A stretch of DNA of 64,000 nucleotides from Lineus longissimus (lineage: Eukaryota > Nemertea > Pilidiophora > Heteronemertea > Lineidae), in contig NC_088314.1 in the NCBI RefSeq assembly GCF_910592395.1, forward strand, positions 18,325,998 through 18,389,997. The letters run 5' to 3'. Both the position numbers and the translations under genes were made by a program. Positions 1-64,000 of the stretch are shown piece by piece; position 1 is the first letter of the stretch, and each line of letters begins with the position of its first letter. The notes under the pieces were generated by a model, which ran no database searches, was not told where the DNA came from, and worked only from the letters and a program-made list of their open reading frames with translations.

Positions 1-703
1 TTGAAACATTCTGTTGTAGTCAAGCAGGTGGGCTGTCCAAATGGCACAATATGTTAAGAAGTACAGGATCAACCGATGATACACACGGACCAGACAATAA
101 AATCAGAATAGTAGAAGTAAAACTGGATACCGTCACTGTAGTTTACAACAATGTCCATCGGTCCCTATTGTTGTGCTGTTGTGTTGCTCTACCGACGCGC
201 GTTTCTGCCCCTCCAGGCTTCTGTGATTCCCATTCTGCCCATCAGTTGACAACGCGGCAACTAAAATATAGCAATTCTTGACTTCTGGGCACTGTTGTTC
301 AAAAGTACAACAATCCCGTTATCCATAACGGTCATGAGTCCTTAAGGATGTTATCTCTTTCAGTTAAACCAATAATGGATTAAGAGAAATTTTCACATTA
401 AAGGGGGACTATAGACAGGAGCAGAGGGGCTAATTTGGCCATCTTCAGGTGACTTATACACACAGTAAGGGCCTGGGTCATGTCAGATTCAGCACTAAAT
501 GTATTCTTCGTACAAGTGTGAATCATTTCGACATACTGTGAGCTGTCAGAGACCCCTATTGGTGACTTCGTGTAACTTTATCTTGCCTGCCTAGCTGCTG
601 CCTATATTGTCCCTTTAAGACTTATCAACTGCGTTAATGCTAACGTTGTTTTGAACAACCTAGCCCTGTTCGTTTTTCTGAGCTTTGCCCCTGTATCTTT
701 ACA
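1..703. other. Intronic sequence upstream of the first visible stabilin-like exon
   Basis: No coding exon was recognised here. Positions about 410-615 belong to a dispersed repeat that recurs at about 28990-29190 (shared text includes 'gagacccctattggtg' and 'aactttatcttg'); a degraded piece lies at about 8440-8500. The short ORF at 51-281 has no family features. The next feature is a MITE that abuts the first exon, so this is probably intron of the gene whose exons start at 1058. Confidence 0.5.
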
Positions 704-1041
704 TTTAAAGGGTAACTCGTGTCAAATTTCACCATATAATGTTTTAGCTGTTTTTGACAAATGACTACGTCACTTTCTCATAAATCGGTAAGGTTTTCGA
801 ATCGAAATGCACATTTTCTAGAAATTGATGGTTTAATCCCGCCCGGACGGCTCGCTTCGATGCCGTTTTCGTTGATGACGTCACAACATGAACATTTTCG
901 CGGTCGCGGTGGTTTACATTCAGCGATTTTATAATAAATCTAATCAAAAATGGAAAATTTGAGCTTCACATTTGTGATCAACAATTAAAAACGGACGTAT
1001 TTCCGCAAAGTTGTAAATCACATCATAGTATCACTTTAAAA
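704..1041 (-). mobile_element. MITE family A, copy A1 (about 338 bp)
   Basis: Non-autonomous DNA-transposon-like element. Its ends are TTTAAAGGGTAACTC and the imperfect inverse AGTATCACTTTAAA. The same sequence recurs, in the opposite orientation, at 10051-10380 and 36070-36406, with a partial copy at 10381-10557. Each full copy contains a spurious ORF of about 60 codons in the same place, which is a by-product of copying and not a gene. The interior has a full CRE-type TGACGTCA. The 3' end lies 16 bp before the splice acceptor of the exon at 1058. TTAA or TTTAAA ends suggest a piggyBac-like target preference, but this is inference. Confidence 0.8.
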
Positions 1042-1057
1042 CCATTCTAATTTCCAG

Positions 1058-4000
1058 AATACCGGCTTCATAAACCAGATCGATAACTTGGAGGAGGACT
1101 TCACACTGTTTGTTCCAGATAATGAAGCTTTTGCCAATCAACAATTAAATATGGTAAGCAGATTCCGTGACTTCTTCATCTTCTTCTATTTATAGCCCTC
1201 GTACGAGAGTCGAATTTGTTCCACTCACTAGCACTTTACCAACTTACCCGGTGATAATCTCAATCCTAAAGTTTCCTTCTTTTAAGGATGGATAAATGCA
1301 CACTGTTGCTTGTACAGTGGAACTTTCCTTAGTGGACACCTCTCCATTAAGGACACCATTTCTATTAAGGACAACTTCTCTATCAACAATTATAGATTCT
1401 TTAATCCGTACTTGCTATTAGGGACACTAGTTTTGGTCCCATGTTCGTAGTTTCCATTCAATTTGACCTCTCTAATCCGGACACCTCTCTATTAAGGACA
1501 GCACTTGTCAGTCCCAAGGGTGTCCTTAATATGGAGGCTCTACTGTATACTTTGTGTAACCTATACATGTACCTACATGATATGTTATATCCTTTTCATT
1601 TTTATAACAATCATGTGTGTTCTAATTTGTCTCATTAAATCCATTTGAGTGTAATTTTTGTCGCACTCGCACCAATTGCACGAATGCACTATTGTTGTTT
1701 TTTGTATTTGAAATCGTATACTGCTATACGAAATAAACATTAATAATAATTGTGGGAAGAGAAATTGCATGGTATTTGTTACCAAATCATGTGGTGTGTC
1801 ACTAAAAGTGATCTTTTCCCTAACTTCCAGAGTATGCGCTATCTGTCGTCGTATGCCATCGGCGAGCTGTTGACTTCCCAGATGTTCAGCAACAATAAAC
1901 GGTCCGAGACACTGCTGGGGGGGAAGTTTAAGATTACCTGGAAGAAGACGTTGAAACAGGTAAGTCGTCAAATGTCAGTCAAAGGGACAATTTGGACATG
2001 CGATATGTTGGGTTTTTTTTCTTTATTACACGGAAGACAATAGTCGTACTTCCACCTATCAAATCCCCGTGTCTTTTGCGCTTACACCTATGAATTGCCG
2101 TGTCTAAATAGACCCGTGTGTCAAATCCCTGTGTCTATTAGTCCCATCGAGCTCGATGGGGCTAATCGGGGGCTAATTAAGACCCGTGTTCAACACGGGT
2201 TTTTTGGTAGGTGGAACCTGATCATGAAGAGACACGGCAATTGCAAGTTCTACGATCCGGCGACATATGGCGCGGTGTAGTTGCCTGGGTATTGCGATGC
2301 GAAATTCCCCTCCAACGGGAAAGAAACACAGGAGAGCTCCCTACCTACAGCGCACCTGTCGCCGGGGCTATTAACCATTATCTAACACCACTGATAGGTG
2401 TAAGTGCGCCCCGGGTTTTTTGACACACGGCGAGGACACGGGTCTTGAAAAAACACGAGGTTTTATGATAGGTGGAACTACGACTAATGTCAGTCTGAGT
2501 ACTGAACCAAGATTTGGGGTGAAAACAACAAAGTCTTGTTGATTGAGAGGGAATTACGTTTTCTTGATATTTTGAAGAATTACTGCCAAACCAGCATTGA
2601 TATAAACATTTAGCTTTAACATCTATCAGATTATGTATCTATCATCAATATCCCGCATTTTCAGCGTTATATCATGCACAGTTTGCGGATGCAGACCACT
2701 TTAAAAATACCTTGTACCCAGGTCTTACAGGCTTTTCAGTCCTATACATTCATGTTCATGGATGGTCATATGGACCCTGGATCCAAGGCCCCTTTTTCAG
2801 GTTGATGGCAGAATTTGGCAAAAATTTACCAAATGTTTGAAAAACCATGAAGCGGTTTGAATTTTGAGCTGATTTTTGCATGCAGCATCTGTACGACATC
2901 AACAACTACATTGGCAGTGTTTTATTGGTTCTGACATGTCTAGATATCAATTATAACAATATATATAATTTGTATAATTTTTGGATGGAGTTTCAGGGCA
3001 CACACAAGCGATTTTACCTCTCTAATCAGGACACCTCTCTATTAAGGACATCACTTGTCAGTCCTGAGGGTGTCCTTAATAGAGAGGTTCTGCTACAGTT
3101 TCCTTATTGTTGCATCACTATTTCAGTTGGCAGTTAATGACGCAGATGTTAAACAGCAAGACTTGATGGTGGATGGTGGAGTCGTGCACGTTATTGGTGG
3201 CCTCTTTGAGCCAACACTCAACCAATGCGATAAAAGAAATTTGATTAAGGAGAAGGTGAGCTATCTATGAGAGGAATGGGAGGTAGCTATCTATCAGGGG
3301 AATGGGGGTACCCATAGCTATCTCCGGGGAATGGGGGTACGTACAGCTATCTATGAATAGGGGTATCCATAGCTATCTTTGAGGGGGAATGGGGTACCCA
3401 TAGCTATCTATGAGGGGGGAATGGGGTACCCATAGCTATCTTTGAGGGGAATGGGGGTATGTACAGCTATCTATGAATAGGGGTATCCATAGCTATCTTT
3501 GAGGGGGAATGGGGTACCCATAGCTATCTATGAGGGGGGAATGGGGTACCAATAGCTATCTTTGAGGGGAATGGGGGTATGTACAGCTATCTATGAATAG
3601 GGTTACCCATAGCTGTCTATAAAGGGGAAAGGGGGGTACCCATCTTTTTGAGAATGGGCCAGGTACCTACAGCTATCTATGAGAGGGAATGGGGGTACCT
3701 ATACCTAAGTTTACAAGAAACCTTTTCAGACATTTAACCTTTAACCTTGGTATCCCTGTATAGACTGTATATCACTTCCAGTCAGTATGGAGACTATATC
3801 ACTTCCAGACAGTATGGAGACTATATCACTTCCAGTCAGTATGGAGACTATATCACTTCCAGTCAGTATGGAGACTATATCACTTCCAGTCAGTATGGAG
3901 ACTATATCACTTCCAGTCAGTATGGAGACTATATCACTTCCAGTCAGTATGGAGACTATATCACTTCCAGTCAGTATGGAGACTATATCACTTCCAGTCA

Positions 4001-7000
4001 GTATGGAGACTATATCACTTCCAGTCAGTATGGAGACTATATCACTTCCAGTCAGTACGGAGACTATATCAGTTCCAGACAGTACGGAGACTATATCACT
4101 TCCAGTCAGTATGGAGACTATATCACTTCCAGTCAGTATGGAGACTATATCACTTCCAGTCAGTATGGAGACTATATCACTTCCAGTCAGTATGGAGACT
4201 ATATCACTTCCAGTCAGTATGGAGACTATATCACTTCCAGTCAGTATGGAGACTATATCACTTCCAGTCAGTATGGAGACTATATCACTTCCAGTCAGTA
4301 TGGAGACTATATCACTTCCAGTCAGTATGGAGACTATATCACTTCCAGTCAGTATGGAGACTATATCACTTCCAGTCAGTATGGAGACTATATCACTTCC
4401 AGACAGTACGGAGACTATATCACTTCCAGTCAGTACGGAGACTATATCACTTCCAGACAGTACCGAGACTATATCAGTTCCAGTCTGTACAGTGACTACA
4501 AGTATATCAATTCAATAAAATGTTTTTCTCTTTTGTCTTAGGGTATTTGCGAGCCGTGTGCCGGAACCCAAGCCACGTGTCCCAAGGGTTCATGGACACC
4601 AGTCCGCCTAATCCACTTCGCCGATTGCACTTACAATATCACCGCTAGAGGAGTTACGAAAATTAAACACGGATGTTACTCTTTATGTTATAGGTTCGAG
4701 GAGGTAAGAAAATTTAATCCTCTTATTTGCAAATTATCATGCTAAAAACCCATCTTGACCCCCATTCACGCAGCCGGAATGGAGCATCCTGAAGTGAGTC
4801 GAGAGCATCTCTCAAACTGTGGAAAAATTTTATTTTTTTTCTCATCAAATGCCAAATACGTGAATAAACAGAACCAAAGTTAACTTTCTAATTCTTATGA
4901 ATTTCAGGCCAGTGATTGCTGCCCGAGTTTCTATGGACAAGATTGTCGAGTCTGTCCCGGGGGAATTGACTATCCTTGCAATGGCCACGGGAAGTGCGCT
5001 GACAGAATCAGTGGGACGGGACTGTGCACATGTGATGAGAATTACACCGGGGAGGCTTGCGATGTTTGCATCAAGGGGAAGAGAGGGCCGAACTGTAATG
5101 AAAGTAAGACGAGGTCTTTTAGGCCAGATTTACATGGGATGACATAGGATGTCACGGGTTGCACATCATGTGTCACAAGCATGTTTGATCACGTTCGTGG
5201 TCACAAGAGAGTGATATGTGTGAATCATATGTAGCCCGCTCTTTGGAAATGACTGTTCATAGTCACAAGAGAGTTAAGAGTGATATGTGTGAATCATATG
5301 TAGCCCACTCTTTGGAAATGACTATGGTTTGTTCTTATGCCATGAGTGATATATATAACATGTGGTGCGTTTTCACATATTGAGTCAAAAACATATGAGC
5401 AGACTTCACTCAATATTTGGTCTTTAGACTATATTTTGGCAGTTGCACTGTAGGAGGAAAGTTTCTGAATGGAACCCAATTTTGTCCACATGTTCAGCCG
5501 GCAAAATCTAGCTAACTGATCTGCACAGGAGTTGTTAACAGGAGAAGATAGAGGACATTTTCTTGGGTGGTGAAAATACAAAAGTTGGCTAAAACATCCC
5601 GTTTAAATTATTAATATTCCCATCATCTTTTCCAGCCATCTCTTGCAAGAATAACAATGGTTACTGTGACTCGAACGCAATCTGCTCCGGGTCGGACATG
5701 GATGTGGCGTGTCAGTGTCAGGACGGTTTTTACGGCGACGGCAAAAACTGTACGCATTGGTGTGAGGTGAATAATGGCGGCTGTCTGAGTTACGCGTCTT
5801 GTCAATGGAATACTAAGGTAGGATGTGTGAAATGTCCGTTGCAAAAGTTGTGTGTATAGCATTCCGCGAAGATGACGTCACTGCAGCTGCTGCCCTCTAT
5901 TTCCCCAGCGCTGAATTACAGGCAATGTCGGACAAACATGCGGTTTCGTAATGGATTCAGGCTTTCTAACTAGGGCAGTCAGATTCAATCTGGCACATGT
6001 CCGAGTGTTGGAAATACTACATAATTGTTCTGAATATTTCTCTCTCTGACTCTATGGTATCATTCATGCTGAAAACAATGCAGGGTCAAAGATAATTGAC
6101 TTTGAAATAAGCTCAAATGCGTAGAAATAAGTGTCGATGTCCGACTGTCACGTGACTAAAACGTCATCAATATCTTATTCAAATGACCTTGTGAGCTATA
6201 AATAGTAACTTCGCGGAATGCTATTGCTTCTAAACTCTAGCAGTAAAGTTTGGGGAGTGATTAAGAATGCTGTTTTATTTTAACATTGGTGCCTGTCATC
6301 GGCCAGGCAAGGATGACAGTCGGCGCCAATCCGATCGTTTTGCCCTTCACACCCGCAGGATTGACTGCCCCCTCATGTCCAAGTTGTGGCCACCATATCT
6401 ATGAGTTACCTGTAAATCGAGCAGCGTCTTTTACAAAAAAATAGGTTTGCGACATCTGTGCATGTCCTTGTTGATCTAATGGATGAAGTGCCACTTGCCA
6501 CATTGCTGTTTTTCATTTGAAGAATGATATTTTGACTTGGCAATTCCATACCGTGTCAGTGTCATCGAAATTTCATAAGTAATTGCCAAAGTTAGAAATT
6601 TCCACGATACTCATGCGCTAGCAAAAATAGCCTGCAGGAATATCGTTGCTGTTACTTTAGAATAGTCACTGTGACTAATTTATTGATGATGATTAATTTC
6701 GTTTCCAGATGGATTCCGTCGACTGTCACTGTCCGGACAATATGTTTGGCGATGGGAAGGCCTGGTGTAAGCTCTACATCAATGGATGCAAGACGGAAAA
6801 TGGCGGCTGTCATCCTGATGCGATGTGCTCCTTTACACCCCCTACTGGTGAGTCCAAAAAGCTGTGTCGGCCAATAGCAAATAGAAAATGTCGTTTTTTT
6901 ACAGTATTTGCAAGGGAAAATGTCGTTTTTTACAGTATTTGCCATTGCAAAAACGACATTTTCCCTTGCAAATACTGTAAAAAACGACATTTTCTATTTG

Positions 7001-10000
7001 CTATTGGCAGAAATTTCGAAGAAAACCCCAGAATTTTCTGGATTTCAATTTTGGGGGAGGGTTATAAGATTTCCGTTGGATTTTCCCAAAAAATTAGGTT
7101 CTTCGCGAAATTATACCCCAACAAAAATTTGGCACTTTTCAGTAACCTTAATTCGCACTTAACAGTAGATGAATATTGGTCAATTAGTCTGGCCACTAAT
7201 CACTTGACCACCCTGTGGTTGGTTGGTTGGTTTAGTTGAACGATAAAAAATTTAATCATATTTTATTTTATTTTATTACAGAGCAGGACAAGCCTGATGG
7301 CATTGTCACCTGTGAATGCCGCAAAGGTTTTGTCGGTGATGGATTCCAGTGCAATTCCGATATCTACACCACCATTAACTCTCTCCAAACTACCCAGGTC
7401 TTCTCAGAGGTAATTTCATTGAAAGTACTCTCTGTGTTCAGTCAAATGGACAAATAGCTTAGGAGAGAACACCAATTTAAGTTGGCATTAATGAAAAAAC
7501 TTGGTTTGAACAATTAACCTGGTCTAGTTTTTAAAAAGCTGAGTTTGAATGATGACAAAAATCGTTGCAGAAAATTGTCACAATCTTGTTTATATCTTTA
7601 CATTTATATTTACATTTAATATCTTTACATTTATATTTACATTTAATATCTTTACATTTATATTTACATTTAATATCTTTACATTTATATTTACATTTAA
7701 TATCTTTACATTTATATTTACATTTAATATCTTTACATTTATATTTACATTTAATATCTTTACATTTATATTTACATTTAATATCTTTACATTTATATTT
7801 ACATTTAATATCTTTACATTTATATTTACATTTAATATCATTACATTTACATTTACTTCGACTTCAGATGTTGAATAAGAGTAGCAAGTTGGCGCCAGGC
7901 ATACTCGACCTGCTGAACAAGTTACAGAACGACACGCAGGATTATACAATATTTGTTCCTGTCAATTATGTAGCAACAGTAAGTATAACAAGGGCTTCCA
8001 AATAGCATATTTTAGGGCACCAGTACAGTGAGTCTATACCATAGAGCACTGTCTGGCGTCCGTTGTGAATATAATTCACAAAACAGTGGCCTGTTTCTTA
8101 AACGCTTAACTAGTGTGAAATTGAAACTAGGTACACATGACTCTATAGGTCAGATTACCTCCAACACTGAATTTCAGTCTGGACTGATTCTTGACTTGAC
8201 CACAAGGGGGCCAAAACTGAAAACTTCAAAAGTGTGATAGCTCATTTATTACTTATAAAACATTTATGGTAGGTACTCCTTGCAAGGATATGTTACACAT
8301 GGTACACGTTTTTCACACTTTTTAGGTCGCAGAGGTCAAGTGGCGAAAAATTAGATTTTAGATTGTAACTATTGTCCATTTCTTGACCACAGGTGATAAA
8401 AATCTGCTACACAAATCATGACTTGTGCTGAAGTATTGTGAGATAGGAGAGACACCTATGGGGACTTCATGTAACTTAATTTGGCCCACCTGGCACCAAG
8501 ATATAGGCCCCATTTAACAAATTTCTCCTCGGTTTCCAATCTCTTATAACCTCTCCTTCCAGTCGTACACGCGCAATGATATCGCCAACATGATCGTCCC
8601 TCAACGCATCTCTCTGAGCCAGAGCATGAATGAGACGGTCTTCGTGAATATTGCAGGAAAACCGTTAGCAGTTGGCGTAAGATCTGTTAACGATACGGTG
8701 AGTTCTCCATCATTACAAAAGAGGGCGATGTGGTGCTTCTTTGGTGTATGAGACTGTGTCTTTACGCAATAGGAAAATTTCAAATTCTATTTCACAGTTT
8801 CCGAGTAGGCCCTTTAAAGGGGCACACCATGTGTAATTACTGGTAGTCCAGTTAAATAGAAATCCACCATACACAATGCCGTAGTGCAGTTATTATGAAT
8901 ACAAATTTGTTGAAACTTGGCATTCATAGTATTTGTATATCAGTCCACACAACGACAGTGTTGAAATTTTTATTTAGTATGTCTTACAACAATTGGAAAT
9001 TTTTTAATTCAATTACAAATTCTAAATTTTTAACAAACGACGTAGGCCTTTAAGAACGCTAATCAAGCTGATTTATTTTGCAGGAGACTTTCTATGTGAA
9101 TGATGTCACCATCTCCGAGATGAACATTCCAGCAACAAATGGCATCATCCACTTCACAGATAAACCGCTTCTCTTTCCGATCACTGATAATAAGGTAGGT
9201 CTATAGAGCAGGCTATAGAGTAGGCTATAGAGTATGCTATAGAGTATGTTATACAGTAGGCTGCAGAGTAGGTTATAGAGTAGTTGGATGTCATTCTCCA
9301 AGGATTACACCTCCCCCAAGGCAGGATGAGCACTTTCACGTGCCACTATGGTTAGGCACCAATGGGGTTTAGTGGCCAGAGCCTCCATTAGTCTTTGACC
9401 AAAGGTAGAATCAATCGTAAGTTACTGAAAGCAGTTTAGGGTCGGGTGTCTTGCTCAAGGAAACAAACACGAAACAACCATGATCCTTCGAGTCAAACCT
9501 ATGACCTCCTGATCATGAGTCCAGGTCTCTAACCACTCTGTCACTGGTCTCTCTTAAGACTCTGTCAAGAACCCACTTAAAGAATAGCCACCCAGCTTTG
9601 GAGATTTATTTGCTTCTTCAAATGGATTACCAGGTACTATCTGACAGTCCGATAAATTTTTTTTTCAGATCCCAGATTCTCATGGCGTGACGTTCTCTGA
9701 AGATGTAAGTATACTATTTGTCATGTTGAACTGTTTGTGCCTTAAAGGAGTACACTTCATATTTAATCCTCAGTCAGGAAAAGTGTCGTACAGTCATTAT
9801 GCATGCAGCTTTGCTGAAAGTGTGGAAATTGACATGGGTGACTTGTGTTCTGATCTGTAGGCCAATTGGTGGAAATAACGACATGTAGTCACGAATGGGC
9901 AATTATGAAATGTGGCTTCTCCTGTTATTGGTTTGGATTATTGGGTCATATGTGCATTGTGTAACTTTTTTCTTTATATGTGCTGGTGTGTTGAAAAATA

Positions 10001-12201
10001 CAACACTTTTGAAGTCCGATTCAAGGCAGCGACTTTGTCCTTGTGGAGGTTTTAAAGTGATACTATGATGTGATTTACAACTTTGCGGAAATACGTCCAT
10101 TTTTAATTGTTGATCACAAATGTAAAGCTCAAATTTTCCATTTTTGATTAGATTTATTATAAAATCGCTGAATGTAAACCACCGCGACCGCGAAAATGTT
10201 CATGTTGTGACGTCATCAACGAAAACGGCATCGAAGCGAGCTGTCCGGGCAGGCTTCAACCATCAATTTCTAGAAAATGTGCATTTCGATTCGAAAACCT
10301 TACTGATTTATGAGAAAGTGATGCAGTCATTTGTCAAAAACACCTAAAACATTATATGGTGAAATTTGACACGAGTTACCGTTTTCGTTGATGACATCAC
10401 AACATGAACATTTTCGCGGTCGCGGTGGTTTACATTCAGCGTTTTTATAATAAATCTAATCAAAAATGGAAAATTTGAGCTTTACATTTGTGATCAACAA
10501 TTAAAAACGGACGTATTTCCGCAAAGTTTTATATCACATCATAGTATCACTTTAAAAGTGATATTTCATGACATGGGTTTCAAAAGGATTTTTTTGGTTT
10601 TCTTGTGTTTGAATATTTCCTCGAGTGGTTTTCATTTGTTTTTCTTTCTACCTTCCAGGCGAAATTTTTGCTGAAGGTCGTCGTGGCGGCGGTCGTGGGC
10701 GTTGCTGTGGTCGCGATTATTGTCGCATTGGTCGCAGCAAGGATGCGACGGAAACGCGTCAAACCGGGTGAAGACACTAAGAACCTCATAGCCACATTTT
10801 CAAAGGTACATGTAAGCGAGACTGGATGTATAGCATTCCGCGACGTTACTATTTATAGCTCACAAGGTCATTTGCATAAGATATTGATGACGTTTTAGTC
10901 ACGTGACAGTCGGACATCGACACTTATTTCTACGCATTTGAGCTTATTTCAAAGTCAATTATCTTTGACCCTGCATTGTTTTTAGCATGAATGATACCAT
11001 AGAGTCAGAGAGAGAAATATTCAGAACAATTATGTAGTATTTCCAACACTCGGACATGTGCCAGATTGAATCTAACTGCCCTAGTTAGAAAGCCTGAAGC
11101 CATTACGAAACCGCATGTTTGTCCGACATTGCCTGTAATTCAGCGATGGGGAAATAGAGGGCAGCAGCTGCAGTGACGTCATTATCGCGGAATGCTATTC
11201 AGTAAAAGACAACTTTTAACACTTCTATGGCTCAACCAACACCATACTTAACGCTTCAGTCCCCCAGAGTAATAATAATAATAATAATATAGAGTTCTTA
11301 TAAAGCGCTTTTACACTTTTCCCTGTTCAAAGCGCTTTTGGGATACCCTATATTATTACCCTGCCTCCGCAGAAATCAATCAGGGGTTTCAAGTAGCACT
11401 TGAACTTGACCAGTAGATGAACTAAGCAGTGACTCGGCCGAGAGTCGAACCCATGACCACTTGATCATGAGGCCGACTCTCTTCGACGTCGCTACTGCTT
11501 CCCCCCCCATTGTAATGGAGATTGCAGTTTAAGGTCTTATGCAAAAGCTTCTCTACGACCAGAGTGTCCCGAAACAAAAATAGTCCCCTTTCCAGCCCCC
11601 TCAACCAAAAAAATGTGCAAAATCCAATTGCTTATGATTGGTTTTATCGAAGAAATGGTTTCAGTTACTAGCTTTCCCTGACGATGGTGTAACTAGTCTT
11701 TTTCCTTCAGAAAATATTGAAAAATGTCTAAACTTGATAGCCCGTCATCACCTCACGTCTTCTGTTGTCCTTGTATATAAACATATATTTCCTGTCTGTA
11801 CATTAGACTTTGAAAAAGGAATCAAAATATCCGAAACGTCGTCTATTTCATACAACGTTGTAGTGTTGTTTTTTATATCAATCTAAACTTGATAGCCCCC
11901 TCAACCTCCCCAACGGAAAATTTCGCAAAATCGAATTGCTTTACAATTGGTTTTATCAAAGAAATGGTTTCAGTTCCTACCTTTCCCTGAAGATGGTGTA
12001 ACATGTGTCATCTTTTTCCTTCAGGATGGCAACGAAGACCTCGGCTTCAGTCAACTGGATAACGACATGAGTGACGACGAAACGAAAAACAAGACCAAGA
12101 GGAAGAAAAGAGGAAGCTGCGAGATTTCGCACGGACACTCCTTTGATAACCCCCTCTATGAGACCGGAGCCGAATCGAACGTCTCAAGTTTTCCATTTTG
12201 A
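1058..12201 (+). CDS. STAB: Stabilin-like scavenger receptor, 3' part (FAS1-EGF-FAS1-TM-tail)
   Basis: Multi-exon gene continuing from upstream of the window. Fourteen coding exons with GT-AG borders and matching phases: 1058-1153, 1831-1959, 3127-3255, 4542-4703, 4908-5103, 5636-5817, 6709-6847, 7282-7409, 7868-7978, 8563-8697, 9084-9194, 9669-9704, 10659-10805, 12025-12201; they encode 625 residues ending in TGA. Residues 1-118 are most of a FAS1 domain (DFTLFVPDNEAF near residue 15). About residues 119-360 are Cys-rich EGF and laminin-EGF-like modules of the stabilin type (CCPSFYGQDC, CPGGIDYPCNGHGKC). A second FAS1 follows (about 375-505), then a TM helix (about 522-542), a basic stop-transfer stretch and an acidic tail with DNPLYE, an NPxY endocytosis motif like the one in vertebrate stabilins. 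Stabilins clear hyaluronan, modified lipoproteins and apoptotic cells at the cell surface. No Link (hyaluronan-binding) domain lies between the second FAS1 and the TM in this part. AATAAA at about 12246 is the likely polyadenylation signal. Orthology to STAB1 or STAB2 is unresolved; an invertebrate pre-duplication member is likely. Confidence 0.88.
1313..1553 (+). mobile_element. Pogo/Tigger-like MITE
   Basis: Begins TACAGTGGAAC and ends TCTACTGTA, so it has CAGT..ACTG inverted ends flanked by TA. The interior repeats 'cacctctctattaaggaca'. CAGT-starting inverted repeats with TA target sites are typical of pogo-type Tc1/mariner elements. It is one of about a dozen copies or fragments in the window (about 3005-3103, 13755-13795, 22348-22386, 24165-24225, 33127-33312, 38310-38375, 41268-41342, 58368-58402, 60232-60355, 61630-61812, 62218-62310, 62953-63020). 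Confidence 0.75.
2041..2488. mobile_element. MITE with about 21-bp inverted ends and internal hairpins
   Basis: The left end TAGTCGTACTTCCACCTATC and the right end GATAGGTGGAACTACGACTA are near-perfect inverse complements. The interior has several GC-rich hairpins, including ACCCGTGTT-c-AACACGGGT followed by T6 at about 2182-2205. It lies in the intron between stabilin-like exons 1831-1959 and 3127-3255. No transposase is encoded. Confidence 0.75.
2495..2660 (+). repeat. Dispersed repeat, inverted partner near 57480-57700
   Basis: The text 'gatttggggtgaaaacaac' followed by 'gttgattgagagggaat' is matched by the reverse complement of about 57485-57560. Additional loose similarity continues on both sides ('gcattgatat', 'catctatcagatta'). 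Class of element unknown. Confidence 0.6.
3256..3705 (+). repeat. Degenerate minisatellite starting at a 5' splice site
   Basis: Tandem copies of a roughly 30-35-bp unit with 'agctatctatgag' and 'ggggaatggggtaccc'. The first copy of 'gctatctatgag' lies directly in the intron donor (gtgagctatctatgag from 3256), so the array begins exactly where the stabilin-like exon 3127-3255 ends. A larger repeat of about 120 bp is visible in 3360-3600. Confidence 0.85.
3766..4510 (+). repeat. 27-bp minisatellite, about 27 copies
   Basis: The unit is about 'agtatggagactatatcac' plus 'ttccagtc'. Most copies are identical, with a few at the ends carrying C for T or A for T changes. Because 27 is divisible by three and the unit lacks stops, two frames stay open through it (9-residue repeats); this is a property of the array and not evidence of a protein. 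The array stops about 30 bp before the acceptor of exon 4542-4703. Confidence 0.95.
5200..5340 (+). repeat. Short tandem duplication (2 copies of about 65-75 bp)
   Basis: The phrases 'agtgatatgtgtgaatcata' and 'ctctttggaaatgact' occur twice with small differences. Intronic, between stabilin-like exons 4908-5103 and 5636-5817. Confidence 0.75.
5856..6224 (+). mobile_element. MITE family B, copy B1 (369 bp)
   Basis: Perfect inverted ends ATAGCATTCCGCGAAG / CTTCGCGGAATGCTAT. Exactly the same length as copies B2 (10830-11198, reverse) and B3 (39374-39742). It carries a CRE-type TGACGTCA just inside the left end. Near the right end are a palindromic E-box GTCACGTGAC and a TATA-like CTATAAATAG. 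A TA target duplication is possible but not certain. Intronic in the stabilin-like gene. Confidence 0.9.
6871..7007. repeat. 137-bp near-perfect foldback (hairpin) element
   Basis: Arms of about 58 bp starting CCAATAGCAAATAGAAAATG are inverse complements across a loop of about 17-20 nt at about 6930-6950. Each arm also has internal direct repeats of 'aaatgtcgttttt' and 'acagtatttgca'. Lies 23 bp downstream of the donor of stabilin-like exon 6709-6847. Confidence 0.9.
7590..7860 (+). repeat. 27-bp AT-rich minisatellite, about 9-10 copies
   Basis: The unit is about 'atatctttacatttat' plus 'atttacattta'. It runs up to the acceptor of stabilin-like exon 7868-7978, so the pyrimidine tract of that 3' splice site is formed by, or adjoins, the last degenerate unit. 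ORFs through it on both strands are repeat artefacts. Confidence 0.93.
8020..8400 (+). repeat. Degraded copy of the 'caccagggggcc' dispersed repeat
   Basis: Shares 'ggcgtccgt', 'ttgaaactaggtacacatg', 'gaccacaagggggccaaa' and 'ggtcgcagaggtcaa' with the larger element at 12533-13712. Intronic. The short ORF across it is not a gene. Confidence 0.7.
8811..9053 (+). mobile_element. MITE family C, copy C1 (about 240 bp)
   Basis: Starts TTTAAAGGGGCACACC and ends GACGTAGGCCTTTAA. Further copies lie at about 33735-33975 (same orientation) and about 38930-39115 (reverse). All share 'caatgc.gtagtg.agttat', 'gaaacttgg' and 'caattacaaatt'. The TTTAAAGG..CCTTTAA ends suggest TTAA target sites. Confidence 0.75.
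9188..9285 (+). repeat. 15-bp tandem repeat beginning at a 5' splice site
   Basis: About six copies of 'ggctatagagta' with variants. The first unit is built on the donor gtaggtctatagag of stabilin-like exon 9084-9194. Confidence 0.8.
9296..9550 (-). mobile_element. tRNA-derived SINE
   Basis: On the minus strand the head reads as a tRNA-like sequence: GTGACAGAGTGGTTAGAGAC resembles an A box, and GGTTTGACTCG is close to the polymerase III B box GGTTCGANTCC. The body contains 'gtcttgctcaaggaaac' and 'ccccattggtgcctaac' (reverse sense). Intronic in the stabilin-like gene. Confidence 0.75.
10051..10557. mobile_element. MITE family A, copy A2 plus partial inverted copy
   Basis: A full reverse-oriented copy (10051-10380) is joined directly to the last about 177 bp of a forward copy (10381-10557). 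This makes a long palindrome with arms of about 175 bp and a spacer of about 150 bp. Both arms end in TTTAAA. It lies about 100 bp before the exon that encodes the transmembrane helix of the stabilin-like receptor. Confidence 0.85.
10830..11198 (-). mobile_element. MITE family B, copy B2 (369 bp)
   Basis: Reverse copy of the element at 5856-6224, with the same length and inverted ends (right end has CGCGATAA where the others have CGCGAAG). TGACGTCA, GTCACGTGAC and CTATTTATAG are all kept. Starts 24 bp after the donor of exon 10659-10805. Confidence 0.9.
11265..11510 (-). mobile_element. tRNA-derived SINE with (AAT)n tail
   Basis: The minus strand reads GAAGAGAGTCGGCCTCATGA then GGGTTCGACTCTCGGCC, with a clear B box GGTTCGACTC. 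The body has 'tacttgaaacccctgattg', an AAAGCGCTTT motif and an ATT-rich tail at the 3' end. The same family is at 63765-64000 (+). Confidence 0.88.
11597..12024 (+). repeat. Duplicated 3' splice-site region with intervening insert
   Basis: About 11597-11711 and 11895-12024 are diverged copies (ATTGGTTTTATC.AAGAAATGG, then 'ctttccctga.gatggtgtaac'). Both end in CTTTTTCCTTCAG. The second copy is the true acceptor of the last stabilin-like exon. Between them, 'gaatcaaaatatccgaaacg' resembles the ends of some retroelements, but the class is not established. Confidence 0.7.
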
Positions 12202-12532
12202 GGGGAGTGTGAGCGATCTTATAAACATTCCTCGGTGAATCAGACAATAAACATGTATGGAATAAGGAATAAGGTGTATAAACAATAATTCTCATTTATT
12301 TACAATGAATTGTCAGGGACAGGGCAGGCCAGCTCGGCAGGTTGGAACGTCGGTCCCATTCTCGGCAAGCTGGGGGACTGATTCTTGAATGTTAATTTTG
12401 ATACCACTGTGTTTTTATAGCTTAATTATTCAAGTATGTTGATCTTTTACTCAACAATGGAAATGGAATCCATTCTTGCACCACATTTTACTCAAGATCT
12501 CATTTTGTAAGAGGTTGTACTATACTCTCATT

Positions 12533-12586
12533 TTTAGCTCACCTCTTAGCAGAGGTGAGCTTATCCCATACCGTGGCGTCCGTCGT

Positions 12587-12666
<80 letters not shown>

Positions 12667-13712
12667 CGTCGTCCGTTAGCAGGGCACGTTTCGTAACTGT
12701 TAGAGCTATTGAGTTGAAACTTGGTACACATGTACCCTTATGTAATGACACCTTGGAGACCAAGTTTCGGTCCGATTCGTTTCATGGTTTGGCCACCAGG
12801 GGGCCAAACGTTAAAAGTGAAAATATGCAATATCTCCCTTAATAGTAGTCGGGAAATTTTGAAAAAAATATGGTAGGTACTTCTAGCAAAGGTGCATCAT
12901 ATATCCTCCGGGTTTTTGATTTGACCTCCTTTTCAAGGTCACAGAGGTCAAATGGTGTAAATTGGCCGTTAGGATGTAACGATGGCACGTTTCTAAACTG
13001 CAATGACTATTGATACCAAATTTGATACACATTTACCCCTTAGTCAGGTGATCTCAGGGACCGAAGTTTGGTCCAATATGATTCACCACTTGACCACCAG
13101 GGGGCAAAATCCAAAAACCTTAAAAATGTGATTATTCCTTAACTTCTTGCCCGATTGCCACCAATTTGATATCATGGGTACATCTAACCACCATACAGTA
13201 TATGTCACACAGGTTTTTAATTTGACCTTCTTGTCAAGGTCACAGAGGTCAAATGGCGTAACTTCGCCGTCAGGCCGTAACTATGGCACGTTTCTTAACT
13301 GCAATGACTATTGATCACAAATTAAGTACACATGTACCCCTTGGTCAGGTGATCTCAGGTACCGAAGTTTGGTGCGATCTGATTTGCCGTTTGACCTCCA
13401 GGGAGGGGGCCAAATCCTAAATTCTTCAAAATGCCATTATTCCTAATAATGACTTGCCCGATTGGCACCAATTTTATATCATAGGTACATCTAATTCTAA
13501 CAACCATTCAATGTGTCACCCGGGTCTTCTTTGATTTGACCTACTTTTCAAGGTCACAGAGGTCGAATGTACTGTAAATTGGCCATTTTGGGGAAATTGT
13601 AATTGCTTGGACCTACATCAAACCTAACACTACATGACACAATACCATGCTCTTTATCCATCTTTCCTCCACATGAGGTGAGCACAATGGCCCTGGCCAT
13701 TTCATTATAATC
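12533..13712 (+). repeat. About 1.2-kb dispersed repeat with (GTC)n and 'caccagggggcc' modules
   Basis: Bounded by AGCTCACCTC (about 12537) and its inverse GAGGTGAGCA (about 13675). Inside are a (GTC)n tract, then about three internal repeats of a module with 'ttg..acacatgtacccctt', 'gaccaccagggggc' and 'tcaaggtcacagaggtcaaa'. It is downstream of the stabilin-like polyadenylation signal. Related fragments are at 8020-8400 and 57705-57790. Confidence 0.75.
12588..12670 (+). repeat. (GTC)n microsatellite
   Basis: About 25 uninterrupted CGT/GTC triplets. The polySer and polyArg frames across it are artefacts. Confidence 0.97.
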
Positions 13713-13899
13713 TGAACGTTTTGATAAACGATGGATCTAACTTAGATTTACAATAAAACTTCCCTCAGCGGACACCTCTCATTGAAGTAATGTTGTAAAG
13801 TTTACAGCTAAATGTAAATGCAATAAAGTATGAAAATCAAAAAAGTCATTTGTGTGTTCAAATCCTTGTAAATCAGACGTTGGGGGAAATGAGATGGTC

Positions 13900-15700
13900 A
13901 CAACCAGGCCAAGTTTGGCCTGTCAGCTCTCTTGTCTTCCCAACACAGTGAGGGAGACGAGACAGTCACAACCAGACTGAATACAACCTACCTCCATCGA
14001 TTTGCAAACATGGTGAGAGAGACGAGACAGACCGCCAAAATCAGACAAAACTTTGCCTGGTAGCTCCACTGTCTTCAAAACAGGGTGAGAGGGATGAGAC
14101 CGACACAACCAGACAGAATTTGACCTGTCGGCCCCGCCGTCTTCCCAACAGGGTGAGGGACACGTGACAGTCACAACCAGACTGAATACAGCCTACCTCC
14201 ACCGACTTGCAAACACAAAGAGGGAGAGGAGGCGGTCACAACCAGAAAGAATCAGTCCATTGTCTTCCAAACACTTTGAGAGGGACAAGACTGTCACAAC
14301 CAGACTGAATACAACCTCCCTCCATCAACTTGCAAGTACGATGAGAGAGACGAGACAGCCAAAACCAGACAACACTTTGCCTAGCAGCACCAGTCTTCAA
14401 AACAGCGGGAAAGGGATGAGACAGTCACAACCAGACAGAATAACACGATGGGAGAGATGAGACAATCAAAGCAAGACCAAATCAGGCCTGGCAAGTCCAC
14501 TGACTAACAAATATGATGGGGAGATGAGAGTCACAGCCAGACCGAATTGGGCCAGGCAGCTAAGCTGACTTGCAAATACAGTGGGAGAGATGAGATAGTC
14601 ACAGCCAGACCTAGTTAGGCCTGGCAACGCCATCGTCTTGCAAAAGGGTGAGAGAGATGAGACCGCCAAACCGAATTAGGCATGGCATCTCAAATGGCTT
14701 GCAAACACGGTGAGAGAAATGACAGTCACCGCTAGGCTGATGAAACAGTCACAGCCAGACTGAATTAGGCCTGGCACCTTCACTGTCTTGCAAACAGGCT
14801 GGGAGAGATTAGACAGTCACAGTTAAATCTAATTAGGCCAGGCAGCACCACTGACCTGCAAAAACGGTGGGAGAGATCAGATAATCACAACCAGGCTGAA
14901 TTGGGCTGGCAGCTCCACCGACTGGCAAACAGGCTGGGAGAGATGAGACAGTCACAGTCAGACAGCATTCACCGACTTGCCAACAGGGTGAGAGAGATGA
15001 GACAATCAAAGCAAGACCAAATTAGGCCTACAGGTCCACTGACTTACAAACATGATGGGGAGATGAGACAGTCACAGCCAGACCGTATCAGGCCTGGCAG
15101 CTCCGCCGACTTGCAAACACAGTGGGAGAGATGAGACAGTCCCCGCTGGGCTGATGCGACAGTCACAGCCAGACCGAGTTGGGCTTGGCAGCTCCACCGT
15201 CTTGCAAACAGGTTGGGAGAGATGAGGCATTCACCGCTAGACTGATGCGACAGTCACAGCCAGACCGAGTTGGGCTTGGCAGCCAAAACCATAACGAATC
15301 GGGCCTGCCACCTCCACTGTCTTGCAAGCATTATGAAGTAGATGGAACAATTACAATCGGACTGATACCGTCTTGCTTACAGCTTGAGCACAAGAGTCAC
15401 AACCATACAGAATGAAGTGTGGCAGGCCCACTGTCTTGTCAATATGGTGAGAGAGATGAAACAGTCACAAGTAGACCGTATTTTGCAGGATACATTCACC
15501 GTCTTGTCGGGCAGCAAAGTGTGAGGGATGAGACAGTCATAACCAGGCCGAATTCGGCCTGGCAACTCCACTGTCTTCCAAAACACGGTTAAGATGATAA
15601 GACAATCACAACCAGACTGAATAGTGCCTACCGCTACCATCTAGCATCCACGTTGAGCGCAACAAGACAGTCACAACCATACAGATTGTGTCCTGTAAGC
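13900..15700 (+). repeat. Megasatellite, first arm (unit about 65-70 bp, forward)
   Basis: Some 25 diverged units of the form 'gagagagatgagacagtcac', 'aaccagactgaa', 'ttaggcctggcagctccac', 'cgtcttgcaaacagg'. Spacing is irregular and copies are degraded. From about 15770 the same sequence runs in the opposite orientation. Short ORFs across it are repeat artefacts. Confidence 0.88.
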
Positions 15701-15735
15701 CTTATAAGGCTGGCTACTAATGTAAGTAGGTGACT
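15690..15735 (+). mobile_element. LINE 3'-tail fragment at the array orientation switch
   Basis: The text AGCCTTATAAGGCTGGCTAC plus 'taatgtaagtaggtgac' matches the 3' tail of the LINE remnant ending near 29882 (AGCCTTAAGGCTGGCTAT plus 'aaataaataggtgac'). Confidence 0.55.
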
Positions 15736-15769
15736 GTGTTATACCAGTCCCCACCAAAGTAGGTTGTGC

Positions 15770-18700
15770 CTGTCTCATCTTTCGCACCGTGTCAACAAGA
15801 CAGACGGTGGATGTAGGCCGTATTCAGTCTGGTTGTGACTGTCTTGTCTGTCGCAACGTTTTGGGAAGACAGTGGAGCTGCCAGGGGTAATAATTTGGTC
15901 TGCCTGTGAGTTTCTCTTCTCAACCTGTTTACAAGACGGTGGAAGTAGGCCGTATTTAGTTTGGTTGTGAGTGTTTTGTCTGCCTCTCCATATTGGCAAG
16001 ACGGTGGAGTTGCCAGGCCCTATTCTGTAGGCCTGCGACTGCCTCTTCGCGCTCAGCTCGTGTACGCAAGACGGTATAAGTTAACCTATTCGGCCTTGTT
16101 GTGATTGTCTCATCTCCTTCATCATATTGGCAAAACAGTGGAGGTGCCAGGCCTTATACGAGCTGGTGGTAGCTGACTCCTCTCTCTCATCGTGTTTGCA
16201 TGATGTTCGCAGCAGACCCTATTTAATCTGGTTGTGACTGTCTCATCTCTCTCACCATGCTGGCAGAACGGTTGAGGTACCAGGCACATTTCGTTCTAGT
16301 TTTGACTGTGTCATCTCTCTCACCTGTGAAGGTACCTGGCTGAATTATGTCTGGTTATGAATCTCGAGGAGTACTAACATCTCAAGTGAGAATGCCTCAG
16401 GAATATGTTCCGCTAATATTTTTCCCGAATAGGGCAGGTAGGTAGGTAGGTAGGTAGTGACTGCCTCACCTTTCTCACGGTGTTTGCAAGACCACCATGT
16501 TGGGAAGACAGTGGTGCTCCCCGTCCTTATTCCGTCTGGTTGTAACTATCTATCTCTCTCACCTTTATTGCAGAACGGTGGAGGTTGGCCGTATTCCGTC
16601 TCGTTGTGCCTGTCTTGTCTCCCTTGCCGTGAAGGGAAGACAGTGGAGCTGCCAGGCCTGTTTCGTCTTTTTCACCGTGTTGCGAAGATGGTGAAGCTGC
16701 CAGGGTTGATCCGGCCTGGATCGTCTCTCACCGTGCTGTGAGGACAGTAGAGCTGCCATGCCTGATTCGACTGGTTGTAGTTTCTCTCACTGTGCCTGCA
16801 AGACACTGAAGGTATCAGGCAAACTGCGGTCTGTATGCTACTGAGTGATAGGTTTCACCATATTGGCGAGACGTATTCGGTCTGGTTGTGACTGTCGTGT
16901 CTCTCTCAACCGTGTTTGTGGAGCTGCCTGGTCTGATTCGGCCTGATAGTAGCCGACTCATCTCCCTAACGTCCTTGAAAGACGGTGGAGGGAGGCCGTT
17001 TATTCAGTCTAGTTCAGTCTCTCTCCGTGTTGTGAAGAGAGTGGAGCTGCCAGGCCTGAGTCGCCCTGGTTGCAGCTGTCTCGTCTCTCTCTCCGTGTTG
17101 TGACGACAGTGGAGCCGCCAGGCTTGTGACTGTCTCGTTTCTATCCGTGTTTGGAAGACAGCGGAGCTGCATGGCCTGATTCTGCCTGGTTGTATAGCTG
17201 TCTCGTCTCTCTCTCCATGTTGTGAAGACAGTGCAGCTACCAGGCTCGTGACTGTCTCGTTTCTCTCCGTGTTTGGAAGACAGCGGAGCTGCATGGCCTG
17301 ATTCTGCTTGGTTGTATACCTGTCTCGTCTCTCTCTCCGTGTTGTGACGACAGTGGAGATACCAGGCTTGTGACTGTCTCGTTTCTCTCCGTGTTTGGGA
17401 GACAGCGGAGCTGCATGGCCTGATTCTGCCTGGTTGTATAGCTGTCTCGTCCCTCTCTCCGTGTTGTGACGGCAGTGGAGCTACCGGGCTTGTGACTGTC
17501 TTGTTTCTCTCCGTGTTTGGAAGACAGCGGAGCTGCATGGCCTGATTCTGCCTGGTTGTATAGCTGTCTCGTCTCTCTCTCCGTGTTGTGACGACAGTGG
17601 AGATACCAGGCTTGTGACTGTCTCGTTTCTCTCCGTGTTTGGGAGACAGCGGAGCTGCATGGCTTGATTCTGCCTGGTTGTATACCTGTCTCGTCTCTCT
17701 CTCCGTGTTGTGACGGCAGTGGAGCTACCGGGCTTGTGACTGTCTCGTTTCTCTCCGTGTTTGGAAGACAGCGGAGCTGCATGGCCTAATTCTGCCTGGC
17801 TGTATAGCTGTCTCGGCCCTCTCTCCGTGTTGTGAAGACAGTGCAGCTCCCAGGCTCGTGACTGCCTCGTTTCTCTCCGTGTTTGGAAGACAGCGGAGCT
17901 GCATCGCCTGATTCTGCCTGGTTGTATACCTGTCTCGTCCCTCTCTCCGTGTTGGGACGACAGTGGAGCTACCGGGCTGGTGACTGTCTCGTTTCTCTCC
18001 GTGTTTGGAAGACAGCGGAGCTGCATGGCCTGATTCTGCCTGGTTGTATACCTGTCTTGTCCCTCTCTCCGTGTTGGGACGACAGTGGAGCTACCGGGCT
18101 TGTGACTGTCTCGTTTCTCTCCGTGTTTGGAAGACAGCGGAGCTGCATGGCCTGATTCTGCCTGGTTGTATAGCTGTCTCGTCTCTCTCTCCGTGTTGTG
18201 ACGACAGAGGAGCTACTAGGCTCGTGCCTGTCTCGTTTCTCTCAGTGTTTGGAAGACAGCGGAGCTGCATGGCCTGATTCTGCCTGGTTGTATATCTGTC
18301 TCGGCTCTCTCTCCATGTTGTGACGACAGTGGAGCCGCCAGGCTTGTGACTGTCTCGTTTCTCTCCGTGTTTGGAAGACAGCGGAGCTGCATGGCCTGAT
18401 TCTGCCTGGTTGTATAGCTGTCTCGTCTCTCTCTCCGTGTTGTGACGACAATGGAGCTACCGGGCTTGTGACTGTCTCGTTTCTCTCCGTGTTTGGAAGA
18501 CAGCGGAGCTGCATGGCCTGATTCTGCCTGGTTGTATAGTTGTCTCGTCTCTCTCTCCGTGTTGAGAAGACAGTGGAGCCGCCAGGCTAGTGACTGTCTC
18601 GTCTCTCTCTCCATGTTGAGAAGACAGTGGAGCTGCCGGGCCTGATTCTACCTGGTTGTATACCTGTCTCGTCCCTCTCTCCGTGTTGTGACGACAGTGG

Positions 18701-19015
18701 TGCTTCCAGGCTCGTGACTGTCTCGTTTCTCTCCGTGTTTGGAAGACAGTGGAGCTGCCAGGCCTGATTCTGCCTGGTTGTATAGCTGTCTCATCTCTCT
18801 CCGTGTTGTGAAGACAGTTGAACCACCAGGCTTGTGACTGTCTCGTTTATCTCCGTGTTTGGAAGACAGTGGAGCTGCCAGGCCTGATTCTGCCTGGTTG
18901 TATAGCTGTCTCATCTCTCTCCATGTTGTGAAGACAGTTGAGCCACCAGGCTTGTGACTGCCTCGTTTATCTCCGTGTTTGGAAGACAGTGGAGCTGCCA
19001 GGCCAAATTCTGTAT
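15770..19015 (-). repeat. Megasatellite, second arm (inverted, dimeric unit about 122 bp)
   Basis: The same unit as 13900-15700 but reverse-complemented ('gtgactgtctcgtctctct', 'ccgtgttgtgaagacagtg', 'gagctgccaggcctgattc'). From about 17040 to 18980 the copies are well conserved and organised as a dimer of about 122 bp: one half has 'gtttggaagacagcggagc' and the other 'gttgtgacgacagtggagc', about 16 dimers. The region 15770-17000 is more diverged. Long overlapping ORFs on both strands reflect the repeat period and are not genes. Confidence 0.9.
16433..16458 (+). repeat. (GGTA)n microsatellite
   Basis: Six copies of 'ggta/aggt' inside the megasatellite. Confidence 0.85.
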
Positions 19016-19900
19016 GGTCTTGACCGACTAGACTAGTTTTTAAAAACCTATACTTTGGGAATTATACGCTTTTCTCCATGGGTTTCGCTTTTTGAGGTTC
19101 ACCCTGTAGTGTCATAAATGTCAAGAACAATAATTTATACATATAGTAACACCTAGCTTTTATTTCATATTACACAAATATTGTATTCACATAATGAAAT
19201 TTTTTCGATAATACACTTATAGTTACAAAATCATCGTGTCACGCGAAGAGACTTCATGTACATATTGTACACTAATGTAGGACACAGGGTGTTCCACAAA
19301 GCATGCAGCATCCTATTTCCTGGGCCTAATTGTTTGTAACAAATTTTGTCACCAATACTGGTTTTCACTTCACTTGGCGTAATATCCTTCAGTTTACACC
19401 CTTAAACTTCAGTTAACACCAGCGTCAGTGACAAAAACTGCTTCGAACACCTGGGCCGGATCTCAACTCAGTTTGAAACCTTGGCCTCGACTGTCGGTCA
19501 GAAAATGTATCCAAAAACACTGGAGCTGTTTTAAACACGATTCTCTCCTTGCAGAGAAAAGTGGGTGATATGAATGAGAGATGGTTTTGGACAGAAAACC
19601 TGTGTTTGTACTTATATATACTGTCAGTTTTTGACAATTTGAGTGTTTTCAGACAGGGGAGAATACATTTTGTTCAACTGATGTACTTTCTATGTGAAAT
19701 TAGTCAAATTCGAGTGGTAATTTTTTGCGTGTAATGAACCATTGACCACTCTCAGCACGGTTTAGATCAGCCACAGACACCAATACCTTTCCTCCTTGTG
19801 GTCTTATTACAACAGCCATTCGAAATGATCACATCCTTTAAAGGCCTTCACAGTTTGTTAAAACTGGTCTTGTGTGCAGTAGTGCAAAAGCCGAGGTTTG
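19016..19900. other. Spacer with no recognised gene
   Basis: AT-rich unique-looking sequence between the two arrays. No exon with paired splice sites and family similarity was recognised. The short ORFs here (for example 19549-19734) show no features. Confidence 0.4.
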
Positions 19901-19904
19901 ATCT

Positions 19905-20450
19905 GTCAGTGCCTGCACGAACAGTGCCTGCACGAACAGTGCCTGCACCAACAGTGCCTGCACGAACAGTGCCTGCACGAACAGTGCCTGCACGAACAGT
20001 GCCTGCACGAACAGTGCCTGCACGAACAGTGCCTGCACGAACAGTGCCTGCACGAACAGTGCCTGCACGAACAGCGCCTGCACGAACAGCGCCTGCACGA
20101 ACAGCGCCTGCACGAACAGCGCCTGCACGAACAGCGCCTGCACGAACAGCGCCTGCACGAACAGCGCCTGCACGAATAGTGTCTGCACGAACAGTGTCTG
20201 CACGAACAGTGCCTGCACGAACAGTGTCTGCACGAACAGCGCCTGCACGAACAGCGCCTGCACGAACAGTGTCTGCACGAACAGTGCCTGCACGAACAGT
20301 GCCTGCACGAACAGTGTCTGCACGAACAGCGCCTGCACGAACAGCGCCTGCACGAACAGTGTCTGCACGAACAGTGCCTGCACGAACAGTGCCTGCACGA
20401 ACAGTGCCTGCACGAACAGTGTCTGCACGAACAGTGCCTGCATGAACAGC
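19905..20450 (+). repeat. 15-bp minisatellite with higher-order pattern, about 36 copies
   Basis: The unit is 'acagtgcctgcacga'. The variable core reads TGCC, CGCC or TGTC. After an initial block of TGCC copies and a block of CGCC copies, the order TGTC-CGCC-CGCC-TGTC-TGCC-TGCC is repeated, a 90-bp higher-order unit. Since 15 is divisible by three, several frames on both strands stay open; none is credible as a gene. Confidence 0.95.
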
Positions 20451-20459
20451 ACCTGTACA

Positions 20460-23400
20460 CAAAGTTGATTCAGCCCGTGTGTAGCGCAGGATTCTGGCCT
20501 AATTTAGTGTTGATTTGAAACAGGATGGATCCAGTTTTGAATGGTTGGCAAGGATATCAACAAGGTAGTAGGTTTCCAACACTATGAATTTTCAAGGCCA
20601 TTTCGGCACTGGGAAAGTGACAAGAATTTGGTGGAGTTGTGGCCCCATTGGATGCTATAACACGACTTCCCGCAATTTCCAATGGGTGTTTTCTGGCTTA
20701 AATAAACAGATATTAACCATGACATCAAAATCAGATAGGAACCTACGACTGACTATACAGGAACGTAATAACTATATACAAATTAACGGTCAGCATCTTG
20801 AATGAAATTCATAAGAATTCATCAGTAATGGAAATGAAGAGCACATCTTTACCACAAAAATATCAGCACAATAGCAAATATCAAATATTCCATGCACACA
20901 TATGGATAATGAATTTGATCAGAATAGCCAGACTTTAAGTATTTACGATCGATTAGTGTATGTCATTCTTTTTTACACTCTGCCTTTCATTTGCTTAGTG
21001 TGGGTTTCACATTTCGACCAAAAAACCAGACTTTCCCACATGTTTTGGTACAAGGATCCTCCATATAGTCATTCATCCCGAGCAAAAAATGCCAGTGAAT
21101 ACTTCAGTCAGGCCTAGCAGGACTGTGGAGAAAACTAAATCTGGATCACAGACCAAATCGGAAGATTACGACTTTGTCTTGCTACAAAACCCCTTCGTGA
21201 GTCTCTGAAGGCATCATCAAAATCATAGGAATGGTTTATATTAGAAGACAATGGCCTGTCGAAACCGGTACTATCGGTTCTAGGCAAAAACATTGGTGAC
21301 AAATAGTTTTATTTTATTGCACAGATATCTATCTAGCACAACACATAAGGCCTACCGGTATGTCTTGAAACTGACAACTTACAAAATTTCACGAAGTTGA
21401 AATATTTACAGTAGAGTTTAAATAATGATTACAATCAGTTCGTAATTTCATCGTATAAATACATACAGTTACAGCAACGATTATGCGAGGACACAATCTA
21501 GTTCCATACATTGCCACAAGGTGGCCGACAACTTTGATCCCAAAATGCGCATCACAACACCGCCGGTTGCACACGACTCAGGTGGCTACAGCAAGAGCAG
21601 TCGACTAAGAGTCGTCTATAAAGGCATTTTAAACTAAAGATAATCCTCGAACTGATGTGAAGAATTTTTCTGCCCATATAAAGCGGCAGAGATGTCAAAC
21701 CGCCAAACCCAAGACTCAATTTGCGGTAAATTCTGTACCTGCTGCCGAAATTTATCATTCGATGAGTTAGAATTGAAATTTTCCTGCCACTTTGGAAAGA
21801 TTGCGCGTAAACAGAACTGTTGTATTTTGTACTTTTGTACTAATCATCATGTTGTCATGGTGATGTCGCAGTGAGAGAAATCTCTCTTTTTCGATAGGGA
21901 ATGTCCGTGACTATAGCCTCTTCAAACTTATTATCGTAGCAAAAGAGAGTCTACTTTACAGTTTTGACTCAGCGGAAACACAATTAGCGTTGTTTTTATA
22001 AATGACGATGTAAATTGGTACATCAAATTTTTTTGCCAACTTCTTGTTTTGCAAAGCAAGGTTATACTTGTGAAATCTGAAAAAACCGAACACCTTTGAA
22101 AATTTGGTGGTTATAGTACATGGCAGAAACTGGAATGCTTTATAAATGTTATCACATTCCACACCATGGCACAGAAACATTCGACCAAAATTCATTTATT
22201 CTGATTGTTTTCTGAGACATGCTGTAGGTCAATGAAATTGGATGAAAATGACTTACATATTTGCTACATCCATAATGAACTATAAAATCAAAACATTCGC
22301 CAGTAAATAGTTGACAACTCTGTATGCGAAATGTAAGATTTAAGTACAGTGGAACCTCCCTTAGCGGACACCTCTCTATTAAGCATTGACAAAGCTGCAT
22401 AGCGGAATCTTGCCTACCCTTGGGGGGTATAAGTTGCACTCTAAATAATCGGCAGCTACATGTATGAATCTGTATCTTGCCTATCCTTGAGGAGGGGGAT
22501 ATAAGTTACTAAATGACAATTGCATTATAGCAAAAATATTCAAGTGAGTCTCATACATTTTTGATTATACTACTCTATAGCGCAGTTGCAGAACAGAGCG
22601 TCCACGACTATTTGAGAAAAACTACAAGTCCATGATAATTAATAAATGCAATTAATAAATTAAGAGCGGTGCAATTTAGAGATTAAACTGCTATCTGGAT
22701 TTCACACAAGCAGAAGGAGGGTCATATGTGACCCACCAAAGAGAAGGGTATATATGACCCACCACGACAAAATGAGTTGCATGTCGCACAGAAGATGAGC
22801 CTAAAATGACACCAGGACATAATAGAAGAAATTGATGTACTCAGATGTCACAAAAGGCAGACAACAGTGAAATGAACAACCAGTCCGTCTCAACCTGTCA
22901 AGCTCGGAGCGACATGCGACTTGTTTCGTCATGGCGCGTCACATATTTGGGTATTTACCTGCCATTCGATTATTTTCGAAGGCATGAAAAAAAGATTTAT
23001 CTCTAACAAGCACTTTGAATGATGTAATTATCAGGAATCAGATACAGAAATTCTACACACTACTTAAAAACACCACAGCAAGATATAAAATCGGATAGAC
23101 GCTTTATTTAAACTCTAGAAATATCAACGTTGTAACCCCAATTTTCTATCCGATTAAGACGTGTAACATCAAAAACTAAGAAATATTTGCCTTTATTTAT
23201 TCTTGGCAACATGCGTGCAATGATAAGCATCACAATGAAAGATGTATTTCATTATAACGTCATGACTAGCCGTGGTCACACGAAATGATGAGTCAGCACT
23301 TTTTACCCTTGGAAGGACCGAGGTTAGCTTTCAACTAAGATACTGAAATTACTATCGAGACAAATTTTAACTACAACGTGTATCTATCAATATTGATCAA

Positions 23401-25170
23401 TGTTTGGTATTTTCCTGGGGGAGGTTGAAAAATCAGTGTATTTCCTCAATTCTTGCAAGTGAATATAAGGCCGCTGGCAACAGAGGATTCGGAACGAGTT
23501 TAGAATCCCCGATCACACCCCAAAAAAAGGTCATCGGTTGACTAATGAGGCACCACTGTTCAATGGATTTATAGTTGAATGCGATCAAACTACGTCATTT
23601 CCGATCGGGAATTGTTAATTTTAACCGAGGATTCTAACCCAGAGGCAAGCTTCAGAAACATCGCCATAAAAGACAAGTCACGTCTCACGATTCATGCACA
23701 AACACAAGTTGTTTTAAACATGGATGCCTCTCTTGACTGCAATTTCGAAAGATCTGTTTCACATTTCAGTTCACCTACGACACCAGAATTCTATGTTAAT
23801 CCTGCCTAACAGTCTACTTTTCTGAACCCAAACTTTGGTTTTCGACATGGTTGCATCCAAATACAGTCACACCTCCCAAAGTGGGCTCCCTGAGGCGTAA
23901 AACCTCTATGTCTGATGTGACAAGACAGAACAAAACTAGGTGCATTATACTCGGACAGGTAGGGGCAGACTGGTTGTTCATTTCATTGTCTGCCTTTTGT
24001 GAAATCCGAGTACATCAATTTCTCCAATTTATCTCCCAGAGTCACACTGTTTATTTCATTGTTGTCTGCCTTTTGTGAAATCTGAGTACATCAATTTCTC
24101 CAATTACCTGGTGTACTTTAGGCTCAACTTCAGTCCGACATGTGTCTGGTTTGCCATGATGGGATTTGGATTCAGTTTACCTCAGTAATCAGGACACCTC
24201 TATATCAAGGAGAGGTTCTACTGATGATAACCCTTGCATTTCTCTTCACAATGATCAAATTACCTCAATCAAATAACTTGTCTACGACTTAGATAATCAT
24301 GACTGGGCTTGCCATATAAAATAAAACCCACCAAAAATTGTACGCCAAAGTGATTTTTGTTAAGGTAACTCTTTTTTACCCTTTCACTAGCAATCATTTC
24401 CTTGCAAGTGAAAGGGTTAAATTCGGCAGTCACATGCATAATAATCTATTGTGTACATATACATGTATAATGTCACCCATAGCTATGTAATGGCTGCATA
24501 CATTATATGGAAAATTAGTTTCTGTGTTGCTCCGCAAGTTTTCTCTGAAGTGCACCTGGGAAACAACACTTGGGGTGCCACCTCAACGGCCCGATTTACT
24601 GTGCTGTATTAACCACTGTAAGGTGATATCTGAAACGAGGAAGAGGGAATAGTCAGGCAGGACTTAACGCTGAGAAATTTGACCAGATCTGAGAACCTGA
24701 TGAGAGACCCAGTAACCCAGTAAGGTGTCGTTGATCACATTTTGTGGAGTCTGGCACCTTAAATACGTTAATTTTGATTGATTGATTGATTGATTGAGTA
24801 ACTTTTAGGTGGTCACTTTACCAAAAGTCAAGAACCTGCTGAGAGACCCAGGTACGTACAAGCGATATTTATTGCATGTGATCATAATTGCAGGTCAGAT
24901 ATTGCTTGTTTCGCTTGAAGAACAGTGGACAGACATGGACAAAAGTGTATCCTTCAAATCCACAGTCGTTTTTCCAGAGATACAATTGCGACTGGAGGTT
25001 CTCCCCGGAGTTAAACTTACAAATGAAGACCACACGTTTTACTGAGTTTTGAGGTTCATCGTATTCCATGCGCTCGCCACACATCTTACCAACGCTGAAT
25101 ACAGTCACCCACCCGGGTGATGACTGCTTAACTTCCAGCTCTGGGGCAAACGCTTCAACAAGTTGACCTC
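20460..25170. other. Intergenic or 3' region of ARL8, no recognised exon
   Basis: I looked here for the last ARL8 exon (about 16 residues after DNI on the minus strand) and did not find a convincing one. Visible items are pogo-MITE fragments at 22348-22386 and 24165-24225, a two-copy tandem repeat of about 75 bp at 23965-24110 (with a reverse piece near 22831-22884), and (ATTG)n at about 24775. The remainder shows nothing I can name. Confidence 0.4.
23965..24110 (+). repeat. Two-copy tandem repeat
   Basis: 'tttcattg..tctgcctttt' and 'gagtacatcaatttctccaa' occur twice in succession. Confidence 0.75.
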
Positions 25171-25179
25171 AAAGGAAAT

Positions 25180-25762
25180 CCATTCTGGCCACGGTTAAGC
25201 CGTGCTACATCCATTCTGGCCACGGTTAAGCCGTGCTATATCCATTCTGGCCACGGTTAAGCCGTGCTATATCCATTCTGGCCACGGTTAAGCCGTGCTA
25301 TATCCATTCTGGCCACGGTTAAGCCGTGCTATATCAATTCTGGCCACGGTTGAGCCATGCTATATCCATTCTGGCCACGGTTAAGCCATGCTATATCCAT
25401 TCTGGCCACGGTTAAGCCATGCTATATCAATTCTGGCCTCGGTTAAGCCATGCTATATCCATTCTGGCCACGGTTAAGCCATGCTATATCAATTCTGACC
25501 CAGGTTCAGCCATGCTATATCCATTCTGGCCACGGTTAAGCCGTGCTATATCAATTCTGGCCACGGTTAAGCCGTGCTATATCCATTCTGGCCACGGTTG
25601 AGCCATGCTATATCCATTCTGGCCACGGTTAAGCCGTGCTATATCCATTCTGGCCACGGTTAAGCCGTGCTATATCCATTCTGGCCACCGTTAAGCCGTG
25701 CTATATCCATTCTGGCCACGGTTAAGCAGTGCTATATCAATTCTGCCCGAGGTTAAGCCATG
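25180..25762 (+). repeat. 31-bp minisatellite, about 18 copies
   Basis: The unit is 'tatatccattctggccacgg' plus 'ttaagccgtgc'. Each unit contains the small palindrome CACGGTTAAGCCGTG. It lies about 60 bp downstream of the last identified ARL8 exon (minus strand, ending at 25819). Confidence 0.93.
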
Positions 25763-25818
25763 TAACATAACTGGGGCTACAATTCATTCACCATCTTTAG
25801 GTCGGCTAATTTTCTCAC

Positions 25819-28159
25819 CTATGTTGTCTTTTTCTTTACATGATATTGAGTAACAGCATATTTCCCTATCTTGAACTGCTGACAAATTCCTGGAAGAAAA
25901 GACATCATATCTTACTCATGATTTGACGCCACTAGCATTGTGACCCAACGAATCTGCTGGGGAGGGAGTCATTTGGGTACCTTTTAAGGGTTCATTTAAG
26001 AAAATAGTTTTTACACCAAAAAACAACAAATGAGGCAAATAACGAAGGCAAAACCAATCCTGTCTCGCGAGATACGGGACTTTTTGTGGACATAATCTGC
26101 TGGCTCTGTTCGCTGATAGCGTCGCAACTGCCTGTGGACAACAAGTGACGTTTTTGATATTAACCCTTTGACTTCCACCATAGCCGAATCTAACTCTTTT
26201 GTTTCAAGCTACAGTCCTTTAAAAACAGTTTATCTGAAAATTTTCAAATTGAAAACAAATTTGGCAGTTAAAGGGTTAAATACAGACAGTTTATCTGAAA
26301 ATTTTAAAATCAAAAACAAATTTGGCAGTTAAGGGTTAAATACAGACATAGTGTCAAGTACGCTCTACTTACATCCTTTCAATAAGTTCCTTCTCATCGA
26401 GTGCCTGCGGTAAGTCCCTCTTGTTACCTAAGACTAACACTGGGATACCTTGTAACTGCGGTTTGTCTAATAGATTATGAAGTTCGTTCCTAGAGGCCTC
26501 GATTTTATCATGATCAGCTGCATCCACCATGTATCTGCAAAGACAATTATTTCAGTTGTCGTAATCTGCTCGATGTAGATGTGAAAGTCTCTGGTGACCT
26601 GACACCAGCCAATGTGCTTCAGACTTGCTCCAGGATGAAGAACTGAGATGAAACTGGCCAAGGGACACCACCCGTGGCCCAACTCTCTGGGACAGCCGAA
26701 TTTGTTGCCAAAATGGACTGACAGTCACGCAGATTTGTGTCACACAGCCAAGTTCTTGAGGACAAACGGAGTGAAAGTTTGACCAGTCGAACGCAAAGAA
26801 GAAAAAGAAGAAGATGATGAAGAAGAAGAAAGTAATTTCACCTCCTACACAACTCCCAACACTTACACAATGGCATTGACTCCTCTGCAGTAACGCTCCC
26901 ACATACTTCTGAATCGTGGCTGACCACCAATATCCCAAAGCTAAAACAGATTTTTAGATTGAAGTTTTAGGTGCGAGAGCCTGGACCAATGATATGGATG
27001 TTACTCATCATTTTTTAGAGAAGAATGGCGGGGATAACACTTCAAACATTACAATTAAGAATTTTGACAGGGGACAGCAAGGCAAAATTTGAGGGCAAAG
27101 CAAATCTATTTCAAAAGGGGCAATGTGTTTTGTAAAAGTTTTATCATCATAACACAGGCACCATGGCAAAAATGCTGTCAGTCACAGAAGTTTTTCTCTG
27201 CAATCTGATGATCTGACTTACATGACCATTCAGGATTTTCTGGGCGTAAAGCTTACCTTAATTGTGACATTTCCCTTAGAGATTTTTCTCATATTGAACC
27301 CTACTGTTGGAATCATGTCTTCACTGAACTGTCCAGACTGAAATAATACAACACATCATCACAATAAATTTTGAAATATATATAATCATTACCAAAAAAA
27401 TTTAAGTGAAGACACAGCCATAGCTCACAAACTTGTCCATAGCTATCCTGAGGAAGAAGGCCAAGACAGATTGGACATCAATTTCATTAAGAATGGGAAA
27501 GAGTGTTGGAGGGAGAGGATGATGGAAGGCCAAGGGCAACAGTACAGCAACAGTGACCAGGGACAAGGACTGACTTCAAACCACGGTCTGAGATGTCAAG
27601 GTGGATGTTTGCTGTATAAGTTGTGCAAATTCACTGACATCAGACAAGTCAGGTGGCGTGCGGATTGAACGCAGGGCAAGGTGGTCCAGAGGCAGAGTGC
27701 ACAACCACTAATCCCAACAAGTGAGTTAATTTTTTTCATTGGGAGGATCTTTAAACTGGCATCTTTTCTGTCACATATAGGCCTACGCATGCGTTGAATC
27801 AGTACAATTATTTTGGGAAGGAGACAAAGGGAAATTACTTTCACTATTTCAGAAATCATTCAACTCAGCACCATCGTACTAACATTACAAATACATTCAT
27901 CTAAGTATGATGATGACTCATTTTGACTGCCCCCAGTAGCCAGTAGGCAGGTCAAAATCCATATAGAAAACCGACATGCATTATGCAGTGCATTGCACAG
28001 TTTTGTACAGGAAGGATGGGGCTTCATTTTGCTCACCGCAATAACATTGACAAATGTTGTCTTTCCGGAATATTGGAGACCCACTAATGTGAGTTCCATC
28101 TCTTCTTTCCAAAATAGACTCTTGAACCAATCAAGCATTCGTTGAAATAGCGAAAGCAT
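25819..28159 (-). CDS. ARL8: ARL8 Arf-like small GTPase (lysosomal); last exon not located
   Basis: Five coding exons on the minus strand: 28159-28037, 27337-27257, 26940-26867, 26534-26373, 25889-25819, with donor/acceptor signals and matching phases; 170 residues plus one base. It starts [20 protein letters not shown], the amphipathic N-terminus typical of ARL8 (N-terminally acetylated rather than myristoylated). G1 is GLQYSGKT, G3 is WDIGGQ and G4 is NKRD. The length up to DNI compares with 186 residues in vertebrate ARL8; the missing C-terminal 16 or so residues should lie further left. ARL8 sits on the lysosome surface, recruits SKIP/kinesin-1 and HOPS, and drives lysosome movement and fusion. 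Exon 5 ends ATA-G before GTGAG; reading through gives a short alternative tail ending at a stop about 30 bp on. It is head to head with cathepsin C. Confidence 0.93.
26215..26345 (+). repeat. Two-copy tandem repeat in ARL8 intron
   Basis: 'cagtttatctgaaaatttt' and 'aaaacaaatttggcagtta' occur twice, about 66 bp apart, in the intron between ARL8 exons 4 and 5. Confidence 0.8.
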
Positions 28160-28483
28160 CTTGAAGATATTTGATGAAAAAGTAGGAAGTAAAATGCACA
28201 GTCTCCTGTCAAAAATGACGAACAGACGAAGTCACATGACGCGCTTTGTAAAAGGTCAAGGTCGTTCATGTTGCAAAGGGTGAAGATTAATTTTGATTTC
28301 GGTAATACAAACTAATCTGACACATACAACTCAAGTAATTTATGTAGTAGCATTTAATAATTCGATATCTGTCAAGATATTATGAAATTTATCTTTCTAT
28401 TGTGCGTTTATGATAGTTTTAAATTCAGCTGATTTCAATCACATGCTCCTTTGCAACAAGATAAAAAATCACATGATCCCAAA
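28160..28483. promoter_or_regulatory. Shared divergent promoter of ARL8 and cathepsin C, with TCACATG motifs
   Basis: 324 bp separate the two start codons. Three TCACATG motifs are present: GTCACATGAC at 28231-28240, TCACATGC at 28439-28446 and TCACATGATC at 28469-28478. TCACATGA is the M-box and GTCACGTGAC the CLEAR consensus recognised by MITF/TFEB-type factors, which drive lysosomal genes in animals. That these sites act so here is inference. No TATA box is obvious. Confidence 0.6.
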
Positions 28484-31400
28484 ATGGCAGGCGGCTCTGT
28501 TACTTTTTGTATTTCTCTCCTTTTCCTCGGTTTTCTGGGGGTTACAAATGCCGACACCCCGGCTAACTGCACGTATATGGACATGCTAGGAACATGGTCC
28601 TTTTCTATGTGCTCTGGTGGACATGACAACACAATAAACTGCACAAGAATGGGTAAGTTGCCGAGGCCTATTTTCATCATCTGCTCTTTTTAATTGTTCA
28701 TGTCATGTGTTGGACCATGCACTCCTCCTGCACTGCACAGCTAGCTCTGCTGGATGTAAAATGCGGGCATATTTGTAAAGCCTGCTGACAAGAGTGACCT
28801 TTTTGAAACTGCAAGAGGGTAACTGCTGATCATCCACCATGAACCACAGATCAGATCTGTGATCTACAGCTCATGCACGTGACGTTGGCCATTGCCCCGT
28901 CGTTGGCAGGCTTGGAGATATGTTAACAAAAGGGTGGGGCAGGGCTAGGAAAAGGGCTTGGGGTGGGCATGGGAGGTGGGTGGGGGATGTGATCAGGTGC
29001 ATGGGGGGGGGGGGGTAATTGGCCATCTTCGGGTGACTAAAAACAGCACAGGGTCCTGTTTGATCAAGCACTGAACATATTCCTTGTACAAGCATGAATA
29101 GTTTTGATGTACTGTGAGAAGGGAGAGACCCCTATTGGTGGCTTTATGTAACTTTATCTTGTCTACCTACCTGCTGCTAAAGAGCCCCTTTAAGGTAGAA
29201 AAAATGGTTCTAATTCTATCATTTCTCTGCAGGACTGATCTCCCAGAAGATCACTGTGACCTTGATGTACCCGGATGTTGCCCAAGATGCTTATGGAAAC
29301 CAAGGGTTCTGGACACTTATCTACAATCAGGTAAGACGTCACTCTACATCAGATTTCAAGCCAGATTTCATTAAGAACTTTGTTACTGACATTCACATTG
29401 CCAAGATGCTTTTGGTTACTGTTCTATACTACTGGTTGAGGAGAGAGTCACTAGACCAATAAACCAGTTGGCGCCTAACCATAGGCACATAAAAAATGCT
29501 CAGCCTGCCGTGGAGGAGGAATACTCAATAAACATTGAACTGGGAAGATATAGAAATCTACCAGTGGAAAGGCGTACTTGTCCAGTGTGTAACAATGGCA
29601 TTGAGAGTGAGGTCCACTTTCTTTGTGTGTGCCCTTTGTATGCTGTCAGTAGAAGACATTTGTATAGCAAAATCGACATTGTTGTACCAAGTGACGATGA
29701 GGAGAGACTCCAGATTATGTTAACCAAGGGCGAATTTGCCAAAGAAGTTGCAAATTTTTTGATTCGGGCATATGAGATGAGAAATGGGCAGTAAGAACTT
29801 GAAACGACATCTCACAACTCGTATGCCCGAACAACTGTCTCATAAGCCTTAAGGCTGGCTATTTGTATAAATAAATAGGTGACAATAAACAAATAATATA
29901 ATACTCCCGGAAGTATAACACCTCCGAGTGCAGAGTATGGCATCACATGACACCATCTGATCATCATACTCGATAATTTGAATACCGATCCTGAATCCAC
30001 AAACAACTCAACTCAGTACAGTTATGAAAATGTCATGGGGGGTGTAATATAATATCATTGACAAAAAAAGATGTGTTTCTTTTGGATGATTTTGCATCGT
30101 GTTAAGAAAATTGTTTTTATTAGGGCTTTGAAGTTGTCATCAATGGAAGGAAATTTTTTGCCTTCTCAAAATACGAAGGGACTGGAGAGCATGTGACAAG
30201 CTTCTGTAACGACACTTTGCCGGGATGGTCGCACAACCTGCTGGGAAGAGACTGGGGATGTTTCCATGCCAAGAAAATCCAGGCTGTAGCTGCGAAAGTC
30301 CACCAACCATTTGTGACTGATCCGAAGTAAGTACGGGATGAATTGAGTCATTTGAAAATTAGGCTGTTTTGCCAAAGGATTATACACGTACAACAATACA
30401 AATCTATACTAGCCAGACTTTTGAGATCCATACCATTTTCTAGTAGGATCTCTCGCACATTTTTTTACAGCCATTTTGTGTTCTCGACCGCCCTTTTCGC
30501 GTCATTTGTCTGTTATTCCTAAGCTTTTGTTTATTCTATTTGGCAGACGCACGGCTAATTTCCGCTACAGAGTGAACCATGATTTCATCAAGCAGATTAA
30601 CAACGTCCAGAGTTCGTGGAAAGCCGCGGCTTATGATGAATACAACCAGATGACCATTGAAGACATGATCAAGAAAGCTGGAGGACGTGCTTCAAAGATT
30701 CAGGGGTAGGTATGGAATAGTTTTGGGTGGAGTAATGTGCAATTTAATGCTGTCGGTGTATAGCCGATAAGAAGCATGCCTGAATGATATTGAAACACCC
30801 TGTATAAAAAGAATGTAATCAATAGACTCTTCTCCTTGGGTGTATAGTCCGGTATGCTTGAACACAGTGTTTCTAGCGGGGGGGGGGGGGGGTCATTTGG
30901 AGGGGCACTTTCCAAAAATTCAATTTTCACTTTTGGAAAAAGGTTTGTATTACTTCTTTTTCAGTGTTCGAATTTGTGAGATGCAATTTATATAAAAAAT
31001 TAGACTAAATTTGATAACTGTTTTTCATCACAGTGTCAATACCGGTAAATGATTTTGTCACAGGTCAAGTCTTTTATGCCTAACAACAAATGTATGAATA
31101 CTTTGACCTAATTTGATAGAGATGTCCATCACATGACACAAAGGTACTTCAATTGTTGTTTACACGAGGCATTGGTGCAGGCCTGTGGAGTTCAATGATC
31201 TGTTTAAAACAAGCTGGGGTTGCCCATTACCTGTATCTTGTTTTGGTATGAAAATATGGGAACAGGCGGCACTGTATCTTGTTTTGGCACACTCCTAACC
31301 AAATACCTCGCTTCCCATTTGAAATGATATAAAACTCTTGAAAGAAAGTATTTTATTCAGTCATTCATTTTGTGGTCGATCATGTCGATATGTCGTCTTA

Positions 31401-34400
31401 TGCATGGATTAATATTCTTTCTAAGACTTGTCTTTATCAATTCTTGGCATTAGGGATAAGAGTACGTCACTGTTACATCACATGGGGGTCAATAGGCCTA
31501 AACTAGCAAACGGCAAATAAAGGAAATTTAAGTTTTTTCAAAATAATTTAGAGAAATTGTTCTGTTGAAAATGACCCCCTCAATAGTTTTTTTGACCTAA
31601 AAAATTAACGGGCCCAAAAAGTCATTTCAAAGTCCCGAAAAAATATTTTAAAGACCTATAGTTCTCCCTGGAAGAGTGTGTCTCCATCATTGTTTTCTGT
31701 TTTTTAAGGGTGGCCACTTTTAACTAAAATACCAACGTGTGCTCCAGACAGCCCCCTCTAGGTCACTGAAACTGCCCCTTTTGGGTCACTGAGAGACTGG
31801 CCACATGGCCAAACAGTGCATCAATGGAGACAAAGCTTTTGGTATCAAGGGGGACACAAACAAGAGACAGGAGCCTGGTTTAGTAGAGACATAGGCCTAA
31901 TTCTGTAGTATAGGAATTAAAAGAAAACCAAACGCTATACAGAAAAAGAAGAAGATCTTTAATATCCTTACCAAGAGATGATATATTGTCGTAACGTTTT
32001 TCCTCTGCAGTAATTTGCCTCGCCCAGCACCAGTGACTGAAGAACTGAAAGCATCAGTTGAGACGCTGCCTGAGTCGTTTGACTGGAGGGATATGAACGG
32101 ACAGGATTTCGTGTCCCCTGTCAGGAACCAGGGTAAGTTGAAAATCTATCTTCATCTGTTTGTTATAGTTGAACCAGGGTAAGTTGAGATCTATCATTCG
32201 TTTGGTATAGTTGAACCAAGGTAAGTTGAAAATCTATCAACTGTTTGGTATAGTTGAACCAGGGTAAGTTGAGAATCTATCAACTGTTTGGTATAGTTGA
32301 ACCAGAGTTAGTTGAGAATCTATCAGCTGTTTGGTATAGTTGAACCAGAGTTAGTTGAGAATCTATCAGCTGTTTGGTGTAGTTGAACCAGAGTTAGTTG
32401 AGAATCTATCAACTGTTTGGTATAGTTGAACCAGAGTTAGTTGAGAATCTATCAGCTGTTTGGTATAGTTGAACCAGAGTTAGTTGAGAATCTATCAACT
32501 GTTTGGTATAGTTGAACCAAAGTTAGTTGAGAATCTATCAACTGTTTTGTATAGTTGAACCAGGGTAAGTTGAGAATCTAACATCTGTTTGGTATAGTTG
32601 AACCAGGGTTAGTTGAGAATCTATCAACTGTTTGGTCTAGTTGAACCAGGGTAAATTGAGAATCTATCAACTGTTTGGTATAGTTGAACCAGGGTTAGTT
32701 GAGAATCTATCAACTGTTCGGTATAGTTGAATCAGGGTTAGTTGAGAATCTATCAACTGTTTGGTATAGTTGAACCAGAGTTAGTCTAGAATCTATCAAC
32801 TGTTTGGTATAGTTGTACCAGAGTTAGTTGAGAATCTATCAACTGTTTGGTATAGTTGAACCACTCTCAGTGGACAACTCTGATGTCTTTGCCAAGGCAA
32901 GCAAAAGACCCATTAGAAAAGAAATTAAAACGCAAGCGAAAATTTCCCAGTTTACACAGTGATATCATATTCATTTTCCAGCATCCTGTGGAAGTTGCTA
33001 TGCCTTTGCGTCTTTGGCCATGAACGAATGCCGTCTGCGCGTGATGACCAACAATACTGTCCAAGTCACTTTCTCCACTCAGGATATTGTTGAGTGCAGT
33101 CCTTATTCACAAGGTGGGTATACAGTACCGGTAGAACCTCTCTATTAAAGACACCCTTTAGACTGACAATTGCTGTCCATGATAGAGAGGTGTCCTGATT
33201 AGAGGGGTCAAATTGAATGGAAACAACCAAATTTTAACCAAAACTAGTTTCCTAAAAAGAGATGGTGTCCTTAATAGTAAGGTGTTCGCTAAGGGAGGTT
33301 CCACTGTACATGATCCCTTGGACATGACTGAATGATGTTGTGAACGGTGTAGCAAAGAATTGGAAGGGCAGGGAGTTTAAAAATGAGCAAAGAAAATGAC
33401 AGGGTGGACTGAGAAGGGGCAGGATTGGTGGCCTTCTGTTATAGAAAATGCATTAGCTGTTCTGAAAATATCCTTATACCCAAGATACCTGTAAATGAAT
33501 GATTGATTTTTTATCTTTTATTCTTACTTGTAGGTTGTGCTGGAGGTTTTCCCTACCTCATCGGAGGCAAATATGCTGAGGACTTTGGGCTTGTTGAGGA
33601 GAAGTGCAACCCATATACAGGCAAGGATGGGGCGTGCTCAACTGACAAGAAATGCAAGCGGCATTACTCGACTAATTATCGCTATGTCGGGGGTTACTAT
33701 GGCGCGTAAGTATTCTTGTGGGAGGAATTTTCCCTTAAAGGTGTACACCGTTCGTACTTATTCTTGGGTCAAAAAATAGAAATGCATTTATACACAATGC
33801 TGTAGTGTAGTTATCATGCATGCAAATTTGCTGAAACTTGGTAAGTATAGTATTTGTGTCCCTGTCGACACAACGGCAATGTTTGAATATATGTTCAGTA
33901 CATATTTCAGCAATTGGAATTTTCCAATTCAATTACAAATTTCAAATTTTTAACGAACGGCGTAGGCCTTTAAAGGACAACTTTTCCACGAGGTGATGTC
34001 ACAACGTTTTATCTTCGTTACCACTTAAGCGCTTAGCAAATCAGCGATTTTCCTTTTGCAGGTGGTGATATATTTGATAACCTAAAGGCCACATGTTTTT
34101 TATTTCTTGGTTTACGGGAAGAGCTTTTAAAAATGTATGGTCGGGTGGTCGAAATAAAATCAAAAATAAAAATAACCCAAATAGCTATGTATGATCGGAA
34201 GAAATAAAATTACCCAAATACTGCTGGAATCAAAGTTCACTTTTTTTCAGAACAAGGCGCAATGTCTTAGTCGGGGCTATTTCCCTCATCTAGATGGCTG
34301 ATAAGTTGTGAAAGTGCACAAACATTGGTTATCACACTGCTCTATGCAGTGGATTTTATTTTATTTCTCATCATTTTATCTAATTATGATGGGTCGGGTG

Positions 34401-35755
34401 GAAAATAAAATAAAAAATCGATGATTTTCAGATTTTATTTTTTTTCCAAAATCCCCAAAAAGCAAGTCAGTCAGTCCCGTAAACCAAGAAATAAAAAACA
34501 TGTGGCCTAACAATCAACCCTGTCTGATTTAAATTTCAGCTGCAATGAACAGCAGATGATCAAGTCGCTCATCCACGGCGGGCCAGTCGCTGTAGCATTC
34601 CAAGTCTACAGCGACTTCATGCAGTATCGGTCGGGAATTTACCATCATACATTCCTTCAGGACAAGTTCAACCCGTTTGAACTGACAAACCACGCTGTTC
34701 TCCTGGTCGGTTACGGTGCGGACGCAGCTAGCGGGGAGAAATACTGGATCGTCAAAAACAGTTGGGGCACCACCTGGGGGGAGTCGGGTTACTTCCGAAT
34801 CAGGCGTGGTCATGACGAGTGTGCTATCGAGAGCATCTCCGTCGAATCCTTCCCCATGCTGTGATGTAACGATTTGACCTAAGTGACTGGCTTCTCAGTT
34901 ACACTGAAAACACACTTTTTAGGGGTGTTGGGGTCAAAATTTGGGGCTTCCAATTTTGGGAGTCAAAATTTTAAAAATTATTATTTTTTGTATTTTGTCC
35001 CTCCTAAAGCATTTTCTGGAGGTTAAAGCAGCCAAATATGCTCCTAAACACCTTTAAATGATATAAAAATATTATAAATTAAGTAAGTCTTATGATTGCG
35101 CAAAAAAGACCAGACTGATTTTTGGCGCGAAAGACCGATGTTTGGTGCGAACATGATGCAATCAGTTGTAAAAAAGGTTTCATTAGGTATTTTTTTTCGC
35201 CTCTGCATCTGAACTCGTCATTTCGGTACTGGTAAATAAAAATTTTTTTTTCCCATTCCAAGAAAATGTGCGGATTTGAGGTTGGAAGACTGACACAGAA
35301 ATTGGTATTAATCAAAGCATTTTGTTTTACAGTTTTAGACAGCTGAAGAAATTGGCCAAAAAATTCAGAAAATGCGCTCAATTTGAATAATTTCCGCACT
35401 CGTCTCAGTTCTCTGTCTTCGTTCCTCTCGTTCCAGATGTAACGAAGCGGTGATGCGGCGCGCTTTAGTAAACGACGGCCCCATTGCCGTATCGTTCCAA
35501 GTATACCATGACTTCATGGCTTATAAGTCCGGTATCTATCGCCACACCGGTTTAAACGATCGTTTCAATCCGTGGGAGATAACAAATCACGTAGTCGTGG
35601 TCGTCGGGTACGGAACTGAGGACGGAACAAATTATTGGACGGTTAAGAATAGTTGGGGTCCTTCCTGGGGCGAGGATGGATTCTTTAAGATCGTCAGAGG
35701 CGCTGATGAGTGCTCGATTGAGAGTATTGCAGTTGAATCATTCCCGATGTTATAA
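28484..35755 (+). CDS. CTSC: Cathepsin C (dipeptidyl-peptidase I), with alternative last exons
   Basis: Exons 28484-28652, 29233-29330, 30124-30326, 30547-30705, 32011-32132, 32982-33113, 33534-33705, then either 34540-34864 or 35437-35755; all phases match, giving 459 or 457 residues (human 463). Residues 1-23 are a signal peptide (cleavage after VTNA likely). The exclusion domain follows (about 24-140; it blocks the active-site cleft so that only dipeptides are removed), then the propeptide. The papain-fold domain starts near LPESFDWR and has the catalytic Cys in ASCGSCYAF (exon 6), [10 protein letters not shown] (exon 7), and His and Asn in the last exon. Cathepsin C is a tetrameric lysosomal aminopeptidase that activates granule serine proteases and degrades proteins; Cl- binding is known in the family. 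Introns 5-7 hold a minisatellite and several MITEs. The duplicated last exon is described separately. Confidence 0.95.
28990..29190 (+). repeat. Dispersed repeat also found at 410-615
   Basis: Shares 'taatttggccatcttc.ggtgac', 'tattc.t.gtacaag' and 'gagacccctattggtg'. Intronic in cathepsin C. A G-rich run of about 12 G lies at its start (near 29003). Confidence 0.7.
29465..29882 (+). mobile_element. 5'-truncated non-LTR retrotransposon (LINE) remnant
   Basis: The ORF to the stop at 29794 reads like the C-terminus of LINE reverse transcriptases of marine animals: a short lead, then [20 protein letters not shown] and a Cys-His cluster ([13 protein letters not shown]). A tail follows, ending near 'aaataaataggtgac'. 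It sits in cathepsin C intron 2, same strand. Not a host exon: no splice acceptor fits the cathepsin C frame and the family has no such segment. Confidence 0.75.
30720..32010. other. Cathepsin C intron 4, nothing recognised
   Basis: 1.3 kb of AT-rich intron. A run of 13 G is at about 30879-30891. No coding or repeat structure beyond that was identified. Confidence 0.5.
32133..32868 (+). repeat. 43-bp minisatellite derived from a 5' splice site, about 17 copies
   Basis: The unit is 'gttgaaccagggttagttga' plus 'gaatctatcaactgtttggtata'. It starts at the donor of cathepsin C exon 5 (AACCAGG|GTAAGTTG); every unit repeats the exon-end-plus-donor motif AACCAG.GT.AGTTG, in about a third of units as an intact GTAAGTTG. 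See findings. Confidence 0.95.
33127..33312 (-). mobile_element. Pogo-like MITE in cathepsin C intron 6
   Basis: Reverse copy ending GGGAGGTTCCACTGTACA and beginning at about GGTAGAACCTCTCTATTAAA; the same family as 1313-1553. Confidence 0.8.
33735..33975 (+). mobile_element. MITE family C, copy C2
   Basis: Begins TTAAAGGTGTACACCGTTCG and ends ACGAACGGCGTAGGCCTTTA, so the ends are inverse complements over about 20 bp. Related to 8811-9053 and 38930-39115. Begins 30 bp after the donor of cathepsin C exon 7. Confidence 0.82.
34086..34508. mobile_element. MITE with 35-bp perfect inverted ends, just before exon 8a
   Basis: Left end AGGCCACATGTTTTTTATTT then 'cttggtttacggga'; the right end 34474-34508 is the exact inverse. 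Length 423 bp. The right end lies 31 bp upstream of the cathepsin C exon 8a coding boundary, so only that short stretch carries the native pyrimidine tract. No second copy was seen in the window. Confidence 0.88.
34540..34864 (+). CDS. CTSC: Cathepsin C terminal exon 8a
   Basis: Follows exon 7 in phase (GC|C, giving Ala-Cys-Asn-Glu). Encodes [10 protein letters not shown], then [12 protein letters not shown] with the catalytic His, IVKNSWG with the catalytic Asn, DECAIES and the stop. Acceptor 'gatttaaatttcag'. It is closer to the usual cathepsin C sequence than 8b, for example keeping the two-residue-longer loop DAASGEK before YWIVKNSWG. Confidence 0.9.
35437..35755 (+). CDS. CTSC: Cathepsin C terminal exon 8b
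   Basis: Second full terminal exon, also joining exon 7 in phase (GC|A, again Ala-Cys-Asn-Glu). Acceptor 'cctctcgttccag' has a better pyrimidine tract than 8a. Encodes [22 protein letters not shown] with His, TVKNSWG with Asn, DECSIES and the stop. By eye about two thirds of residues match 8a; both copies keep all catalytic and cysteine positions, and neither has a stop or frameshift, which argues for selection on both. Confidence 0.88.
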
Positions 35756-36069
35756 GATGAAAAAATTCTGATTTCGGTATTTAAAAAAATTGTCTCTAAA
35801 AATGCTGAGGTATGTGACTTAACCAGCATTCTCCACCTGAGGTGAACCCATAATTGTATCTTTGGGCGAATTTCATCTGTGCAATACAATTCCCTCGGTC
35901 GTTATCACAGTAATTGATGCAATATCAAATCAGAATCGAGTTTGTGAATTGAACCCAAGAGTGGCCCTATTGTCCACATGTTCATCAGGCCCAATCTTCA
36001 GCTAACTGATGTGCACCACACTTAAAAACAGGAAAGGAAAAAGGTTCATTTCCAACGCCTGAGAAAATG

Positions 36070-36406
36070 TTAAAGTGAAACTATGATGTGATTTACAACT
36101 TTGCGGAAATACGTCCGTTTTTAATTGTTGATCACAAATGTAAAGCTCAAATTTTTCATTTTTGATTAGATTTATTATAAAATCGCTGAATGTAAACCAC
36201 CGCGACCGCAAAAATGTTCATGTTGTGACGTCATCAACGAAAACAGCATCGAAGCGAGCCGTCCGGGCGGGATTAAACCATCAATTTCTAGAAAATGTGC
36301 ATTTCGATTCGAAAACCTTACCGATTTATGAGAAAGTGACGTAGTCATTTGTCAAAAACAGCTAAAACATTATATAGTGAAATTTGACACGAGTAACCCT
36401 TTAAAA
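36070..36406 (+). mobile_element. MITE family A, copy A3
   Basis: Same element as 10051-10380. Starts TTAAAGTGAAACTATGATG and ends GAGTAACCCTTTAAA. Keeps TGACGTCA. Lies downstream of cathepsin C. Confidence 0.85.
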
Positions 36407-37331
36407 GTACGCTGAATCGCTGGTCGTACGAGATCCCATTTAATAGTAGATTAAGAAGTCTGTGATTATCATTATGTGCTGGCCTGGGGTCTTAAATATT
36501 TATAAGTTTAACAAAAATTCGGCCTTATGTTTCTTATAAGTACGTGTACTTGCTGTATATCATCTTTTTTAGGGGCCAATTCTTCCAATCTGTATGGTGC
36601 TGTAGTTTCAAAACCATCAATGTGCTTTCAAAATTCAAATGTTCACCAGTATTTATTATTTGTGCAGAAACAGCTTCAGGGAACTTTGCACAATGTGCAA
36701 ATAATCATCATTCCTTCAGTTAGTCTTTATACTTCCATTGGGACACAGGCGACTGAATCAAGGGTCAGGAAGGGGTTAAAAGATTGTTAAATGTCCATGA
36801 ATGAAGGGTTAAGGTAGAAAACAGAGAAGGAATCCACAGAGGTTCCGTCAGGAAGAAATTTCAGCATTTTTATCACTTTACAACTTCACCTCCCTGTACA
36901 TCAATGCACTACAGATGTACAGGGGGTGAACTTCTGAAGTGGAAATTTCCTGCCTTTCAGTCTCTTCTGATTTCTTGCTACCTCTTCTGCTAAAACCCTT
37001 TTACATTGTACAATGTTGTGACCCCTTACTGACACTTGATTCAGTGGCCTGTGTTTGGATTTTTCAACCTTCGATAAGATTTCGATGTATCTTCTAAAAA
37101 AAGTCGATTCCAAAGTCCTGAAGTGTTGTCATTTCTAAAATGTGCTTTAGTGTGCTTGTGCAATGATGGGGTCTTAAATATAGCATTTGTAATGTTCCCA
37201 ATATTTTGAAATAAAGGAATAACTTGATAGGATTTGCTGTGTCTGTTTTTCTTGTCATTGTGTATCATGTGAAGCTGTGTGCCGCAGCGACCTCCTGCAG
37301 CCACAATCAGTCCTTTGCAATACAGGGAGGA
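36407..37331. other. Intergenic sequence between cathepsin C and RBM17
   Basis: No gene recognised; the short ORFs show no features. Confidence 0.45.
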
Positions 37332-37699
37332 GACTGTCAATGTTTTAATTTTGAGTTAGATCCAAAATATTGTTACCTTAGACAAAGTTTTCACCATTTT
37401 CTCCAAATGGCATCATCAGGTCTGATGATTTCCTGTAGATGGACGCACTGGAAATCTGAAGTTCTGGCTGTTACTTCTGGGGCCTCCGCCTAGTATTATG
37501 ACAGCCTTATCAAGCCCAGGACCCAAACGGGGGACCCTAGGCGGAGGCCCCAGAAGTAACAGCCAGAACTTCAGATTTCCAGTGCTGCCATCTACAGGAA
37601 ATCATCAGACCTGATGATGCCATTTGGAGAAAATGGTGAAAACTTTGTCTAAGGTAACAATATTTTGGATCTAACTCAAAATTAAAACATTGACAATCT
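37332..37699. mobile_element. Foldback element with about 162-bp inverted arms
   Basis: Arms 37332-37493 and 37537-37699 are near-perfect inverse complements (GACTGTCAATGTTTTAATTT...GGCCTCCGCCTAG), with a 43-bp spacer. The outer flanks differ. No coding capacity; the ORF 37224-37493 runs into the arm by chance. Confidence 0.9.
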
Positions 37700-37875
37700 T
37701 AAAAAAGAGATCCGATGAAGCTGTTTAGATATCTCAGGGAGGAGACACCTTATTTATGACTCCACACGTCATTCACAGGGTCAAACCTGTCGCATCAGGG
37801 TCGTCTTGTCCCCTAGCCTTGTTCCATACAGTTTCAATCGGGATGGCCCACAGCAATCCAATTCTATTCTGACTA

Positions 37876-38248
37876 ATGCAAGTATCAATTCGTTTCTTGT
37901 ACCCCCCTCCTCAAGGGTAGTTAAGCTATCACCACTAATCTTTGCCGATGCTCGAGTAGTATTTATTTTTCCTTCAGTGAAAATTTGGCGAAGCTGGAAA
38001 GAATAAGGATGCTAATGTGTCGATGTCTTGTCGAACATACAGCCTTACCCAGTAAAATTAGTTCGGTTACTTTATATGACGGTGATAACTGATATATTGT
38101 TGATGGTGATGTCTTGACGAAAGAAAAAGTGGCATTGGTGAAAAAAGGGTGATGCTTGAGCCTTAAGATGTCGTTATAGGATGATAAGGTGTCGTACCCT
38201 TGAGGAGGGGGGGGGGGTACAAGACACGAATTGATACTTGCATAAATC
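37876..38248. mobile_element. MITE with about 42-bp inverted ends
   Basis: The left end ATGCAAGTATCAATTCGTTT then 'cttgtacccccctcctcaag' is mirrored at 38200-38248 (CTTGAGGAGG..GTACAAGACACGAATTGATACTTGCAT). Pieces resembling the inner part ('tgccta.ccttgaggaggggg') also lie at about 22410-22505. Confidence 0.82.
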
Positions 38249-38663
38249 ATAACTAGACTGTTTTTTTTTCAAAATGTCTTTTATTTTGAAGATATGTACA
38301 TGCGATAGAGGAACTTTCCTTTACAGAATACTCGAGCAGTGGACACCTCGCTTACTACTGCGGCTTAGCAGGACACCTCTCTGGTGAGATCACCAGGAGT
38401 AGACTCGGCAGATTTGTTACCACTGAATCATTATGGCCAAAATCCAGTCTGCTTAGTTCAAAATATCTCCCTCCAGTTACGTCCAGAAATACTCTGACTG
38501 CCTGCCCTCCAGGATATGAGTGAAGTCTGGTGGCAAAGGACTTGATTTGTAACCACTGAAAAATGATGCCCATACTCCAGTCCACTAAGTTCGACTAATC
38601 TCTGGTCACACCGCAGTCCAAAGAATTAACAACAACTAAGTCCAAAGTGTCACTTTCTTCACT

Positions 38664-41600
38664 TCATGGTGAGTCTCCAAGGTCGAATCTCCTAAATTTA
38701 TCCAAATTGTAAAAACACGCTTTCACCGTCCGCCCTCCGAAGAACCGACCATTTAGGTCGACAATCGCTGGAAAAAAAGAAGATTTCAATGATCTATGAT
38801 GGATGATTTGCGAATACTTGAGTAGGAACATTCACATCACGCGAAAACTTTGGAAAGCTCGAAAGAAATCTGGAAGATTTGACCCAGCCCACATGGACAT
38901 CAATATCACCACAGGCATGTTAGCCTGGCAAAAAGATTTTTATGTACGTATTGAATACAAATTTCAACAATACCGTTGTGTAGACAGATAGACAAATACT
39001 ATACATACCAAGTTTTAACAATTTTGCATGCACATTAACCGCACTACAGCATTTTGTATAACTGCAATTCTACTCTAACCATTTTCAAATACAAGTGGCC
39101 TACACCTTTAATAGAGAGGTACTATTTACCTTTAATTGCCGATTCGACTCGTTCAAACTCGAGGAATATCCTTACGGCTTCCGTATCCTCGGCGCCAGGA
39201 ATCTCGAATATCACACACCGGATGACCTTGCCATATTTTGCACACTCCTCGGCCGTTTCTGGTTCGAGATCCGCGTCGACTTCTCCAGGTCCGACCATGT
39301 TCTGGAATTTGGAAAGATATGTAAAAACCTTAAACTTGGGGCACTATGAGAAGTATCCGCTATAAGCCATCAAATAGCATTCCACGAAGATTACGTCACT
39401 GCAGCTGCTGCCCTCTATTTCTCCATCGCTGAATTACAGGCAATGTCGGACAAACATGCGGTTTCGTAATGGATTCAGGCTTTCTAACTAGGGCAGCTAG
39501 ATTCAATCTGACACATGTCCGAGTGTTGGAAATACTACATAATTGTTCTGAATATTTCTCTCTCTGACTCTATGGTATCATTCATGTTAAAAACAATGCA
39601 GGGTCAAAGATAATTGACTTTGAAATAAGCTCAAATGCGTAGAAATAAGTGTCGATGTCCGACTGTCACGTGACTAAAACGTCATCAATATCTTATGCAA
39701 ATGACCCTGTGAGCTATAAATAGTAACTTCGCGGAATGCTATTGTGCATTTGATGCAAAATTTTAGAATTTTTGGTTGTAAGCGCGATGACCTTTGGAAT
39801 GGGGACGACATTTCCAGGAAATCCCTCATTGACCGAGGCATGCTTGGGAAATGTGAGGTGACCAACTGCAAAAAACACAACATTTTTACTTACCAGTAAT
39901 AGAATAACTTTTGATGGATTTTTTAATAAATTTGTATTTGTTGGCACCTCAGCTTTTGGTGGCTCAACTGGAAAACAAAGAATAAAAGAGAAAATATATC
40001 AGACAGTTTCTATTTATGTATAAATTACCAAATGAAATATTGTATTCATTTGAACCAAGAGTCAGCCAATCAACTATTTGCTCAGTTATCAGTACAGTAC
40101 ATGGACTTAGTGTATTCATTTGAACCAAAAGAGTCGGCCAATCAGCTATTTGCTCAGTTATCAGTACAGTACATTGACGTAGTGTTTCTGCTAATAGTTT
40201 GAGAAGGGCTCGGCACCCAACCCCTTCTCAGATTTCTCTATTTAGTCTCATTGGCTTCCATATGCTGCTCACATTTAGGAATATCTTTTTCGTGAATAAT
40301 TTTCCCTCCGCGTTTACTCGTCTTCTCCACCAGGAGCGCTGTGCTCATGCCCTGTTCCTTCTTGCCGAGGCCTTGACCCTCCTTGTAGCCATATTTAGCC
40401 ATGATCTTTGATGCAACGGATCCGCTGAAAATGGCAATAGAAAACATGAGTCAGATTCAAATATCACAGAACTAAAACTAATGGACTACAAATGGTAACA
40501 GAACACATTAATCAGATTCAAATATCACAGAACTAAAACTAATGGACTAAAAATGGTAACAGAACACATTAATCAGATTCAAATATCACAGAACTAAAAC
40601 TAATGGACTACAAATGGCAACAGAACACATTAATCAGATTCAAATATCACAGAACTAAAACTAATGGACTATTCTAAAGAAGTTTCTTCGAGTGCTGACC
40701 AGTCCAGGGTTTCACCTGGAACAATGGGTCACAGTGGCTTATGGCAATGTCCAAAGTTTTGCTTAGGCCTTCTGATGGCTCAGAGTGTGCGCATTTCTTT
40801 AGTTAGGGCCCGAAATGTCCTTGTCGAAAAGGTCCATTGGTTAAACTTGTGCTATTGAGCCAGATGTAATATTCCCTGCCACTAGGCCTAAATTCTTTGA
40901 CCCTGCATATCAGTTATTAAATTCCTTTTTCTGTGACGTCAGCCAACTTACGCTAGACCCATGCTCGCCCCAGGCAGCGGCTTCTCTTCTTCTGGTTCCG
41001 GCTTAACTGAGAACGGCCCGGGAGGTGGCACAGCATTCAGGTTGATACCCGTCGCGACCTCGACGCTAGCCGCCATGTCTTCTTCTATCAGCATCGTCGG
41101 CGGGGCGATAGCAGCGCCACCTTGCGCTGAAAGAGAAAACACATTACATTGATCGTTATTTTATGTCGACATTTGTAATTTTTGTCAACTTTAGAATGCA
41201 ATCGTCAAAACTCCATCAAAAGAAAGTGTGTGAAAGCGTTTTAAAAACCCCATTGCTGCCAACAAAACCTACCAACCTCTCTATCAAGGACAGCACTTGT
41301 CAGTCCCAAGGGTGTCCTTAATAGAGAGGTTCTACTGTATAGTCATTATTACAAACCTTTCCTCCTCGGGCGATCATATTCGTCATCGTCATCCTCACGT
41401 CGCTTTGGCTTCCTCTCATCCGGATCGCGTGGCGCCAACTCTCGCGATCCGTAGCTCCGCTTTGGCGGTGAGTCATCGTCACGATATCGATCCCGCCGGC
41501 GTCTGAAATGATAAGGCCCTGAATAAAACCCTGACAAGACTATTTGGTTAGCCCAGGTAAGACTATTTACTTAGCCCAGGTAAGATAATTTAGTTAGCCC

Positions 41601-43967
41601 AGGTAAGACTATTAAGTAAGCCCAGGTAAGACTATTTAGTTAGCCCAGGTAAGACTATTTAGTTAGCCCAGGTAAGACTATTTAGTTAGCCCAGGTAAGA
41701 CTATTTAGTTAGCCCAGGTAAGACTATTTAGTTAGCCCAGGTAAGACTATTTAGTTAGCCCAGGTAAGACTTTTTAGTTAGCCCAGGTAAGACTATTTAG
41801 TTAGCCCAGGTAAGACTCTTTAGTTAGCCCAGGTAAGACTTTTTAGTTAGCCCAGGTAAGACTATTTAGTTAGCCCAGGTAAGACTATTTAGTTAGCCCA
41901 GGTAAGACTCTTTAGTTAGCCCAGGTAAGACTTTTTAGTTAGCCCAGGTAAGACTCTTTAGTTAGCCCAGGTAAGACTATTTAGTTAGCCCAGGTAAGAC
42001 TCTTTAGTTAGCCCAGGTAAAACTATTTAGTTAGCCCAGGTAAGACTATTTAGTTAGCCCAGGTAAGACTATTTAGTTAGCCCAGGTAAGATTATTTAGT
42101 TAGCCCAGGTAAGACTATTTAGTTAGCCTAGGTAAGACTATTTAGTTAGCCCAGGTAAGACTATTTAGTTAGCCTAGGTAAGACTATTTAGTTAGCCCAG
42201 GTAAGACTATTTAGTTAGCCCAGGTAAGATTATTTAGTTAGCCCAGGTAAGACTATTTAGTTAGCCCACGTAAGATTATTTAGTTAGCCTAGGTAAGACT
42301 ATTTAGTTAGCCCAGGTAAAATGACAAATCTGTTTCTCATCAAAATCTTTCCTCAAAATTCAAGCGGGGAGGGGGTTTTGGCACTTTTTGTCCCCGTCAT
42401 TCCGCAGAGTAAAAGGGGGACATGAAAATACCTCCAATCCGTCAGTCAGTGTGTCCGATCACTTTTGAAAACAGATATTTGTAGAAGTCAGGAAAGGATC
42501 AAAGCCAAATTTGGTGTGTGGGTACATATAGGCATTGGTAAGAACCCAATCGAAAAGTAGGTCGTTCCATCAAAGTCAAAGATGGCTGCCACTTTATGCT
42601 TTTAAATCTCGTGAGTGCACTTGTGAACGTGATATCTATAGAAGTCGGCGACATATCAAAGCCAACTTTGGTGTGTGGGATGGATTTTTTTACGAAACTG
42701 TCCAAAACCAACCTGTCTCTGTCATCCTGCTCCTTCTTCCTTTCCTCTTCTCTTTCCTTTGCCTTCTGGTCGCGTCGTTTCTTCACCAGCTCCTCATAGT
42801 CGTTGGGATACAGCGGGTTGTATTCGTCGACGACGCCGGAGAAGGCGGTCGGCTCTACGGCGATGAACGGGGAGGCCACGGGAGCCATGCGATCCAGCTG
42901 GAGGACGAATCAAGGACATTTTAGGAGCCTCATTATTGAGACCTCTTCTAAACTAACCCAGTTGCCAGTAATACATTGAGCGTTGAACTTTAAGGCTTGA
43001 GATTTCATTCGTATTTCAGACATGCAATTTCATACACTCACTTCTGACAAATACATAATTTTTTGAATATTCACTTCCATTATTTAATTATAAGTTTCAA
43101 AATACTATGTCGAATTGGAACCTACTTTTCCTGTGATCATGTTGAAGTGTAAATCATCTCCTGCCGTGCTACGTTTTAGGTCAATGACCGGCGCGAGTGT
43201 GGTGCCCTGTCGTTTCTTGGACTCTCGTTGTTTAGCATTAATGACTTTCTTGGCCTGCAGCTGGGACTGCAGCAGTTTGAATGATGATGACCAACCAGCT
43301 GTAATGTGATGTAAAAGATATGCTAATTGTGATTATTATTATTATTATTATTAAAACAACTTATATAGCGCCTTTTGTAAAACACTTCAAGGCGCTTTAC
43401 ATTTAATTTAATTTAATTTGATAAAAAAAAAATTCAATGCATACAATAATTTTGCTGTAAAACAATAATAGATAAAACTGAGACTATAAGACATTAGGTA
43501 AGACAATTAGAGACAAGATGACTATAAAACATTCTAGAGTGCATTGTCACCGAAAAAGTGCTTCCTAAAAAGATATGTTTTTAAGTGTGACTTAAAAGTT
43601 TTGATGTTAGCTATGGATTTTAAAACATCTGGTAATTGGTTCCAAAGTTTGGAACCAAACATACATAGTGATACTATGTATGTATTGTATTGATACAGAA
43701 ATGAGAACTTTCTGAAATTCTTTTCAAGGACTTCTTATTAAAGGACCTCATTCTAAAATATTAGTCTGACAAATCAATCAGCACAGATAGATAATCTGAG
43801 ACAGATGTTAGAATAAAATTATGACTTGCAGGCTAAATAAAAATCGAGGACTTAGGTTTTTGCCTTTCTTATTTATTTCATTTAATGAAATATTTACACT
43901 TACATATATCTGACTTGGCATTATTCCCAGAACTGACGTCTGTATCCACATCATCATACAGCGACAT
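38664..43967 (-). CDS. RBM17: RBM17 / SPF45 splicing factor, complete
   Basis: Nine coding exons on the minus strand: 43967-43904, 43298-43126, 42897-42713, 41502-41357, 41126-40952, 40424-40273, 39967-39894, 39301-39130, 38767-38664; 1245 nt, 414 residues (human 401). It starts MSLYDDVDTD, as in SPF45. The early part has FKLLQSQLQ and LAPVIDLKR; EYNPLYPNDYEELVKK follows, then a charged RD/RE-rich stretch, GGAAIAPPT, a G-patch (about residues 248-295, KYGYKEGQGLGKKEQGMSTA) and a C-terminal UHM-type RRM (about 325-410) with NGRFFGGR, which keeps the R-X-F motif that binds ULM peptides of SF1, U2AF65 and SF3B1. The protein works in 3' splice-site selection in the nucleus. An acceptor 5 bp before the ATG (AG at 43973-43974) shows an upstream untranslated exon. 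Introns hold a 23-bp array, MITE B3 and a LINE tail. The human gene ends DLAEQV; here the end is DLGDSP. Confidence 0.95.
38930..39115 (-). mobile_element. MITE family C, copy C3
   Basis: Reverse copy related to 33735-33975, ending GTGGCCTACACCTTTAATAG. In the last RBM17 intron, 15 bp beyond exon 9. Confidence 0.65.
39374..39742 (+). mobile_element. MITE family B, copy B3 (369 bp)
   Basis: Same length and ends as B1 and B2 (left ATAGCATTCCACGAAG). GTCACGTGAC and CTATAAATAG are kept; the CRE has become TTACGTCA. In RBM17 intron 8. Confidence 0.9.
40033..40190 (+). repeat. Two-copy tandem repeat of about 86 bp
   Basis: 'gtattcatttgaaccaa' and 'tatttgctcagttatcagta' occur twice in a row in an RBM17 intron. 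Confidence 0.85.
40440..40672 (+). repeat. About 61-bp tandem repeat, nearly 4 copies
   Basis: The unit includes 'cagattcaaatatcacagaa' and 'ctaaaactaatggactacaa'. Begins 16 bp from the 3' splice site of RBM17 exon 6 (minus strand). Confidence 0.9.
41268..41342 (+). mobile_element. Pogo-like MITE fragment
   Basis: 3' half only: 'cctctctatcaaggacagca' to GAGAGGTTCTACTGTA. Ends 15 bp from RBM17 exon 4. Confidence 0.75.
41530..42320 (+). repeat. 23-bp minisatellite, about 34 copies
   Basis: The unit on the plus strand is TTAGCCCAGGTAAGACTATT plus TAG. The plus strand repeats a donor-like CAGGTAAGA; the sense strand of RBM17 repeats CTAAC-TAAATAG, resembling a branch point followed by an acceptor AG. 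Lies in RBM17 intron 3, starting 28 bp from exon 4. Confidence 0.97.
43325..43690 (-). mobile_element. LINE 3' remnant
   Basis: The minus strand encodes the conserved end of CR1/jockey-like reverse transcriptase ORFs: FGSKLWNQLPDVLKSIANIK then TFKSHLKTYLFRKHFFGDNA and a stop, followed by an AT-rich tail with the GGCGCT..AAGCGCC-type motif and (ATT)n. 5'-truncated, in RBM17 intron 1. Confidence 0.8.
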
Positions 43968-45662
43968 GGTTTCTGCAATTTCTCAAAGTGTTTCCTGAAG
44001 CGTAAACGTTGCATTAGTGACAAATATAAAAAGAACAAGAATTGGAGTGCTATATTACAAAATCTGAACAGCAGGACATCCAAAGAGATGCATATCAACA
44101 ATTGCATTCCATTGTGCTGTGTTCAACACTCTATCTAGGGCAACAACTTACAAGAAGCCAGGATATCAGAGGCCTGTGGCAGTGTGGGGTCATTGTGACA
44201 TTCAGATTGACTCTATTCATTGTCATGTCTCTTGTCAGTGACACTCTCATGTCTTTTTTAAGTTTCAACCTTGGCATTCAGTCACATCGTCCTATGATGA
44301 ACTCGGAAACGGCCACAAATAACATCAGAGTTAGAGATTGAGCCAGCAGCAGAGCGAGCCCCCTGGCACTGCCACTGGCAGGCCCTTGCCATGCTGGCAC
44401 TTCTGGCAGAGAAAGAGAGCAGAGCTGCAGAGCCACCTGCACTGCACAGCCAGCCACGGCACATGTACTGTATATAGATAGAGTAGAGATTATGCCATGA
44501 TGACTTGGAATGCTAAGTACAGAAGTATTTCTGCAGAGCACTTTATCACATGTAAGACAAAATGCACTGCAATGCATGCATGGTACAGTGATTGTGTTAA
44601 CACATCACAACAACGATATTTTGACTCGTCTTACGTCTAGGCCCACAGACCGAAAAATAGTCACAAACTACGAAATTTTACGCGATCACAGATATCTGTA
44701 GGACGAAATGACGATGCAGTAATAATCATTAAGATGGGTTCTACAAAACTGTGGAAAAGTTATGCCTTTAGCACGTACTGTTATCTTACCAATCGATATT
44801 TTGTTAATGCAAAAACTCAGAAAAAGAGTAAATTGACGGAACCGGAACCCGGTACTCTAGAGTTAGCAAAACCTTCCCCTTCTTCACTCGCCTTCAGTTC
44901 GTAAATAATGATTTCTTAAACCATTCATAGTTCGCTAATAAATTTAGTTATAAAAACTGTGCCTAAAGTAGTTTACTAACATGATGTATTTACTTTTCGA
45001 ATAAAGTCTTTAATCTTTGCAAAAAACAGCTTTTTCTGAAAACATAGTTCTGTTTTCTATTCAGTGGCGGCGCTGCAATCAACATAAAAATTACAGATGA
45101 AACATATTTTTCACACCAGATATCACTTGAATTTAGTGCTATTTTGATGATTTATCTCTTTTCAAATATACTATTATGAGGAGGAGTCTCCAAGTGAATA
45201 GGTAAGGCCATTATAAGTGTTTTCTTTTGCCCCGGTTTTTAGGGGAATTTACATAAATGATGCCATTGTTTGTCCATCACTTGTCCATCCAGCCTCCCTG
45301 TCACTCCATATAGCCTAGGCCTATATCAGATTTGTTGCAGCAAGTTGATGTATCTAGTATATGTTTGTCATTCTCAAAAGCAGCAACGATATTTTCTTAA
45401 ATTTCAATTTGATGTGAAGTGATGATATGTGAGTTGTCTTCTAACTGTTGATGATGATGATGATGATGTGAAATTTGACCACGCCCTCCCAGATCTATTA
45501 TCTATTTGGTTGCATTCCTGACAAAATCCCCTATTCACAGGATGCCAAGCATATCCAAGGAAATAAAGGATGCTAAGCTAACAATTGTTTTCATGGGGCC
45601 TTAGGTAATATTTACTAATAAAAGTAAGAAATAAATTGGCAGTGAACAATTTTACTTTTCAG
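43968..45662. other. Divergent spacer between RBM17 and the ILEI-domain gene
   Basis: About 1.7 kb containing the untranslated first exons and promoters of both genes by inference; both coding starts are preceded by splice acceptors (43973-43974 minus strand, 45661-45662 plus strand). No coding sequence or named motif was recognised. (GAT)n is at about 45450-45466. Confidence 0.5.
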
Positions 45663-45665
45663 AGC

Positions 45666-45713
45666 ATGAATCGACATGAAGAAGAGCAGGTTGAAGGATG
45701 CTGTAGTTGGTAA
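45666..45713 (+). other. Out-of-frame upstream ATG overlapping the ILEI-gene start
   Basis: A 16-codon reading frame (MNRHEEEQVEGCCSW) that begins 10 bp before the main ATG in a different frame and ends inside it. In the main frame, a stop (TGA, 45667-45669) precedes the ATG at 45676. Such an overlapping uORF could lower translation; inference. Confidence 0.45.
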
Positions 45714-48700
45714 AACAATGAACCGTCTGCTGAAGAGGATTCTTCACAAATACTTTGGAGGTAAATTTTAAGAGATACAGAGCTATTTTACGTTATTCTT
45801 GGTGTGACGGGGCACAATTAACAGTGTCCATTATCATCCGACATTTATGTTCAAATCATATCATCTTATATATAGTTAGTTTTATACCAGTTAAATGAGA
45901 CTTCATTTAACTCAATGTCATATAGTATACTTAGGTTAGTTAGTTCACTTTTTACCATAACGTGTCAGGATGTTGTTCTCACTAACAACCATCCCAACAG
46001 GACACAAGGTATAAGGAAGCTATCATATATTCTAAAACTTCTAAGAAACTCCGGATTGGTACCAGTCGGTGACAGGTTTGGAGTGGTGCGTGGGCGTTTT
46101 AAGCCTATGAGATGATCAGCAAGAGGGAGAGTCTGGCACAGGAAGTTAACTTTTCCTGTCTCTGCCAGTTACAGTTTCTGGGAAATTGTGGAGTCATTCT
46201 CACATGGTCCTAAGATATTTAGTTGGGGAACAAGGGCCAAACATCACTTGCGTCTTGATCTCTTGCGAGGCAAGACCGTTGTTTAAAGAGAACTCATCAT
46301 TAGATTAGATCCAATTTATGGAATTTGGTGAGATCATTCAGGAGATTCCAGTATGCTCTTATGTAGACCAGGAGCGAGAGAAAGATTGGTTCAGGAGAAT
46401 TTACATGTCATTGTAAAGGTAGGTGAATTGAGTTACTTCATCTTAATTCCGATTTGTTCTATTATATTATGTCTTTCAGTGCTTTGCCCAAGTATGGTCA
46501 AGATCGCCAGGCCCCATATCTCACTGCAACTCTCTTAAATTCACTCCATTTCTGATGCACCTGTTTTTATTTTACAATTGCTTAAAGGCGTAAATTTCAT
46601 TACCGTATGAGTGTGACGGCATGGTGCTATGAAAATGATCCAAGATCACTGAATAGGATTTAAGTTGTGATTTCTTGTGACCCTTTCATTGATGATAATT
46701 GCTCTCAGAGGCATGCATGTTCACACATTTTACTGTCGAGGGAGAGCTTGTTTATCAGATGTTTCGGGAAGAAATGAGATAACTTTATTGTGTATTTTAT
46801 CTATGAGCTAATTCACGTTAGTAAGATAAATATGTAACATTTAGGACTTAATGACTTGAAGCCAGTTTGGTTATCAAAGTAGTGATATTCCGTTGGTTAT
46901 CTTTTTGTAGGAATAGAGGACCGCGTGATTGGTCAAAGGAAATAGACTGTGGAAAGGAGTATCCCACGTCTATGGTGAGTTTATTTCAGGAATTGTTCAC
47001 ACAATCTGAATATGGGCTCATTATCTTACAAACTGATATTTGAGATGGCTTAGTATTAATTTCTAGGAAAGTTATGATTGTAATAATGATGTGATTATTA
47101 TGATTTAAAGGTACTAAATGATTCGTGATTTGGATGCATTGATTCATGAGCCCATGAGGAAACTATGTTTAAGCATTGTTTAAGTCTTGTCTTGTGTTTA
47201 GATCAATAACTGATTGGAAGTGGAATTGACATTAATTATGAATTAATATCAATGTTCAGTATGTTCTAAGGTTATTTGTGCTGTGTAACTTTGACAGTGT
47301 TGAGTCACCAAGTAATTGATTTGAGATAGTTAGGTAGTAGAGTTTGCATAAGGTCTTAATTTTAATGTTTTACTCACAATCTGTGTTTTGTATTACAGGG
47401 ATCGTAAGGTGACCTGTCATTGCCCTTTTTCTTTCTTCTTTGTTTTTGTTCGGTTCTTTTGGTTGCGTGTGTAAACGTGTATATAACATGCTCCAGAATA
47501 TGCTAGTTGAATAAATATACCATATCCGGAAAGAATCTAGCCTTACTTTAATTCTGCTTGGCTATAAATGGCGTTGTCGACAGCAGGATTTGGGTTATTT
47601 GTGAAAATTGAGCATAGAGCATGTACACAGTTTACAAAAGGGTAATGACAGAGGTTGAGAACTGATGAGGCATGAGCACAGTGCTGCTAAGACGGATGTT
47701 TCCAGGAAGACTATCCTAGAGGTGACACGTGTCGGTGATGTTGTGACAACCTACTTAGGGATGACTGCAGCAGAACTTGATGGAGTGGAGCCGGATCAAA
47801 CATTCCAGGAACAATTAACAAGTGCTGAAGTGACATTATTTACATCATATGAACTATTTTAAGACTGTGGCTTATAAATAGACTTGATGTTGTTATATCC
47901 GATTGCTGAGGTTGATTTTGTTGCGTCTATACGACACATGCCATGGGACTGTGAGTTGTGCTCATCATTCTAGGGTCAACGTGAGGTTACTGGGCCACAA
48001 TCCTTGTTTTGTTTTGGTTCTGTGCATATTATCTTTCCAGTGTTTAGGTTAAGTTGCAGTGAGATTTGAGGATGGCAGACTTACAAGACCTGAGTGAAGA
48101 CCAACTGAAGCAGAAGATTGCTGACCTGAGGGCTGACCTGACAGCAGCGAAGCTAAATGAAGCAAATGCAGTTGGGAGCGTCCGTGAGCTTAGGGGTGAG
48201 TCCAAAGCCTTAAAGGAAACTGTAGATAAGCTTAAAGGTAAGGATACTGTATATGTGGGGAGGGACCGAAAGCTTGAGAAGTTGAGGGGGGCACCAGTGG
48301 CCAGTAAAGACCCAGAAGTAGAAGAGTGGGTCAGAGATGCCCAGGGCATCATAGAGTCCAGGAAACTGAAAGGGCAAGATGCCATTAACTTTGTAACTGA
48401 CCATTTGGCTGGCGACGCCCGTGTGGAAGTGGATAGTAGGGGGAAGATCGATGATGTCAAAGATCTCTTCAAGATTTTGAGGAATGTCTTTGACATTGCC
48501 GATTCTTTGCCTCAACTGAGGCGTAAGTATTATGCGAGGTTGCAGGCGGAGGAGGAGTCTGTGGTCCAATATTCCCATGCGTTGGCGAGAATTCACCAAC
48601 GCATGGAGATGCTGGACTCCGCGCTGAAAGCCACTAAGGAGGAGGCCCTTAGGGCACAGCTCGCGGAAGGGTTTAAAGACCCTCAACTCCGGCGAGAAGC

Positions 48701-51700
48701 CCTTCGCTGGATCCGCGAGAAGAACGGCAGCTTTTTCGAGTTGCGAGACTGGGCAACAGAGTGGGTCCGCCAGGGTGAGGGCAGTGATCTAAAGGTAAAG
48801 GCCAAAGTTAGGGAACATCAGGCAGAACCAGCCCTGATGGAAATGCTCAAGGAACAGAATGTTATCTTGAAGGAGCAGGTGAAGGCTCAACAGGAGTTGG
48901 CAAAACTCATTGCAGGAATGAATGGGCCAACTAGTAAAGGGCAGAAATATGACCAACGGGGACGGGCCTGTTTCGAGTGCGGCAGCCTGGATCACCTAAT
49001 TAAGGACTGTCCAGATGCACAGAAGAAAGCCAAGGCTAAGAAAAATACGGGTAAGCCCAAAGCGAAGACAAATGAACAGGCGGCCACAGGGGCGTTAAAC
49101 TAGTTCGAGCCCCTGCTGAGAGCCGAGCAGCGGGCGATTTAAGAGGCTCTGTTCTTGCCAAGGCAATTGGCAAGTGCCCGGAAGCCGATATTCAGGTGGG
49201 GGGCGTGAGTGTCCGGTGTTTATTAGACACTGGGGCCCAGGTAAGTACCTTGACAGAGAGTTTCTTCAAGGAAACTCTCAAGGGTCAGGTAAGGGTTCTG
49301 GATACGTCTTCCTACCTGAAGATTACCGCTGCCAATGGCCTGCGTATCCCTTACGTTGGGTATGTTGAATTAGATATTGTAGTGCATGGAAGAACATTTG
49401 AGAAAATGGGTTTCCTTATTGTCAAGGATACTCCAAGCATTAGGAAGAAGGTTGTGCCAGGTATTTTAGGCAGCAACATATTGCGGTTGTTGAATGATAG
49501 TTTTCAGGGTCAACAATTAGACACTGATTGGGATTCAGTGTTACATTTATACAGTCATTGTGCCGTAGGTGACCTACCACCGGCGGTAGATGCAGACGAC
49601 CATGGATTAATCGGTCAGGTGAGAAACGCTAGTTCTGAACCCCTGCTTTTGCCAGCTGGCACAAAGAGGATCATCAAAGCTAGCGCCCCTTTCCCAAAAA
49701 GGGGTACCTCGTACTGTGCCTTAGTAGAAGGCATACCATCAGAAGACTGCTCGCTCCCAAAGGGACTAGTAGTAGCAGCTTCGTATTCCATGGTCATTGA
49801 CGGCCAGACCTGGGTTCAAGTAGCCAACTTTGGGGAAGAAGATGCCTACATCCCAGGTAAGTGTTTATTAGGAAATTTATTGTTGGGGAAAGTACCCTCA
49901 GCTCCCATGAACGTAGAGGTAATGGAAGTCTCTGCGAATGAGGTCAAGGTTGGGAGACAGTATGACCCGGAACCGACACCAAGCAAAGCTACCGCAGAGA
50001 AGGTAGCCCGACTGATGGAAACCATGCATATTGGTGAGTTGACTAGATCCGAAAGGAAGAGATTTGAGCAGTTGCTTCAGCGGTTTCCTGATCTATTCAG
50101 TGATGGTGATCATGACTTAGGGTACTGTGACAAAGTCAAGCATAAAATTGTACTAACTGATGATAAGCCTATCAAGGTCCCTCATAGGCGTATTCCACCT
50201 CATCAACTGCAGGCTGTTAAGGAATACCTGGAGACTCAGCTTCAGGCAGGTATTATTAGGCCTAGTACATCAGCTTATGCTTCAGCGATAGTTTTGGTTC
50301 GCAAGCCGGACGGTAAAATGAGAGTTTGCGGGGATTTTAGATTGTTGAACGCAAAGACAGTCAAAGATGCCCAACCCTTAGTTAGAATACCAGAGGCCTT
50401 GGAGGCATTGTCTGGCTCAAAGTTCTTTTGTACTTTAGATTTAGCTCACGGTTTTCTACAATGTGGAATCGAGGAGGAGGATATCCCGAAGACTGCTTTT
50501 CGGGCTGGGTTTGCAGCCCTGTATGAATACACCCGTATGCCGATGGGGCTCTGTAATAGCCCTGCTACGTTCTCCAGACTGATGCAAACTTGTCTTGGAG
50601 ATCAGAATCTGGTCTCTCTTGTAGTGTATTTAGACGACATTTTGATCATGGGGAAAACCTTTGATCAAACCCTGGAGAGGCTAGAAATGGTTTTCACGAG
50701 GTTGCAAAGCTTTGGCCTGAAAATCAAACCAAGTAAGTGCCATTTCTTTCTTGCAGAAGTTAACTTTCTTGGTCATGTAGTCTCAGAGAGAGGCATAGCA
50801 ACTAATCCTGAGAAAATTGCAGCTATCAGAGACTGGAAAGTCCCTGAAACCGAGAAGGAGTTGAGGTCATTTTTAGGGTTAGCCTCCTATTATCGCAGGT
50901 TTATCAAAGGATTTGCCACCATGGCTGCACCCCTTCATGTTCTTTTGGGTGGTCCCAAAGGAAAAGACAAGACCAAAGGTAAGAGGTTAAGAGACGAGGA
51001 ATTTCGGGCTCAGTGGACTCCTGAATGTACAGAGGCATTCAGAAAATTACAGGATAGCCTGTGCACCTCCCCAGTACTGGGATACCCAAGATTCGGCGAA
51101 AGTTTCCTAGTGGAAACTGACGGTTCGTACAGGGGTTTGGGCGCTGTCCTGAGCCAAATCCAAGACGGTAAGCAAGTAGTGATAGCGTATGCTAGTCGTA
51201 GCCTTAAGCCAGCCGAAAGGAATGACATGAATTACAGCTCAATGAAATTAGAATTGTTAGCTCTAAAGTGGGCTGTGACTGAGAAGTTTAGAGAGTACCT
51301 TTTAGGCGGGACATTTCAGGTATTGGTAGACAGCAACCCGCTGGCCTACCTACAGACAGCTAAGCTGAATGCTACAGAGATGAGATGGGTCGCACAATTG
51401 GCTCAGTTTGACTTTTCAATCAAGTATAGGCCGGGTAAGAACAATGGAGCAGCAGATGCTCTCAGCCGTTACCACCCCGTACCTGCATTGGACTTCAAGT
51501 TGCTGACTGAAAGTGAGGTAAGTTCACATATGTCAGAGATTGTCAAAAGTACACCCATCCCAGATTACCTAAGGTCAGCTCTCCAAGATGATATAGTGGA
51601 AGTATCCTTGGAAAGCCATGAGGCAGTGTTACCCCCTGAGACCAAGGCACAGGGAACACTACCATCCTATTCCACAGATGACTTACAAAAACTCCAGTCC

Positions 51701-54700
51701 AGTGACAACAGTATTGGTCCATTCAAGGATATCTGGGCCAAGGGTATCAAACCCACAGGTAGAATTCTCATCAAACTACCCAAACCGGTAAGAAAATTGG
51801 CTAGGGAGTGGGATAGAATTCGGAAATTCAAGGGTGTCCTCTACCGTCAGAGGAAAGAGAAAGGTGAGATAATGCAACAACTAATACTACCAGAGTGTCT
51901 CAGGGACAAAGTATTCACGATGTTGCATAATGACTCAGGACACCAAGGGACTGAACGGACAACTTACTTGGTAAGATCACGATTTTTCTGGCCTGGTTTA
52001 GCTAATGATATCGCTGAGAGATGCAAATCTTGTCAGCGCTGTATTATCTGCAAGGCCCAGCAGAAGGTAAAACCTGCCATGGGACATTTGCTAGCTAAAA
52101 AGCCGTTGGAAGTCTTGGCAATAGACTTCACCTTTTTAGAGCCAGCCACAGATGGGCGGGAAAATGTCCTTGTGATGACAGATGTGTTCACCAAATGGAC
52201 ACAGGCAATTCCAACGCGGGACCAGACAGCCAAAACAGTCGCTAAGGTATTGGTTAATGATTGGTTCTTGAAGTACGGTGTCCCCAGGCGGATACACAGC
52301 GATCAAGGTAGGTGCTTTGAGTCTAAGGTCATCCAACAGTTATGCCAGCTGTATGGCATAACTAAGAGCAAAACTACCCCATATCATCCCGAGGGTAATT
52401 CTCAGGCAGAAAGATTCAACCGGACTATGCATGATCTTCTAAGGTCATTACCTGCTGAGAAGAAGAGACGATGGCCTCAGCACCTCCCTGAGTTAGTATT
52501 TGCATACAATGCGGCACCACATCAATCTACCGGGTACAGCCCATATTTTCTGTTCTTTGGTCATGATCCTCGCTTGCCCATTGATCAGTTACTCCCCTCG
52601 GTTGAGGACACTGATCATCAGGTGGATTATGATGAATGGATCACCCTCCATCATACTCGTATGAAGGAAGCCCAGGTATTGGCTAGGACTCGGTTGGAAA
52701 AGGAAGCACTTAAGCGAGAGCGCCTCCGTCCTGTGAAGGAGGACAAACTAGAGGTAGGTTCCAGAGTCTTCTTAAAGAACTTAGGTGTCCGTGGACGCAA
52801 TAAAATGCAAGACCGATGGAATAGTGTTCCATATCAGGTAATAGGTAAACCGGATCCAAACAATGAGGTTTACAGCGTTGAACCCCTCGATGGTTCTGGC
52901 CCAGCCAAAACAATGAATAGGGTTAACTTGCTTAGATCTGACAGGTTAGTAGTCCAAGAGTTGCCCGAACAGCCTGATGAAGAGCAGGCCACTGACAGGC
53001 CTGACCCAATTATGACCAGGTCTCGTGCCGAGGCACGCGACAATCAGGTCACTGAAAGTGACAGGTCGGAATCAGACTCTGAGGATGATGACATAGTTGT
53101 ATGGGAGGAGCCCGGGGAAGTATTAGAAGCTCCACCTCAGGTGGAAATTAATATTCCAGTTCCAGCTCCAACCCCAAGACGGTCAGGCAGAGCAACTGCA
53201 GGTAGGCACCGTAATATGCATCATTTACCTAAGTCAAGTGTCCACACAACAGTGCGGGAAATGACTGAAATCAACTCTGATTCAGGTACAAGTATGAGTG
53301 AGCAAACTATAGCGGACTTTGCCAAGGCACAGCTTATGCTGGCCAAGTTGTTATTAAGGAATTCAGTTCTTTAATATTTAGCAGTTGTTGTTGTTGTGGG
53401 CAACAACAAAGTCAGTTGGGTGGTATGTGACGGGGCACAATTAACAGTGTCCATTATCATCCGACATTTATGTTCAAATCATATCATCTTATATATAGTT
53501 AGTTTTATACCAGTTAAATGAGACTTCATTTAACTCAATGTCATATAGTATACTTAGGTTAGTTAGTTCACTTTTTACCATAACGTGTCAGGATGTTGTT
53601 CTCACTAACAACCATCCCAACAGGACACAAGGTATAAGGAAGCTATCATATATTCTAAAACTTCTAAGAAACTCCGGATTGGTACCAGTCGGTGACAGGT
53701 TTGGAGTGGTGCGTGGGCGTTTTAAGCCTATGAGATGATCAGCAAGAGGGAGAGTCTGGCACAGGAAGTTAACTTTTCCTGTCTCTGCCAGTTACAGTTT
53801 CTGGGAAATTGTGGAGTCATTCTCACATGGTCCTAAGATATTTAGTTGGGGAACAAGGGCCAAACATCACTTGCGTCTTGATCTCTTGCGAGGCAAGACC
53901 GTTGTTTAAAGAGAACTCATCATTAGATTAGATCCAATTTATGGAATTTGGTGAGATCATTCAGGAGATTCCAGTATGCTCTTATGTAGACCAGGAGCGA
54001 GAGAAAGATTGGTTCAGGAGAATTTACATGTCATTGTAAAGGTAGGTGAATTGAGTTACTTCATCTTAATTCCGATTTGTTCTATTATATTATGTCTTTC
54101 AGTGCTTTGCCCAAGTATGGTCAAGATCGCCAGGCCCCATATCTCACTGCAACTCTCTTAAATTCACTCCATTTCTGATGCACCTGTTTTTATTTTACAA
54201 TTGCTTAAAGGCGTAAATTTCATTACCGTATGAGTGTGACGGCATGGTGCTATGAAAATGATCCAAGATCACTGAATAGGATTTAAGTTGTGATTTCTTG
54301 TGACCCTTTCATTGATGATAATTGCTCTCAGAGGCATGCATGTTCACACATTTTACTGTCGAGGGAGAGCTTGTTTATCAGATGTTTCGGGAAGAAATGA
54401 GATAACTTTATTGTGTATTTTATCTATGAGCTAATTCACGTTAGTAAGATAAATATGTAACATTTAGGACTTAATGACTTGAAGCCAGTTTGGTTATCAA
54501 AGTAGTGATATTCCGTTGGTTATCTTTTTGTAGGAATAGAGGACCGCGTGATTGGTCAAAGGAAATAGACTGTGGAAAGGAGTATCCCACGTCTATGGTG
54601 AGTTTATTTCAGGAATTGTTCACACAATCTGAATATGGGCTCATTATCTTACAAACTGATATTTGAGATGGCTTAGTATTAATTTCTAGGAAAGTTATGA

Positions 54701-57700
54701 TTGTAATAATGATGTGATTATTATGATTTAAAGGTACTAAATGATTCGTGATTTGGATGCATTGATTCATGAGCCCATGAGGAAACTATGTTTAAGCATT
54801 GTTTAAGTCTTGTCTTGTGTTTAGATCAATAACTGATTGGAAGTGGAATTGACATTAATTATGAATTAATATCAATGTTCAGTATGTTCTAAGGTTATTT
54901 GTGCTGTGTAACTTTGACAGTGTTGAGTCACCAAGTAATTGATTTGAGATAGTTAGGTAGTAGAGTTTGCATAAGGTCTTAATTTTAATGTTTTACTCAC
55001 AATCTGTGTTTTGTATTACAGGGATCGTAAGGTGACCTGTCATTGCCCTTTTTCTTTCTTCTTTGTTTTTGTTCGGTTCTTTTGGTTGCGTGTGTAAACG
55101 TGTATATAACATGCTCCAGAATATGCTAGTTGAATAAATATACCATATCCGGAAAGAATCTAGCCTTACTTTAATTCTGCTTGGCTATATTGGACTTTGG
55201 CAATTCTTGCATGCTGTTTCCATGATCCTCTGTCTATGTGGCAAACTGCTCCGGCGATGAAAAAGCAAATTATCTCTTTTTCTTCAGAAAGTGTGTATTG
55301 TCATGAATGTGAACTTCCTTTGCTGACTACAGACAGTGTTCCCCAAAAGGCTATTTGTCAGGGTGGCCCACCCTACCTTCTTGGCAGCTTACCACCCTAC
55401 CTTGGAAGAGCCACCCTACCTTGCTCTAGAACTTTGTAGAGGGTTCCTGTAGGGCCACCCTACCTTGGAAGAGCCACCCTACCTTGCTCTAGAACTTTGT
55501 AGAGGGTTCCTGTAGGGCCACCCTACCTTGGAAGAGCCACCCTACCTTGCTCTAGAACTTTGTAGAGGGTTCCTGTATGGCCACCCTACCTCAAATTGCT
55601 GGCCACCCTACCTTGTGTTGCACACTGGTAAAACGTCATGAAAATCAAGAGTATCGCTCTACCTTGAGAAAACCCTGTGGAGAACACTGTGCAGACATTT
55701 AGAGGCCTCTAGTTTCTAATAAAAATATTTTCAAATCTCGATTAGCTTAATATCTTTAAAGTGATACATCAGTGTTACCATAGGATGGGGTGACATTGGC
55801 CCAAAGTGGGGTGATGCATTCAGCGTTACCGTAGGATGGGGTGACATTGGCCCAAAGTGGGGTGATGCATTCAGCGTTACCGTAGAATGGGGTGACATTG
55901 GCCCAAAGTGGGGTGATGCATTCAGCGTTACCGTAGGATGGGGTGACATTGGCCCAAAGTGGGGTGATGCATTCAGCGTTACCGTAGGATGGGGTGACAT
56001 TGGCCCAAAGTGGGGTGATGCATTCAGCGTTACCGTAGAATGGGGTGACATTGGCCCAAAGTGGGGTGATGCATTCAGCGTTACCGTAGGATGGGGTGAC
56101 ATTGGCCCAAAGTGGGGTGATGCATTCAGCGTTACCGTAGGATGGGGTGACATTGGCCCAAAGTGGGGTGATGCATTCAGCGTTACCGTAGAATGGGGCG
56201 ACATTGGCCAAAAGTGGGGTGAAGATATTTTCTAATATATTTTCCACCCTACATCTTCTATATCAACTGAAAAACTGTGCAAAGATATCTTAAAAGAGAA
56301 CTGAATAGGCTAAACAGTTATCAAAGTTCAGCCCAAAACAGATTTTGGGAGTTGGGTCAATTCTCCCCAGGGCCAGGGACCAATTTCACACCAGGGGTCA
56401 GTTTCACCCCAGGGGCCAATGTCACCCAAGGGGTCAATTTCACCCCAGGGGCCAATGTCACCCCACTTTACAACAATTCATGTAATTTTCAATATCAAAT
56501 CTTGTTTTTTTTCAGGCCTTAGGGTTTTCCTTATCTGGTTGATTTGCTTATCTGTTACTATCTACCTAATTGAGACATTCTACTTTGGAACTAAAGAGAA
56601 GGAGAGACTGCCGAGTTCAGTCCCTGTGGCTGATAGAAGTGATGCAGGGGTTCTTCAAGGTAGGGCAATGTTCATTAATTGACATAAAGTTGAGTGATAT
56701 ATTTAACTTCTTCTTCTTCAAGCTGAAATACATGTAGCCTGGGAAACTATGGCACCCATTTCAAACGCGTTATGTGCCGTCGCCACAATTCTCGCGACTT
56801 GCCATTAGAGGGTTAATGATTGTTATGTTTCTGTTTCCAAGGTGAAAGTGCCGATGAACCGAGTGAAGGGCTGCACGGACTGCCCCGCCGGATGAAGGAG
56901 GAGGCTCTCTCTAATCAGGACAATAAGAAACGCGGACGTCCACGCGAGGTGAAATACCCCAAAATAGTTGATACAGGTAACAATGGTTTCATATCTTCTC
57001 CTTAGCTTTTGATTTTCTTTAATGGCTATTGACAGAACCAGGCGGCCATCTTGAAATTTGAACAAAGTCCTATTACTCCGAAACTAATCATCGGATTGCA
57101 ACCAAACTTAATGTGATTATGTATCTATGTACTCTTATCAATATCCCTAATTTTCAGTCAAATCCCATGACAAATATGGCCGCCAGGCCGCCATCTTGGA
57201 AATCCAACGAAGTCCTATTACTCCTAAACTGTTGAACAGATGTCAACCAATTTCCATGTGACATGTACACTCTCAATAACCCTGAAATTCAGTCAACTTT
57301 ATAACCAAAATGCTATACTTAGATGGTACTGGTAATTTTCTTTTTGCCATTAAGCTGAGAAGAATAATATTATTCAATTCAATTGGTGAAACTAGCCAGA
57401 AACTGTTCTCCCAATATCCACTGCAAATGACATACATTACATTACCCGAGGTGAGCACATGGTCCCTGGACCATTTCATGTATTTGTCACGAAAACAATA
57501 TTCCCTCTCAATCAACTAGACTTTGATGTTTTCACCCCAAATCTTGATTCAGCACTCAGATTGACATTGTCTTCCATGTCATGAAGAACATTTTCAAAAA
57601 TGTTGATATTTTGAGAACATGTCCAAGTTGTCATTTCGTGATATTTAGAAGAATAAATGGTTAATTAGCATTGATATCGATATTTCGCTTTAGCATCAAT

Positions 57701-60700
57701 CAGATTATTAGCTCACCTCTGGGGAACTTATATGATACCGTGGCATCCGTCATCGTCGTCCGTCGTCGTCTGTTAGCATTCAAGTTCTAAATCAGACTGA
57801 TGGTGCCTATGGTCAACCCTTGAGTTTCTTTCAATGCTGCTTACTCTTTCAGGCTTCAAATGTAACTTGAATAGGGCCTGTTCTCACGGGAAGTATCCAT
57901 ATGCCGTGGTGTCGGGTTTTGGTATAGACTTTGGACCGATAATCTGCTTCAATGGAAAATAGTAAGTAAAGAATTATGCACCGCTCAATGTGAACCCAGT
58001 ACCCCCCATTCACATTGATTCAGCGTTCGACACCTGAATTAATTTTGTTTGTATTTCAATTTCAATTTCAGTTACGTTAGTCATGAGAAGAAGAACTGGG
58101 AACGAGGTTTAAATATGGTCATCGTTGATGGTGAGTCCACCTTTACACCTTGTCATTTTTTGCTAGTTTATTTTGCGGACATTTTGTCAAGGCAAGCTGT
58201 TGAAGTTATTTTCAATTTGAGTCGCCAGAAATGGAAGTATGTTACCAGGAAATGACATCTCTTGAGACATTATTTTATGGGATTTGCCAGCAGAGTTATG
58301 CATTTTGAGCGGCGAAAAATACTTCAGGGGGGGGGGTCAGCTATCCCTAAAAACAAAACCAAAAGAATAGAGGAGGTGTCCGCTAAGAATGGTTCCACTG
58401 TTGTTGATCTTTAGGATGTTCTATTGGGAGCTCTTTCTCTTTGAGGTTTTTCAGACCGGCAATTTATCTATTTTCAGACGTCACCAAGAAGGTGACAGAA
58501 ATCAAACATTTTGATACATATCTCGACGGTAAGTAGGAAGTTGCGTCGTCACTGTCGCCCCACCCTGCCCTTGCCTTCATTGTCATAATCGTCACGGCTT
58601 CATGATCCAAATTGCGACCTTGCCTCTTGGTTTACAGCAATTTGAATGTCAGCTGTTTGTGGTGCCTGGATGATTTTTTAGCTCGGCTGACAAAGTCAGC
58701 GAAGCTGGTCATATTACTAAGGGAATGGTGTCCGTCCTTCCTGCCATCCATCCATGTCAATTTTGGGCATTTTGTAACCGTAAGACCTAGGCACTTTGTT
58801 GACGCTGCTAAATTAGGAGTAGCCCAAGGGGAACTCAGAAACCAAAAATCAGCGCGATCCGACCTACATTCGGCGAATGAGGTCATCGGGAAGTTTAAAC
58901 TTCTTTCCTTTATACCTCGGTCCGCAGAGGAAATATTGTTTTCAAATCTGGCCGAATATTTTTTAATAATTTTTCATTTTGACTTGTTGTGATTTATTAT
59001 TTGGTGAATGTTTGTTCAAGTTTGAGATGATAGATAAGTTTGTTGACAGCTCGGTTAACTTGCTCTTCAGATGTTTTTCACTGAGAGTGACCTGATCACA
59101 CAGTGTTTATTAGGCCATGGGAATTATTAATCCTGTTTACCGTCCACCTCCCGCATGGGTTCTGAGCGAACATGAAATATTTTCATTATTTTAAAAAAAA
59201 TCTATTTATTTTATTGTTGCCATCATTTTTTTATTGAAATAATCTTTCCAGTGGTTCATCTTTACCTTAAATGATTGAAAAACACAGTAAAAACTTGGCA
59301 GGGTAGGCTCTTCATCATAATAATGACATTTTTTCAATGCCTCATGTTGATGACCGACCTGATTTCCATTTTTTTGGAACTTGCTGAATCGCGTGTTTTG
59401 ACCAGTAAATCAGACTGTAAACCGATAATGAATAATGAAAAATGAAAAAAAGCCTCATCATCTTTTTAAATCACTCAGACGGTAAACAGGATTAATCATT
59501 CCTATGGCCTTACTGCTGTGAAAGTGGTCACACATGATTTCACCACCCAACGGTTTTGCTATTTTCGGTAATTCATTCTTCGTTCTTCCAGATGCTAGTA
59601 TGGTGCGCTATCTGAAGCTGGTTATTCCCGACAATCACATAATCCTGGTGGCGAGTTCAGACGAAATGACCTACAAGTAAGTGACCAAGATCAGGGTTAG
59701 CCATTTCACTTCGAGGGACTGGATTATTGCATTATTGCTGCAAATGTCACCGTAAAAAGACGAAGTCAACTATATAGGAACTCAAAATTGTTGGGGGGAG
59801 GGGTACAGGTTAACATTGACAGCTGCATTGCCCATATTCATCATCATCATCATCATCATCATTACCGGCATTGTAACCTATTGGATTTTTGCCGGAGGTA
59901 TGGAGTCCACTATAGGCTTCTGTCCACCTGTGTGGGATCTTTTACTTGCCCTGGCATAGACACTCAGGTACAAGGGACCACGGCTTTTAGTAGACCCTCG
60001 ACTATTTATTGCTTCCTCATTTCAGTTTACATGAAGACGCAAAAGGTTGGTTGATGAAGTACGGCAGTCAGGCGATCACCGGGGCGAAATTCCGCGATAA
60101 CTTTGTGATGATTGGACAGCGGGGTCTGACCCCGGGTGCAGCGGTTGAGCAACTTATTCACAGGAACGTGGAAGAGGAGTTTGCGCAGGTCGCTGAAATA
60201 AAAGGCTGCCTATCTGTCCCGAGTAAGTACAGTAGTGAGACCTCCTTTAGACACCTCTGTATTGAGGACCCCCTCTCTATCGAGGACACTGCATTTGATC
60301 CCAATGTCGTCGTTTCCATTGCATTTGACCTCTGTAATCAGGACATTTCCCATTTTAAAACTGAGATAATCTCCAGCAGATATGGGGTTTTGACTGCCCA
60401 TGGGCCATGCGCCTTTAACAGAAAATAAAATATCACCCTTTTTTCATATTGAGGAAATATATTCGTGATTGGACCCGCTATCCAAAGCATTAAATTGGTG
60501 CGGCCTAAAGGACGCTGTTCAAAACCTGATTTGTATCTTTTGTCTTTCTAGTGGGACCCCTCACTAGGATCGAGATCAGTAAACCGCAGATTGGTGACAA
60601 ATCCTCCATGGAGCCTGGCTGGGAGTTACCAAACTGCGGCCTGGAGCATCCGTGTGGTCCGAACACTTTCCCGGTTCACATCTTCACCGCAAAAGGAAGG

Positions 60701-62620
60701 AACAACATCAGGAATAAGGGACCAAAGATATGTGTCAATGGACAGTAGTACGTAGAGTTATATGCGTGGAAAATGTATTGGACTCTATCCATCCCTCTTT
60801 TGGCCAATGTCAACCCATCTTACGGTAGTGATGTAATGGTTTTCGTATTGGATAATCCATTATTATTATTAAAATTTTTTTATTATTAAAAACATTTTTA
60901 TAGCGCTTAACGTTGTTAAAACTTCTTAGCGCTTTACAATTTATAATAAAACAATAAAACATTGATACATGATAGAATAAAAGTCATTACTAAAGAAAAC
61001 GTGCAGGTGGGATTTAAAATAGGATTCAAAAGAATTTCTTAAAAATATGAGTTTTTAGTGCAGTTTTAAAACGACCCAGGGTACTGTGGCCACAAACACT
61101 ATTTGGCAGCTCATTCCATAGCTTTGGTCCCGCCACTGCGAATGCAGAGGAGCCTATCACCCAGTTTGATGCTAGGTTTTTGAGTTAGCATGGTGAATGA
61201 ATTTGAATAACTTTGACAAATTAAGATCATGAAATGATATTTCAAATTTCTGCGAACTAAAAATCAGAACTTTTTTAGAAATATTTGCATGAAATATTTT
61301 GCGTGAATCGTCTCGTTTCAGTGTCCTATCAGCTGGAGTGAACGACGCTGGCCGAGGTTTCAACATTGCTATCGTCGATCCTATTGAGATCGAAGTCGTC
61401 CGTGTCGGCCATTTTGATACGTATGCCGAGGACAGCAGCCATTTGGAGATCTTCCTTGAGATGATAAAAGAAGGGGAGATTGTGTTGGCGGTGACGCACG
61501 ATGACGCTTCGAGAAAGTGAGTTGAAAGTTTGATGTTGATGTACCTCCGAACAAGCATCGGCTTAAAACGGTTGCTTCATCTCGAAGAAAACAGTTCCAT
61601 GTTTGTAGTGAAAATGTTAACTTTAAACTACAGTGGAACCTCCCTTAGCGGACACCTCTCTATTAAGGACAACCTCTCTATTAAGGACACTACTTTGGTC
61701 CCAAATTGGTTGTTTCCATTCAATTTGACCTCTCTAATCAGGTCATCTCTCTATTAAGGACAGCACTTTTCAGTCCCGAGGGTGTCCTTAATAGAGAGGT
61801 TCTACTGTCGATGAAAGATCTATACTTCCAAGCTCTTATTGTGTGGTGTGCCCTGCAAACTAGCAATCTTTGTCACCGCGACCTGTGACAATTTTCCCTA
61901 CCATGAGGGATGAAAAGATCACTATTGTCTGCAGGTATTACTGGTAACTGTTGGGTTTGATATTAATCACAGGTTGCAGCGAGCACTGATTCTTGTCGCA
62001 GATTTCGGTCGCATGCAATAATGATTGCAGGTCGCAGTTACAAAAATCATTAGTTTGCGCTTTTGACTTTCATTCTTGTTCAAAGTATGAGAAAAATGAT
62101 CAGTCGCGCATGCATCCTTCTGCAGGTCTTCATGCATTTGTTTCTTATGTTCCTCCCAGCATGAAGTTATACATAGATAGTTAGCTTAATGATAATTTGG
62201 TAGCATCTTTGGACATGCAGTGGAACCTCCCCTAACAGACACTTCATCATTACGTACACCCTCTCTATACGGACACTAGTTTTTGACTCAAATTGGTAAC
62301 TTCTGATTTGAAAAAGTACCAATTATACGAAACGTCTGAATAGACTGGAGTCGTTACATTTGTTTATTTAAACCCACACTTTCTTCTGATTCAATGGGTG
62401 ATAAGAATAAAGACTAGCAAATGCTTTTATCTAAATCTCCATGTACATTTACACTAGGCCTTCCTGTACAAAACCGGAGTAAAAGCATTTGCTAATCTTT
62501 ATTCATATCCCCCATTGTCTTCAACGTGTTCAGAGGAGTATTGCCTTTCCACAAACCTACCTAACTCATGTTTTCTTCCAATAGATTGACATACAAGGCC
62601 AAAACACTCCCTGATTATGG
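45676..62620 (+). CDS. Type II membrane protein with tandem ILEI (FAM3-like) domains, 3' end beyond window
   Basis: Exons 45676-45760, 56516-56659, 56842-56976, 57853-57961, 58072-58130, 58478-58528, 59592-59676, 60026-60222, 60552-60747, 61322-61516, 62585-62620; all joins are in phase, 430 residues so far. Residues 1-28 are a basic cytosolic tail (MKKSRLKDAVVGKTMNRLLK), 30-52 a signal-anchor helix (LRVFLIWLICLSVTIYLIET), then a charged stem (53-120). ILEI domain 1 is at about 122-288 (PIICFNGKYV, ERGLNMVIVD, HFDTYL, FRDNFVMIGQRG, ending GCLSVP like the C-terminus of FAM3 proteins). A linker with NCGLEHPCGP follows, then the start of ILEI domain 2 (PKICVNGQYVLSAGVND, RGFNIAIVD, HFDTYA, VLAVTHDDASRK, LTYKAKTL). 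Type II topology suggests a Golgi or secretory-pathway protein. FAM3 cytokines have one ILEI domain; POMGNT1 has a signal anchor plus ILEI before its GT13 domain, so a POMGNT1-like enzyme with its catalytic part to the right is possible. The 10.8-kb first intron holds the LTR retrotransposon. Confidence 0.82.
45803..47566 (+). repeat. 5' LTR (1764 bp)
   Basis: Begins TGTGACGGGGCACAATT and ends TTCTGCTTGGCTATA, so it lacks the usual terminal CA. Near the 3' end TATATAA (47480-47486) and AATAAA (47510-47515) are only 30 bp apart, which would give a very short R. Inside are exon-like blocks with splice signals (for example acceptor before 46912 and donor GTGAGT at about 46975). Two small ORFs (66 and 61 codons) recur in the 3' LTR and show no family features. 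Confidence 0.95.
47567..48071 (+). other. Retrotransposon leader
   Basis: 505 bp between the 5' LTR and the gag start. Contains a 65-codon ORF (47665-47862) of unknown meaning. A packaging signal would be expected here but cannot be read out. Confidence 0.5.
47569..47586 (+). other. Primer binding site of the LTR retrotransposon
   Basis: TGGCGTTGTCGACAGCAG, two bases after the 5' LTR. TGG is complementary to the CCA end of a tRNA; the priming tRNA cannot be named from sequence alone. Confidence 0.65.
48072..49103 (+). CDS. gag: Retrotransposon Gag
   Basis: 343 residues. The ATG at 48072 (MADLQDLSEDQLKQK) is preferred; a frame open slightly upstream begins with TTG. The N-terminal 60 residues form a coiled coil (LKQKIADLRADLTAAKLNEA). 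The middle (about 75-255) is a gypsy-type capsid region, with Gln/Lys/Glu-rich helices up to about 295. A CCHC zinc knuckle CFECGSLDHLIKDC lies at about 301-314, then a Lys-rich tail. It assembles the particle and binds genomic RNA. The stop TAG at 49101 follows the slippery heptamer used to reach pol. Confidence 0.93.
   Translation: MADLQDLSEDQLKQKIADLRADLTAAKLNEANAVGSVRELRGESKALKETVDKLKGKDTVYVGRDRKLEKLRGAPVASKDPEVEEWVRDAQGIIESRKLKGQDAINFVTDHLAGDARVEVDSRGKIDDVKDLFKILRNVFDIADSLPQLRRKYYARLQAEEESVVQYSHALARIHQRMEMLDSALKATKEEALRAQLAEGFKDPQLRREALRWIREKNGSFFELRDWATEWVRQGEGSDLKVKAKVREHQAEPALMEMLKEQNVILKEQVKAQQELAKLIAGMNGPTSKGQKYDQRGRACFECGSLDHLIKDCPDAQKKAKAKKNTGKPKAKTNEQAATGALN
49076..49150 (+). promoter_or_regulatory. 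-1 ribosomal frameshift signal between gag and pol
   Basis: The pol frame is open from 49076 and gag stops at 49103. The heptamer GTTAAAC at 49094-49100 fits N NNA AAC in the gag frame (G TTA AAC) and is followed by TAG. After an 8-nt spacer comes stem 1 (109-117 with 126-135, counting from 49000; GCCCCTGCT with AGCAG-C-GGGC, one bulged C), then stem 2 (AGAGCC 119-124 with GGCTCT 145-150), with loops of about 1, 1 and 9 nt. That is a classic H-type pseudoknot. Confidence 0.85.
49100..53374 (+). CDS. pol: Retrotransposon Pol (PR-RT-RH-IN), by -1 frameshift from gag
   Basis: 1424 residues after the shift. No ATG begins it, as expected for frameshift expression. Aspartic protease with LLDTGAQVSTL (about residues 40-50). 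Reverse transcriptase with LDLAHGFLQCGIEEEDIPKT, MPMGLCNSPATFSRLM and catalytic YLDD (near 510). RNase H with ETDGSYRGLGAVLS and DSNPLAYL. Integrase with an HHCC zinc finger (HNDSGHQG..CKSCQRC), the DDE residues in AIDFTFLEP, HSDQG and PEGNSQAERFNRT, and a C-terminal basic region with FLKNLGV. The last 130 residues are acidic and Ser-rich, with no chromodomain seen. All motifs are complete, so the enzyme set may be active. Confidence 0.95.
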   Translation, partial: LVRAPAESRAAGDLRGSVLAKAIGKCPEADIQVGGVSVRCLLDTGAQVSTLTESFFKETLKGQVRVLDTSSYLKITAANGLRIPYVGYVELDIVVHGRTFEKMGFLIVKDTPSIRKKVVPGILGSNILRLLNDSFQGQQLDTDWDSVLHLYSHCAVGDLPPAVDADDHGLIGQVRNASSEPLLLPAGTKRIIKASAPFPKRGTSYCALVEGIPSEDCSLPKGLVVAASYSMVIDGQTWVQVANFGEEDAYIPGKCLLGNLLLGKVPSAPMNVEVMEVSANEVKVGRQYDPEPTPSKATAEKVARLMETMHIGELTRSERKRFEQLLQRFPDLFSDGDHDLGYCDKVKHKIVLTDDKPIKVPHRRIPPHQLQAVKEYLETQLQAGIIRPSTSAYASAIVLVRKPDGKMRVCGDFRLLNAKTVKDAQPLVRIPEALEALSGSKFFCTLDLAHGFLQCGIEEEDIPKTAFRAGFAALYEYTRMPMGLCNSPATFSRLMQTCLGDQNLVSLVVYLDDILIMGKTFDQTLERLEMVFTRLQSFGLKIKPSKCHFFLAEVNFLGHVVSERGIATNPEKIAAIRDWKVPETEKELRSFLGLASYYRRFIKGFATMAAPLHVLLGGPKGKDKTKGKRLRDEEFRAQWTPECTEAFRKLQDSLCTSPVLGYPRFGESFLVETDGSYRGLGAVLSQIQDGKQVVIAYASRSLKPAERNDMNYSSMKLELLALKWAVTEKFREYLLGGTFQVLVDSNPLAYLQTAKLNATEMRWVAQLAQFDFSIKYRPGKNNGAADALSRYHPVPALDFKLLTESEVSSHMSEIVKSTPIPDYLRSALQDDIVEVSLESHEAVLPPETKAQGTLPSYSTDDLQKLQSSDNSIGPFKDIWAKGIKPTGRILIKLPKPVRKLAREWDRIRKFKGVLYRQRKEKGEIMQQLILPECLRDKVFTMLHNDSGHQGTERTTYLVRSRFFWPGLANDIAERCKSCQRCIICKAQQKVKPAMGHLLAKKPLEVLAIDFTFLEPATDGRENVLVMTDVFTKWTQAIPTRDQTAKTVAKVLVNDWFLKYGVPRRIHSDQGRCFESKVIQQLCQLYGITKSKTTPYHPEGNSQAERFNRTMHDLLRSLPAEKKRRWPQHLPELVFAYNAAPHQSTGYSPYFLFFGHDPRLPIDQLLPSVEDTDHQVDYDEWITLHHTRMKEAQVLARTRLEKEALKRERLRPVKEDKLEVGSRVFLKNLGVRGRNKMQDRWNSVPYQVIGKPDPNNEVYSVEPLDGSGPAKTMNRVNLLRSDRLVVQELPEQPDEEQATDRPDPIMTRSRAEARDNQVTESDRSESDSEDDDIVVWEEPGEVLEAPPQVEINIPVPAPTPRRSGRATAGRHRNMHHLPKSSVHTTVREMTEINSDSGTSMSEQTIADFAKAQLMLAKLLLRNSVL
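53426..55189 (+). repeat. 3' LTR (1764 bp)
   Basis: Same length as the 5' LTR and no difference noticed when read side by side. The polypurine tract before it (GTTGGGTGGTA, 53415-53425) is weak. Confidence 0.95.
55380..55620 (+). repeat. About 63-bp tandem repeat, 3 copies
   Basis: 'ccaccctaccttg' with 'ctctagaactttgtagaggg' and 'ttcctgtagggccaccctac'. In the first coding intron of the ILEI gene. Confidence 0.9.
55770..56222 (-). repeat. 51-bp minisatellite, 9 copies, with 153-bp higher-order repeat
   Basis: The unit (plus strand) is GTTACCGTAGGATGGGGTGA plus 'cattggcccaaagtggggtg' and 'atgcattcagc'. Every third copy has GTAGAATGG in place of GTAGGATGG, so the array is really three copies of a 153-bp trimer. 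51 is divisible by three, so two minus-strand frames stay open (17-residue repeats); no evidence of translation. Confidence 0.95.
56365..56470 (+). repeat. About 20-40-bp G/C-rich tandem repeat
   Basis: 'ccccaggggccaatgtcacc' alternates with 'aggggtcaatttcacc'; 4-5 units. Ends 45 bp before the acceptor of ILEI-gene exon 2. Confidence 0.85.
57010..57300 (+). repeat. Two diverged copies of a 'ccgccatcttgg' repeat
   Basis: 'ggcggccatcttgaaa' / 'ggccgccatcttggaa' and 'aagtcctattactcc.aaact' each occur twice about 130 bp apart. Intronic. Confidence 0.7.
57480..57715 (-). repeat. Dispersed repeat, inverted relative to 2495-2660
   Basis: Reverse complement of about 57485-57560 matches 2508-2565 closely. 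Confidence 0.6.
57705..57790 (+). repeat. Fragment of the (GTC)n / 'agctcacctc' repeat
   Basis: TTAGCTCACCTCTGGGGAAC then 'gataccgtggcatccgtc' and a short (GTC)n; 5' end of the family at 12533-13712. Confidence 0.75.
58670..58990 (+). repeat. Dispersed repeat of the 'ttttagctcggctg' type
   Basis: 'ttttttagctcggctgacaa', 'tggtgtccgtcc' and a long unique-looking body. The ORF 58612-58992 has no family features. Similar in style, but not in sequence, to the 12533 family. Intronic. Confidence 0.5.
59095..59510 (+). repeat. Element with inverted ends in ILEI-gene intron
   Basis: 'ggccatgggaattattaatc' plus 'ctgtttaccgtc' at 59113-59144 is mirrored by 'gacggtaaacagg' plus 'attaatcattcctatggcc' at 59478-59509. 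This gives a MITE-like element of about 397 bp with 32-bp inverted ends. Confidence 0.8.
59836..60000 (+). repeat. SINE-like repeat with (CAT)n
   Basis: (CATCAT)n at 59838-59862, then 'gggatcttttacttgccc', 'ggcatagacactcaggtaca' and 'agggaccacggctttta'. Ends 25 bp before ILEI-gene exon 8. Family assignment is uncertain. Confidence 0.5.
60860..61165 (-). mobile_element. LINE 3' remnant
   Basis: The minus strand encodes AFAVAGPKLWNELPNSVCGH then STLGRFKTALKTHIFKKFF and a stop, the conserved C-terminus of CR1/jockey-like ORF2, followed by an AT-rich tail containing AGCGCTAAGAAG..AAGCGCTATA. Related to, but different from, 43325-43690. Confidence 0.8.
61630..61812 (+). mobile_element. Pogo-like MITE, best copy
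   Basis: CTACAGTGGAACCTCCCTTA to GAGAGGTTCTACTGTCG, about 180 bp. Both inverted ends are intact. In the ILEI-gene intron after exon 10. Confidence 0.85.
62392..62518. repeat. Small foldback element (about 127 bp)
   Basis: 'caatgggtgataagaataaa' plus 'gactagcaaatgctttta' at the left is mirrored by 'taaaagcatttgctaatctt' plus 'tattcatatcccccattg' at the right. Lies 66 bp before ILEI-gene exon 11. Confidence 0.85.
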
Positions 62621-63276
62621 GTACGTCCTGGATATTGTACCCGTATCAAAATCCTCTGGAAGTCCGACCCACCGTGTCCAAAGTCTACGCACATTTTACT
62701 CCAGATTTTGTTTGTGACACGTAATTTTAAAACACTGTACCATCGTGGCACAACACCCAATGCTAATGAAATACACACGTGACATAACCCTCATTATTTT
62801 CAATAGACTGTGTTTGTAGCTTAGATGCGCTGTCCCCAGAAGGGGGGAGGTGACCCTCAATAAGATGTATAGAGCAGCCTCGTACTCTGAATATTTCATA
62901 GACCCCCTTCCACCCCCGGAGCCATTTCCAATACCTGCCCCTTTGCTACGATGTCAGTGGAACCTCCCTTAGCGGACACCTCTCTTTTAAGGACACTAGT
63001 TTTGGTCCCAGATTGTTTGCATATATTTCTGTGCAAATGGGTCATGTACACGAATCATCGAGAGTGCCCCCCCTCCCCAGGGAAATTGTTGCATCACGAA
63101 AATCTTTTAGCCTATTTCCCTGTTTATTTTCAACCCTATTTCCTTGTTTATTTTCCAATCTTTCTTTCAGTGTTGTAGCGAATGTGACCTGTGTTGTGTC
63201 TGTACGACGTACTGTAGCCAAGTTACATGTATATAGTAGGTGTTTGCTTTTACTGGAATAACCTCTTTATTTTGTA

Positions 63277-63701
63277 AAGCGCCCCCGCAATGAGTGATTT
63301 CTATCGCTGTGACATGGGATCATCAGCGCAGCAATTGTCACAGGATCTCCTGCAAATGAGCGACAGTCCTCTGCAAACTAGCGATATTGATTGCATATCG
63401 CTTACTCGTAATTTGGCGATGAAAACATGACATTGTGATTTGTAGGCGATGCTGAATGGTTAAACGGAAGTTCGGAATGATTGCAGGTTGCGGTGTTTTC
63501 ACCACAAACATGCGGTCTATCATAGAAGGCTACAATGATTATAGGACCGGTGTGAAACTGATCTCGATCATGGTGATAATATAAATTCTCAAAGCTGTGA
63601 GTGACCGGCAATGACCACTGCAAGGGAGATATTGATTTTTGTTGCAGGTGATTATGATTGCGAGTCACGGCGACAAAAATTGCTTGATTGCAGGGCGCTA
63701 A
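63277..63701. mobile_element. Element with AGCGCCC..GGGCGCT ends
   Basis: Left AAGCGCCCCCGCAATGAG and right TTGATTGCAGGGCGCTAA are approximate inverse complements. The interior has many 'gcgac/gtcgc' and 'attgcaggt' motifs; related words occur at 61975-62060. No coding capacity. Confidence 0.55.
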
Positions 63702-63744
63702 ATGGTGTTGGCTGTCATTTTCTCGCAAACGAACCTGTTTGTGT

Positions 63745-63765
63745 ATGTTATGTTATGTTATGTTA
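63745..63765 (+). repeat. (ATGTT)n microsatellite
   Basis: Four to five copies of 'tatgt'/'tgtta' directly before the SINE. Confidence 0.85.
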
Positions 63766-64000
63766 TGGAAGAGAGTCGGCCTCATGATCAGGAGGTCGTG
63801 GGTTCGACTCCCGGCCGAATCACTGCTTAGTTCCCCTACTGGTCGAGTTCAAGTGAGCACCTTCTGGTTGCTCCTTGAAACCCCTGATTGATTTCTGTGG
63901 AGACCGGGGTAATAATATGATATCCCAAAGCGCTTTGAGCGAGAACTATAGTGTCACGAATTTGCTATATAAATTAAAAGACTCATTATTATTATTTTTA
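63765..64000 (+). mobile_element. tRNA-derived SINE, runs to the window end
   Basis: Head GAGAGTCGGCCTCATGATCA then GTGGGTTCGACTCCCGGCC (B box GGTTCGACTCC). The body has 'gaaacccctgattgatttct' and 'caaagcgctttgagc', with an (ATT)n tail at the edge. Same family as 11265-11510. It is not a functional tRNA: there is no acceptor stem pairing and the A box is weak. Confidence 0.88.

Follow-up and report, generated by a model that had tools for sequence, protein, structure and literature searches.

The usual view of cathepsin C is of a single enzyme whose preference among dipeptides is broad. Where two forms of it are described in an invertebrate they are whole-gene paralogs, at least in the portions of the survey by Varda and Novinec available to us (Varda and Novinec 2022, PMC8836896), and the terms exon, isoform and splic are absent from the main text of that paper. 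The gene described here, from the bootlace worm Lineus longissimus (phylum Nemertea), resembles these pairs in giving two forms per species, and several of the pairs share the difference at positions 349 and 382 discussed below, but in Lineus the two forms would be two ends of one gene. The nearest parallel in mechanism appears to be the splicing of coq-2 in helminths, annelids and molluscs (PMC7434440). As presented in the accessible parts of that paper, alternative exons of coq-2 swap part of the enzyme core, as we predict for Lineus, and they change two residues next to the substrates. The coq-2 exons are internal and mutually exclusive, and they belong to a prenyltransferase whose function was tested, whereas the Lineus exons are alternative last exons of a protease, their function is predicted, and the piece that they swap includes two catalytic residues. 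The same parts of the paper state that such alternative exons arose independently in several lineages in the case of mrp-1, and that it is rare for one splice event to change the core of a catalytic site. They also name CYP4F3, where one splice choice shifts the substrate preference of an enzyme, which is the likeness we propose to Lineus, although CYP4F3 is a cytochrome P450 and the Lineus enzyme is a protease.

The earlier note on this locus knew of no described cathepsin C built in this way. That claim stands among the literature matches listed, which covered cathepsin C exon duplication, alternative terminal exons, invertebrate splice variants and amphioxus and held no such layout, but other animals seem to have the layout too. 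We take the swapped exon of CYP4F3 to be an internal one.

The window, by which we mean the whole stretch of 64,000 nucleotides that was analysed, holds on its forward strand a complete gene for cathepsin C (dipeptidyl peptidase I) with seven shared exons and two candidate last exons, and there is GT/AG at every intron border. Exon 1 (28484..28652) carries the start codon, the signal peptide and the start of the exclusion domain at Asp24, which is mature Asp1. Exon 2 (29233..29330, matched by PF08773) and exon 3 (30124..30326) continue the exclusion domain, and exon 4 (30547..30705) encodes propeptide as judged from the alignment to 3pdf_A. The propeptide ends and the heavy chain starts in exon 5 (32011..32132), which also carries Gln228 in human numbering; exon 6 (32982..33113) has the catalytic Cys234 in the motif CGSCYAF, and exon 7 (33534..33705) has Phe278 and Tyr323 of the chloride site. 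Exon 7 had been said to end in phase 2, and it does, leaving GC before the donor (GC/GTAAGT). The two last exons, 8a (34540..34864) and 8b (35437..35755), both follow an AG and complete Ala-Cys-Asn-Glu in frame, as GC/C TGC AAT GAA in 8a and GC/A TGT AAC GAA in 8b. Both are open to a stop, TGA in 8a and TAA in 8b, and in both the TNH and VKNSWG motifs are intact; all of this agrees with what had been claimed. The products are 459 aa long with 8a and 457 aa with 8b. A tblastn search of the window with both products found no convincing further cathepsin C exon, the other matches having E values of at least 0.12.

Both products match the domains of dipeptidyl peptidase I. PF08773, the exclusion domain, is found in both with an E of 6.5e-43, and PF00112, the papain-type catalytic domain, with an E of 9e-61 in the 8b product and 9.8e-62 in the 8a product. 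The best sequence match of the 8b product is cathepsin C 3pdf_A, to which its residues 24-456 align with an E of 1.1e-167. Lineus Asp24 aligns with residue 1 of that chain, the mature N-terminal Asp1, and we infer that the signal peptide is cut just before it. AlphaFold models the 8b product with good overall confidence (mean pLDDT 85.4, pTM 0.81), with pLDDT below 50 in the stretches 301-303 and 397-400, and its best PDB match is again 3pdf_A (TM 0.90 by target length, 0.70 by query length). Gln228, Cys234, His381, Asn403 and Trp405 are kept with either last exon, the two chloride-site residues both lie in the shared exon 7, and, as regards cleavage into three chains and assembly as a tetramer, Cys331 and the Asp of the heavy/light cleavage site are kept in both 8a and 8b. 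In human cathepsin C this cleavage site is Leu-Arg/Asp371 (PMC6801622, in the part available), and the role of Cys331 is treated in the available portions of PMC8836896. The swapped piece starts at Cys331, the first whole codon of 8a (TGC, 34541..34543, human number). Besides the last part of the heavy chain and the Asp of the Asp371 site, it carries the light chain, in which His381, Asn403 and Trp405 lie. Human cathepsin C (CTSC; PDB 3pdf, 1k3b) has the same domains, catalytic residues, chloride-site residues and Cys331 as both Lineus products, and differs in that the only C-terminal half of 3pdf_A belongs to the A type (Ala349, Ala382), while the Lineus gene has two such halves. We take 3pdf to be the human enzyme, and the last exon of human CTSC presumably starts further upstream, at the position of the Lineus exon 6/7 junction.

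The sequence of the 8b product is already known as a model in NCBI, where "dipeptidyl peptidase 1-like isoform X2 [Lineus longissimus]" is 457 aa long and equals exons 1-7 plus 8b letter for letter. Identity over 457 residues means that a separate annotation joined exon 7 to 8b, and this supports the proposal that one gene makes two dipeptidyl peptidases. The 90% cluster of isoform X2 has two member sequences on one contig of 21,159,187 bp; the second is presumably isoform X1 carrying 8a, as the name X2 implies an X1. The name "isoform X2" is itself an NCBI model name. We regard the layout of one gene with two complete last exons as confirmed, and it is well supported as a two-product gene. 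The use of both last exons is a prediction from NCBI's model and from conservation, and one of the two may be rarely used.

How old the two ends are bears directly on whether they could be an artefact. The claim that they differ at about a third of positions agrees with our MAFFT alignment, in which 69 of 106 residues are identical (70 of 107 when the stop is counted), and the loop before the Asn is indeed two residues shorter in 8b. Against 65% amino-acid identity only 34% of third codon positions are identical; fourfold sites with the same residue agree in 4 of 24 cases vs 6.3 expected from base composition. The NG86 method gives a dN of 0.29 and a dS beyond estimation. The match is far beyond what chance would give: when neutral drift is simulated until third positions have diverged as far as observed, the proteins are only about 9% identical and 1990 of 2000 copies have a stop, and block-shuffled versions of 8b stay open in 6 of 2000. 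Saturated synonymous sites together with 65% protein identity therefore indicate an old pair under protein-level constraint. In the comparison of 8a with 8b neither looks like a pseudoexon, there being no stop in either and a constraint on the protein. A collapse of two genes or haplotypes in the assembly, or a foreign last exon placed beside the gene, is extremely unlikely: third codon positions that are 34% identical are far too diverged for a collapsed duplicate, the 572 bp that separate 8a from 8b and the stretch 34060-34540 are without another copy in the window, and the NCBI record is placed on a 21.16-Mb contig. Judged by their sequences, 8a and 8b appear to be neither an assembly duplicate nor a decaying copy, and both appear to have been long kept as protein code. 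We also considered recent gene conversion between them and rejected it, since the longest identical run is just 9 nt and gives no sign of it.

It could be argued instead that a second cathepsin C gene once stood in tandem, that it lost its first exons, and that 8b (or 8a) is what is left of it, perhaps swept into some transcripts without any role of its own. Paired whole genes with the 349/382 difference do seem to exist in Elysia chlorotica (EGW08_017219, EGW08_017220) and in Plakobranchus, and the two forms of each of these species are listed with equal-sized contigs. However, no other exon of a second copy was found in the window, and 8b cannot work alone because it is without the catalytic Cys and the exclusion domain. 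The saturated synonymous sites, the 65% identity, the absence of a stop and the kept catalytic residues all point to long selection on both ends, so we find the idea of a remnant quite unlikely. What we consider probable is that one gene with alternative last exons gives rise to two enzymes, and that in animal cathepsin C positions 349 and 382 act, time and again, as a switch between two states of specificity.

Under this proposal exon 7 would be spliced to either 8a or 8b, giving the same exclusion domain and catalytic Cys with different His/Asn halves. An AATAAA at 35235..35240, upstream of 8b, is a candidate poly(A) signal for the 8a transcript, and another at 37210..37215 is a candidate for the 8b transcript, with variant hexamers closer to 8b at 36176 and 36272. 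If these signals are used, a transcript with 8a spliced in would end at 35235 before 8b is reached; if 8a is skipped, splicing would go to the 8b acceptor, and the end of the transcript would lie no further than the signal at 37210. The pyrimidine tract of the 8a acceptor is modest (11 of 17) and that of 8b is strong (15 of 17). Both enzymes would then have the exclusion domain, Asp1, the catalytic Cys and the chloride site in common, and would differ in the rest of the cleft. Intron 7 also holds a 423-bp element (34086..34508) with perfect 34-nt inverted ends (34086-34119 and 34475-34508), which stops 31 nt short of exon 8a, and none of 300 block-shuffles of the intron held an inverted repeat of even 20 nt. 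We considered it as a splice switch acting through a possible hairpin, which is speculative, and set the idea aside; it is probably a transposon end.

The earlier note placed some of the differences between the two ends around the substrate pocket. This is borne out, and it can be narrowed to two positions. In 8a both are alanine, Ala349 (GCA, 34595..34597) and Ala382 (GCT, 34694..34696), which we call the A-type pocket; in 8b they are Ser349 (TCG, 35492..35494) and Val382 (GTA, 35591..35593), the S/V type. We take 349 and 382 to be the classical papain S2 positions 133 and 160. The S2 positions given in the available parts of PMC11242924 and PMC9860727 are 67, 68, 157 and 205, not 133 and 160. 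An inhibitor docked in the active pocket of 3PDF makes ten hydrophobic contacts, including Ala349, Val352, Ala382, Ile429, Phe278 and Pro279 (PMC8908036, in the part available), and among these named contacts it is 349 and 382 that differ between 8a and 8b. The pocket role of the two positions comes from this one docking paper, which is thin evidence. With Ser for Ala349 and Val for Ala382, the S2 pocket of the 8b enzyme would differ from that of the 8a enzyme, and with it the preference for the second residue of the substrate. What is new here, on the predicted protein sequences, is this coupled difference between the last exons of one gene, Ser349 with Val382 against Ala349 with Ala382.

The coupling is not confined to Lineus. 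We aligned 254 proteins, namely both Lineus products and 252 fetched relatives of at least 330 aa, the relatives being drawn from the best 120 of the 432, 2851 and 1325 hits in three listings. P0001, which equals the 8b product, and four proteins shorter than 330 aa were left out of the alignments, and the comparison of cores with ends described below was made without P0123 as well. Val382 occurs in 68 of the 254 rows, with Ser349 in 66 of them and without it in 2, and Ser349 occurs without Val382 in 41 of the 254. On a FastTree tree built with columns 349 and 382 removed, position 382 needs 27 changes. Supported branches of this tree give 22 independent pairs, among which 349 changes in the same way in about 15, in the opposite way in 0, and shows no difference in about 7 (median p 6e-5). 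On this tree, then, joint changes at the two positions happened many times, a count that gene conversion could inflate.

It is the comparison of protein cores with protein ends that brings in other animals. Conservation is usually higher in the last 107 or so residues than elsewhere in the protein: over 21,396 pairs from 208 proteins, core identity minus end identity has a mean of -0.153 and a standard deviation of 0.052. Among the 224 pairs with a core identity of at least 0.78, there are 8 in which the identity of the end falls more than 0.05 below that of the core, and the next gap is 0.029. These eight are Lineus and seven cross-species pairs from four lineages, with cores 80-91% identical and ends 71-78% identical. 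The sea urchin pairs are Lytechinus variegatus X1 with L. pictus X2, and L. pictus X2 with Strongylocentrotus X1. The amphioxus pairs are Branchiostoma lanceolatum with B. belcheri X1 and with B. floridae x japonicum X1, the pulmonate snail pairs are Biomphalaria X2 with Lymnaea and with Physella X2, and the starfish pair is Acanthaster X2 with Patiria X1. They are cross-species pairs because 90% clustering hides the isoforms of one species. For the other lineages the case is built from comparisons between species and from isoform names of the X1/X2 kind. We had entertained a novelty of nemerteans only, and this was dropped once the comparison showed the same pattern in four other lineages; the layout with two last exons is probably not unique to Lineus longissimus.

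All eight pairs differ by Ala/Val at 382, compared to 10 of the 216 other close pairs, and all eight differ by Ala-or-Gly/Ser at 349. The ten others mean that a change at 382 needs no exon swap. The eight also speak to the idea that both last exons are used but differ only in regulation, through their 3' untranslated regions and mRNA stability, with proteins that act alike. The predicted 3' ends are unequal, with an AATAAA at 35235 in one case and at 37210 in the other, but selection on untranslated regions alone would not produce a difference at 349 and 382 in eight of eight pairs, and we regard a purely regulatory difference as unlikely. Two enzymes with different pockets remain our preferred reading. 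The same two positions differ in whole-gene pairs in a hand-picked list that includes Elysia, Plakobranchus, Arion, Candidula, Dreissena, Mya and others. Out of 24 printed pairs 16 were hand-picked, as two forms of one species, from contigs of equal length or from near relatives, and 8 came from the identity criterion alone; both positions differ in 15 of the 16 hand-picked pairs, and Potamilus differs at 382 only.

We scanned the pairs for breakpoints, places where divergence jumps, with site rates taken into account, giving positions in Lineus residues and support as the gain in lnL. The Lineus exon 7/8 junction lies at residue 352/353. Both amphioxus pairs show a jump at 345-368 (gains of 21.3 and 15.4), and the snail pairs show one at 347-376 and 345-364 (gains of 14.7 and 9.0). 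The break brackets the Lineus exon 7/8 junction in amphioxus and snails. A simple scan for breaks in identity, made without site rates, gave unclear places for the snails because the N-terminus varies most, and the version with site rates resolved them. The starfish pair has its jump at 221-369 with a gain of 8.0, and there was no same-end starfish control. The sea urchin pairs break at 210-216 and 206-214 (gains of 45.9 and 24.8), at the Lineus exon 4/5 junction, and a break there means that the swapped piece is larger in sea urchins. Same-end controls gave a gain of 0.8 in amphioxus (interval 49-434) and 3.3 in snails (57-382), both intervals being too wide to place a break and both covering 353, and a gain of 6.6 at 73-129 in urchins. 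Other pairs (Polyodon/P0161, Potamilus, Mytilus, Haliotis) gave gains of 1.3 to 3.3; in the Mytilus pair, whose members agree at 382, the best break is a weak one at 360 with a gain of 2.9. On these alignments alternative ends in one gene would explain the amphioxus and snail breaks best, but tandem whole genes recombining at introns could give the same breaks, in these lineages as in the others outside Lineus.

We also considered whether the two states go back to one ancient exon duplication shared by animals or arose many times. A tree of the ends was made from 69 of the 208 rows, those of named species less nine (P0123 and eight vertebrates), over 109 columns. It groups the forms by lineage in amphioxus (98/89), euthyneuran snails (100/97) and starfish (98/81), and this grouping favours repeated origin or conversion, as far as the end sequences can tell. 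The Val382 ends are split in the best end tree, and forcing all 25 of them into a single clade gives p 0.096 in the AU test. The same test gives p 0.43 for 8a and 8b as sisters, p 0.35 for 8b with ten molluscan Val382 genes and Geodia, and p 0.23 for 8b with the ends of B. lanceolatum, Physella and Lymnaea. The three pond-snail ends are separated in the best end tree, and a tree that unites them is not rejected (p 0.125). No grouping put to the AU test was rejected, the signal coming from 109 columns only. In the core tree Biomphalaria, which has Ala382, is sister to Lymnaea, which has Val382, at 95/91 within a three-pond-snail clade at 100/100.

Two ends that have long been selected and stand two coupled pocket residues apart suggest that some animals need two preferences. 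The two-state switch would be recurrent in animal cathepsin C, and Lineus longissimus would hold both states in one gene. We offer a wider version of this tentatively, as a possibility somewhat short of even: that a pocket switch between Ala/Gly349 with Ala382 and Ser349 with Val382 had many origins, that ribbon worms, amphioxus, pulmonate snails and starfish carry it as last exons that can be swapped, sea urchins as a larger swapped catalytic half and other animals as paired genes, that jawed vertebrates retained just one state, and that the choice of dipeptides open to removal in the lysosome is thus made by splicing in one gene. Should the parallel cases hold, a protease would have come to one and the same two-residue solution repeatedly, by swapping exons and by duplicating genes, and the two residues would be candidates for substrate choice in human cathepsin C. 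Ala382 is found in all 18 of the named jawed-vertebrate rows checked, and the two hagfish species have Val at this position in Myxine and Ala in Eptatretus.

Three pairs of cathepsin C relatives in the protein alignment (P0024/P0060, which includes the sponge Geodia, P0023/P0044 and P0006/P0027) show the reverse of the Lineus-type pattern of alike cores and differing C-terminal ends: their exclusion domains differ and their catalytic halves are almost alike. The best break in all three falls at Lineus residues 156-158, which is the exon 3/4 junction, with intervals of 155-158 for P0024/P0060, 149-198 for P0023/P0044 and 57-165 for P0006/P0027. In these pairs the exclusion domain may have been exchanged as one unit.

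Repeats lie in the Lineus gene and just beyond it. A minisatellite of 17 copies of a 43-bp unit (32125-32863) begins at the exon 5 donor. The unit is the splice-donor region of that exon repeated, AACCAGGGTAAGTTGA and variants of it, so the intron carries a row of 5' splice site copies. Intron 7 holds a 423-bp element (34086-34508) bounded by perfect inverted repeats of 34 nt and present in a single copy within the window; it ends a short way 5' of exon 8a, next to a CTAAC candidate branch point. A short way downstream of the AATAAA at 37210 lies an inverted repeat of 374 columns at 90% identity (37331-37699), which is probably a fold-back element.

An ARL8 small GTPase gene has its first exon at 28040-28159 on the minus strand (40 aa matching ARL8A 4ile_A at 3.3e-19). 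It stands head to head with cathepsin C, and the two start codons are 324 bp apart. ARL8 is a lysosomal GTPase, and the possibility of a promoter common to two lysosomal genes deserves attention. Farther along, a plus-strand retrotransposon with long open frames (48063-53374) combines a gag-like frame that includes a zinc knuckle with a pol frame of 1432 aa, the latter encoding protease, reverse transcriptase, RNase H and integrase. The order of these domains is Ty3/Gypsy-like. An open frame at 59994-60425 (plus strand) has weak similarity to FAM3C (1.8e-4).
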